From: Candidatus Roizmanbacteria bacterium RIFCSPLOWO2_01_FULL_37_12
GTDB taxonomy: Bacteria; Patescibacteriota; Microgenomatia; UBA1406; GWC2-37-13
Direction of reading: 5' to 3'
Assembly: GCA_001789645.1 (NCBI GenBank)
Contig: MGAG01000002.1
Span: 1 to 38,574, forward strand
DNA length: 38,574 bases
Position numbers and translations under genes: made by a program. Below are positions 1 to 38,574 of the stretch, one piece after another; the first letter of the stretch is position 1; each line of letters begins with the position of its first letter. Under the pieces are notes generated by a model. That model was not told where the DNA came from, searched no databases, and saw nothing but the letters and a program-made list of their open reading frames with translations.

Positions 1-1
1 A

Positions 2-67
2 GAGGCAAAGATCGTTGCGCTCGTGAAGAAAGCGGTTAGCAAGTCCTTAATTAAGGGGAATAAATGA
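2..67 (+). CDS. C-terminal end of a protein cut by the window edge
   Basis: An open frame enters from the left edge and ends at the TGA at 65-67. The visible tail is EAKIVALVKKAVSKSLIKGNK, a basic amphipathic helix. It resembles the ends of small DUF1801/YdeI-like proteins, which would suit the neighbouring small accessory genes, but 21 residues cannot prove a family. The call rests only on the open frame and sensible residue composition. Confidence 0.4.
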   Translation, partial: EAKIVALVKKAVSKSLIKGNK

Positions 68-129
68 TTTTTAGAACTTCATGACAAAGTAAACACTGAT
101 TTTTGTCAACTGCAATAATTATTTCATGA

Positions 130-468
130 AAAATAAAATACCGTTTTGCAGGTTATGACAAAAATGTAACGGATTTAGCAAAAGAAACAGCATTTAAAAT
201 GCTTAAAGCCGGATGTGATGTAATTATCGATGAGGGTTTTTGGGTTAGAAGCCAAAGAGACGAAATGAAGAAGGAGATAATTAAATTGGGTGCAAAGCCT
301 GTACTTTATTTCGTAGATACACCTGTTGAGGTAATGAAGAATAGAGTTGTCAACCGCAGTAAAAAACCTCCCACAGACTCTTTTGAAATTACTGAAGAAA
401 TGTTTAACAAATATTTAAAATATTGGCAACCACCAAAGAAAGAAGAAGGTATTCTTTTAGTTTCTTAA
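130..468 (+). pseudogene. Remnant of a P-loop nucleotide kinase (AAA_33-like) lacking its N-terminus
   Basis: The frame is open from 130, after a TGA at 127-129; the first ATG is at 199, but similarity-like sequence begins before it (GYDKNVTDLAKETAFKMLKAG, spelled across the putative start). The rest reads like the middle and end of predicted ATP-dependent kinases: a DVIIDEGFW segment (Walker B-like), then LYFVDTPVEVMKNRVVNRS with the lid arginines. The Walker A loop (GxxGxGKS/T) that should lie about 60 residues earlier is absent in all frames upstream, so ATP binding is not expected. I read this as a decayed gene that lost its first third. A short functional protein starting at 199 is possible but unlikely. 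Confidence 0.6.
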
Positions 469-543
469 CGAATTAAAGTTCTGATCGCTCTTCGATTACA
501 CTTGGACTTATAACTTCAGCTTGAGTCTTTTAAATTCTGCCGG

Positions 544-918
544 TTACTCGAGGATTTTCCAGAAAGAATTTTTACGAATAATTTTTCCCCGGGCAAATTC
601 AAGCAAATCCACTCCCCGTACTTCTATTTTTTTCCCTGACACAGTTGTTCCGGTGAGTGTCCATTCGGAGACTCCGAAATCACCACATACCCAATGTTGA
701 TCTTCCCCGTAATGTACATCCGGAATCCACTCAAATCGTTTTGCCAAACCTGCTCGAACTTGGGATTTCCCAACATACCGATCACCACGAGGAGAAGAGC
801 CGCGCGGCATATAAAATACGCAATCCTCTGCGAAATAGTCCATGATGGAATCCAGATCGTGACGGTTGAACGCTTCCAGGAATCCTTTTAATAATTCGTT
901 GGTTACGATTTTTGACAT
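544..918 (-). CDS. SnoaL-like / NTF2-fold protein
   Basis: The 124-residue product has the length and layout of the SnoaL/ketosteroid-isomerase-like (NTF2-fold) group. An N-terminal helix pair (LLKGFLEAFNRHDLDSIMDYFAEDCVFYMP) is followed by a loop with a conserved-looking G-x-S/R insertion, VGKSQVRAGL, and then beta strands ending in VDLLEFARGKIIRKNSFWK. Members form cone-shaped pockets that either bind or isomerise small hydrophobic molecules. The substrate cannot be deduced here. It is monocistronic and flanked by unrelated genes, and no signal peptide is seen, so it is probably cytoplasmic. Confidence 0.8.
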   Translation of the reverse strand: MSKIVTNELLKGFLEAFNRHDLDSIMDYFAEDCVFYMPRGSSPRGDRYVGKSQVRAGLAKRFEWIPDVHYGEDQHWVCGDFGVSEWTLTGTTVSGKKIEVRGVDLLEFARGKIIRKNSFWKILE

Positions 919-1149
919 TGGATGATCTCATCTCATCATAGCAAATTTCCATTTTGTCACTCAGGCCAACCATCAGAAAACGGAGTAGTATAGTTTACAC
1001 AAAATAAAATGTCGTATTTGTTATCATTGTGTCCTGGCAGTCAACTGGCTGTTGGAAAAAGTTGGGGATTTAAAAAATTAACTTAATATATCAATGATGG
1101 TCTTACCTGATTTTGAAAAATCCAGACGGGTGAAGCAGAACAATTCCAA

Positions 1150-1428
1150 CTAACTATTATGTTTTTTTACGACTTTGTTTATCGTCTTGGAGAGAAATCT
1201 GTTTAGAGTTATAATTTTTGTTTTTTGTCTGAATGATGGCGGAACAATCAGGAGAGCTTGTTCTTTGTTTGTCAGATCCGCAATAATCCATGATTTATGA
1301 ATATCGTCGGCACAACCCCAGTCAGAATTTGTAAGAAAGTGTGAACCGGTCATTTCAAAAATCCTGACCGCCTCGTTACAAGCTTCTTTTTTATTTTCGT
1401 GCGCAACCTCGATTAAATACCTAGGCAT
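1150..1428 (-). CDS. Small conserved protein of unknown function (MPRYLIEVAHE family)
   Basis: This 92-residue soluble protein begins with a beta strand (MPRYLIEVAHENKKEACNEA), continues as beta-alpha-beta with a WIIADLTNKEQALLIVPP segment, and ends in a basic tail. The pattern suggests a small ferredoxin-like (ACT/DUF3303-like) fold, but I do not recognise the family with certainty. A truncated homologue of its first 30 residues lies at 7286-7393 on the other strand, so the family is duplicated in this region. The gene stands alone. Confidence 0.65.
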   Translation of the reverse strand: MPRYLIEVAHENKKEACNEAVRIFEMTGSHFLTNSDWGCADDIHKSWIIADLTNKEQALLIVPPSFRQKTKIITLNRFLSKTINKVVKKHNS

Positions 1429-1490
1429 AAATTAAGTATAGCATACGTAGAATAAAGTATTTGCTATTATAAAATTATTCAGGCAATATG

Positions 1491-1497
1491 GGAGGTG
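1491..1497 (+). promoter_or_regulatory. Strong Shine-Dalgarno site
   Basis: GGAGGTG lies 9 nt before the ATG at 1507, matching the 3' end of 16S rRNA. This contrasts with the many genes here that have no such site. Confidence 0.7.
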
Positions 1498-1506
1498 AAT
1501 TTTTAA

Positions 1507-1815
1507 ATGTCACTATCGACTAAACTTTTAATCTTGACCTGGGTGGCGATTGGATTGTCGATCTCGGCGGGAGTAGGATTTTACTTTGGGAGAGCGACCG
1601 CTCCAAAAACTCAAGGTCAATATCCTCCAGGCATACGGTCTCAAGACCAAATGTTTCAACTGGTTGACCCACAATCGGGCCCAAGGGGAATGACGGGGAT
1701 CCAACCGCCGATTGGCGGCCAGCAGCCGCCGGGAGGATTTCAACAGCCGCCGCCTAATACAAATCAAGGAGGACAGCAGATCCCACCGCCTGGCGGAGGT
1801 CAACCTCTACCGTAG
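1507..1815 (+). CDS. Single-TM protein with Pro/Gly/Gln-rich tail
   Basis: This 102-residue protein has one N-terminal membrane segment (LLILTWVAIGLSISAGVGFYFG, about residues 7-28). An extracytoplasmic low-complexity tail follows, rich in Pro, Gly and Gln (IGGQQPPGGFQQPPP). It looks like an anchored flexible protein; no enzymatic motif is visible. A strong Shine-Dalgarno site fixes the start. The next gene begins 6 nt after its stop, so the two are probably cotranscribed. Confidence 0.7.
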   Translation: MSLSTKLLILTWVAIGLSISAGVGFYFGRATAPKTQGQYPPGIRSQDQMFQLVDPQSGPRGMTGIQPPIGGQQPPGGFQQPPPNTNQGGQQIPPPGGGQPLP

Positions 1816-1821
1816 AATTAA

Positions 1822-2205
1822 ATGAAAAATAAATATCTTGAGTGGACACTTAGAATTGGAGTAGCGGGAGAGTTTATCGGTCACGGTGTCTTCGGACTCC
1901 AAGGGAAAAAACAGTGGATCGGCTGGATCCGGCAGATGACCGGAGTTGACACGACCCTGGCCACTCAACTGTTGTTTTTAGTCGGCTTATTGGATATTGC
2001 CGTTGCCTTGGTGGTCCTTGTCAAACCGGTTAAACCGGTTTTATTGTGGGCTGCCATTTGGGGATTTTGGACAGCTTTAGTTCGTCCGCTGGTTGGGGAG
2101 CCGATCTGGGATTTTGTTGAAAGATGGGGCAATTGGGCTGCACCTCTTGCTTTATTTTTGATGTTAGATAAAGAAAAAAATAAATTTAAGTCCAAACAGG
2201 GTTAA
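1822..2205 (+). CDS. Four-TM membrane protein, possibly DoxX-like
   Basis: This 127-residue protein has about four hydrophobic segments. The N-terminal LRIGVAGEFIGHGVFGLQGKK recalls the first helix of DoxX-type proteins (R-x-G...GxxFxxHG), but this is only a resemblance. The C-terminus is a short basic cytoplasmic tail (KEKNKFKSKQG). It sits 6 nt downstream of the Pro-rich single-TM gene, which suggests an envelope role for the pair. No Shine-Dalgarno site is obvious, so translation may be coupled to the upstream gene. Confidence 0.7.
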   Translation: MKNKYLEWTLRIGVAGEFIGHGVFGLQGKKQWIGWIRQMTGVDTTLATQLLFLVGLLDIAVALVVLVKPVKPVLLWAAIWGFWTALVRPLVGEPIWDFVERWGNWAAPLALFLMLDKEKNKFKSKQG

Positions 2206-2245
2206 TTCTAATTAATTTCGTTATGAATTAAGTGAAGTAAAAAAT

Positions 2246-2749
2246 ATGGACGAATTAGCTTATGAAACAGAAAGAAACCTTTTTTCTAAAAGGATTGAAA
2301 TTAAATACTCTCTGAAAGATAAGCCTTCTATGTTTAGGTCATTACATGAATTATTGCAATTACCAAAGCCGGAATTAGAGTCAAAACTAGGTGCATTAAA
2401 GAGGAATAGATTAGATTACTATTATGTTAATACGCCAGCAATAAGAAGAAATTTTGAGTTTGAAGGCGGAGAAAATCTAACAGAAATAGCGGATTATGGT
2501 AGAGAAAGATTAGTTATTACTAAAACAGTGGATGGTAGAACGATATATTTAGAAATAAGAAACTGGGGATTGGGAACAAAAAATACAAACGGAGAATTAA
2601 TTGCATCAATAGTAGACCCCAGTGATATAGATTTAGTTAATATTATGTTAAATAATCTCTTCCTTGTTTTTGATACAAACGATAAAGATAAAACAATTAA
2701 TAAATTAAAAGACGAGTTAGGTGATAACTTTGCGTTTAGGTTGTCTTAA
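2246..2749 (+). CDS. Soluble protein of unknown function
   Basis: This 167-residue protein has no signal peptide or membrane segment. It is charged throughout, with an EIKYSLKDK start, a LHELLQLPKPELESKLGALKRNRLDYYYV central part and VDGRTIYLEIRNWGLG. I do not recognise it. The codon use is more A/T-rich than that of the preceding pair, and the gene stands alone with a possible terminator hairpin just downstream, which fits an acquired gene. Confidence 0.6.
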   Translation: MDELAYETERNLFSKRIEIKYSLKDKPSMFRSLHELLQLPKPELESKLGALKRNRLDYYYVNTPAIRRNFEFEGGENLTEIADYGRERLVITKTVDGRTIYLEIRNWGLGTKNTNGELIASIVDPSDIDLVNIMLNNLFLVFDTNDKDKTINKLKDELGDNFAFRLS

Positions 2750-2756
2750 AGCAATA

Positions 2757-2784
2757 GAGTTAAATACTTTAAAATTCTTAACTC
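2757..2784 (+). terminator. Weak hairpin after the 2246-2749 gene
   Basis: GAGTTAA (2757-2763) and TTAACTC (2778-2784) form a 7-bp perfect stem with an A/T-rich loop, 8 nt after the stop codon. Only a short T-run follows (ggatgttttt), so termination strength is doubtful. Confidence 0.35.
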
Positions 2785-2850
2785 GGATGTTTTTGACCTC
2801 TTTCCGCTACTATTAGAGATTTATCTTTTATACTAATTTAGTAATTGAAT

Positions 2851-2997
2851 ATGAAGTTCAATAAAGAGTGGCATCTTGTCAACACAATGCATAAAAACCC
2901 GACGTTTGATGAGAGGATCAAATGGCATCTAGCCCACGTCAAGAACTGTGCTTGTCGTCCTCTTCACGGAAAAATCTTGGAGGAAATCAAAAAGTAG
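2851..2997 (+). CDS. 48-residue Cys/His small protein
   Basis: The frame from ATG 2851 to TAG 2995-2997 encodes MKFNKEWHLVNTMHKNPTFD and then a segment with HLAHVKNCACRPLHGK. The block of a basic start, NPTFDERIKWHL and a C-x-C with nearby histidines resembles short conserved proteins often seen near VOC and DUF1801 genes in such genomes; I recall the pattern but cannot cite a family. The Cys/His content suggests possible metal binding. Good codon structure and a clear conserved-looking motif support it despite its size. Confidence 0.55.
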   Translation: MKFNKEWHLVNTMHKNPTFDERIKWHLAHVKNCACRPLHGKILEEIKK

Positions 2998-3011
2998 AGG
3001 CTAAGTTGAGT

Positions 3012-3040
3012 TTGTGATTTAAATCACTTTTTGTTATATT
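3012..3040 (+). promoter_or_regulatory. Promoter overlapped by a CRP/FNR-like palindrome
   Basis: A perfect 14-bp palindrome GTGATTTAAATCAC lies at 3014-3027; with flanks it reads TGTGA-N6-TCACT. A possible -35 (TTGTGA, 3012-3017) overlaps it, followed 17 nt later by TATATT (3035-3040). The same motif is found at 6369-6384 and 6760-6775. The overlap with the -35/spacer suggests repression, although a binding protein is not encoded in the window. Confidence 0.5.
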
Positions 3041-3053
3041 TTATTTATACTTT

Positions 3054-3443
3054 ATGAAAATGAATCCGGTAATTCACTTTGAGATGCCTTATGTTAATCA
3101 GAAGCGATTAAGCAAATTTTATGGTAAAGTCTTTGGATGGGGTATGAAATATTTACCCAAGATGGGAAGCTATGTGTTAGCTACAACCTCGCCGACTGAC
3201 AAAAAAGGTATGCATAAGAAAAATGGTGCGATAAACGGCGGATTTTTTCCTAAAGGTGATTATGGGAGTGTTCCTCACCTGGTGATTTCTGTCGACAATC
3301 TGGAAAAACATATGGAAATTGTTAAAAAAGGCGGCGGTAAAATTCTCGGCAAACCTATGGATATTCCCGGTGTTGGAAAATTCGTCATGATTCAGGATAC
3401 AGAGAGCAACCGAGTCGGTATGCTCGAGCCTTTACAAATGTAA
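3054..3443 (+). CDS. VOC-fold (glyoxalase/bleomycin-resistance-like) protein
   Basis: This 129-residue product is a single VOC domain built of two beta-alpha-beta-beta-beta modules. The first is HFEMPYVNQKRLSKFYGKVF, where the F-Y-x-x-V-F-G-W signature follows the first helix. The second starts at VPHLVISVDNLEKHMEIVKKGGG and ends with the usual MIQDTESNRVGMLEP strand. VOC proteins of this type act as small-molecule lyases, dioxygenases or binding proteins; the substrate is unknown. The ATG at 3054 and another at 3060 are both possible starts. The promoter carries a CRP/FNR-like palindrome. Confidence 0.85.
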   Translation: MKMNPVIHFEMPYVNQKRLSKFYGKVFGWGMKYLPKMGSYVLATTSPTDKKGMHKKNGAINGGFFPKGDYGSVPHLVISVDNLEKHMEIVKKGGGKILGKPMDIPGVGKFVMIQDTESNRVGMLEPLQM

Positions 3444-3598
3444 CCTCGATTACAGCGAGGAAATAAATTCTTACCGAAAATAATATACCTCGCAATAAAT
3501 AGACGAGGTATTTTGTTGCTGGTTGTATTATTTCTCAGTTCATCCTCGCTTCTAGAAGCGAGGTATTCACCTAGCGCAATAAAAAGACCGGTAGGTGA
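3444..3598 (+). ncRNA. Leader with four consecutive hairpins, the last covering the Shine-Dalgarno region
   Basis: Four inverted repeats fill the gap between two VOC genes: CCTCG/CGAGG (3444-3448, 3456-3460); ATACCTCG/CGAGGTAT (3485-3492, 3504-3511); the perfect 20-bp palindrome CCTCGCTTCTAGAAGCGAGG (3544-3563); and TCACCTA/TAGGTGA (3567-3573, 3592-3598). The right arm of the last contains the AGGTGA ribosome-binding sequence of the 3603 gene. AGGT at 3561-3564 can instead pair with ACCT at 3569-3572, so alternative structures are possible. This could be a cis-regulatory RNA or a terminator plus a repeat cluster. Confidence 0.45.
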
Positions 3599-3602
3599 TT
3601 AA

Positions 3603-4088
3603 ATGATGAAAAAACTAGTAATTTATATTTGGATGGATAATGAGACTGAAGAAGCGGTGAAATTTTATAAAAAAGTTTTTGGGAGCAATTTAATTGTTGG
3701 CGCGACTACTAAATATTTAACAGAAACCCCCAGCAATAAACCCATTGGAAGCGTAATGATGGTGGAGTTTGAGCTTTTTGGACAACGATTTGCACTTTTG
3801 AATGGCGGTAGCTTTTTCAAACCCAGCGAGGCAACCTCATTTTTAATTGAATGCAAAGATCAAAATGAGATCGACAAATACTGGAAAGCCCTATCAGCTG
3901 ATCCAAAAGCTGAAGTCTGCGGTTGGTTAAAAGACAAATTCGGCATTTCCTGGCAAATTATCCCCAAGCAGTTAGGACTATTTCTTACCGACAAAAATAA
4001 AGAAAAGGCCAAAAGAGTCATGAACGCGATGCTCAAGATGAAAAAGATCGACATTGTTGGTTTAAGGCGAGCGTACGAAGGAAAATAA
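3603..4088 (+). CDS. PhnB-like VOC-superfamily protein
   Basis: This 161-residue protein has the PhnB / 3-demethylubiquinone-methyltransferase-like VOC layout: VIYIWMDNETEEAVKFYKKV with the F-G-S turn, MMVEFELFGQRFALLNGG, FLIECKDQNEIDKYWKAL and CGWLKDKFGISWQIIP. It ends in a helical extension. The family folds as a paired VOC unit, and most members have no demonstrated enzyme activity. ATG 3603 and 3606 are tandem. The ribosome-binding sequence at 3592-3598 can be closed by a leader hairpin, so expression may depend on RNA structure. Confidence 0.85.
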   Translation: MMKKLVIYIWMDNETEEAVKFYKKVFGSNLIVGATTKYLTETPSNKPIGSVMMVEFELFGQRFALLNGGSFFKPSEATSFLIECKDQNEIDKYWKALSADPKAEVCGWLKDKFGISWQIIPKQLGLFLTDKNKEKAKRVMNAMLKMKKIDIVGLRRAYEGK

Positions 4089-4117
4089 TTTGTTCGAAAT
4101 TGATTGGAGGTGATTTT

Positions 4118-4348
4118 ATGAAAAAAATACAATCTTTTATAATCGGAATTTTGCTTTTCGTAGCAGTTGTTGGATTTGTGCCAGGTCGCGTATCGGCTGA
4201 AATAAACCACGGAGTATTAGGTCTTTATGGCTGTATGCCAGATGAAATTGCAGCGACACTTTTGGAAAGCGGTGCATTCTCAATATCGGGTAGTTATGTA
4301 ATCCTGTGTGTAGAAGGGTACAAGGCTGTGTATAAAGATCTGCCGTAA
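4118..4348 (+). CDS. Small secreted two-cysteine protein
   Basis: The start is the ATG at 4118, preceded by a consensus GGAGGTGA; an upstream in-frame TTG at 4100 is rejected for that reason. The 76-residue product has a classical signal peptide (MKKIQSFIIGILLFVAVVGF, predicted cut after VSA near residue 27). The mature part of about 49 residues has two cysteines (39 and 64) that could form a disulfide. I do not recognise the family. It is 29 nt after the PhnB-like gene and may share its transcript. Confidence 0.65.
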   Translation: MKKIQSFIIGILLFVAVVGFVPGRVSAEINHGVLGLYGCMPDEIAATLLESGAFSISGSYVILCVEGYKAVYKDLP

Positions 4349-4581
4349 TCAATTTTTGTTAGATTCAACCAGCCTATTACACGTAACATTAAAATTATTG
4401 TATTTAATCCGTCGATTTAACTCAGGCCTGCGACTCTGAGACTCAAGCTCGAAGAGATGGTGAGGACATTCGGCTGAGCTCAGTCGAAGCCTTTGTCGAA
4501 CGATTTGATTTTGCTGGATGGATATTTTGTAAGGTCAAAAGAAGGGATTGGCGGTTACTTTGATTTCTAGATTTTACACAC
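4349..4581. other. Non-coding stretch with a dispersed palindromic repeat
   Basis: No coding potential was found in this stretch. It contains one recognisable palindromic repeat (4469-4488) surrounded by related CGAAG/GTCGAA fragments, and it ends at the promoter of the AbrB/PIN operon. Confidence 0.5.
4469..4488. repeat. Short dispersed palindrome of the TTCGACTGAGCTCAGTCGAA type
   Basis: TTCGGCTGAGCTCAGTCGAA pairs with itself across 20 nt with one G-T mismatch. It is a recognisable member of the widely dispersed bacterial repeats built from GAGCT cores and CGAAG ends. A related core (CCCTGAGCTTGTTGAAGGG) is found inside the C39/TPR gene at 26344-26364. Confidence 0.6.
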
Positions 4582-4621
4582 TTGACAAATCCTTTACTTT
4601 ATATTAATATGTAAAACATAT
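4582..4621 (+). promoter_or_regulatory. Promoter and operator-like inverted repeat of the AbrB/PIN operon
   Basis: TTGACA (4582-4587) and TAATAT (4605-4610) are 17 nt apart. ATATGT-AAA-ACATAT (4607-4621) is a perfect 6+6 inverted repeat covering the -10, the start site and the first bases of the ATG at 4620. This position fits autorepression by the AbrB-type antitoxin. The leader would be only a few nucleotides long. Confidence 0.6.
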
Positions 4622-4880
4622 GCGACAAGCACAAAGCACTATTAGTCCAAAATATCAAACAGTTGTTCCAAAAAAGGTAAGAAAACTCCTTCACCTTAAG
4701 GCCGGAGATAGAATAATCTGGACAGTAATTTTAACCCAAACTAGACCTACGGTTATAGCAGAACCTCTACCTAAGAAATGGTCAGCGCATACTCGCGGCC
4801 TTGGTAAAAACATCTGGAAAAATGTTGATATTGATAAATATATTCAAAGCCTTCGCAAAGAATGGGTAGAACAAAACTAG
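4620..4880 (+). CDS. AbrB/SpoVT-domain antitoxin
   Basis: The 86-residue product begins with a swapped-hairpin AbrB domain: STISPKYQTVVPKKVRKLLH, then LKAGDRIIWTV. This is the DNA-binding half typical of VapB/MazE antitoxins. The C-terminal 40 residues (GLGKNIWKNVDIDKYIQSLRKEW) should wrap the toxin. The stop overlaps the downstream PIN toxin by 19 nt, a normal antitoxin-first arrangement. It probably represses its own promoter through the inverted repeat at its start codon. Confidence 0.88.
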   Translation: MRQAQSTISPKYQTVVPKKVRKLLHLKAGDRIIWTVILTQTRPTVIAEPLPKKWSAHTRGLGKNIWKNVDIDKYIQSLRKEWVEQN

Positions 4881-5326
4881 ATTCTTTCAGATCCGACCTC
4901 GTCTCATTTAAAAAAATAGGTCTTGATTCGATGATCTTTATTTACCAGTTTGCCGATCACATTCGATATGCTCCGCTAACCCATGTAGTATTTGAACTCC
5001 TTGAAGAAAGTAAAATAATAGCGGTTACGTCAACTATCACTTTAACCGAAGTTTTTGTCCAACCGGAGAAAGAGAAAAATCAACTTATTATCTCAGAATA
5101 TGAGAAGGTCTTTCAAAACCTACCCAACTTGGAAACAGTTCCTGTCAACTGGCAGATAGCCCGTCTATCAGCCAAACTTCGGGCAAATTTTCCCAAGATA
5201 AAAACGCCAGATGCAATCCAGATCTCATCCTCGTTATTAAAAGAGTATCCAGCCTTTTTGACCAACGACCAAAAACTTAAAAAAGTTGCCTTTTTAAAAG
5301 TATTAATCTTAGAAGATTATCTTTAG
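4862..5326 (+). CDS. PIN-domain toxin (VapC-like) paired with AbrB antitoxin
   Basis: This 154-residue PIN ribonuclease has acidic residues in the expected places: D22 (IGLDSMIFIY), E63 (TLTEVF), D117 (KTPDAIQ) and D136 (LTNDQKL). Such toxins cut specific RNAs when the antitoxin is lost. The frame overlaps the antitoxin gene by 19 nt, so translation is likely coupled. The N-terminus has about 15 extra residues before the first strand; an internal start is possible but there is no nearby ATG before DSM. Confidence 0.88.
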   Translation: MGRTKLDSFRSDLVSFKKIGLDSMIFIYQFADHIRYAPLTHVVFELLEESKIIAVTSTITLTEVFVQPEKEKNQLIISEYEKVFQNLPNLETVPVNWQIARLSAKLRANFPKIKTPDAIQISSSLLKEYPAFLTNDQKLKKVAFLKVLILEDYL

Positions 5327-5364
5327 CAGACTACCCAACCGCGGAATCGGAATGCTTAAACAAT

Positions 5365-5778
5365 TTATGGAGGTGAAATTTGCTCTGTTTGCTGAATGTA
5401 GATTTGATTGCTTCCCGGTACGGGTGTAGGTTCTTCCAATCCTTCTATTTTTCCATTAGAAAAAACCGTAAGTTCTATTAACCTGTGATCCGGTTTCATT
5501 CCACATGCGTATTCAATAGCTACAATATAACCAGTCTCAATTTTTCTTGAACTTTTTACACCACAGCCTTCACAATAGGTATCGCATCCATCGCTTACTT
5601 GTTCCCATTTTTCTTCAAATGCTTTTAAAGCTATTTGTTCAGCGGTTCGTGCATCTTTTATTAAAAATATTGATTGGGGATATTTTCTTCCAATAAAAAA
5701 ACCTACAAGAATCAATGCAATAAATACAACAATAATATTAATTTTAGATAAGAAAATATTTTTTGTAATTTTATCCAT
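5365..5778 (-). CDS. Single-TM protein with clustered cysteines
   Basis: The 137-residue product has a TM anchor (INIIVVFIALILVGFFIG, residues 13-30) and an outer domain with C65, C69, C72 and C92 (CDTYCEGCG, YACGM). These could bind metal or form disulfides. The last 25 residues are Pro/Gln-rich. The family is not recognised. It is divergent from the cupin gene across only 20 nt, with overlapping -10 elements. Confidence 0.65.
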   Translation of the reverse strand: MDKITKNIFLSKINIIVVFIALILVGFFIGRKYPQSIFLIKDARTAEQIALKAFEEKWEQVSDGCDTYCEGCGVKSSRKIETGYIVAIEYACGMKPDHRLIELTVFSNGKIEGLEEPTPVPGSNQIYIQQTEQISPP

Positions 5779-5798
5779 ATCCTATTATAATTTATGTT
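5779..5798. promoter_or_regulatory. Compact symmetric bidirectional promoter
   Basis: The 20-nt gap contains ATTATAAT. On the plus strand TATAAT (5786-5791) ends 7 nt before the cupin ATG; on the minus strand TATAAT (complement of 5784-5789) ends 5 nt before the ATG of the 5778 gene. The two -10 elements share four base pairs, and both transcripts would be leaderless. Confidence 0.55.
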
Positions 5799-6161
5799 AT
5801 GAAATACAAAAGTTTAAATGAGGGAGAAGAATTAGTTAAAAAGGATTACAGAAAGAAAATAATTTTTTCTCTTAATGACTTTCAGGAGAAGTGGTATCTG
5901 CTTCAGGTCGTAACAATTCCACCTAAGACAAAGCAGAGAATGCACTCGCATAATAAGCAGACTGAAGTCTTTTACATTTTGGAAGGAGAAACAATTATCA
6001 TAGTCAACGGCAAAGATTATTTAGCCAAACCTGGAGATGCTTTTATTTCCTCTCCAGGAGATATTCATAATCTTTGGAATAAAACCGGTAAAGATTTTAA
6101 ATTGGTAGTCTTCAAAATAAACATGCCGGAGGGAGAAGATGATACTAATTGGCAGGAATAA
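5799..6161 (+). CDS. Cupin_2 domain protein
   Basis: The 120-residue protein is a single cupin barrel. Motif 1 is MHSHNKQTEVFYILEGE (G, two H and E for metal), and motif 2 is PGDAFISSPGDIHNLWN with the third His. All metal ligands are present, so it can bind a divalent ion. The role could be a small-molecule isomerase, dioxygenase or sensor. There is no signal peptide. It is transcribed from the bidirectional promoter with a likely leaderless mRNA. Confidence 0.85.
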   Translation: MKYKSLNEGEELVKKDYRKKIIFSLNDFQEKWYLLQVVTIPPKTKQRMHSHNKQTEVFYILEGETIIIVNGKDYLAKPGDAFISSPGDIHNLWNKTGKDFKLVVFKINMPEGEDDTNWQE

Positions 6162-6166
6162 TTTAT

Positions 6167-6358
6167 TTAGCTTGATGAAGTAGGATTTTTGATATGACGT
6201 TTTACTTCAAAGGGAAGATGAACTACTTTTTCAAATTTTCCACCCCTGTCTTTTATCTCGATTAAAAATCGATAAGCTTCTCTGTACTTGATATTCAGAT
6301 CTTAAATTTAATTGATGCTCCTCATCCGTTTTTTATTGATATTTACTTTTCGAATCAT
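6167..6358 (-). pseudogene. Possible decayed small gene with two in-frame stops
   Basis: On the minus strand a single frame from ATG 6358 reads MIRKVNINKKRMRSIN, then TAA, one codon and another TAA. It continues as DLNIKYREAYRFLIEIKDRG, KFEKVVHLPFEVKRHI and a final stop at 6167-6169. The second part has convincing protein character (alternating beta and charged residues). I read it as a small gene inactivated by nonsense mutations; chance is not excluded. It leaves the cupin to secreted-protein gap otherwise empty. Confidence 0.35.
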
Positions 6359-6360
6359 AT

Positions 6361-6390
6361 TTGATATATGTGATATAAATCACATATAAT
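6361..6390 (+). promoter_or_regulatory. Promoter with a CRP/FNR-like palindrome in its spacer
   Basis: TTGATA (6361-6366) and a consensus TATAAT (6385-6390) are 18 nt apart. TGTGATATAAATCACA (6369-6384), a full TGTGA-N6-TCACA match, occupies the spacer and abuts the -10. A protein bound there should block RNA polymerase, so repression is the likely mode. Confidence 0.6.
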
Positions 6391-6410
6391 AGAATGGGGG
6401 TGAATAACAA

Positions 6411-6713
6411 ATGTTTAAAAATTTGGTAATTATTGGAATAATTTTTGCAGTTTTAGTAATGATTGTTACTCCTACTTTGGCTGCAAAACCAGCAAGTCAA
6501 GCCTGCTTGGGAACGGATATTTCTGGTTTTGCTCAAAATGGACAGACAGTACCTGCTGATTTTGAGTTTGAGGCAGGCGCAGGCTGGGGCGGATTTATTT
6601 CCGGAGTTGCAACAAGTCCGGGTGCTGATGGACATGTTGGAGTAGCCGGCGAGATTAACGCTCACCAGGCAGGATTTATTCTGGACTTTGTAATTCCAAA
6701 CAGTTGCAATTAA
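6411..6713 (+). CDS. Small secreted protein
   Basis: This 100-residue protein has a signal peptide (MFKNLVIIGIIFAVLVMIVT, cut after ALAA-like site LAA near residue 25). The mature part is glycine-rich (ISGFAQNGQ, GAGWGGFISGVATSPGADG), with cysteines at 32 and 99 that could join its ends. The family is unknown. A Shine-Dalgarno-like GGGGGTGA lies 9 nt before the ATG. The promoter carries the TGTGA-N6-TCACA palindrome shared with the genes at 3054 and 6798. Confidence 0.7.
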   Translation: MFKNLVIIGIIFAVLVMIVTPTLAAKPASQACLGTDISGFAQNGQTVPADFEFEAGAGWGGFISGVATSPGADGHVGVAGEINAHQAGFILDFVIPNSCN

Positions 6714-6745
6714 AAATTCCTATTAATAACCAATTACCGGAATGG

Positions 6746-6798
6746 TATACTATTTTTGATGTGATTTTTATCACATTGAGTAGAGGAGGTGATAAAAA
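6746..6798 (+). promoter_or_regulatory. -10 element, CRP/FNR-like palindrome and Shine-Dalgarno hairpin
   Basis: TATACT (6746-6751) is followed by TGTGATTTTTATCACA (6760-6775), a full TGTGA-N6-TCACA palindrome at about +2 to +18 of the expected transcript. TTTTTATCAC (6765-6774) is also the exact complement of GTGATAAAAA (6789-6798), which includes part of the ribosome-binding site GGAGGTGAT and the first A of the ATG. DNA-level repression and RNA-level masking are both possible. Confidence 0.5.
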
Positions 6799-7262
6799 TG
6801 TCAAGAGATAAATCTTTAAAAACAGGTTCTGCCTTGATGTTACTCGCCGCTTTAGCATTTATTGGTTATGCATTTGTTTTTTTACTGCGCAACTTTACAA
6901 GCGGTGGATTTGAGCTTGGGGTTGATACTTTAAACGGTATAACTAAAAAAAGATTAAACAGACTTAACCCGGCAATTGTTTACTATATTAGTCATCTGCA
7001 TGTTGCTACGGCAGGATTTATAGCTGCAACCGGAATAGCAGTCTCCTTTTTATCCTGGTATGGAGTAAGAAAAGGGATGATGTGGGCTTGGATTGGAGCT
7101 GTTTTTGCTCCTGTTGTCGGCTTGGCAGTAGCATTGCCTTTGCATTGGTTTAACCTTTTTTCCCATGACTGGGTGACACATCTTGGACCAATATATTTGG
7201 CAACGGTAATATTTGTTGCAGGGGCTTTTATTGCTTTTAACGGGTTACGTAAAAAAACATGA
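6798..7262 (+). CDS. Four-TM membrane protein of unknown function
   Basis: The start is ATG 6798, 6 nt after the GGAGGTGA core; an in-frame GTG at 6789 lies within the ribosome-binding site and is rejected. The 154-residue product has four hydrophobic helices. Histidines sit at the membrane faces: SHLHVATAGF, ALPLHWFNLFSHDWVTHLGP. That spacing could bind haem or a metal, but no family motif is certain. The promoter and leader carry the palindrome and hairpin described separately, so the gene is likely tightly controlled. Confidence 0.7.
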   Translation: MSRDKSLKTGSALMLLAALAFIGYAFVFLLRNFTSGGFELGVDTLNGITKKRLNRLNPAIVYYISHLHVATAGFIAATGIAVSFLSWYGVRKGMMWAWIGAVFAPVVGLAVALPLHWFNLFSHDWVTHLGPIYLATVIFVAGAFIAFNGLRKKT

Positions 7263-7285
7263 TATAAATTTATGATGATACAGTC

Positions 7286-7393
7286 ATGTCTAGGTTTCTA
7301 ATTGAAGTTGCGAACAATAATACAAAAGCGGATTGTGATCTTGCTGTTAATATTTTCAAAGCCGATAATGTGTGGAAAAAAAGAGCAGATTAG
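7286..7393 (+). pseudogene. Truncated homologue of the 1150-1428 protein
   Basis: The frame from ATG 7286 encodes MSRFLIEVANNNTKADCDLA then VNIFKADNVWKKRAD and a stop, 35 residues. It matches the start of the protein at 1428-1150 (MPRYLIEVAHENKKEACNEA, VRIFEMTG) closely and stops after about one third. It is most likely a broken copy, in the opposite orientation to the intact gene. Confidence 0.6.
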
Positions 7394-7418
7394 TAATGGG
7401 TCGTTTGATTAAATAAGC

Positions 7419-7964
7419 TTACAAATATGAATGTTTTTTGATTTCACATTTAAATTTATAGCCAATACACATGTTATTTTTAATTAATCCGGCACATCGA
7501 CAAATGTTTGACTTAGACGGGCTTCCTTCATAAAGTCTTTCAAGTACTTCACTTGTGTATTTTTTAGGATAAAAGACTAAACCCAAAATTAAGATAAAAA
7601 CAAAAATTATTAGCTTCTTAATTGATGTCAGATTAAATATAAAATCCAAAATTTTAAGCAAAACAAAAATGGTTACAAGTAAGATTAATCCACCTATAAG
7701 ATCATAGACGATTACTTCAGCAAGATTTGATATTAAAGTCTCATCTGTTTTTTTCCAAGTCAAAAAGGTAAGTAACAATATCAAAACACCCGAAGAGTAG
7801 GCAGCAGTTAAATAGTTTACATCTTTTTTAATATTTTTTCTCTTGGAGAACTTAAGAATCGTGGCTTTTATCAATAAAGTTACAATTAAGACACAAGTTG
7901 TTATATTAAATAAAAAATACAAAATATCTTCAGTAGTAGGAACAGCGAAACCAAGAGAGTTCAT
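7419..7964 (-). CDS. Membrane protein with a C-terminal four-cysteine segment
   Basis: The 181-residue product has about four membrane segments (residues 14-33, 55-69, 85-110, 117-132). A tail after residue 135 contains C155, C157, C166 and C173 (NICRCAGLIKNNMCIGYKFKC), a knuckle-like cluster that could bind metal or form disulfides. The family is not recognised. It is separated by 74 nt from the surface-protein operon upstream and could be part of it. Confidence 0.65.
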   Translation of the reverse strand: MNSLGFAVPTTEDILYFLFNITTCVLIVTLLIKATILKFSKRKNIKKDVNYLTAAYSSGVLILLLTFLTWKKTDETLISNLAEVIVYDLIGGLILLVTIFVLLKILDFIFNLTSIKKLIIFVFILILGLVFYPKKYTSEVLERLYEGSPSKSNICRCAGLIKNNMCIGYKFKCEIKKHSYL

Positions 7965-8038
7965 GATTTATTTCTATCACATTAAATTATTTAGCACCAT
8001 CTATATTTGAAAATATATTTAATTTAATAACTCTTGTT

Positions 8039-8860
8039 CTAGAAAACAAAAGCTAGAATAACCAGCGCAAGAGGAACAATAACTATCATCCATCCTGTGA
8101 TAGTGCCAACAGACGGAAGACCGGTTGTCGCAGGTTGAGTTGTGGGACTCCCGGTAGTATTCACCAACACTATCTCGGTTGGAGTAAGTGTAGTCCCGGG
8201 AGGAATGGTTATTGTGGATGAGGGATTGGGAGTTGATGTTTTAGTTGGAGTTAGGGTAGGAATCGGAGTAGCAGTCTCAGTTGGTTTCGGAGTCGGAGTA
8301 GAGGTATCGGTTGGGGTCGGTGTATCTGAGGGAGTTGGTGTTTCAGTTAAGTTCATAGTCGGGGTTGGAGAGGGAGTACCTTCTCCAGTAGGAGTAGGCG
8401 TCAGACTCTCACCTGGGGTAATGGATAAGTCAGGAGTAACCGATGGGGTTGTATCAACCGGAGGAGTTGCGGATGGGGTTTCTGAGGGAGGGGGAGTGCC
8501 TGTTATGATTTTACAAGTTGCACTGTCTTTAGCTTCAGGCCCCTTACCGCAGCTATTGACAGGGACAACCGTACACTCATAGGTGTGGCTTGCAATAGGA
8601 GTGAACTTAATATTTTTGTCTGAAGTTGTAGTGTCTATTATCTTAACTCCCGTTGTCTTATCAACTATCTTCACATCAAAAGAAGAAGCGCTATTGTCAC
8701 TGCTCCACGAGCAGGAGGCACTGTCCAAAGGACAGGAGGGACCTATAGCCTTAGAGCGCAGGGTTGACTTCTCCCTCAAAAGGAGAGTTGAGATGAGAAA
8801 TACCACCAGTCCTACCGTTATGAAAACTAAAGTAATTATTATTACTGACTTTTTATTCAT
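8039..8860 (-). CDS. Pro/Thr-stalk surface protein with LPSVG-type C-terminus
   Basis: The start ATG at 8860 lies 2 nt after the previous stop; an in-frame TTG at 8875 is less likely. The 273-residue product has an N-terminal TM (IIITLVFITVGLVVFLIS) and a small beta domain resembling an FNIII/Ig fold (residues about 40-120, four cysteines). A stalk of some 110 residues made of TPTP repeats follows, then TTGLPSVGTITGW and a hydrophobic C-terminus. LPSVG resembles a sortase signal, though the usual positive tail is missing. It is an envelope-anchored protein of unknown partner. Confidence 0.75.
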   Translation of the reverse strand: MNKKSVIIITLVFITVGLVVFLISTLLLREKSTLRSKAIGPSCPLDSASCSWSSDNSASSFDVKIVDKTTGVKIIDTTTSDKNIKFTPIASHTYECTVVPVNSCGKGPEAKDSATCKIITGTPPPSETPSATPPVDTTPSVTPDLSITPGESLTPTPTGEGTPSPTPTMNLTETPTPSDTPTPTDTSTPTPKPTETATPIPTLTPTKTSTPNPSSTITIPPGTTLTPTEIVLVNTTGSPTTQPATTGLPSVGTITGWMIVIVPLALVILAFVF

Positions 8861-8862
8861 GG

Positions 8863-9396
8863 TTATTGAGTACAACTTGAACAGTTAACTTCAATATCTT
8901 TTATCGGATTGGGTAAAGGGCAGATACTTATGGTTGGAGAAACTGAGGGAATTGGAGTAACGGTCGGTTCCGCGGGATTGGTTGGTGTTGGTATATTTGT
9001 GGGACCCGGAGTGTTACTTGGGACAGAGGTAGGGGTTATAGTTTGATTCGAATAGAATGAAACGTGAGAAATCCCTTTGCAATCATCATCACTTTTGATT
9101 TGTTTTACAGTAACGTTATTGGTCCCAAGCCCGCTTATTTGATAACACTCAGTTGATGCATTTACTTTAAAAAATACACAGGCTGTCCCGGCCTTGACGC
9201 CAACCTCGGTAATGATTGCATTACCCTTATACTCATAAGGGGATGCTTCATCTTTGAATATTGCCCCGGCATCGCAGAGAGTTTCGCTTCTGGCTTTTTT
9301 CTGCTGGTAAGTAGTAAAAAAAATAATTACAGAAACGACTAAAAGTAAGAGGCTGACAAAAATCTTTAAAAAATCAAAAAATTTTTGCTTGTTCAC
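8863..9396 (-). CDS. Membrane-anchored protein with beta domain and Pro/Thr tail
   Basis: The GTG at 9396 is the best start: earlier codons overlap the preceding gene and encode an implausible Arg/Leu-rich stretch. The 177-residue product has a TM near residues 10-30 (FLKIFVSLLLLVVSVIIFF). An outer domain of about 90 residues has paired cysteines (LCDAGAIF, GTACVFFKVNASTECYQI). A PT-rich linker leads to a C-terminal CPLPNP...CSSCTQ tail. It is the middle gene of a three-gene operon of related architecture. Confidence 0.65.
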   Translation of the reverse strand: MNKQKFFDFLKIFVSLLLLVVSVIIFFTTYQQKKARSETLCDAGAIFKDEASPYEYKGNAIITEVGVKAGTACVFFKVNASTECYQISGLGTNNVTVKQIKSDDDCKGISHVSFYSNQTITPTSVPSNTPGPTNIPTPTNPAEPTVTPIPSVSPTISICPLPNPIKDIEVNCSSCTQ

Positions 9397-9418
9397 TATT
9401 TTTAAAATAATTAAAAAT

Positions 9419-9700
9419 CTATTCCGGAATTTCTGAGATAATAGGCGAAATCTCTGCTGGATAATCATTGGAAAGAGTCGGAGTAGGCGTCGCAGTAACA
9501 TCAATAATTTTTTGGGTAGCTTTTGTTTCGGGTTGTAACAGGGTTGATTGTACCCAGAATCCCACACTGATTACAAATACGATAAATGAGCTAAAAAGCA
9601 TAATATCAGGTAAGTTAATATGATGCGATTTCTTGGTTATATTTACTGTTGATTCGGGGTCAAGTGATTGGGGGAGAGGTGTAAAATTATTTGAGTCCAT
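9419..9700 (-). CDS. Short single-TM protein, first gene of the surface operon
   Basis: This 93-residue protein has an N-terminal cytoplasmic part, a TM (IMLFSSFIVFVISVGFWV, residues about 33-50) and an outer Pro/Thr tail (DVTATPTPTLSNDYPAEISP). TATTAT on the minus strand ends 6 nt before its ATG, with no Shine-Dalgarno sequence, so the operon mRNA may be leaderless. The function is unknown; the topology matches the two downstream genes. Confidence 0.65.
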   Translation of the reverse strand: MDSNNFTPLPQSLDPESTVNITKKSHHINLPDIMLFSSFIVFVISVGFWVQSTLLQPETKATQKIIDVTATPTPTLSNDYPAEISPIISEIPE

Positions 9701-9776
9701 ATATAGATAATATAATATTCATTGAAGAAATAAAGACATTTTTGTTCTAGCATTTTGAACACCAGCTTTTACCCTG

Positions 9777-11180
9777 CTATAGGATAATTTGTGCAGATTT
9801 TGAATAAGCGGAAATGTGAGTATTATTAGAGCTATTTTGAACGACCCTATATTTTGGATTTTTGTGTTTGATGAAGCTTGAGATTATTTTGTAGGTGTCC
9901 AGATCAAAATCCGTATCTAAGAGACACCAGTTATTTATTAAAAAAGATTCATAAATTTCATCCTCTTCGTTTTTTTCGACTATTTCGATAGGACCCTGAA
10001 AGGGCCAAGGCCTGAATTGCTTATTTTCGACGAATGCAATTAAAAAGCGGGCATTATAGCTCTCTTTTTTCTCGAGTCCGATACAAGCGCCCTTACATCT
10101 TCCCAGTTTATACTCAAAACAGGAGGATCTGGTTTTTTCGATCCCCATCAGTTTATTACACAAAGAATATTTTTTGACTATGTTAGCCGCTACTTCTTTG
10201 GCACTTTTTTTGTTTCGGAATACTCCGAATAAATTTTCGAAGTTCGAGCTGTCAATCTGATCGATCACCTCCATTTTTAGTTCCAAAAATCCTTTGGCAG
10301 ATTTATCTTTTGTCAATGTTACAAACTGTTTTTTTCTTCGTAAAGTACGATTAAAGTAGGGTAGAAGTGTTTTTATGAGGTAAGACTCTTGAATTAAAGC
10401 TCCCAATTCCCCGGCCGTCTGAATAAAGTCAATTCTGGCGATTGATTTGGTCATCAACAATCTTCTGGTTGATTCATAATCGGTTGAAAAATGGGCGATG
10501 ACCCTGTCCTTGATATTTTTGCTTTTTCCAACATATAAGGGCAGGTTTTTATCGTCATAAAAAATATAGACTCCGGGAGATTCGGGTAGACTTTCTATCT
10601 GTTTGGCGATTTTCGCATTACTTGAGTAAGCTGATTTTAGAAGTTTCTGGTTTATTTTCTGTAATTTAGAAACAGTAAATTTTCTTGAGATATTTTGAAT
10701 AAACTGCCATAAGACAAATGCGTCATCGTAAGCGCGGTGGCGATTTTTACAGCCCAAATGATATCTTTCGATGATTGCCGACAGGCTATGGGTCCGGTAT
10801 TGGGGAAAAAGATTTCTTGACAGTTTAACCGTGCATAAAGTTTTGACGTTATATGAGATTCCTGTTCGTTTAAATTCATTTCTCAAAAAACTGTAATCAA
10901 ACCTGGCATTGTGTGCAACAAAAATAGAGTCTGTAAGCAAATCGTACACTTTATCTTTAATCTCGGAAAATATAGGAGCTTGCTGCAATTCTTCCGATCT
11001 TATTCCGGTGAAGTTTTCGATAAAAGGCGAAACATAAATTTCCGGATTGACGAGCGATTTAAATTTTTCAACGATTTGGTTTTTTTCCACCCGAATCATC
11101 CCAATCTCAATAATTCGATCAAACCAGCCGTTCATACCGGTAGTTTCGATATCAACAATGGTATAGGGTTTGCTCAACAT
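9777..11180 (-). CDS. DEDDh exonuclease fused to GIY-YIG (UvrC-N-like) nuclease
   Basis: This 467-residue two-enzyme fusion starts with a DnaQ/epsilon-type 3'-5' exonuclease: D10 and E12 (VDIETTG), D95 (AHNARFDYSFL), H148 and D153 (HRAYDDA), all five catalytic positions intact. Residues about 197-280 form a GIY-YIG domain (GVYIFYDD, LYVGKSKNIKDR, IQES). Next come C341, C354, C362 and C366, matching the C-x11-C-x7-C-x3-C spacing of the UvrC iron-sulfur cluster within one residue. Mycobacterial Rv2191-type proteins share the fusion. A role in DNA repair, with incision and resection in one chain, is an inference. Confidence 0.9.
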   Translation of the reverse strand: MLSKPYTIVDIETTGMNGWFDRIIEIGMIRVEKNQIVEKFKSLVNPEIYVSPFIENFTGIRSEELQQAPIFSEIKDKVYDLLTDSIFVAHNARFDYSFLRNEFKRTGISYNVKTLCTVKLSRNLFPQYRTHSLSAIIERYHLGCKNRHRAYDDAFVLWQFIQNISRKFTVSKLQKINQKLLKSAYSSNAKIAKQIESLPESPGVYIFYDDKNLPLYVGKSKNIKDRVIAHFSTDYESTRRLLMTKSIARIDFIQTAGELGALIQESYLIKTLLPYFNRTLRRKKQFVTLTKDKSAKGFLELKMEVIDQIDSSNFENLFGVFRNKKSAKEVAANIVKKYSLCNKLMGIEKTRSSCFEYKLGRCKGACIGLEKKESYNARFLIAFVENKQFRPWPFQGPIEIVEKNEEDEIYESFLINNWCLLDTDFDLDTYKIISSFIKHKNPKYRVVQNSSNNTHISAYSKSAQIIL

Positions 11181-11261
11181 TTGAGGATATTCATTATCTT
11201 CTTTTACTTATAATGTGTCAAACTCTATTTTAGAAGCTATTTCAGTTGTGGTATTAATTAA

Positions 11262-11278
11262 TATCATTTAAAATGATA
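11262..11278. promoter_or_regulatory. 17-bp palindrome upstream of the DUF4874 gene
   Basis: TATCATTT-A-AAATGATA is a perfect 8+1+8 inverted repeat ending 10 nt before the ATG at 11289. Its position suggests an operator, but no regulator can be named. Confidence 0.4.
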
Positions 11279-11288
11279 ACAATAGGCA

Positions 11289-13202
11289 ATGGTTAAATCG
11301 ACGTTAAATAGAATATCTAATAAATATCCCTGGGTTATTATTTTATTTTTTACTTTTTACTTAGCTCTAGTAATAGGCAGCAGATTGGTTATAACTAAGC
11401 AGAAACTAACGGGCAGATCTTCAGCTGCGGGTCCTTTGACTTCTGTGACTTTTCAACTCTCAAGTGACGATATTGCCAACCCGGAGCGGGGATTTATGAA
11501 GCAAGCAAATATTTTTGTCGATCAACCATTTGATCAAAGTAAAATAACTACTCAACAATCAACCGATAGACTAGTTTGGGTTTATTTCCACTTGGAAAAA
11601 TACCGCGACCCGAGGGACGGTAAGGGTGTAATAGTACCGAATTACCAGTTTGTGCCTCTGGATCCTATCGGATCCGGAAAAGGATTGGATACTGTCAAAA
11701 AAACTTTTGACGATGCCAGGAGCAAAGGACTAAAGCTCGTCATCAGATTTCTCTACATCGGTTATGGTGGAATTGGTTCAACGACGGATTTTGCCAATGC
11801 CGAACCGGATGCGCCGCTTGATGTTGCTCAAAGACACATCGATCAGTTGGCACCGGTTATTTCGCAAAACAAAGACGTAATTGCGGCAGTACAGGCAGGG
11901 TTTGTCGGATATTGGGGAGAGTGGCACAGTTCCAAATATTTAAGTCCTTTGGCAAACAGAAAAGCAATTGTCGATAAGTTAATTAGCGCAGTGCCGGTAG
12001 ACCGGATGATCCAGGTTAGGTATCCCAAATATGTGCAGAATTTTTACGGCGGACCTATAACGTCATCCCAAGCCTTCACCGGGTCAACCATTAGCCGCGT
12101 CGCTCTCCATGATGATGCTGCCTTTAAGGACAGTACGCATGACGGGACTTTTACTTCAAATGCGATGGGGATGAAAATTTCAACCTATTGTGACGGTTCA
12201 TCCAATCAGACTTTGTGTTGGCAGGATTATTACGGTCAGACAAGTACTTATACTCCCTCCGGTGGAGAAGCCGGAACCCACAGCAGCACCGCATCGCCGG
12301 AAGCGGATTGTTCCCAAGCAGTACCCATGATGGCTAAACTCCATTTTTCCTTCCTTCATAACGGATATAGTATGGTTACGTTGAACCATTGGGTTAATCA
12401 GGGTTGCATGCCGGAGATCCGTCAGCGTTTGGGTTACCGGTTTGCCCTCAGCAAATTGTCTCTATCACAGCAGGTCGCCCCCGGGGGTGACTTGGAATTT
12501 CATTTGGAGTTGGAAAACAAAGGATTTGCTTCCCCTTATAATCCGCGACCGGTAGTCTTAGTCTTAAAAAATACCGGTTCCAGTTTTCAAAAAGAAATTC
12601 CACTGACCTCGGTTGATGTTCGACGCTGGCTACCGGGACAAATTGTCAAAGTTGATTTAAATATTCCTATTCCTCAGGATGTTACGACCGGGACTTATAA
12701 CGTCTATCTTTGGTTGCCTGATGCAGGTGCCAGTCTCAAAACCAGACCGGAATACGCAATAAGAATGGCAAATTTGAATATTTGGCAATCTACATCAGGA
12801 TACAATCTTCTATTTAACAATCTTACAGTAAGCGGAACTCCTGTGACACCCAATCCAACGTCGACCAGCTCTCCAACTCCGATAAGAACTCCAACCATCG
12901 GTGGCCCAACACCTAGCAGAACTCCAACCCCGATCAATCCGACCCCTACTTCTTTATTTCCATCTCCCACTTCAAGTAGGACACCGACTCCTGGCAACCC
13001 CACTCCTTCAAGAACTCCAACTCCGGGTGGAGCTAAACCGGGGGACGCTAACGGAGACGGAAAGGTAAATAGTTTGGATTTATGGATTTGGTTGTTTCAT
13101 TTCGGACAAAATACCAATAACGGCGCAAGAGACGGCGACTTTCAACCGGATGGTAAAGTAGACGTTCAGGATTTTATTATTCTTCTTAATAACTATGGTT
13201 AA
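11289..13202 (+). CDS. Secreted DUF4874/DUF4832 protein with Pro/Thr linker and dockerin
   Basis: The 637-residue protein has an N-terminal TM or signal anchor (residues 14-31). A DUF4874-like barrel opens with NPERGF (64-69) and contains GFVGYWGEWHSS, and a DUF4832-like beta region follows (FALSKLSLSQQVAPGG onward). These families occur in presumed glycoside hydrolase-like proteins. A PT-rich linker (about 525-578) leads to a dockerin-like module (580-637) with two EF-hand loops, GDANGDGKVNSLDL and GDFQPDGKVDVQDF. No cohesin is in the window. It is probably displayed or shed for polysaccharide contact. Confidence 0.85.
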   Translation: MVKSTLNRISNKYPWVIILFFTFYLALVIGSRLVITKQKLTGRSSAAGPLTSVTFQLSSDDIANPERGFMKQANIFVDQPFDQSKITTQQSTDRLVWVYFHLEKYRDPRDGKGVIVPNYQFVPLDPIGSGKGLDTVKKTFDDARSKGLKLVIRFLYIGYGGIGSTTDFANAEPDAPLDVAQRHIDQLAPVISQNKDVIAAVQAGFVGYWGEWHSSKYLSPLANRKAIVDKLISAVPVDRMIQVRYPKYVQNFYGGPITSSQAFTGSTISRVALHDDAAFKDSTHDGTFTSNAMGMKISTYCDGSSNQTLCWQDYYGQTSTYTPSGGEAGTHSSTASPEADCSQAVPMMAKLHFSFLHNGYSMVTLNHWVNQGCMPEIRQRLGYRFALSKLSLSQQVAPGGDLEFHLELENKGFASPYNPRPVVLVLKNTGSSFQKEIPLTSVDVRRWLPGQIVKVDLNIPIPQDVTTGTYNVYLWLPDAGASLKTRPEYAIRMANLNIWQSTSGYNLLFNNLTVSGTPVTPNPTSTSSPTPIRTPTIGGPTPSRTPTPINPTPTSLFPSPTSSRTPTPGNPTPSRTPTPGGAKPGDANGDGKVNSLDLWIWLFHFGQNTNNGARDGDFQPDGKVDVQDFIILLNNYG

Positions 13203-13213
13203 AACTGAAAAAA

Positions 13214-13954
13214 TTAATGCTCAAGAGATGTTATCAAAAAGTAAGTAAGGATAACTCCCAGAATAAAGGTAATAGTGGTTGACCATTTTTTCTCTTTTTT
13301 AAAGTCTTGATGCAGATCAGGGATTAAGTCTGTACAAGCAATATAAATAAACACTCCAGCGCTAAACATGAGAAGAGCCGGCAACATTTTTTCAAACTTA
13401 TTTAAGTAATAAAAACCGATTACCGCACCTATAAGTGCAGTGAGAGCTGAGACAAAATTATAGAAAAGCGCCTTAGGCGTTTTCATTCCGGAGTAAATCA
13501 GAATGCTTAAATCGGCGATTTCGTGAGGTATTTCGTGAGCCGAGATGGCTAAGGTCGTAACCAGCCCTAATCCAGGGTTGCCTATAAAAGCGGCTGCTAT
13601 AGCCAATCCGTCAAAAAAATTATGCAGTCCGTCTCCCAATAGTACCAAATATGCTGTCGGTTTAACCCGAATTTTATCGTGGTGATGAAACCAAATAACC
13701 ACTCGTTCGATCAGAAAAAAAACAATAATTCCAAATAACCCGTAGAAATAGATGTTTTCATTAACCGGATACTCTAAAGCTTCAGGTAAAAGATCGATAA
13801 AAGCCGTCGTGAGCATAACTCCGGCTGCAAAAGCCACCAGATAAGTGGAAAATTTTTTGACGGAGAGTTTATTCCAGATCAGGAGTAAGCCGCCTACTAG
13901 CGATATGAAACTTACTCCCAGGCTGGCTATGATTACTTGAGATAAAATATCCAT
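13214..13954 (-). CDS. ZIP-family metal transporter
   Basis: The start ATG at 13954 comes 7 nt after the Fur-family stop; the longer TTG start at 13987 would overlap that gene. The 246-residue, about eight-TM protein has the ZIP signatures GDGLHNFFDGLAIAAAF (TM4) and AHEIPHEIADLSILIYSG (TM5), which supply the binuclear metal site. A His-rich loop (WFHHHDK) precedes TM4. It imports zinc or another divalent metal, and it shares an operon with its probable regulator. Confidence 0.92.
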   Translation of the reverse strand: MDILSQVIIASLGVSFISLVGGLLLIWNKLSVKKFSTYLVAFAAGVMLTTAFIDLLPEALEYPVNENIYFYGLFGIIVFFLIERVVIWFHHHDKIRVKPTAYLVLLGDGLHNFFDGLAIAAAFIGNPGLGLVTTLAISAHEIPHEIADLSILIYSGMKTPKALFYNFVSALTALIGAVIGFYYLNKFEKMLPALLMFSAGVFIYIACTDLIPDLHQDFKKEKKWSTTITFILGVILTYFLITSLEH

Positions 13955-13961
13955 AATTTTA

Positions 13962-14354
13962 TTAAATGCATTTATTACAAAGTCCAAAAAATTCTAATCT
14001 GTGCCGTTTGATAAGAAAATTAGAAGCCGTTTGGATATTTCTTAAAAAACTCTCTTCCCGCATTTTGATTTCCTCTACTGTGCCGCAGTTATCGCAAATC
14101 AGATGATGGTGATGATTATTTTCTTCGAAAAGCTCATATCTTTTTTTCCTGTCATTAAAACTGACTTCTCTGACAACGCCGTTGTTGACAAACAGTTTTA
14201 CCGTTCTGTAAATAGAAGCCAAATTCACATTTTTGTTGAGTTTTTGAAATATTTCATCAACCGTTTGGGGATGTTTTTTTAGTTTTTGCAGTATGCTTTC
14301 TCTTTGGTTGGTAATCCTGTGTCCTTTTGAACGAAGTTTATCAAACGCATTCAT
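13962..14354 (-). CDS. Fur-family metal-dependent repressor (Fur/Zur/PerR type)
   Basis: The 130-residue protein shows the complete Fur layout. The winged helix is RITNQRESILQKLKKHPQTV to NLASIYRTVKLFVNNGVV, followed by the metal-sensing HHHHLICDNC and a structural-zinc pair, CDNC plus C-terminal CNKC. The start is ATG 14354, because a -35/-10 promoter and operator lie immediately before it. The frame runs open upstream for 141 more codons, described separately. Pairing with a ZIP importer suggests zinc (Zur-like) control, but nickel, iron and manganese are not excluded. Confidence 0.9.
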   Translation of the reverse strand: MNAFDKLRSKGHRITNQRESILQKLKKHPQTVDEIFQKLNKNVNLASIYRTVKLFVNNGVVREVSFNDRKKRYELFEENNHHHHLICDNCGTVEEIKMREESFLRNIQTASNFLIKRHRLEFFGLCNKCI

Positions 14355-14753
14355 ACAAGCTATTATTGCAAGTGATTTGCAATAAGTCAAGGGCTTCTCC
14401 AAACAATTTTCAAGACTAAATTCGCGAGCGCATTCATAATGCGATTCACCTGCTTTTATTTTGTCGATTCTGGTGTTGGTGAAGATTAAAGAGGCTATTA
14501 CTATCAGCAAAGAAATTTTTGAGGATTTTTTTATTTTTTGGGGATTTTTAATTGCATTTATCATATCATGGATACCTATATAAAAAATTCCTCCCCCGGG
14601 AAAAGTACTTAGAGAAGCCTTTTGACCGATGTTAGGTTCGTAAATTTGTAATAAGTAAAAATAAATCAGTAAGCCCGAAATAATAAAGATTAACTGATTA
14701 GTTAGCAAGGCATAAAGACAAGATCTAATCTTATGTGGTGTAAGTATGTACAT
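14355..14753 (-). other. Open frame fused in phase to the Fur gene
   Basis: The Fur frame continues upstream without a stop to an ATG at 14753 (or 14777). The extra part encodes two hydrophobic segments (LIFIISGLLIYFYLL and ISLLIVIASLIFT) and a Cys-rich end (YECAREFSLENCLEKPLTYC). An open frame this long is unlikely by chance at this base composition. It might be a membrane protein that lost its stop and runs into Fur, or a genuine N-terminal extension. The Fur promoter and operator lie inside its 3' end, which argues that Fur is also made alone. Confidence 0.3.
14362..14390 (-). promoter_or_regulatory. Fur-gene promoter with perfect inverted-repeat operator
   Basis: On the minus strand TTGACT (14390-14385) and AATAAT (14367-14362) are 17 nt apart, and the -10 ends 7 nt before the ATG. 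TTATTGCAA, a 5-nt spacer and TTGCAATAA form a perfect 9+9 inverted repeat (14363-14385) across the spacer and -10. The TTGCAA-N5-TTGCAA core resembles the reported Streptomyces Nur (nickel) box more than the E. coli Fur box. Autoregulation is likely. Confidence 0.7.
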
Positions 14754-14783
14754 ATTGACAAATAAAAATATGTACACTATACT
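14745..14783 (+). promoter_or_regulatory. Promoter and twin operator sites of the Phd/PIN operon
   Basis: TTGACA (14755-14760) and TATACT (14778-14783) are exactly 17 nt apart and the ATG follows 7 nt later, so the mRNA is probably leaderless. Two copies of TATGTACA lie at 14745-14752 and 14769-14776, their TGTACA centres 24 bp apart, one before the -35 and one inside the spacer. They are good candidates for cooperative antitoxin binding. Confidence 0.6.
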
Positions 14784-14790
14784 TAAACTT

Positions 14791-15024
14791 ATGAAAAGTC
14801 TAACTATTACCTCGCTCAGAGAAAATCTGTTTAAGATTGTCGATCAAGTGATTGTGTCAGGTATGCCGCAGGAAATTGAAAGAAAAGGCAAAAAACTCAA
14901 GATCGTCCTTGCAGACAAAGTGAATAAGTTAGACAATCTGGTTCCTCATAAAAGTATCAGGGTAAATCCCGAAAAGCTTATTAATGCTAAACCTTACTCA
15001 TGGAAAGAAGCGGAAAAAATCTAG
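14791..15024 (+). CDS. Phd/YefM-family antitoxin
   Basis: The ATG at 14791 is chosen from its promoter spacing; an upstream in-frame ATG (14746) lies in the promoter. The 77-residue product begins MKSLTITSLRENLFKIVDQV, the Phd N-terminal DNA-binding fold, continues with EIERKGKKLKIVL, and ends in a toxin-contacting tail rich in Lys and Pro. It overlaps the PIN toxin by 25 nt. It should neutralise the toxin and repress the operon. Confidence 0.85.
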   Translation: MKSLTITSLRENLFKIVDQVIVSGMPQEIERKGKKLKIVLADKVNKLDNLVPHKSIRVNPEKLINAKPYSWKEAEKI

Positions 15025-15395
15025 CCTTTCTCGATACCCATGTAGTCATTTGGCTGTATGATGCTTTAGCCTCTAAATTCAGCAAAAAAACAATTGATGT
15101 AATAAATAAGTGTGATCTTTTTATCTCTCCACTTGTACTGCTTGAGATAGAGTACTTATTTGAAGTGAAAAAAATCAAAGATAAGCCTTCGCCTATTTTG
15201 GCTTCTTTGCAAAGTTCTATTGGCTTAAAGGTCTCAAATACGCCTCTGGATAAAATTATCGATGTGGCTGTGACGCTCGATTGGACCCGCGATCCTTTTG
15301 ACCGAATATTAGTTGCTGAAAGCTATATCAATAATGCCTATTTTATATCAAAAGATAAGCATATCCGCAAAAATTACAACCTATCGGTTTGGTAA
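15000..15395 (+). CDS. PIN-domain toxin paired with Phd antitoxin
   Basis: The 131-residue PIN ribonuclease has D12 (FLDTHVVIWLY), E49 (LVLLEIEYLF), D98/D101 (RDPFDRILVAES) and D119 (ISKDKHIR). The DTHxxIWL and DPFDR signatures place it in the VapC-like group usually found with Phd-type antitoxins. Translation is probably coupled to the antitoxin through the 25-nt overlap. The stop lies 9 nt before the hydrolase start, so the operon may extend into that gene. Confidence 0.9.
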   Translation: MERSGKNLAFLDTHVVIWLYDALASKFSKKTIDVINKCDLFISPLVLLEIEYLFEVKKIKDKPSPILASLQSSIGLKVSNTPLDKIIDVAVTLDWTRDPFDRILVAESYINNAYFISKDKHIRKNYNLSVW

Positions 15396-15404
15396 AATTT
15401 AAGG

Positions 15405-16442
15405 ATGGCGAAAAAATTACTCTTTATTCTTATTTTAATAATAGTTGGATTTGCGTCATTTAATTTTATAAGTAGAAATACTCAAAAAGAAGCAGATAAG
15501 CTGCCGGATCAAAATCTAACTAATGATAATAGCGGAGGGATGGAAAGCGATCTGGATCCGTTGACAATAGAATCTCTAAGACAAGGGGAATATCCGGGTA
15601 GTGAGATTACTATAGAGCAAGAATTAGAATCGGGCAGCAACTACAGCCGTTATATTGCTTCTTATAAATCCGAAGGATTAAAAATCTATGCGTTTTTAAC
15701 TATTCCGAATGGCGAAAAACCAACAACAGGATGGCCGGTAATTATCTTTAATCACGGATATATTCCTCCGGCAGAATATAGAACAACCGAAAGATATATA
15801 CCCTATACTGACGGATTTTCCAGAAACGGATACATAGTTTTCAGGTCAGACTATCGCGGGCACGGCAACTCTGAAGGTACTCCTGAGGGAGCTTATGGTT
15901 CAAATGCCTATACGATCGACATTTTAAACGCTGTTTCTTCAATGAAAAAATATAAGGACTCGGATCCAAATAGAATCGGGATGTGGGGGCATTCGTTGGG
16001 GGGATTTGTGACTTTGCGGAGTATGGTGGTAAATAAAGATATTAAAGCCGGAGTCATCTGGGCCGGAGTTGTTGCTTCATACCCCGACCTAGTAAATAGA
16101 TGGAGAAGGGGAACGCCACGGCCAACAATTTCTGGAGGCCGAGGTGGCTGGAGGCAGAGTCTGCAAGCTCAATATGGTACACCTGAAGATAATCCTGAAT
16201 TTTGGAATTCGATTTCTGCCAATTCTTATCTCAAAGATATTGGAGGACCGATTCAACTGCATCACGGAACAGCAGATTCGTCGGTGCCGGTTGAGTTTTC
16301 GGAAAAACTGGCAAACCAGCTTAAAGCTGAGGGTAAAACTGTAGAATTATTTACCTATTCGGGTGACGATCATAATATTTCTCTAAGTTTTAATAACGCA
16401 ATGCAAAGGTCAATTGATTTTTTTGATAAATATCTAAAATAA
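15405..16442 (+). CDS. Membrane-anchored alpha/beta hydrolase (S9/dienelactone-hydrolase-like)
   Basis: The 345-residue product has an N-terminal TM or signal anchor (KLLFILILIIVGFASFNF). The hydrolase core begins near residue 85 with the oxyanion motif NHGYIPP. The catalytic triad appears as S197 (WGHSLGG), D291 (GTADSSVP) and H323 (GDDHN). The layout is that of a prolyl-oligopeptidase-family esterase/peptidase working outside the membrane. A diverged homologue lies at 18029-19102. It is 9 nt after the PIN toxin and may share its mRNA. Confidence 0.88.
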   Translation: MAKKLLFILILIIVGFASFNFISRNTQKEADKLPDQNLTNDNSGGMESDLDPLTIESLRQGEYPGSEITIEQELESGSNYSRYIASYKSEGLKIYAFLTIPNGEKPTTGWPVIIFNHGYIPPAEYRTTERYIPYTDGFSRNGYIVFRSDYRGHGNSEGTPEGAYGSNAYTIDILNAVSSMKKYKDSDPNRIGMWGHSLGGFVTLRSMVVNKDIKAGVIWAGVVASYPDLVNRWRRGTPRPTISGGRGGWRQSLQAQYGTPEDNPEFWNSISANSYLKDIGGPIQLHHGTADSSVPVEFSEKLANQLKAEGKTVELFTYSGDDHNISLSFNNAMQRSIDFFDKYLK

Positions 16443-16475
16443 AAATTCCAATTTACAAAAATATATTTGGAATTT
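16443..16475 (+). terminator. Hairpin after the hydrolase gene
   Basis: AAATTCCAA (16443-16451) and TTGGAATTT (16467-16475) form a perfect 9-bp stem with a 15-nt loop, directly after the stop codon. A run of six T follows after five bases. It may act as a weak terminator, or be part of an A/T-rich dispersed repeat like that at 31583-31731. Confidence 0.4.
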
Positions 16476-16540
16476 GATAATTTTTTAATTTGAATTTTGT
16501 TTGTTTGCTGTGATTTATTATTATTTATGTCAGATATTTT

Positions 16541-17479
16541 ATGAAAGCGGTACAGATAAATAAATACGGAGGGTATGATGTTTTGGTAGTTAAAAAATAC
16601 GTTCCAAGGCCAACCATAGGTGAGGGACAAGCATTAGTAGAAATTTATGCTGCCAGTATAAATCCTTTTGATAAAACTGTAAGGTCGGGCGGCATGCAAA
16701 AGATTGTGCCCTTGCAATTTCCGATTACCTTAGGTGGAGATTTTTCCGGTGTCGTTAAAGAAATTGGCGAGGGAGTTTCCGAATTTAAAATAGGAGATGA
16801 GGTTTATGGTTCCGCCAATATTTTCAGCGGAGGATCAGGATCGTTTGCAGAGTTCGCAACAGCAAAAATTCGCAATGTTGCAATGAAGCCAAAAAATACT
16901 TCATTTCAAGAAGCCGCGGCTTTAGCCTTAGTCGGTTCAAGCGCAGTTCAGGCTCTGGAAGAGCACATAAAACTGCAGAGCGGAAATAAAATATTGATTC
17001 ACGGAGGAGCCGGCGGAATCGGTCATGTTGCCATTCAGCTTGCCAAAGCCTTAGGCGCATACGTAGCAACTACAGTCAGTAGCGATGATAAAGAGTTTGT
17101 GATCCAGTTGGGAACCGACGAAATAATAGATTATAAAAATGAAAAATTCGAGGAAAAAATAAAAGATTTTGACGCAATTTTAGACACAGTAGGAGGAGAA
17201 GTTACAAATAAATCTTTAGCAGTGTTGAGAAAAGGCGGAACATTAGTCTCAATGATCGGTCAACCGGATCTCAAGCTGGCAGAAAAACTCGGAGTTATCG
17301 CAATAAGACAGAGGACAAGAGTAAGTACACAACACCTGGAAAGACTTGCTCAGTTGGTAGAAAACGGAAATATAAAAATAAAAATTGCCAAGATTTTTCC
17401 TCTTGATCAGGTCCGGGAAGCATTCAAATATCAGGAAGAGGGTTATCCAAGAGGGAAAGTAGTAATAAAAGTTAAATAA
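16541..17479 (+). CDS. NADP-dependent quinone oxidoreductase-like MDR protein
   Basis: The 312-residue protein is a zinc-free medium-chain dehydrogenase/reductase of the quinone-oxidoreductase group. The GroES-like half contains EIYAASINPFDKTVR and TLGGDFSGVVKEIGEGVSEF. The Rossmann half contains HGGAGGIGHVAIQLA (154-168), and DAILDTVGGEV then GGTLVSMIG follow. Catalytic zinc ligands are absent, as expected. It reduces quinones or enals with NAD(P)H in the cytoplasm; the substrate is unknown. Confidence 0.92.
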   Translation: MKAVQINKYGGYDVLVVKKYVPRPTIGEGQALVEIYAASINPFDKTVRSGGMQKIVPLQFPITLGGDFSGVVKEIGEGVSEFKIGDEVYGSANIFSGGSGSFAEFATAKIRNVAMKPKNTSFQEAAALALVGSSAVQALEEHIKLQSGNKILIHGGAGGIGHVAIQLAKALGAYVATTVSSDDKEFVIQLGTDEIIDYKNEKFEEKIKDFDAILDTVGGEVTNKSLAVLRKGGTLVSMIGQPDLKLAEKLGVIAIRQRTRVSTQHLERLAQLVENGNIKIKIAKIFPLDQVREAFKYQEEGYPRGKVVIKVK

Positions 17480-17499
17480 GGTTCACTTTTAGCGGATTT

Positions 17500-17919
17500 T
17501 TATTTAATCACAATTGCCCCTAATAATATCAGCAATGTTCCGAGTAAGACTTTAATTAAAGAAACTGACTGATATTCTTTAAAAATAATTAATCCTAATG
17601 TGACAGAAAAAAGAGTATTGGTATTGATAAGCGGTACAAGTTGAGAAACTTTAACTTTTGGATCGGAGAATGACTTTATGACAAATATTATTGCTATTCC
17701 AATTGTTAATCCGATAACACTTGGAAGCCACCAGTTTGCGTTAAATTCAAAAATGTTTTTTCTTACAATTACTGCATATATAATTCCAGTTAGAATTATG
17801 CCTGTTCCGATGCCGATGAGAATCGTTGAGATTTGAAGTTTTTTATCAAGCAAACCATATAAAAAGTTATAAATTCCTAAAAATAAAGAGGCGAGTAGTC
17901 CGTAAACATACCAACTCAT
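17500..17919 (-). CDS. Half-size EamA (DMT) membrane protein
   Basis: The 139-residue, five-TM protein is a single EamA domain, half of a normal ten-TM DMT transporter. The final segment, VPLINTNTLFSVTLGLIIFK then EYQSVSLIKVLLGTLLILLG, is the diagnostic EamA end. It should dimerise to transport a metabolite. On the minus strand TAATAT ends 7 nt before the ATG, again suggesting a leaderless message. Confidence 0.85.
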   Translation of the reverse strand: MSWYVYGLLASLFLGIYNFLYGLLDKKLQISTILIGIGTGIILTGIIYAVIVRKNIFEFNANWWLPSVIGLTIGIAIIFVIKSFSDPKVKVSQLVPLINTNTLFSVTLGLIIFKEYQSVSLIKVLLGTLLILLGAIVIK

Positions 17920-18028
17920 ACTTTTAATATTACACTTTATTTTTTAAAGATTAATTGTTTTTGTAATATACAGTTTACTAAATCAGGTTACCCGAAGGGA
18001 AGAGAATCTTGGAAATGGGCAAATAATT

Positions 18029-19102
18029 ATGAATAGTTTAAAAAATAAAATTTTTTGGTTAGTTATTATTGTAATTTTTACTTCATTTTTCTATTTACTT
18101 AAAATTTATTCAGCAAAAAAAGAAAAATTTGAACCGTTTACCGCAAAAAAGTCCAATGACCGACTTTTAAATCCTTCACCTACTCCATTTCCCTTTCAAG
18201 AATTGACTATTCCTTATTTTAGGCAAAGAAAATATGAAAGTAGTTTGGGTGAATTGCAGAAAATTTATGAAAATCAAAATTATACTGCCTATTTAACAAA
18301 CTATGACTCAGATGGTTTAAAAGTGAATGCTCTATTATCTACTCCAAAAGGACCTGTCCCGCGAAGCCCGGAGGGCGAAGTGGGATGGCGGGCTATAATA
18401 TTCATCCATGGATATATCCCGCCGGCCCAATACAATACAGTTCAGAATTATTACGATTACGTGGATTATTTAGCTGGAAACGGATTTGTTATTTTTAAAA
18501 TTGATTTAAGGGGAAATGGCAACTCTGAAGGTGAGCCCGGTGGGGCATATTATTCTTCCGACTATGTTATAGATACTTTAAATGCCTATTCTGCGCTGCA
18601 AAATTCTTCATTTGTAAATCCTGATTCAATAGGCCTGTGGGGACACAGTATGGCGGGTAACGTCGTAATGAGAAGTTTTGCAGTAAAACCGGATATTCCT
18701 GCGGTGGTTATCTGGGCGGGTGCGGTCTATTCTTATACCGATATGCAGGAATTCGGGATAAACGATTCAAGCTACCAACCGCCGGGTACAAGTACGGAAA
18801 GAGCCAGACGTAGACAAAGGATTAGAGATATGTATGGCGAACCGGATCCTAACCATTTTTTTTGGCAGCAGATGGCACCGACGAACTTTATTAATGATTT
18901 AAAAGGAGCGATCCAAATTCATCACGCCGTTAACGATCCGGTTGTCAATATCGGTTACAGTCGTAACTTAATAAGTATATTAGGTAAAACTGATGTGGAA
19001 CATGACTTCCAAGAGTATTCAAGCGGGGGACATAATCTTAGCGGTCAAGTTTTTATTGAAGCAATGCAAAAAACAGTAGAGTTTTTTAAGAATAATTTAT
19101 AA
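18029..19102 (+). CDS. Membrane-anchored alpha/beta hydrolase, homologue of the 15405 gene
   Basis: The 357-residue homologue has the same order: a TM (IFWLVIIVIFTSFFYLL), a linker with PSPTPFP, the oxyanion loop IHGYIPP, then S207 (WGHSMAG), D303 (AVNDPVV) and H335 (SGGH). The Asp-Leu-Arg-Gly-Asn-Gly segment IDLRGNGNSEGEPGGAY is shared with its relative. Residues about 108-121 (GPVPRSPEGEVGWR) are extra and are encoded by a palindromic G/C-rich repeat. It is probably an extracytoplasmic esterase or peptidase. Confidence 0.87.
   Translation: MNSLKNKIFWLVIIVIFTSFFYLLKIYSAKKEKFEPFTAKKSNDRLLNPSPTPFPFQELTIPYFRQRKYESSLGELQKIYENQNYTAYLTNYDSDGLKVNALLSTPKGPVPRSPEGEVGWRAIIFIHGYIPPAQYNTVQNYYDYVDYLAGNGFVIFKIDLRGNGNSEGEPGGAYYSSDYVIDTLNAYSALQNSSFVNPDSIGLWGHSMAGNVVMRSFAVKPDIPAVVIWAGAVYSYTDMQEFGINDSSYQPPGTSTERARRRQRIRDMYGEPDPNHFFWQQMAPTNFINDLKGAIQIHHAVNDPVVNIGYSRNLISILGKTDVEHDFQEYSSGGHNLSGQVFIEAMQKTVEFFKNNL
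18352..18390. repeat. G/C-rich palindromic element inside the hydrolase gene
   Basis: The stretch is locally G/C-rich in an A/T-rich gene. It contains GCCC-GGAG-GGC as an inner hairpin flanked by CCCGCGAA and CGAAGTGGGA arms. It adds about 14 residues relative to the homologue at 15405-16442, in frame. This is the behaviour of in-frame palindromic elements. Confidence 0.5.
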
Positions 19103-19128
19103 TATATCTACTGTTATAATAAACCCTA

Positions 19129-19491
19129 ATGAAACTGATTAATATTAAGAAAGTTAAGAAACAGTATTTACATAAACCCTTATTCACTGGGAAGGTTACT
19201 CGCCAGTCGCCGGTTACGGATAAAGAGGGAAGCCAACTTAGTATAGATTATGTCCATTTTCCCAAAGGAGTCAGAAATAAATTCCATAAGCATTCCAATG
19301 ACCAGGTTTTAATAGTTACCCTGGGGCGGGGCATAGTCGCAACTCGAAAGAAAAAACATCAAGTAAAAAAAGGAGACGTGATTTGGGCTCCGGCAGGAGA
19401 AGAACACTGGCACGGAGCAACTTCCGGATCGTCTTTTACCCACATATCCGTGACAAAAGCCGATACAAAATTAACACAAGTCGAGAATTAA
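19129..19491 (+). CDS. Cupin_2 domain protein, first gene of a four-gene operon
   Basis: The 120-residue cupin has motif 1 FHKHSNDQVLIVTLGRG (both histidines, Q in the third position, usual Glu replaced) and motif 2 KGDVIWAPAGEEHWHG with the C-terminal His. Metal binding is likely. TATAAT at 19115-19120 ends 8 nt before the ATG, so it is probably leaderless. The MGMT gene starts 2 nt after its stop. Confidence 0.82.
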   Translation: MKLINIKKVKKQYLHKPLFTGKVTRQSPVTDKEGSQLSIDYVHFPKGVRNKFHKHSNDQVLIVTLGRGIVATRKKKHQVKKGDVIWAPAGEEHWHGATSGSSFTHISVTKADTKLTQVEN

Positions 19492-19493
19492 CA

Positions 19494-19802
19494 ATGAAAA
19501 AATCGTTTAAAGAAAAAGTATATGAACTTTGTCGAGCTATTCCGAAAGGAAAAGTAGCAACTTATGGACAAATTGCCAGGCTTGCCGATAAACCAAAAGC
19601 TGCCAGGGCGGTCGGCGCATATATGCGTATGAATCCTGATTCGCCAAATACTCCGTGCCATCGGGTTGTTGCGTCAGACGGAAGCCTGACAGGCTATTCC
19701 GGCACTGGCGGAGTTACGGGTAAAAAGAAAATGCTTCTTGCGGAAGGTGTAAATTTTATAGGTTCCCGCGTTAATCTCTCCTGGTCAAAATGGAATAACT
19801 AG
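19494..19802 (+). CDS. MGMT-family DNA alkyltransferase, catalytic domain only
   Basis: The true start is ATG 19494; the longer frame would overlap the cupin. The 102-residue product is the DNA-binding/alkyl-acceptor domain of O6-alkylguanine-DNA methyltransferase: YELCRAIPKGKVATYGQIAR (helix-turn-helix), then NTPCHRVVASDG with acceptor Cys 55, then YSGTGGVTGKKKML. The Cys is present (not the Trp of alkyltransferase-like YbaZ), so suicidal repair is plausible. The N-terminal Ada/Ogt domain is absent. Confidence 0.88.
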   Translation: MKKSFKEKVYELCRAIPKGKVATYGQIARLADKPKAARAVGAYMRMNPDSPNTPCHRVVASDGSLTGYSGTGGVTGKKKMLLAEGVNFIGSRVNLSWSKWNN

Positions 19803-19803
19803 C

Positions 19804-20652
19804 ATGAAAAAAAACGTCATAATTACGAGCTCAAATAAAAGAGACGGAGATTTTTTAGTACAACACTGGTTTCGTTCTTTAAAGGAAAACGTCGATCTTA
19901 GAGACATTGATATCGTAGTATTGGATTACGGCTTAAATAAGTATCAAAAACAAAAACTCCAAGATGAAAAGGTAAAAGTAATAAGGGAAGACGAAAGAGG
20001 GCATATAGTAAATCAGCGTTTTATTGATGCCGGTACATTTTTATCAAAGTGCGATTATGATCAGGTTCTTTTTACGGATGCGGGCGACATTATTTTTCAG
20101 GAGGATATCTCCAATCTTTTTAAGACAAATAAAGACTCTTTCCGGGTTGTGCCGGCTGATATGGAAGTTTACTTTTTTGAGTACTTTATTCCCGGTAATT
20201 TTTCCAAAAGAAAAGGAAAAAAAATATATAATTTTTTGAAAGACAAATTAGTACTTAACGCAGGCTTTATAATTGCTCCTAGCTTAAAGTTTATTAATCT
20301 TTGCAGAGAGATTAAAAAGTTAGTGAAAGATAAAAATAAGTACGGACCAGACCAAATTGCGATTAACTATTCAATCTATCGGGAAAAGTACGTTTTTTTG
20401 GACAAAAAATATAATTTTTTAATTAATACCGGTAGAGTTGGATTTAAATTGAAGCGGGGAGTTTTTTATAAAAAAAACGGTGAGAAGATAGCTGTTGTCC
20501 ACAACGGAGGCCGAAGTGAGGAAATGAGGCTGATAGATAACTTCGGCTATGGTAAAAAGTATAATAAAACAAAGGAATTTCTCTTCAACTTAAAGAAATT
20601 TCTTTACGCAAATGTAGGATTGCTTAAAGCGGTTTTAAAACTTCGGATATAA
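19804..20652 (+). CDS. GT8-like glycosyltransferase
   Basis: This 282-residue cytoplasmic protein has the features of family 8-like transferases. It shows a Rossmann-type start (VIITSSNKRDGDF, LRDIDIVVLDYGL), QVLFTDAGDIIFQEDISNLF with the DxD-like DAGD (92-95), LNAGFIIAPS, GPDQIAINY and a C-terminal VVHNGG. This order corresponds to metal- and sugar-nucleotide-binding positions. The acceptor is unknown. It starts 1 nt after the MGMT stop and is followed 1 nt later by a membrane protein. Confidence 0.75.
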   Translation: MKKNVIITSSNKRDGDFLVQHWFRSLKENVDLRDIDIVVLDYGLNKYQKQKLQDEKVKVIREDERGHIVNQRFIDAGTFLSKCDYDQVLFTDAGDIIFQEDISNLFKTNKDSFRVVPADMEVYFFEYFIPGNFSKRKGKKIYNFLKDKLVLNAGFIIAPSLKFINLCREIKKLVKDKNKYGPDQIAINYSIYREKYVFLDKKYNFLINTGRVGFKLKRGVFYKKNGEKIAVVHNGGRSEEMRLIDNFGYGKKYNKTKEFLFNLKKFLYANVGLLKAVLKLRI

Positions 20653-20653
20653 A

Positions 20654-21166
20654 ATGAAAAACAAACTGACAAAGCTTATGAGGTCGCCGAAGTTTAAAAA
20701 ACTTACACTAATTCTTGGCGTTTTGTTTTTTATCTTAACTTTTTTTATTTCTTTCAATCCCGGACCATTTTTGAAATTTGGCTATCTGGGTGTTTTTGTC
20801 TTTAATTTATTCGGCCCCGGCACTTTACTTTTTCCTTCGTTAGTCAAGCACATGAATTTTATTGGGTTGGCGATCGCGACAACTTCTGGTATGGCCTTAA
20901 ATGACAGCGTGAGTTGGCTGGTTGGCCGGAGCGGTGACGTAGTTCTTCCGCGGTCAAAAAGAATCGAGAGAATAGAAAGATCTATTCATAAGTACGGATC
21001 AGTAGCTCTCTTTTTTTGGTCGCTAATTCCTTTTCCGTATGATCTGATTGGTTTGATTGCCGGTTATTTGGAATTTTCTTATAAAAGATTTTTAATTCCT
21101 ACTTTTTTAGGCAGATTTATCCGGTTTATCTTGCTTGGTTTAGGAATAGTTAAATTTTTCCATTGA
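20654..21166 (+). CDS. VTT/DedA-like (YqaA type) membrane protein
   Basis: The 170-residue protein has four to five TM segments and the VTT-like sequence YLGVFVFNLFGPGTLLFPSL. The later conserved stretch is SVALFFWSLIPFPYDLIGLIAGYLEFSYKRF, with the R/K-containing re-entrant loop typical of SNARE-associated/DedA proteins. Members move lipids or sustain membrane homeostasis. It is the last gene of the operon; the 1-nt spacing implies coupled translation. Confidence 0.85.
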   Translation: MKNKLTKLMRSPKFKKLTLILGVLFFILTFFISFNPGPFLKFGYLGVFVFNLFGPGTLLFPSLVKHMNFIGLAIATTSGMALNDSVSWLVGRSGDVVLPRSKRIERIERSIHKYGSVALFFWSLIPFPYDLIGLIAGYLEFSYKRFLIPTFLGRFIRFILLGLGIVKFFH

Positions 21167-21195
21167 TCTTTTTCTTTAAACATTAAAATATCTAA

Positions 21196-21372
21196 TATTG
21201 GGAAAACGATACTCACTTCGGCCCAACATCACGTTTTGGAAATGGTCTCACTATTGTCCGCATTGTGGAAAAAGACTTACGCGATTCAAGAATATTTGTT
21301 CATTTTGACAAAAAAATGGAGTACTTTTTCTTAGATTTGGTAAAAAAGCAGGAAAAAAATATTTTTAAGTAA
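21196..21372 (+). pseudogene. C-terminal remnant of an unknown protein
   Basis: The frame, open from 21196 to the TAA at 21370-21372, has no ATG before residue 40 but looks like real protein: GNGLTIVRIVEKDLRDSRIF, VHFDKKMEYFFLDLVKK. The alternating strands recall a small SH3-like tail domain. It lacks a start or promoter and lies next to a truncated SRPBCC gene, so it is probably a fragment left by rearrangement. Confidence 0.45.
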
Positions 21373-21392
21373 ATCACTAATTAAGAGAAAAT

Positions 21393-21599
21393 ATGAAAAG
21401 TAAAAAGTTAACAATTCAAATTAATAAATCGGTTAGTGAAGTTTTTGCTTTTACTATTAATCCAGAGAATACTCCGAAATGGATAGATTCAATAATAGTT
21501 AAAGAAACCAACGAATGGTCGTCCTTGACAATCGATACAATATATATACAATATATGTATTGGGGAGAAAACTTATGCAAACGCAAACTTTTAATATAG
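21393..21599 (+). pseudogene. Truncated SRPBCC/START-like gene
   Basis: The first 45 residues match the start of SRPBCC (polyketide cyclase-like) proteins: [38 protein letters not shown]. The expected 100 further residues are missing. From about 21520 the sequence becomes the promoter of the RHH/PIN operon, and the frame ends in non-homologous residues. The break coincides with the toxin-antitoxin promoter, as if the module had landed in the gene. Confidence 0.65.
21525..21560 (+). promoter_or_regulatory. Promoter and palindromic operator of the RHH/PIN operon
   Basis: TTGACA (21525-21530) and TACAAT (21547-21552) are 16 nt apart. ATACA-ATATA-TGTAT (21546-21560) is a palindrome over the -10. 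GGGGAG (21562-21567) is a ribosome-binding site 7 nt before ATG 21575. Confidence 0.55.
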
Positions 21600-21844
21600 C
21601 TTTACCAAAAGAACTCGTTAAAAAAATTGATGCAACAGCTAAAAAAGAGTATAAAAACAGAAGCGAGTTTATTCGTGAAGCAGTTAGGAAATATCTTCTT
21701 ATGCAAGAGGGAAATTTTTCTTGGGATATTTTGGCAGAACCATTTAGAAAATACGCAGTACAAAAAAAACTGACACAAAAAGATGTTCTAACGGTGGTTA
21801 ATAAAGTAAGAAACAGTGGTAAAAACTCCAAGGATAGTAAATGA
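21575..21844 (+). CDS. Ribbon-helix-helix (CopG-type) antitoxin
   Basis: ATG 21575 is preceded by GGGGAG; the 21515 frame start lies in the promoter. The 89-residue protein begins with the RHH fold [20 protein letters not shown], then [16 protein letters not shown]. The tail ([18 protein letters not shown]) binds the toxin. It overlaps the PIN gene by 29 nt. It is the third different antitoxin fold paired with a PIN toxin in this window. Confidence 0.88.
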
Positions 21845-22223
21845 CACTAATGTTTGGATTTCAGCCTTATACTTTAAGGGTAAACCTGCAACCATTGTTA
21901 ATTTAATTGAGAAGAAAAAGGTTACTTCTGTTACTTCCCGATATATTCTGGATGAAATTAAATCTACAATGATCGAAAAACCATTTTACGCTACAACAAG
22001 TGCTGCCAAAGGAACTGTTGATTATATTGAGTCAATTTCTGAATTGGTAGTGTTAAAGAAGAATGATTATGGCCTACGGGATCTTGCTGACAATCCAATT
22101 TTAGAAACTGCGGTTGTTGGTAAGAGTAATTTTCTTATCACAGGAGACAAAGACTTGCTTAGTTTAAGAAGACAAGACCTATTCAAGATAGTAAATCCGA
22201 CCCAATTTTTATCAGAACTCTAA
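21816..22223 (+). CDS. PIN-domain toxin of the COG1569 type
   Basis: The 135-residue protein starts at a GTG within the antitoxin gene. It has D10 ([12 protein letters not shown]), E47 (ILDEIK), D92 and E97 (ADNPILETA) and D111/D113 (LITGDKDLL), the signature of the putative PIN toxins paired with RHH antitoxins. It should act as an endoribonuclease. It ends 3 nt before the convergent surface-protein gene. Confidence 0.9.
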   Translation: MVKTPRIVNDTNVWISALYFKGKPATIVNLIEKKKVTSVTSRYILDEIKSTMIEKPFYATTSAAKGTVDYIESISELVVLKKNDYGLRDLADNPILETAVVGKSNFLITGDKDLLSLRRQDLFKIVNPTQFLSEL

Positions 22224-22226
22224 ATG

Positions 22227-22952
22227 TCAGTTCGTTGTGATGTGAATCCGGGCCTGGTCGAGAACGGCGGTGTATTGGAGTTGCGTTTTCATCTGAACTT
22301 TATAGATTTTTGCACCCTGTCCAAGCTGGATTTCGGCGATCCTGAAATTCTGGGTAGTTCCGCTGGGGTATAAAAATTCAGAGTTCCCGACTACATATTT
22401 GTCCGATTCGTTATAGAGGCGAACTTCGACTATCTCATTTGCATTTGGTACGTGGGTTGAAGCCTCAAATAATACTTTTTGGATATTTGGGTATTTGCTG
22501 CTGTCGACTTCGGCTTTGACTCCGGGTACATCCGTCCAATCGGCGGCAGTGCTTGAGCCGGTACCCAACGGTATGAAAAATTCTTTAACAGTAGTTTGTT
22601 GTTGGCCGGCGCTGGTTGGTTGGATTACTGGCGCGGAAGTTGGAAATGCGACTGATTGAGTTTTAGTCGAACGTGGAGTCGCTGAGGGTGTTATTTTAAA
22701 AGGCGCAAGAGCTTGATCAATGGCAGATTTACAGTTAGGCGAACAATCTTCAGATTCTGGTTTAGCTTCAGTTGAAGTGATAGGTGAAGGCGTGATTGAA
22801 ATTGAAGCGGCGCCTGTTTGGTTTAGGTATTTCTCTTTCTTGAAGAGCAAATTATAAAGAGTGAATATGTCTAATCCTAGAACATTGACGAAGAGTAAAA
22901 TGAAAATGATCGGCTCCAATTTATTCTTGACCCAAGATTCGTGATGATCCAT
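22227..22952 (-). CDS. Single-TM surface protein with Pro/Ser/Thr linker and beta domain
   Basis: ATG 22952 is preferred to an in-frame TTG at 22973. The 241-residue protein has a TM at about 12-34 (IIFILLFVNVLGLDIFTLYN), a linker with SPNCKSA and many Pro/Thr, and a C-terminal beta sandwich of about 120 residues (VKEFFIPLGTGSSTAADWTD to ARIHITTN). That domain is lectin-like in strand pattern, but I cannot assign it to a family. It is divergent from the metalloprotease. Confidence 0.72.
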   Translation of the reverse strand: MDHHESWVKNKLEPIIFILLFVNVLGLDIFTLYNLLFKKEKYLNQTGAASISITPSPITSTEAKPESEDCSPNCKSAIDQALAPFKITPSATPRSTKTQSVAFPTSAPVIQPTSAGQQQTTVKEFFIPLGTGSSTAADWTDVPGVKAEVDSSKYPNIQKVLFEASTHVPNANEIVEVRLYNESDKYVVGNSEFLYPSGTTQNFRIAEIQLGQGAKIYKVQMKTQLQYTAVLDQARIHITTN

Positions 22953-23016
22953 AAGTATTATTAAGAATACCAAAATGGAGATAGGAAAAACTTTATACTT
23001 AAAAAATAAAGATGAA

Positions 23017-23044
23017 TTGACAAATATTTTTTAAGTAATATTAT
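23017..23044 (+). promoter_or_regulatory. Promoter of the M11-type protease gene
   Basis: TTGACA (23017-23022) and TATTAT (23039-23044) are 16 nt apart and the ATG at 23051 begins 7 nt later, so transcription should start at or next to the start codon. Confidence 0.55.
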
Positions 23045-23050
23045 TAATTA

Positions 23051-25654
23051 ATGCTCCTGAACTCTGAAAATTCCGGATTGTCCGAATCCGATCGAAAATT
23101 AAAATTTAAACGTTTCTTAACCACCTCGCTAAAAATTCTGCCGGTTCTATTTTTAATGGCTGCTTTGATAAGCTCGGTTTATACTCTGCGTTCCAGACGG
23201 AGTTATCGTTCAGAGGCGGGCAACACCAGCCAGATTGTCAATAAGCAGGACCGGATAAAAGCGATTAACGGATCGATTATAGATAACGCCCGAATGATCG
23301 GGGGACAAGCAGTCAGCCAACAAACAGCAACCAATCTGCGCCCGCTTTTAGCAGAGCGGAAGACAATAATGCTTTCATTTCTGCCGAATGAACCAGATAA
23401 GTTTCTTGAAAACGTATTATCCGAGAATATTGTTAAAAACCTGCCAGCTGAATTTTTAAGCGAAAAATTAATAGAAACGAAGAAAGAAGTTAAAGGCAAA
23501 CTGAAGGTGAGCGTACTCGAAGATTTTAATAATAAAAAAGCAAGTTATAGATTTACTCTGGATGACAAAAATCTTTATATTCCCTCAAAAAGCGAACCAT
23601 TACGGGGGTCAGGTGAGACTATTGTCCTAGCATACAGCATGGAAAACAATCTTGTGGTCGAGAATCCAGCTACTGATATCCAATATTCTTCGCTCATTCC
23701 TCCGATTTTCGGTCCACAAAAAACTTTGATGGTAATAGTAAATGCGGATTATGATCCGGCAGACCTTGATCCGCAAATAGTTAGAGACGGAATTTTTGGG
23801 GTTACGGATTCTGTAGCAAGTTATTACTCCGAAACTTCGCGAAACAAAATGAGTATTGTCGGTGAGGTGGCTCCGGTTGTGACGATAAGTAATGTTGTAA
23901 ATAAATGTGACCCTTACTATATTATAAGCCCGGCAGTTTCAGAGTTAATTAAGTTAGGGTACGTAATAAACGAATATAGGTTAATCCAGTTTTATATCCC
24001 TAGGGCGGTTGGTTGTAATTGGTGGTATTCAGGCATGGCAGATATTGGTGATCCACAATCAATTGTTGTAGGTAACGATATATATTACAAGAGTATTAGC
24101 GAGCATGAAATGGGGCATAATTTTGGTCTCAACCATGCAAACAGATATTTTTGCGGAACTAAATCCGTAGGTAGTAACACCGAATGTACAGATGTTGAAT
24201 ATGGTGATATGTTTGATGAAATGGGCAATCAGTACCAAGGATACCCGCAATTCAATGCCCCGCATAAATTAGCTTTAGGTTGGATTGATGAAAATGAATA
24301 TTTATTTTTGAAAAACGACCAGCAAGTCGAAATTTATGCTCATGAATTAACCGATCCCGGCTTAAAAATTGTAAGAATTTGGAGAAATGAAGATAAGCAA
24401 TATTTGTATTTATCATTTAGGCTAAGCGTTGGCCTTGATTCAGTTCTCCCGAGTACCATAACCAGAGGTATAAATGTTCATTTAACCAAATCGGACCAGG
24501 ATACTACCAAGACTTATTTTTTAGACATGACTCCGAGCGGCTCTGGCGCTGCGGACGACTGGCTCGATGCCGCAATGTTTGATGGACAGACTTTCACAGA
24601 TGAAGCGGCTAATATTGTAATTTCACAGATATCTCATGCAGAGAATCGTGCAGTTGTACAAATTAATATTCCTGAAAATTATCCTCCCCGTCTTCAGACT
24701 GCCTGGGTATTAGGATTATATAGACTTCCCGACGGCAGATGGGTTGCTGATCCAAACGTGTCTGTAATGTCACATATAATTGGTTATGATTTTTCTGATG
24801 CAATTTCGATAAAAAGAATTGTGAATTATCCCGACGGTACTGTCGATAATTTAGAAATGAGTATTTCGGAGCGAAATGATCCGGGTTGTCAGGAAATAAA
24901 ATGCTATTCGGGACAAGACGCAGATTTTGTAACAAATCAGATAGGATCTTATAAGCTGACCTTTGTTGCTCAAGATTCGCAGGGTGTAATGTCAAATATG
25001 ATAAATTATGATTTTTTCGTGACGGATGGACCTATCGAAATAACTCCTTCCCCAACCAAAGTGCCGCCAACTCCAACACCTTCTTATACGCCCTCTCCCA
25101 CACCAGGCAAAGCGACGATAATTCCAAAACCTTCTAATTCACCTACTCCATCATCGGCATTAACGCCTAGTCCGACTCCTACACCTTCTTTTATTTCTTT
25201 AGAACCCATAGCCGATTCTTATGTCAATTCCAGCTATCCTAACAATAATAGCGGTACGGAGAACACTCTTAGAGTCAAAACAACACCCACCAAAATTACA
25301 TACCTGAAATTTGACCTAACCTCATTTTTGGGTAAAACAGTTAATTCGGTTAAACTAAAAATTTGGATAGCAGATTCGTCTAACGGCTCTATGGAATTAA
25401 AGCAAGTAGCTGATAATTCCTGGACAGAGAAAGGTATTACCTACAATAACCGTCCGGCTCCAGGAAAGACTTTAAATACATTTACCCCTGTCAAAAGCGG
25501 AGTTTATCAAGAAATCGATATCAGCGCTTACGTCAAAGGCAATCTTGGTAAAATTATTTCCCTTGCCATCCAAACCTCCAGTACCAATGAATTGGAGCTT
25601 AGATCGAGAAACGTCTCCGATCAAAGCAAACGACCTGTTTTAGTCATTCAATAA
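23051..25654 (+). CDS. Secreted M11 (gametolysin-like) metalloprotease with DNRLRE domain
   Basis: The 867-residue protein has a TM or signal anchor (about 27-47) and a possible propeptide to residue 215. The catalytic domain carries the zinc site H352-E-M-G-H356-N-F-G-L-N-H362 and a Met-turn-like DMFDEMGNQ, the M11/gametolysin layout. A beta domain is followed by an inserted PT-rich linker (about 660-715). The C-terminal 145 residues form a DNRLRE-like beta domain (ADSYVNSSYPNNNSGTENTL, WTEKGITYNNRP). The order suggests a cell-surface protease with an adhesive tip. Substrate unknown. Confidence 0.85.
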   Translation: MLLNSENSGLSESDRKLKFKRFLTTSLKILPVLFLMAALISSVYTLRSRRSYRSEAGNTSQIVNKQDRIKAINGSIIDNARMIGGQAVSQQTATNLRPLLAERKTIMLSFLPNEPDKFLENVLSENIVKNLPAEFLSEKLIETKKEVKGKLKVSVLEDFNNKKASYRFTLDDKNLYIPSKSEPLRGSGETIVLAYSMENNLVVENPATDIQYSSLIPPIFGPQKTLMVIVNADYDPADLDPQIVRDGIFGVTDSVASYYSETSRNKMSIVGEVAPVVTISNVVNKCDPYYIISPAVSELIKLGYVINEYRLIQFYIPRAVGCNWWYSGMADIGDPQSIVVGNDIYYKSISEHEMGHNFGLNHANRYFCGTKSVGSNTECTDVEYGDMFDEMGNQYQGYPQFNAPHKLALGWIDENEYLFLKNDQQVEIYAHELTDPGLKIVRIWRNEDKQYLYLSFRLSVGLDSVLPSTITRGINVHLTKSDQDTTKTYFLDMTPSGSGAADDWLDAAMFDGQTFTDEAANIVISQISHAENRAVVQINIPENYPPRLQTAWVLGLYRLPDGRWVADPNVSVMSHIIGYDFSDAISIKRIVNYPDGTVDNLEMSISERNDPGCQEIKCYSGQDADFVTNQIGSYKLTFVAQDSQGVMSNMINYDFFVTDGPIEITPSPTKVPPTPTPSYTPSPTPGKATIIPKPSNSPTPSSALTPSPTPTPSFISLEPIADSYVNSSYPNNNSGTENTLRVKTTPTKITYLKFDLTSFLGKTVNSVKLKIWIADSSNGSMELKQVADNSWTEKGITYNNRPAPGKTLNTFTPVKSGVYQEIDISAYVKGNLGKIISLAIQTSSTNELELRSRNVSDQSKRPVLVIQ

Positions 25655-25689
25655 CTTCACCTTTTGGATAGTTTATACTACTTCAAGAA

Positions 25690-25941
25690 TTATTCAATAA
25701 TGCAAGCCATCATGGTACAGGCAACTTGGCCGTTATCGCAGCTGCAGGAATTACATCCGTCTTCAGCCTGAAATCCATCTCCGTTTTGATAAGTTATGCC
25801 GTTATAAAAGCAGCCTTTTTTAAACGGACTTATTTGTTTTATTTTATCTAAACCTTGATTTTGTCCTAAGAAATAACCCATAAGCAATCCCAAGACAAAG
25901 ATCATTATAAAAATGAGATTACTATTTAGTTTTTTATCCAT
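25690..25941 (-). CDS. Membrane-anchored VWC-like six-cysteine protein
   Basis: The 83-residue protein has an N-terminal TM (LIFIMIFVLGLLMGYFLG) and a short outer domain with C44, C63, C66, C68, C75 and C80. The pattern GCFYNGITYQNGDGF then CNSCSCDNGQVACTMMAC is that of von Willebrand type C modules. In animals these bind signalling proteins; in bacteria the role is unknown. All six cysteines could be disulfide-linked outside the cell. Confidence 0.7.
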   Translation of the reverse strand: MDKKLNSNLIFIMIFVLGLLMGYFLGQNQGLDKIKQISPFKKGCFYNGITYQNGDGFQAEDGCNSCSCDNGQVACTMMACIIE

Positions 25942-25977
25942 TAAAAATATTTATATCACAACAAAATTAAAAAACAA

Positions 25978-27063
25978 TCATAAATTTAATTTTTCTTTCG
26001 CCACCTTTAGGTTTTGATTATAATATAATCCTTTTTCGTATTCTTGTCTTGCTAAATCTGAATTACTTTGTTTAAGAAGAATATCGCCACGGATTATATA
26101 AAGTTCTGAAAAAGCCAGGTTTCCTTTATTCAGAACCCTGTCCGTTATCTGAAAAACACGATCATAATTACCTAGTTCATAATAAGCCAGAATCGGTTCG
26201 ATCTGGTACCAGAGCGTACGAAAGGGAAGTTGGTTTTCCACTTTTTCAAATTCTTCAACTGATCTTTGATAATCTCCGACTTCATAAAGTGCAACCGACA
26301 GATTAAATCTTGTATAAATGTCATCTTCATTTTCAGCCAGCTTGCCCTGAGCTTGTTGAAGGGCTTTTTGCCAGGCGATTTTTACATCTAAATCTTCTCC
26401 CAAAATTGCTTCGGCTATTTCCTGTTTGTCTCCAGGTATTAAAACCAGATATTCATAGTTAAATCTTTTCCAAAGCTGCGAAAAATTCTCGTAAGAAAAC
26501 CAGAGATTTTTATTCTGTAAGGAGTCATCCTGGATAATTTGTTTTGTTTCGTCATTGTAACCTTTTACTATTCTATAATGGCCTATATCTTCATCAATCT
26601 TAGTTAAAGTACGAGTTACAACTGGAAAATCATAAGTGATAAATTTTTTAATCAGTTCAATATTTCCGTTTGGCCTATGATAGGGGATAAGGCCAAAGTC
26701 TTTGGCTTTTTCCCCGAGCTCCTCCAGAGTGACTGATTTATCATCATTGTCGCCTTGCGGATTTTGATATGGTCTCAGTTCATCACCTAGTAATTGCTGG
26801 CTGACACTTATTCCATAATACGAAAGCGCCATGGACAAGGCAGCCGGACCGCAGTTATTGAATGTTTGAAAGACGTGATAACCGTTTTCCAGAATTTTAG
26901 ACTGTGGCGGATTGACTAATTCAACAGGAGGAGTTGGAGGAACAGATGCGCTGATATCAAGCGGAGTAACCTGAGGCGTGATCGATTTATCAACTGGGCG
27001 GAAGTTTACCGCAACAAACAATATTACTCCCGTGATAAAGACTGGTAAAATATATTTAAGCAT
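25978..27063 (-). CDS. C39-like peptidase with TPR repeats
   Basis: The 361-residue protein has an N-terminal anchor and Pro-rich linker (1-55), then a papain-like C39 domain with C71 (NNCGPAALSMALSYYG), H162 (GHYRIVKGYN) and D179 or D180. It is followed by at least three TPR-like helical pairs (TRFNLSVALYEVGDYQRSVE; ELYIIRGDILLKQSNSDLAR). The domain probably cleaves a peptide outside the membrane. The stretch KALQQAQGKLAE is encoded by a dispersed palindrome. It is divergent from an L,D-transpeptidase across 29 nt. Confidence 0.85.
   Translation of the reverse strand: MLKYILPVFITGVILFVAVNFRPVDKSITPQVTPLDISASVPPTPPVELVNPPQSKILENGYHVFQTFNNCGPAALSMALSYYGISVSQQLLGDELRPYQNPQGDNDDKSVTLEELGEKAKDFGLIPYHRPNGNIELIKKFITYDFPVVTRTLTKIDEDIGHYRIVKGYNDETKQIIQDDSLQNKNLWFSYENFSQLWKRFNYEYLVLIPGDKQEIAEAILGEDLDVKIAWQKALQQAQGKLAENEDDIYTRFNLSVALYEVGDYQRSVEEFEKVENQLPFRTLWYQIEPILAYYELGNYDRVFQITDRVLNKGNLAFSELYIIRGDILLKQSNSDLARQEYEKGLYYNQNLKVAKEKLNL
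26344..26364. repeat. Dispersed palindromic repeat inside the C39/TPR gene
   Basis: CCCTGAGCTTGTTGAAGGG is a form of the common CCCTTCGACAAGCTCAGGG repeat. It is read in frame as residues about 234-240 (QQAQGKL), between the peptidase and the TPR region. Confidence 0.6.
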
Positions 27064-27092
27064 TGTATCAATCTTTAACTATATATAATTAT

Positions 27093-27686
27093 ATGAAATT
27101 TAAAAAAATAATCGTTGCGACAATTTTTTTAGCAATCTTCGTTACAAGTTTTTTCTTCGTGAGGCAAAAAAAGACAGACAGACAGGAAACCTTTGAGGGT
27201 TTAGCAAAATCTTCCTATTGGTTTCTTTTAAAAAGAAAATCAAATATTGAACATCTTTACTTTGGCCAAGCGGGAAAAGCTGATAAAAGTAGGTTAATTA
27301 AAACGTTTCAGGTGAAGTCAGGCGTGTCAAACGAGTCACCAACTCCGCTTCCTCAAAAATTGGGAAGACACTATTGGCGCCTAATCGAAAAATTAGATGC
27401 AAAAGATAATACCGAAACCGCCCCTTATTTTTTAACATTGGATATACCGGTTAGCGAAGAGGAGCCGTATGGACCAAGTCCTTATCTCGAGTGCAATGGC
27501 CAGTGCAACTGGACTTTGCCCGGCTATTTTGGATTACACGGAGTTAATGGAGATGAGACAAAACTATCTGATAAGAATCAAGGGAGTTCTGGTTGCGTTA
27601 GGCATAGCGATGAGGATATCACATATCTTTTCAACCTGCTTGAGCCGGAAAAAGAAGAGATTAGATATTATATAGAGGATATTTAA
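27093..27686 (+). CDS. L,D-transpeptidase (YkuD family), membrane anchored
   Basis: The start is ATG 27093, just after TATAAT (27084-27089); the longer frame has a non-hydrophobic start. The 197-residue product has an anchor (KIIVATIFLAIFVTSFFFV) and a YkuD domain. H149 (FGLHGVNGD) and C168 with R170 (SSGCVRHS) form the catalytic S-x-G-C-x-R site. It cross-links peptidoglycan or attaches proteins to it in the periplasm-equivalent space. Confidence 0.88.
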   Translation: MKFKKIIVATIFLAIFVTSFFFVRQKKTDRQETFEGLAKSSYWFLLKRKSNIEHLYFGQAGKADKSRLIKTFQVKSGVSNESPTPLPQKLGRHYWRLIEKLDAKDNTETAPYFLTLDIPVSEEEPYGPSPYLECNGQCNWTLPGYFGLHGVNGDETKLSDKNQGSSGCVRHSDEDITYLFNLLEPEKEEIRYYIEDI

Positions 27687-27717
27687 ATGCCGAACGACAA
27701 GTCAGTTTAAATTTTTA

Positions 27718-29025
27718 CTAAGTTGGATTTTCTCGCTGCAGAAGAAGTTTTTTTATTCTTTTTCCTCCGATTGACTCAACTTTGAAAACCAGATGTCCGA
27801 CAGAGATTTTGTCGGCGTAGCGCGGTTCACGTCCCAAAAGCCCAAAAATCAACCCCCCGATTGTTGTATAACTTTGCCCCTTAATCGGCAGGTGAAACCT
27901 TTTTTGGATTATTTCCATTGGGGCGTTGCCGTCTACGGTATAGCTACCGTCACTATTGCGCTGGATAAAAGATATCGGTTTGTCAAACTCATCCTGGATG
28001 TCTCCGACCAGACTCTCGATTATATCTTCCAAGGTTACGATTCCTACCATTATTCCGTATTCATCATAGGCGACGGCCAGGTGGACATGTTTTTTGCGCA
28101 TATCAAAAAGTACTTCGTTGGCTTTCTTAATCTCAGGAATACTGATGACTTTGCGCAAGATATCTGTTTGAATAATTTTTTTATTTTTCTCCGGTGTTTT
28201 TACCAGTCGATATACATCTTTGACATGAATAAATCCAATAATATTATCAAGACTATCTTTATAGACTGGAAAACGGCTATACCGCTGATCCAGATTACTG
28301 CCGATCTGACTTATGGCCAAGTTGCCGTTTATGGCAAGTACGGCCGATCGGGGTGTCATCATCCATCTTATTTGTTTGTCGGCAAGCTTAAGCGCATTCT
28401 CGAGGATACGAACTTCTTCCTTATTTACTATTCCGCTTTGTCCGATTTGATTGAGGATGATCTTCAGTTCTTCTTTTGTATAGACTAAGCGAGTATCAAA
28501 CGGTGTCTCTAATCCGATTAACCTTAAAACGGCGTTAGCAGATTTATTTAAAAAAAAGACAAACGGCTTGAAAATTTTTGCAAATAAGGTGAGGGGGGCG
28601 ATCAAAATCAAAGAAACTATTTCTGCCCTTTGAATTGCAATGGTTTTAGGAACGAGTTCTCCCATTATTATGGATAGAAAGGTAAGCAATATAAAGGCGG
28701 ATACAATCGAAAACGAATGAGACAGAAGAGAACCGGCACCATTGGGAAGAAAAGAAAAAATGGAAGAGAAGATACCGGCAATGATTGGTTCACCTACCCA
28801 ACCGAGGATTAAACTTACCATAGTTGTCCCAAGTTGGGTCGCTGAAATATAATCTTCACGCTTCTCGAGCGCTTTTTGCAGGAGTCTGGCCGTGATATCT
28901 CCTCTTTTTACCAACTCATCTATGCGGGTTTTTCTTACAGCAACTATAGCATATTCGGAAGCGGCAAAAAATCCATTTATGAGGATTAAAACAGCTACGA
29001 GTATTATTTGTGAAATAAATTCCAT
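27718..29025 (-). CDS. CNNM/CorC family transporter-like protein (HlyC type)
   Basis: The 435-residue protein has the full architecture: a DUF21/CNNM membrane domain (three to four TMs, INGFFAASEYAIVAVRKTRI at its start), a pair of CBS domains (MMTPRSAVLAI..., VYRLVKTPE..., LAVAYDEYGIMVGIVTLEDI) and a C-terminal CorC_HlyC domain (residues about 350-430). It is thought to export or sense Mg2+. TATAAT on the minus strand ends 8 nt before the ATG. Confidence 0.93.
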   Translation of the reverse strand: MEFISQIILVAVLILINGFFAASEYAIVAVRKTRIDELVKRGDITARLLQKALEKREDYISATQLGTTMVSLILGWVGEPIIAGIFSSIFSFLPNGAGSLLSHSFSIVSAFILLTFLSIIMGELVPKTIAIQRAEIVSLILIAPLTLFAKIFKPFVFFLNKSANAVLRLIGLETPFDTRLVYTKEELKIILNQIGQSGIVNKEEVRILENALKLADKQIRWMMTPRSAVLAINGNLAISQIGSNLDQRYSRFPVYKDSLDNIIGFIHVKDVYRLVKTPEKNKKIIQTDILRKVISIPEIKKANEVLFDMRKKHVHLAVAYDEYGIMVGIVTLEDIIESLVGDIQDEFDKPISFIQRNSDGSYTVDGNAPMEIIQKRFHLPIKGQSYTTIGGLIFGLLGREPRYADKISVGHLVFKVESIGGKRIKKLLLQRENPT

Positions 29026-29066
29026 CTTAGCTTATTATACAATTCCAGCATGTTAGAATATAAGCT

Positions 29067-29561
29067 ATGCAAAAAAAATCAGCTTTCGTTCTAGGAGCTA
29101 TTATTATTGGTTTGGCTGGAATTTTCTACTCAAAATTTTTTCCTAAAAAAGAAATTCATTACCACGCCGGATTTAAAGTATATGTCGACGGAAAAATGCA
29201 GGATTTTTCTGGTCTGAAGTATATGTCAATCAAACCGTGTGGTAAGGAGGAGGAAGAGCGCGAAGAAAACGAACAGATGGAAAAAGCGCACCTTCACGAC
29301 GAAATAGGAGATGTGGTCCATGTCGAAGCCGAGAATGCCAAGTGGAAAGATTTATTTACAAACATCAATTTTAAAATTGATCCCGAAAAACCGATTACAG
29401 GTTTTGTGAACGGAAAAAAAACAGAAAATATTTTAAACGAACCGATTCAATCTTATGAAAGCGTAGTTTTTTTCGTCGGTAAAGTTGACGAAAAAAAGCT
29501 TAAAAATTCAGTAACAAAAGATCAAATTAAAAAAGCGGAAAAAAATAACGAAACGTGCTGA
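29067..29561 (+). CDS. Membrane-anchored His-rich HxH-family protein
   Basis: The 164-residue protein has an N-terminal TM (8-25) and an outer domain with H31-Y-H33, then H75-L-H77 and H85 (HLHDEIGDVVHVE). The order HxHA...VDGxxxDFS...HLHD...VVHV recurs in proteins of CPR and archaeal genomes that I recall as uncharacterised. Paired histidines point to metal (perhaps copper) binding on the outer side. C58 and C164 could be linked. The function is not established. Confidence 0.7.
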   Translation: MQKKSAFVLGAIIIGLAGIFYSKFFPKKEIHYHAGFKVYVDGKMQDFSGLKYMSIKPCGKEEEEREENEQMEKAHLHDEIGDVVHVEAENAKWKDLFTNINFKIDPEKPITGFVNGKKTENILNEPIQSYESVVFFVGKVDEKKLKNSVTKDQIKKAEKNNETC

Positions 29562-29580
29562 GATAAACATCTCTTTTTTT
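29560..29580 (+). terminator. Intrinsic terminator after the HxH gene
   Basis: GAGAT-AAAC-ATCTC (29560-29573) is a 5-bp stem that begins within the stop codon, followed by seven T (29574-29580). It is short, but the pattern is right. The GT gene starts 1 nt later, so readthrough or a separate promoter must serve it. Confidence 0.5.
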
Positions 29581-29581
29581 A

Positions 29582-31003
29582 ATGACAAAATATGTTTTGC
29601 TTGGTATCTTGATAATTATTATTCTGTTTTTCTTCTTTAACCGCGGGTTTGCGTATTATGATGAGGGATTTATTCTGCATGCTGCGCAAAGGGTTCTTCA
29701 GGGAGAGTTTCCTTATAAAGATTTTGACCTGATCTACACTCCGGGAACAGTTTATTTGACTGCGGCGGCTTTTAAAATCTTCGGAGAGAGTATTTTGGCG
29801 GGGAGAATATTAAGTTTGACAGTTAGCTTGTTAGCTTGTTACCTTGTTTACAAAATTTGTTTTCGATCGACAAAAAATTATTTTGGGTCTTTTTTTGCAG
29901 TGTTAATTTATCTTGCCTGGGGACCAACGCTTATCAATTTTCCCTGGCCGTCGATGTTCGCTTTGACGACCGGAATGGCCGCTATTTGGTTTGTACCCGG
30001 TTTTTTTACAGTGGGACTTATGACCTTTGTCACTTTTTTAATGAAACAAAATTTTGGAGCGGCGGTTTTATTAAGTATAGTAATTTGGTTATTATTAACA
30101 GGCAAAGTAAAAAAAATTAGCAATCTATTTAGATTAGTAATGGGATTTTCGGCAGGCGCGTTTATTTTTCTGATTTATCTCCTGATAACGGGATCGTTGT
30201 CACCGTTTCTAAATAATTTTTACTTTTATACTATTCAAAGGTTTTTGCTTGAAAACGTTGCCTCGACTCCTTTTCCTTCAGAGTTAAAGGCAATTTTTTA
30301 TTTTATTCCGGCAGTTGTTTCACTATCAGTCTTAATTCTAGTGAGGAAAAAAGCAAACATATTAATATTGCCCATTTTTACTCTGTTGTTTTATCTGTTT
30401 GGCATCCGGCCGACGACCGATTTTGTCCATTTGACGACATTGATGAGTTTGACCGGATTGCCTCTGGGTTTATTGATAACAAACAAAAAATCTTATTTTC
30501 CCGGTGTAATAATTTCACTTTTGTTAATTATTTTAGGTTTTCAAACCGCCATTTTTAAAAATTATTACCGTTGGGATTCCCCCATTTACAAACAGAATAG
30601 TTTTAGCGATCAAACAAAGGCAAAAATATTTGTTGACCAAAAATTTAACAAAATCATTCCCGAAGTGATAGGTGAAATAAAAAAAAATACAACAAAAAAT
30701 GACTTTATTTTTATTTTTCCTAACGCCCCGATGTTTTATTTCTTAAGTGAGAGAAAAAATCCCACAAGATTTATTAATCTGCCTCTTGGACTGCACAGTC
30801 TCAACCAAGAAAGGGAAGTGGTAGATAATTTAAAAAATAAGCAAGTAAATTTAATCTTAACAAACGAACCGCCCGTAAATTCAAGTTATCCCGTAATTTC
30901 GGATTATGTTCTAAAAAACTATCTGATAAAAAAACAATTCTTCGAATTTACATTGTGGGAGAAAGTTGAAGTCGGGAAACGCTCTGAAGTTCTGAATAAA
31001 TGA
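29582..31003 (+). CDS. GT-C type membrane glycosyltransferase (PMT/GT39-like)
   Basis: The 473-residue protein has 9-10 TMs. The first extracytoplasmic loop (YYDEGFILHAAQRVLQGEFP, then YKDFDLIYTPGT) holds the DE acidic pair that coordinates metal and polyprenyl-phosphate sugar in GT-C enzymes. The C-terminal soluble part is short. It transfers a sugar to a lipid, glycan or protein outside the membrane; the acceptor is unknown. The 3' end overlaps the convergent sortase gene by 56 nt. Confidence 0.8.
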   Translation: MTKYVLLGILIIIILFFFFNRGFAYYDEGFILHAAQRVLQGEFPYKDFDLIYTPGTVYLTAAAFKIFGESILAGRILSLTVSLLACYLVYKICFRSTKNYFGSFFAVLIYLAWGPTLINFPWPSMFALTTGMAAIWFVPGFFTVGLMTFVTFLMKQNFGAAVLLSIVIWLLLTGKVKKISNLFRLVMGFSAGAFIFLIYLLITGSLSPFLNNFYFYTIQRFLLENVASTPFPSELKAIFYFIPAVVSLSVLILVRKKANILILPIFTLLFYLFGIRPTTDFVHLTTLMSLTGLPLGLLITNKKSYFPGVIISLLLIILGFQTAIFKNYYRWDSPIYKQNSFSDQTKAKIFVDQKFNKIIPEVIGEIKKNTTKNDFIFIFPNAPMFYFLSERKNPTRFINLPLGLHSLNQEREVVDNLKNKQVNLILTNEPPVNSSYPVISDYVLKNYLIKKQFFEFTLWEKVEVGKRSEVLNK

Positions 31004-31574
31004 TCATGCGATGAGAGTAATTGCGTTGACTAAAATTCCATTGGCCCGTACAGGTAATCAAATTGAGATGCTTTTTTGAAGACTCGCCAAATACTTCTTC
31101 AAGTGGGACTTTGTCATATTCATAAATTTCTTTTCTTGTGACTACAAAGGTATATTGGGCGCCAAGTTCGTCCGTCACGTATAGACTATCTCCCGGTTCG
31201 AGTTCATGCAGATGATAAAAAATTGCGCCTTCGCCGGTGGTTGAGTCTAAGTGACCGGAGATCACGGCGCTTCCTTTTTCCCCTGGTTTGAATCCCGGCT
31301 CAAACCAGCCCACCTCATTGATATTTTCCGGTAACTGCATTTTTCCTGTTTCATCTACGCCAACAGGGACAATCGGAGCTGAAACATCGATTTTTGGAAT
31401 ATCAAAATTCCTGGGTTGCGGAATTGTAGGCGTCGGAGTAGGGGATAGGCTGGGAGAGACAGCTGGAACAGCAGGTGTGCGATTAACTGAGTCGTCGACC
31501 AAAGCAGAGTCCTGTTGGGCAAAAATTAAAAGAAAGACTAAGATGAGTAATAAATATATATTGAGCCGTGACAT
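30948..31574 (-). CDS. Class F-like sortase
   Basis: The 208-residue protein has a signal anchor (LNIYLLLILVFLLIFA), a PTPTPT linker and a sortase domain. H108 (ISGHLDS), C175 (LITCTG) and R189 (YSHRMIIYS) form the catalytic triad. The set matches class F-type sortases of actinobacteria and CPR. Its likely substrates in the window are surface proteins such as the LPSVG-ended protein at 8039-8860. The overlap with the GT gene at 30948-31003 involves its last 18 codons. Confidence 0.85.
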   Translation of the reverse strand: MSRLNIYLLLILVFLLIFAQQDSALVDDSVNRTPAVPAVSPSLSPTPTPTIPQPRNFDIPKIDVSAPIVPVGVDETGKMQLPENINEVGWFEPGFKPGEKGSAVISGHLDSTTGEGAIFYHLHELEPGDSLYVTDELGAQYTFVVTRKEIYEYDKVPLEEVFGESSKKHLNLITCTGQWNFSQRNYSHRMIIYSELQSVSRLQLSPTM

Positions 31575-31582
31575 AATTTTTT

Positions 31583-31731
31583 AAAATCCTAAATTCTAAT
31601 TTCTAAATACCAAATAAATTAAAAATAATAAATTCAAAATATAAAGCTATCATTATTTAGAATTTTGCTTATTTGAATTTAGAATTTGTTTGGATCTTAG
31701 GATTTAGAGTTTGGAATTTATTTATTATACC
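31583..31731. repeat. Long A/T-rich imperfect inverted repeat
   Basis: The left half (about 31583-31647) and right half (about 31648-31731) resemble each other in inverted orientation, with repeated ATTCTAAAT, AAATCC and AATTC blocks. No coding frame is present. It fills most of the 250-nt gap between the sortase start and the next small gene. It looks like a MITE-like or REP-like non-coding element rather than a simple terminator. Confidence 0.45.
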
Positions 31732-31825
31732 ACATATTTAGCCATTTAGAGCCTTAAGTTAATCTTAAAAGAAAACGGGTTAAGTTGCTCTTGACTTTGT
31801 GAGTGCAATTATTTATTCTTTTTTT

Positions 31826-31978
31826 ATGGCTAAAAAAGTTAAAAGAAAAAAAAGTTCACCTTCAAGACCCAGACCTGGTACAAGCAAAGAGCTATCTCCG
31901 GTAATGCAGGTTGGAGTTGTGTTTGTGATAGTGTCAGCGATGCTTCTTCTCATGTACGCGGCCAAAATGAATCCGTAA
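31826..31978 (+). CDS. 50-residue single-TM basic protein
   Basis: The ORF from ATG 31826 to TAA 31976-31978 encodes a very basic N-terminus (MAKKVKRKKSSPSRPRPGTS), then KELSPVMQVGVVFVIVSAML and LLMYAAKMNP. One TM near the end has its N-terminus in the cytoplasm. The size and form recall CrgA or SecE-like small membrane proteins, but no signature confirms either. It precedes a larger membrane protein by 54 nt. Confidence 0.6.
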   Translation: MAKKVKRKKSSPSRPRPGTSKELSPVMQVGVVFVIVSAMLLLMYAAKMNP

Positions 31979-32032
31979 TTTAACAAAAAAAACGCTTGAC
32001 AAATAATTAGTTCTATATTAGGCTTGATCATA

Positions 32033-32485
32033 ATGAGTAGCGACTATAAAGGTTATCTAAAACAACTCGAAGATTTTCTTCACGAATACTTAGTTAAAAA
32101 AGCTCCGGCAATTCCGCCCAATATCAAAAACGCTATAGTAAAGTTTGCTCCCTGGGCCACATTAGTAATCTTCATTATCACCCTGCCGATTGTTTTGGCG
32201 GTATTTGGATTAGGCGCATTTTTTGCACCATTCAGCTTTTTGGGAGGTGTAACGGCAGGCACAAACTATATTTTGACGATTGTTTTATCCGGTATTCAGC
32301 TTGTTCTTGAAGGAATGGCAATTCCCGGTCTTTTTCAAAAAAGTAGAGGCGCCTGGAATCTGGTATATTACTCGGCGCTGGTTGGGGCTGTACAAAACAT
32401 CGCAACCTTTAATTTGGGAGGTTTGGTCATTGGCACACTTCTATCACTCTATATACTTTTTCAGGTGCGTGAACACTATAAATAA
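32033..32485 (+). CDS. Four-TM protein of an uncharacterised family
   Basis: The start is ATG 32033 rather than the in-frame TTG at 32024. The 150-residue protein has an amphipathic N-terminus (DYKGYLKQLEDFLHEYLVKK), a hairpin of TMs (LVIFIITLPIVLAVFGLGAF), a third and a fourth segment (FNLGGLVIGTLLSLYILFQV). I recall similar proteins in CPR genomes without a known role. TTGACA at 31996-32001 may be its -35. Confidence 0.65.
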   Translation: MSSDYKGYLKQLEDFLHEYLVKKAPAIPPNIKNAIVKFAPWATLVIFIITLPIVLAVFGLGAFFAPFSFLGGVTAGTNYILTIVLSGIQLVLEGMAIPGLFQKSRGAWNLVYYSALVGAVQNIATFNLGGLVIGTLLSLYILFQVREHYK

Positions 32486-32509
32486 ACTCCATTCATTATA
32501 ATAATATTT

Positions 32510-33298
32510 ATGAGTCGTGTTGACAGAGCTCGTGAAGCTTTTTTACAAAATAATATTAATCAGATAAAAAGTACCCATTCAAAAGAAGCTGTACACGATG
32601 ATATTCACCATGAGGAAGCCCACCTCAGAGGATTTAATTTACCCGAGATTATTCTAGGAGGTCAGGACGGATTGGTCAATGTACTGGGTGTGATCTTGGG
32701 AGTCGCGGCGGCTACATCGTCTAATCAAATTGTTTTGGTTGCCGGATTAGCTGCAACATTTGCCGAAAGCATCTCAATGGCGGCAGTCGCCTATACTTCA
32801 AAGATTGCCGAAGCGGATTATTACCAATCAGAACTGGAGCGGGAGACATGGGAGATACAACATATACCAGACGGTGAGAAAGAAGAAATCAAAGCCCTTT
32901 ATGAAAATTACGGATTCAAAGGTAAAGTATTGGATGAAATAGTCGAAAAGATTACTTCAAATAAAGATGTCTGGTTGAAGGTGATGATGGAACAGGAGCT
33001 AAAACTTGAACCGGTCGACAGAAAAAATGCATTCTCAGCCGGAATAATCGTCGGAATCTCAGCCTTGATAGGATCGTTTGTCCCTTTATTTCCATTTTTC
33101 TTTTTACCGATTAAACCGGCAATCGCTATCGCATTGATTTTTTCAGCGGTAGCATTATTTATAGTAGGCTTTTACAAAGCCAAAAAAACAATAGGCAGGA
33201 ATTTAGTGAAGCAGGGGATTGAGATGATGCTTATCGGCATGATCTCAGCATTCGTCGGCTACTTTATCGGAAGCCTTTTTAAAGTAACAAACTATTAA
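32510..33298 (+). CDS. VIT/CCC1-family iron transporter
   Basis: The 262-residue protein is a member of the vacuolar iron transporter family: IILGGQDGLVNVLGVILGVA (TM1), FAESISMAAVAYTSKIAEAD (TM2), a cytoplasmic helical metal-binding region (ETWEIQHIPDGEKEEI and following) and three C-terminal TMs. It moves Fe2+ or Mn2+ across the membrane. TATAAT (32497-32502) ends 7 nt before the ATG. It overlaps the convergent SDR by 4 nt. Confidence 0.9.
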   Translation: MSRVDRAREAFLQNNINQIKSTHSKEAVHDDIHHEEAHLRGFNLPEIILGGQDGLVNVLGVILGVAAATSSNQIVLVAGLAATFAESISMAAVAYTSKIAEADYYQSELERETWEIQHIPDGEKEEIKALYENYGFKGKVLDEIVEKITSNKDVWLKVMMEQELKLEPVDRKNAFSAGIIVGISALIGSFVPLFPFFFLPIKPAIAIALIFSAVALFIVGFYKAKKTIGRNLVKQGIEMMLIGMISAFVGYFIGSLFKVTNY

Positions 33299-34038
33299 AA
33301 ATGAAAATGTTCGAAAGGTTTTTGATTTTTCTTCAAGACGAATATCTTACCTGAAATCTTTTCAGCTTCTTTAGAACAAAGATATACTGCAAATTCAGCT
33401 ATTTTTATTGGATCAACGGCTTCTTTTATATATTGCGGGAAATATTTTTTATATGCTTCGGTTGCACAATCTGAAGGTGAAATTGCATTAACATTTATTC
33501 TCTTTCTTTTTAATTCTTGCGCAAGTCCGATTGTAAGATCCTCAATTGCTCTTTTTGAAACGTAGTAGGGGATCCAACCTTTTGCACCGTTTTCAAAAGT
33601 GCCTGAAAGGTTAATTATTCTGGCCCCTTTTGACATAAGAGGAATGAAAGAATGAGCAAGAAGCGTTGGAGCGATTGCACCTACCATGAAAGTCTCCAGA
33701 ATTACTTTTCGCGGAAATTTTTCCAGGTCGGTTCCGGCGTAAACTTCGTTTTTTCCGTGCCAAATTCCTGCAACATTAATTAAGATATCTATTTTTTTCG
33801 TAGTTTTTTTGATTTTCCTTATGAGTTGATTGACAGAGTCGGTCCGGCTAAGATCAGCCGGAAAAATTTCGGCTCCCCCCCCGGCTTTCTCTATCAGAGT
33901 TTTTGTTTCCAGCAAGCGATCTTTTGATCTTGCAACCAATGCTATTAAAGCACGTTCCTTAGCTATGGCGATTGATATTTCCCTGCCTATACCCGTTGAA
34001 GCTCCGGTTACAACTGCAAATTTACTTTTTAATTTCAT
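33295..34038 (-). CDS. Short-chain dehydrogenase/reductase
   Basis: ATG 34038 is chosen because TATAAT on the minus strand ends 7 nt before it; a TTG upstream at 34059 would extend into the promoter. The 247-residue product is a classical SDR: TGASTGIG (11-18), NVAGIWHG (NNAG motif with V), S145, Y158 and K162. It uses NAD(P)H; the substrate is unknown. Its end overlaps the VIT gene by 4 nt. Confidence 0.92.
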   Translation of the reverse strand: MKLKSKFAVVTGASTGIGREISIAIAKERALIALVARSKDRLLETKTLIEKAGGGAEIFPADLSRTDSVNQLIRKIKKTTKKIDILINVAGIWHGKNEVYAGTDLEKFPRKVILETFMVGAIAPTLLAHSFIPLMSKGARIINLSGTFENGAKGWIPYYVSKRAIEDLTIGLAQELKRKRINVNAISPSDCATEAYKKYFPQYIKEAVDPIKIAEFAVYLCSKEAEKISGKIFVLKKNQKPFEHFHF

Positions 34039-34062
34039 GACAAAATTATACATTATCAATTA

Positions 34063-34091
34063 TTGACGAATCAGCTAAACTAGACTATACT
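34063..34091 (+). promoter_or_regulatory. Promoter of the DUF1189 gene, leaderless
   Basis: TTGACG (34063-34068) and TATACT (34086-34091) are 17 nt apart. The ATG at 34099 begins 7 nt later. Confidence 0.6.
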
Positions 34092-34098
34092 CTAATTG

Positions 34099-35004
34099 AT
34101 GAATTATTTTAAAGTATTTTTTTATGTTTGGAAAAATAGTTTTAGCCGAGCCTCTTATTATAAAGACGTGCTTAAAGCTCCTATTAGCTTTAGTTTAAAG
34201 TATTTTATTTTCTTCAATTTTCTCCTGTCATTCATAGTCGCTTTATTTTTGAGTTTCAAAATATTAATCCCGATGAATGATTTTATTAAGCGCTTCCCAA
34301 AAATCATTAATAAAGTATATCCGGAGGGGTTGGAAGTTCGAATTAGGAATGGCGTTGTTTCTACCAATACGCCTGAGCCGTATTTTATCTCCGTTGACCG
34401 ATTAGATAGAGGTTTTGAGGAGTTGGAGGAAGAGGTCAAAGGGATCAAATCTGACGAGATCAAAAATATTTTAGTAATTGACACTAATGCGACACTTGAC
34501 GATCTGAAAAGGTATCAAACTTATGTACTTCTGACCAAAAATTATCTTACTTATTACAAAGATGACGGAAGAATAGAGTCGGTTTCACTAAATGAAATTA
34601 AAAATTTTACTGTTAATCAAAATGTTGTCCGCAGGCAATTAAATAAATTTATTCCTTGGTTGAATCTTGTTCCGGTTTTCTTACTGCCATTTTTATTCGT
34701 AGGTAGCCTGATGTTCTTTATCGTGGGTCAGCTTTTGTATCTTTTAATTATCGCTTTAGTTCTATTTATAGGAGCCAAAATCAGTTCATTTCCTTTAAGT
34801 TTTTTCAAAGCTTATCAGATAGACCTTCATCTTGCTACAATTATTATGCCATTTTTCCTATTATTAAGCGCCCTCAAAATTCAATTACAATTCCCTTTCT
34901 TAAAATTAATTTTATTTACAGTAATTGGCTTATATATTCTTAACAGTCTAAAAAATACTTCTCCAAATGCGTTAAATGCTAAAAAACCGAGTAAGCGGAG
35001 TTAA
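34099..35004 (+). CDS. DUF1189 family membrane protein
   Basis: ATG 34099 is preferred because the upstream TTG (34096) lacks promoter spacing. The 301-residue protein follows the DUF1189 plan: an N-terminal TM (LKYFIFFNFLLSFIVALFLS), an extracytoplasmic domain with YPEGLEVRIRNGVVSTNTPE, and three to four C-terminal TMs. The role is unknown in all members. The 3' end overlaps fmt by 26 nt in convergent orientation. Confidence 0.88.
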   Translation: MNYFKVFFYVWKNSFSRASYYKDVLKAPISFSLKYFIFFNFLLSFIVALFLSFKILIPMNDFIKRFPKIINKVYPEGLEVRIRNGVVSTNTPEPYFISVDRLDRGFEELEEEVKGIKSDEIKNILVIDTNATLDDLKRYQTYVLLTKNYLTYYKDDGRIESVSLNEIKNFTVNQNVVRRQLNKFIPWLNLVPVFLLPFLFVGSLMFFIVGQLLYLLIIALVLFIGAKISSFPLSFFKAYQIDLHLATIIMPFFLLLSALKIQLQFPFLKLILFTVIGLYILNSLKNTSPNALNAKKPSKRS

Positions 35005-36082
35005 AAGTCCTGAAGTCCACTTCTTTTTTCCCTTCTAACTGAATTCTCAAGATCTTAAGTCTGCCTTCGACAAGTGTCATGTTAGTAATTTTTAATCTCT
35101 TTTGTCTTTGAAAGGCGTGATTACCGCGGATTTTTAGCGGATATTCACGGATATTTATTAAAGTCCAGATACCAGGCCAGGGATATAAGCCGCGAAAATA
35201 ATCGTAAATGATTTTCGCGGAATTTTTAAATTCTAATTTCCCCACTCCGTGCTTTGCACTACGAGGGGCAAGCCAATTTCTAACCAAATTATATTTATGA
35301 ATATACTTAAAAATAAATTTAGGAAGTTCTGGAAAGATTATCGGCTCATTATTTAGTGCTTTTTTGAGAGTTGAAAGTGGAACAAATCCGTCATCTTTTT
35401 TTAGTTGATAGGTAAATGTAGCCTTAGAATGATTTTGCGGGTGTTCCTTGATGTACCATCTTGACAACGGTCGTTGCATAGATGGTATTATTATTTTTTT
35501 GAATACTTCTAAAGCTAAATCCGTTAACTTTATTTCTAGATCGGGTTTTTTATCATTTGGCCTGATCGTTAATTTTTCTTGAGCGATTATTGGACCATGA
35601 TCGACTTTTTCATCAAGTTTGATCAAACTTACTCCGGTTTCCTGATCGCTTAAGATAAGCGGCATCGCAATAGGAAGTGCTCCACGGTATTTTGGAAGCA
35701 GGGAGGGATGAGTGTTCCAGAAACCCAGTTTCGGGAGGTTTAGTAATTCTTTAGGAATAATTCCACCATAGGCGAAGAGAAAAGCCATATCGACGTATTT
35801 TAAAATAGTTGTCAGTTTTCGGTAATCAGTATTCGGTTCATTGAAGTTATTTTTGCCGACTACTGACAACTGATTACTGATAACCGATATACCATATTTC
35901 TCTGCAACTACTTTGACCGGGGATTTAGTCAATATTTGTTTTCTCCCAATAGGTTGATCAGGCTGGGTGACTACCAATTTCACTTCAATTAATTGATTAA
36001 TTGTAGTATCGGTGAGCATTCTCTCAAGGAACCGGGCAGAGAAGTAGGGAGTGCCAAAGTAAGCGATTCTGAGCTTTTTCAT
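34979..36082 (-). CDS. fmt: Methionyl-tRNA formyltransferase with in-frame repeats
   Basis: The 367-residue protein is about 50 longer than usual for Fmt. The catalytic domain contains GTPYFSARFL, TQPDQPIGRKQ, N123 and H125 in FWNTHPSLLPKYRGALPI, and D160 (KVDHGPI). It transfers formyl from 10-formyl-THF to Met-tRNAi. Three palindromic repeats are read in frame: residues about 66-92, 269-280 and 307-320. TATAAT (36094-36089, minus) ends 6 nt before ATG 36082, so it is leaderless. Whether insertions reduce activity is unknown. Confidence 0.9.
   Translation of the reverse strand: MKKLRIAYFGTPYFSARFLERMLTDTTINQLIEVKLVVTQPDQPIGRKQILTKSPVKVVAEKYGISVISNQLSVVGKNNFNEPNTDYRKLTTILKYVDMAFLFAYGGIIPKELLNLPKLGFWNTHPSLLPKYRGALPIAMPLILSDQETGVSLIKLDEKVDHGPIIAQEKLTIRPNDKKPDLEIKLTDLALEVFKKIIIPSMQRPLSRWYIKEHPQNHSKATFTYQLKKDDGFVPLSTLKKALNNEPIIFPELPKFIFKYIHKYNLVRNWLAPRSAKHGVGKLEFKNSAKIIYDYFRGLYPWPGIWTLINIREYPLKIRGNHAFQRQKRLKITNMTLVEGRLKILRIQLEGKKEVDFRTFNSAYSVF
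35121..35160. repeat. In-frame repeat of the CCGCGGATTT-type inside fmt
   Basis: A motif with CCGCGGATTT followed by AGCGGATATTCACGGATATT is a recognisable dispersed repeat seen in many bacterial genomes. It adds about residues 307-320 (NIREYPLKIRGNHA) to the C-terminal domain. Confidence 0.55.
35241..35275. repeat. G/C-rich in-frame hairpin inside fmt
   Basis: On the coding strand CCCC...GTGC-AAA-GCAC...GGGG forms an imperfect hairpin in an A/T-rich gene. It encodes about residues 269-280 (LAPRSAKHGVGK). Confidence 0.5.
35807..35887. repeat. Palindromic CAGTAATCAGT-type element inside fmt
   Basis: Arms AGTTGTCAGTTTTCGGTAA / (complement of) CAGTTGTCAGTAGTCGG and nearby CAGTAATCAG copies form an imperfect hairpin. 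Read in frame as residues about 66-92 (ISNQLSVVGKNNFNEPNTDY), it replaces the normal linker. The ISNQLSVIS-type translation is the known mark of this dispersed repeat. Confidence 0.65.
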
Positions 36083-36106
36083 AACTAAATTATAGCATTA
36101 CGCCGA

Positions 36107-36137
36107 TCTGAATTTCAGCTACGCGGTGAAATTCAGA
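36107..36137. repeat. Perfect 11-bp hairpin upstream of fmt
   Basis: TCTGAATTTCA (36107-36117) and TGAAATTCAGA (36127-36137) form a perfect stem with a 9-nt loop. It sits between the upstream gene's end and the fmt promoter and could be a terminator of the upstream gene or a dispersed palindrome; no T-run follows on the minus strand. Confidence 0.6.
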
Positions 36138-36154
36138 ATCATAACATGCTCTAA

Positions 36155-36679
36155 CTAGGGTAGAAATTCGAGGGTTTTTTCGAAGAGGGGATAGAGAATT
36201 TTATTTATATATATATCGATATTTTTGCCGTTCTTCTGATTAAAAATCATAAATGAATAATTATTTTTTGCATTTGATATGAGTGCATTTATTTTTTTAT
36301 TTTTAAACGTAAGTTCTATTTTGGTGTTATCTGGATGAGGTGGCATATTTTTGTTATTACCGCTACTACTACCACAGTTGAAAACGAGTTGATCGTTGTT
36401 TGTTTTGTCATCTCTAAGCGATCCAGATGTGGATGAATTTTTTTCTAAAAGAAAAGAAGACGGGTAGAGAAATTTGAGGCCACAGCCCTTATGAATATAT
36501 TCTTTAAATTCCAAAGGTATTTGAGTTGGTTGGAGTGTAGCGCTTGGCGGAATACTAATTAGATAATTGATGGTTTTATTAGTTTTTTCGACTTGTTGTC
36601 CGCGTCTTACACCGATTATAAAAACTAAAATTATAAAAAGGATCAGTAAAAAAAGTATTGAGGCTTTCTTTAACTTCAT
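36155..36679 (-). CDS. Single-TM protein of unknown function
   Basis: The 174-residue protein has an N-terminal TM (ILFLLILFIILVFIIGV), a short Pro-rich linker (PPSATLQPTQIP) and an outer domain with two cysteines (KGCGLKFLYP, LVFNCGSSSG). The start of the domain resembles small lipoprotein-like PsbP/YfgM-type folds (GCGLKFLYPSSFLLE), but I cannot name the family. It lies downstream of the pilin gene with 117 nt between. Confidence 0.65.
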   Translation of the reverse strand: MKLKKASILFLLILFIILVFIIGVRRGQQVEKTNKTINYLISIPPSATLQPTQIPLEFKEYIHKGCGLKFLYPSSFLLEKNSSTSGSLRDDKTNNDQLVFNCGSSSGNNKNMPPHPDNTKIELTFKNKKINALISNAKNNYSFMIFNQKNGKNIDIYINKILYPLFEKTLEFLP

Positions 36680-36713
36680 ATATTTTAAGTGTAGCAGATA
36701 TGATGATTTATAG

Positions 36714-36764
36714 ATCCCTCGCCTATGCTTTCGGGATGAGGGTAAAATTAATAGTTCACCCTCA
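36714..36764. repeat. Overlapping palindromes with exchangeable pairing
   Basis: ATCCC (36714-36718) pairs with GGGAT (36733-36737); CCCTC (36716-36720) pairs with GAGGG (36738-36742); and TGAGGGT (36737-36743) pairs perfectly with ACCCTCA (36758-36764). These arms are mutually exclusive. It may be a dispersed repeat or a terminator for the pilin operon. Confidence 0.5.
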
Positions 36765-36796
36765 GTTTAACCCAGCGCGCTAAAAGATAACTAAGG

Positions 36797-37714
36797 TCAG
36801 TTAAACTCGGGTATTTTGAGAACTCTATAAGCAATAAAGTTGACGATGAAGATCGACAACAGTGTGAGAATAAGTCCAATAACAGCTCTGCGGATAAGTC
36901 GTCTCCCATAATTCAATCTTTCGGGATCAGCATGAGACGTTGCCATGACAAATGCTCCATATAAAAGAACCAGAAAGGCAATTCCGCCCGATATTGAGAA
37001 AATTATATTTAAAAAGGATTGAGTAGCTTTTGACGGGGATGAATCTATACACCCCACACCTATAAACGCTTTACTTGGAACGGGAGTCGGACCCTTGTTT
37101 GATGCAGGATCGCTGATAATTAGAGTTTCGTTAGATAAGGGATCTTTATTTGCCTTTGGATAAAGACACAGTCGGCATTTCTCCCAGTTTGAAGGGGGTT
37201 TGGCAGGCGGACAGTAACCGCAAAGATCACAAGCGGCATATCTGTATTTGAGCCCCTGCAAATTGTAGTTAGCAAGAACTATCTCCAACTTTAAAACGTT
37301 ATTTTCATCAAACAGTTGGACTTTTGCAGCCTCGTTGAAGTAGGGGAGAAATAAATTAATCGGATCGGCAATAATTATTTCCGGTGTAAAATTGGTAACC
37401 GGAACAAAGTCAGGAGGTAAGGTCTGGTAAGATTTGAGAATTTTTCCGCTGAAGAGCTCAGTGTTATTTTTGTCAATAATTTTTATAAAGTAAAAATTAC
37501 TCGTGTAATTTAAACCATAATTCACATAAGGACCCGCCTCAAGTCCTATTTTGTTGAGTGTTAAAGTATAGTCACTTGTGTGATTAAGAGTAATAATTAG
37601 TCTGAAATCAGGAACAGGTTGAGCTGCTAACACAGTATGTGAAAGCCTCAAAATAAATATAGGAAGAAATAATATTATTACAACTCGTATAATTATTTTT
37701 GTAATTTTATACAT
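36797..37714 (-). CDS. VirB2/TrbC-like pilin precursor with large ectodomain
   Basis: The 305-residue protein has a signal peptide (IIIRVVIILFLPIFILRL, cut near AA/QPV), an extracellular beta domain of about 130 residues, a Cys-rich segment (ACDLCGYCPPAKP, CRLCLYP), a linker, and two C-terminal TMs: SGGIAFLVLLYGAFVMATS and AVIGLILTLLSIFIVNF joined by a basic loop (NYGRRLIRRA). The two-TM end is that of VirB2/TrbC-type pilins common in Patescibacteria. It starts 3 nt after the peptidase stop. Confidence 0.75.
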   Translation of the reverse strand: MYKITKIIIRVVIILFLPIFILRLSHTVLAAQPVPDFRLIITLNHTSDYTLTLNKIGLEAGPYVNYGLNYTSNFYFIKIIDKNNTELFSGKILKSYQTLPPDFVPVTNFTPEIIIADPINLFLPYFNEAAKVQLFDENNVLKLEIVLANYNLQGLKYRYAACDLCGYCPPAKPPSNWEKCRLCLYPKANKDPLSNETLIISDPASNKGPTPVPSKAFIGVGCIDSSPSKATQSFLNIIFSISGGIAFLVLLYGAFVMATSHADPERLNYGRRLIRRAVIGLILTLLSIFIVNFIAYRVLKIPEFN

Positions 37715-37717
37715 ACA

Positions 37718-38574
37718 CTATTGATAATCTTTCAAAACTTCTTGCCATCCTTTTAAAGATGGAGGGTTAAAAAATTTAATGCCATCATCTTTCATAATAC
37801 TAGTTTCAGTAGATCTATACCACGAAGAATGATAACAACCCGCAATGCATCCAACTCCCGACATTCCTGACCATTTTGCGCACGGTTGAGAAGGACTACC
37901 TGAATATTTTTTTGAGCAATTGATATTATCATTCATATTAGGATCCGCTCCATCAACAATATATTCATCATCCAATAATGCAGCTGCATGGGCTAATTCA
38001 TGAGGCACTACCAAATTATATACACCGCAGGAATAGCCTCCTAAGCCCTTTATTGCAGATCCAAGACTTGCGCAGCCAATACTACTATTGGGATTATCTA
38101 TTACAACTGATATATTCGCCCCACATACGCTTTGACCCGTATTGTGGATTTTAACAAAATCGTTGTAGAGTGTTTCACGGGGAGTATTATGGTAAGTTTC
38201 TGATAAATCAGTTACGATATAAAAATCCATTTTATTTATTAAGTTTCCTAAATTAGTAGATCTGATACTGCTTACAGCATCTTTAACAACTGATCTAAAA
38301 GTGATTATGCTTGTATAATTTTCAGGTAAAAATGCAATTCTGAATTTATTTCCTCCCTTTACGTCATACGCTTCACATTTGGCTGCACAAGAGTAGGAAT
38401 GTCCAGCTAAGTCATTAGTGCATTTTGAACCGCCGCAGGGATTGGGCGATGTCTGCCAGTTATTGTTTCCCAGGCATTTTTTGACAATATTGTTTGTTTC
38501 ATCGCAGTAGGATTGGCCTATGGTGTAAGTATCTACTCCAAGACGACAGACCTGGGCGGAAGGAATTGTAGCTG
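37718..38574 (-). CDS. M64-like metallopeptidase, cut by the right edge
   Basis: The frame is open from the right edge with no start in view; an internal ATG at 38230 is not the start, since real protein precedes it (FRIAFLPENYTSIITFRSVV, cysteine-rich GGSKCTNDLAGHSYSCAAKC). The zinc motif HELAH (about 37988-38002) with following DDEY, and the later WYRSTETSIMKDD, resemble the M64 (IgA peptidase-like) family. It is probably secreted. It shares an operon with the pilin-like gene. Confidence 0.75.
   Translation of the reverse strand, partial: ATIPSAQVCRLGVDTYTIGQSYCDETNNIVKKCLGNNNWQTSPNPCGGSKCTNDLAGHSYSCAAKCEAYDVKGGNKFRIAFLPENYTSIITFRSVVKDAVSSIRSTNLGNLINKMDFYIVTDLSETYHNTPRETLYNDFVKIHNTGQSVCGANISVVIDNPNSSIGCASLGSAIKGLGGYSCGVYNLVVPHELAHAAALLDDEYIVDGADPNMNDNINCSKKYSGSPSQPCAKWSGMSGVGCIAGCYHSSWYRSTETSIMKDDGIKFFNPPSLKGWQEVLKDYQ

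Follow-up and report, generated by a model that had tools for sequence, protein, structure and literature searches.

In-frame palindromic elements within genes are documented mainly from Rickettsiales. The Rickettsia palindromic elements RPE-1 to RPE-7 are palindromic, dispersed repeats that lie within pre-existing housekeeping ORFs at solvent-exposed sites and leave the frame unbroken, and RPE-bearing orthologs may hold different families near the same site (PMC3767692, PMC2229807). Their length is 100–150 bp (PMC3767692). Another class of short palindromes, the REP elements, is described as extragenic, high-copy, 20–40 bp in size and associated with RAYT transposases (PMC3733652, PMC2817692, PMC3116915).

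The fmt gene for methionyl-tRNA formyltransferase, located in the 38,574-nucleotide stretch analysed here (the window), contains five short repeat elements, E0 to E4 (Table 1). The original prediction had named three in-frame repeats, an ISNQLSVV-type palindrome (E1, here found to be of a heptad type), a G/C hairpin (E2) and E3; these are real and all keep the frame, but E0 and E4 had been missed. The prediction had also likened them to Rickettsia palindromic elements. This likeness holds for palindromic repeats that lie in frame at exposed sites: E0, E2 and E4 are palindromic, dispersed and have in-frame copies in ORFs, and a structural model places E1–E3 in low-confidence, probably surface loops and E4 at the domain linker. 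However, the fmt palindromes are far shorter (26 bp for E0, 30 bp for E2, 34 bp for E4 and ~84 bp for E1, all below the RPE range), the host belongs to Roizmanbacteria (Microgenomates), a different phylum from Rickettsiales, and the sequences are apparently unrelated. Since size, sequence and host all differ, the elements represent a variant of the RPE principle rather than RPE members. They also differ in that several unrelated families share one gene and most of the copies found are genic.

The likeness to the REP/RAYT system lies in palindromes of similar size and in the several Y1 transposase genes of RAYT-like size in these genomes, some of which have one palindrome on both flanks; E0, E2 and E4, by contrast, occur in few copies, for the most part within genes, and not close beside a transposase gene. 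The small dispersed repeats (SDR) of cyanobacteria are very short, apparently mobile repeats of 20–30 nt, found chiefly between genes or nested within other repeats; the fmt repeats are similarly short and apparently mobile, but most of their copies are genic. No report of such repeats in CPR bacteria was found in the literature searched, although absence there is no proof.

We consider it very probable that unrelated short dispersed repeats (E1–E4) have invaded this fmt on several occasions, leaving the frame unbroken and adding loops to the translated protein where the surface of a still-working enzyme permits them, and that the gene exemplifies a process that runs through the genome and the whole family of Roizmanbacteria. 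In such a process, low-copy repeats of ~30–100 bp, mostly palindromic, would land in many places including coding DNA, and selection would leave coding copies only where they are in frame, free of stops and in loops. Several unrelated families, far shorter than the RPEs, lie within genes for core functions of translation and metabolism in a CPR lineage with a reduced genome. Orthologs with empty, filled and differently filled loops make it testable how mobile DNA adds protein segments and which enzyme sites accept them, and for gene annotation the repeats explain odd insert peptides in CPR proteins.

Table 1. fmt and the repeat and hairpin features within it, in window coordinates
Feature	Description	Position	Strand	Basis
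fmt	methionyl-tRNA formyltransferase, 367 aa, frame intact	34979..36082	(-)	Pfam N+C domains, AlphaFold, Foldseek
E0	26-bp palindrome ACTACAATTAATCAATTAATTGAAGT, aa 26-34 TTINQLIEV	35982..36007	(-)	same-codon palindrome in relatives
E1	TCAGTNN heptad-type inverted repeat, ~aa 65-92 (ISNQLSVVGKNNFNEPNTDYRKL); arms 35812-35837/35862-35887	35807..35890	(-)	motif counts, in-frame relatives elsewhere
E4	34-bp palindrome TACCATCTATGCAACGACCGTTGTCAAGATGGTA, aa 199-210 (IPSMQRPLSRWY), N/C-domain linker	35454..35487	(-)	genome-wide copies
E2	30-bp G/C-rich palindrome (35240-35269) + 3 nt = exact 33-nt insertion, aa 271-281 LAPRSAKHGVG	35240..35272	(-)	empty sites, dispersed copies
Hairpin	palindromic stretch encoding conserved SAKIIYDYFRG	35188..35221	(-)	homologous sequence
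E3	CCGCGGATTTTTAGCGGATATTCACGGAT-type (CGGAT-type) repeat (35119-35155), insert ~aa 312-326 (REYPLKIRGNHAFQR)	35105..35158	(-)	ortholog gaps, partial repeat matches

Inserted elements in fmt

At the E2 site, fmt exceeds its empty relatives by exactly 33 nt. The flanks AGAAATTGG and AAATTAGAA adjoin without a break in L015, where they encode NWKLELGNSAK, and the site is similarly empty in L024 and L203, while the same point in the fmt of L014 holds an unrelated repeat that encodes LREVEG. Two E2 copies were found in this genome, in fmt and tyrS, and eight others are spread over three further genomes of the genus and two from less close relatives, against none in the reversed control in either case. 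These counts come from a search pattern with a variable-length (gapped) loop, as the fixed-length pattern gives no further copy. MITEs combine terminal inverted repeats with a target-site duplication; comparison of filled and empty versions of the E2 site, the remaining sites being too diverged, displays no clear duplication.

The 34-bp palindrome E4 has five copies in this genome and is present in all six genus genomes (control 0), with tgt among the genes that hold it. In the sister species G005, a palindrome of the E4 family lies in fmt at the E2 site and not at the linker, and in the sister G001 an E2-type repeat occupies a different fmt site. Since sister species thus hold one repeat family at different points of fmt, there is good evidence of movement, and we infer that the repeats are mobile. 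In a sister species, a single dipeptidase gene (449 aa, G003:C15) contains E4 together with E0, both of them in frame (L263:1501-1534 and L238:1501-1526, respectively), and is thus a further example of several elements in one gene.

E3 is not palindromic, and its single other copy in this genome, with up to 3 mismatches over 29 nt, is intergenic (control 0), accompanied by further shorter, partial matches. It is missing from L014, L016, L021 and L024, which have a short turn instead (IKGIEKRLK in L014), and the site is differently filled by an E2-type palindrome in L015 and by another insert in L025. The original prediction would have been refuted by homologous, diverged non-repeat sequence in relatives at these positions; it was not, as close relatives show either empty sites at E2 and E3 or, at those points, repeats of an unrelated kind.

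The E1 arms are built of heptads, and the three-heptad motif occurs six times in 400 kb of this genome, two of these being the arms themselves, but is absent from 10 shuffles and from 1.1 Mb of relatives. Motifs of this type are read in frame in three other ORFs, one of them glycosyltransferase-like (RQLITDNRRLTT), one coding for a membrane protein (LLITEYSLLTT) and one further ORF (KLITDYRL). The boundary of E1 is unclear because the length at this site differs in all relatives. The elements are dispersed, as the original prediction had held.

The strong hairpin between E2 and E3 was considered as a further inserted element and rejected, as it codes for a conserved peptide and is homologous sequence. 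The conserved Fmt segment KII[YF][DN]YFRG forms a near-perfect DNA hairpin in several species (L014, L015, L017, L018 and L224).

E0, a palindrome probably kept in place

E0 behaves differently and is probably something other than an insertion, namely a DNA motif maintained in place. The palindrome is found in the Fmt of 12 relatives from two genera at identical codons, and Fmts with E0 are 2 aa longer than those without it. Relatives of E0 exist elsewhere in this genome, and single genomes of the genus have as many as 15 (reversed control 0). In a dipeptidase, trmD and a methyltransferase, its codons align to orthologs without gaps, so that there is usually no net insertion. Altogether 69 E0 sites were collected; the 52 in ORFs are all read in one codon phase, and in the first E0 family both remaining phases contain stops. 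In 47 of 50 pairs of related host genes, E0 occupies one shared codon position, and the pairs that depart from this are distant paralogs.

Same-codon sites with genome-specific versions were found in G002, G003, G005, G060 and G066 (loci L238-L252 and L339-L371), which span two genera. G005 has ACTTCGATTAAACGTTTAATCGAAGT as its version in trmD, gatB, a methyltransferase and fmt, the corresponding four genes of G002 have ATTTCGATTAAACACTTAATCGAAAT or a near variant, and the fmt of G064 carries ACTTCGATGTATCGATACATCGAAGT, a perfect palindrome with a different centre. The recurrence of one version at several loci, together with the recentred perfect palindrome, indicates that both arms change jointly and that versions track the genome. 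Tentatively, E0 could be a 26-bp palindromic DNA motif that sits in fixed codons of conserved genes (fmt, pheS, trmD, gatB, dipeptidase and others) in at least two genera, with a version per genome that changes jointly at unrelated loci, and that is kept either by a co-evolving DNA-binding protein or by homing or conversion among dispersed copies, which would amount to concerted evolution. If confirmed, this would mean that very short palindromes are able to evolve in concert within coding sequence, and would point to an unknown DNA-binding or conversion system.

A wider form of this idea takes the palindromes as functional DNA sites in their own right, bound by a chromosome-organising or other protein, that are tolerated in genes. 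The fixed codon and phase, the joint change of the arms, the versions common to several genes and the usual lack of net insertion make it applicable mainly to E0. parS-type chromosome sites amount to about ten palindromic sites per genome, some of them genic, with position kept in relatives, and by analogy E0 may be compared to them in number, palindromy and kept position, although it differs from parS in sequence, length and the existence of genome-specific versions. As an account of the elements in general we regard it as doubtful, though possible: E2, E3 and E4 are true insertions at sites that differ between species, none of the elements has a known binding protein, and in the genome of the window the E0 copies vary among themselves and are in part degenerate.

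The host enzyme

The ORF is a genuine methionyl-tRNA formyltransferase of a Roizmanbacteria-like genome, to which Candidatus Roizmanbacteria are the closest named relatives. Its product has both Pfam domains of the family (Formyl_trans_N, 7.5e-30; Formyl_trans_C, 2.9e-07), while the score against TIGR00460 is under the cut-off. The catalytic residues N123, H125 and D161 are invariant across the alignment and hence intact, as the original prediction had stated. An AlphaFold model computed with a 37-sequence alignment as input has a mean pLDDT of 91.9, and its best Foldseek matches are the solved Fmt enzymes 4iqf and 2fmt. Model confidence dips at residues 71-80, 271-290 and 311-320, which are the loops of E1, E2 and E3, and E4 is placed at a helix end ahead of the C-terminal domain, in agreement with the predicted position of the repeats at loops or linkers. 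In contrast to E1–E4, E0 forms a well-ordered short helix in the model. The insert peptides probably remain in the protein as nearly neutral segments that the enzyme tolerates.

Could fmt instead be under relaxed selection or decaying, so that anything in frame persists as formylation becomes dispensable in the lineage? No Fmt match was obtained in 9 of 72 family genomes, and in the whole genomes G014 and G020 neither fmt nor def was found, which suggests that N-formylation has been lost in parts of the family. This reading is nevertheless very unlikely for the present gene, given the invariant catalytic residues and confident fold, the lack of stops in any full-length Fmt of the family, the presence of def (peptide deformylase) in the same genome and the same kinds of insert in leuS, tyrS, lepA and other core genes. 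The contig of fmt has, ~39 kb away from it, a second, formyltransferase-like ORF (G000:C2:74892-75368), which is 36% identical to Fmt and has an open frame of 259 aa.

Spread across the family and genome

Clear inserts are present in 24 of 62 Fmt sequences of the family at about five recurring sites, and the relatives hold other repeats within the same loops, with peptide types that include SRLRGND, SGAKQS, RQAQG, LVQDD, GIPTARS and PLVGNR. Insert DNA has at least two repeat matches elsewhere in family DNA in 18 of 40 cases, compared with 15 of 120 core segments (Fisher p = 4e-5) and 1 of 40 shuffled inserts. Ordinary variation in loop length, with diverged homologous loops that resemble repeats by chance, would fit the E1 site, where length varies in all relatives, and core Fmt segments also yield some loose matches (22% at the loose threshold). 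It is, however, already contradicted for E2 and E4 and highly improbable overall, as E2 is an exact insertion with empty relatives, the palindrome families E0, E2 and E4 occur at unrelated loci with no reversed-control match, and the E1 motifs do not arise in shuffles.

Repeated insertion of dispersed elements is also consistent with their distribution over whole genomes. Low copy numbers, with two copies each of E2 and E3 found in this genome, nevertheless count against it. E0, E2 and E4 have 1–15 copies per genome, mostly genic, and across the genus their hosts comprise pyrC, radC, a rarA-like gene, gatB, argS, trmD, tgt, lepA, pepN, purA and a dipeptidase. The count in coding versus non-coding DNA that the original prediction had proposed gave 57 copies of E0, E2 and E4, of which 41 lie in ORFs no shorter than 150 aa, all of them read through, 15 lie between ORFs, and one is in a 144-aa ORF truncated by the contig edge; none of the 57 was seen to break a gene. 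The proportion of genic copies is statistically indistinguishable from the coding fraction (p = 0.26), and coding DNA is thus not avoided. It is hardly credible that skipping or removal of the repeats from the RNA, in a bypass- or intron-like manner, keeps them out of the protein, since every genic copy is in frame and stop-free, which removal would not need, even though the palindromes could form mRNA hairpins. Equally, an assembly or binning artefact is barely conceivable, for although the named genomes compared are metagenome-derived drafts, the same families appear in independently assembled genomes, one a single contig (G030), and identical sites recur in independent assemblies in the case of E0 and of E4 in both tgt and pepN.

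A de novo comparison that sampled ~30% of this genome found insert segments that orthologs lack in leuS, tyrS, tgt, clpB, nadE and trxB, and of 34 such inserts 11 have repeat matches in no fewer than two other places, compared with 21 of 400 control segments (p = 5e-6). Several elements in one essential-type gene had been considered notable; this is not exceptional here, because leuS has six insert segments relative to the one ortholog compared. Searches by nhmmer with single short seeds were insensitive for such repeats, and a permissive per-gene repeat ranking was dominated by low-complexity and paralog matches and therefore left out of the ranking of fmt. Several lineage-specific inserts with KSDKSD / SDFRPLTSDF and GIPAARSRELSNPKR repeats were noted in leuS (L139:8203-11076) and tgt (L139:18546-19925) of this genome. 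Furthermore, the ORF at 25978-27063 of the window contains KALQQAQGKLAENEDD in frame, which resembles the RQAQG-type repeat.

As for mobility, exact E0 or E4 was absent from viral contigs, where carriage by phage was looked for. Seven matches to Y1 transposases of RAYT-like size are present in this genome and were considered as the mobiliser of the repeats, but their flanks have other palindromes and, apart from one weak E4-like match, are without E0, E2 or E4; neither a clear target-site duplication at the E2 site nor a mobilising enzyme was identified, and this too counts against repeated insertion. Some Y1 (RAYT-like) genes carry a G/C-centred palindrome on both sides (L308:877-1770, L317:1230-2030 and L320:1160-2080), an arrangement that fits a REP/RAYT or IS200-like unit in the genome of a CPR bacterium.
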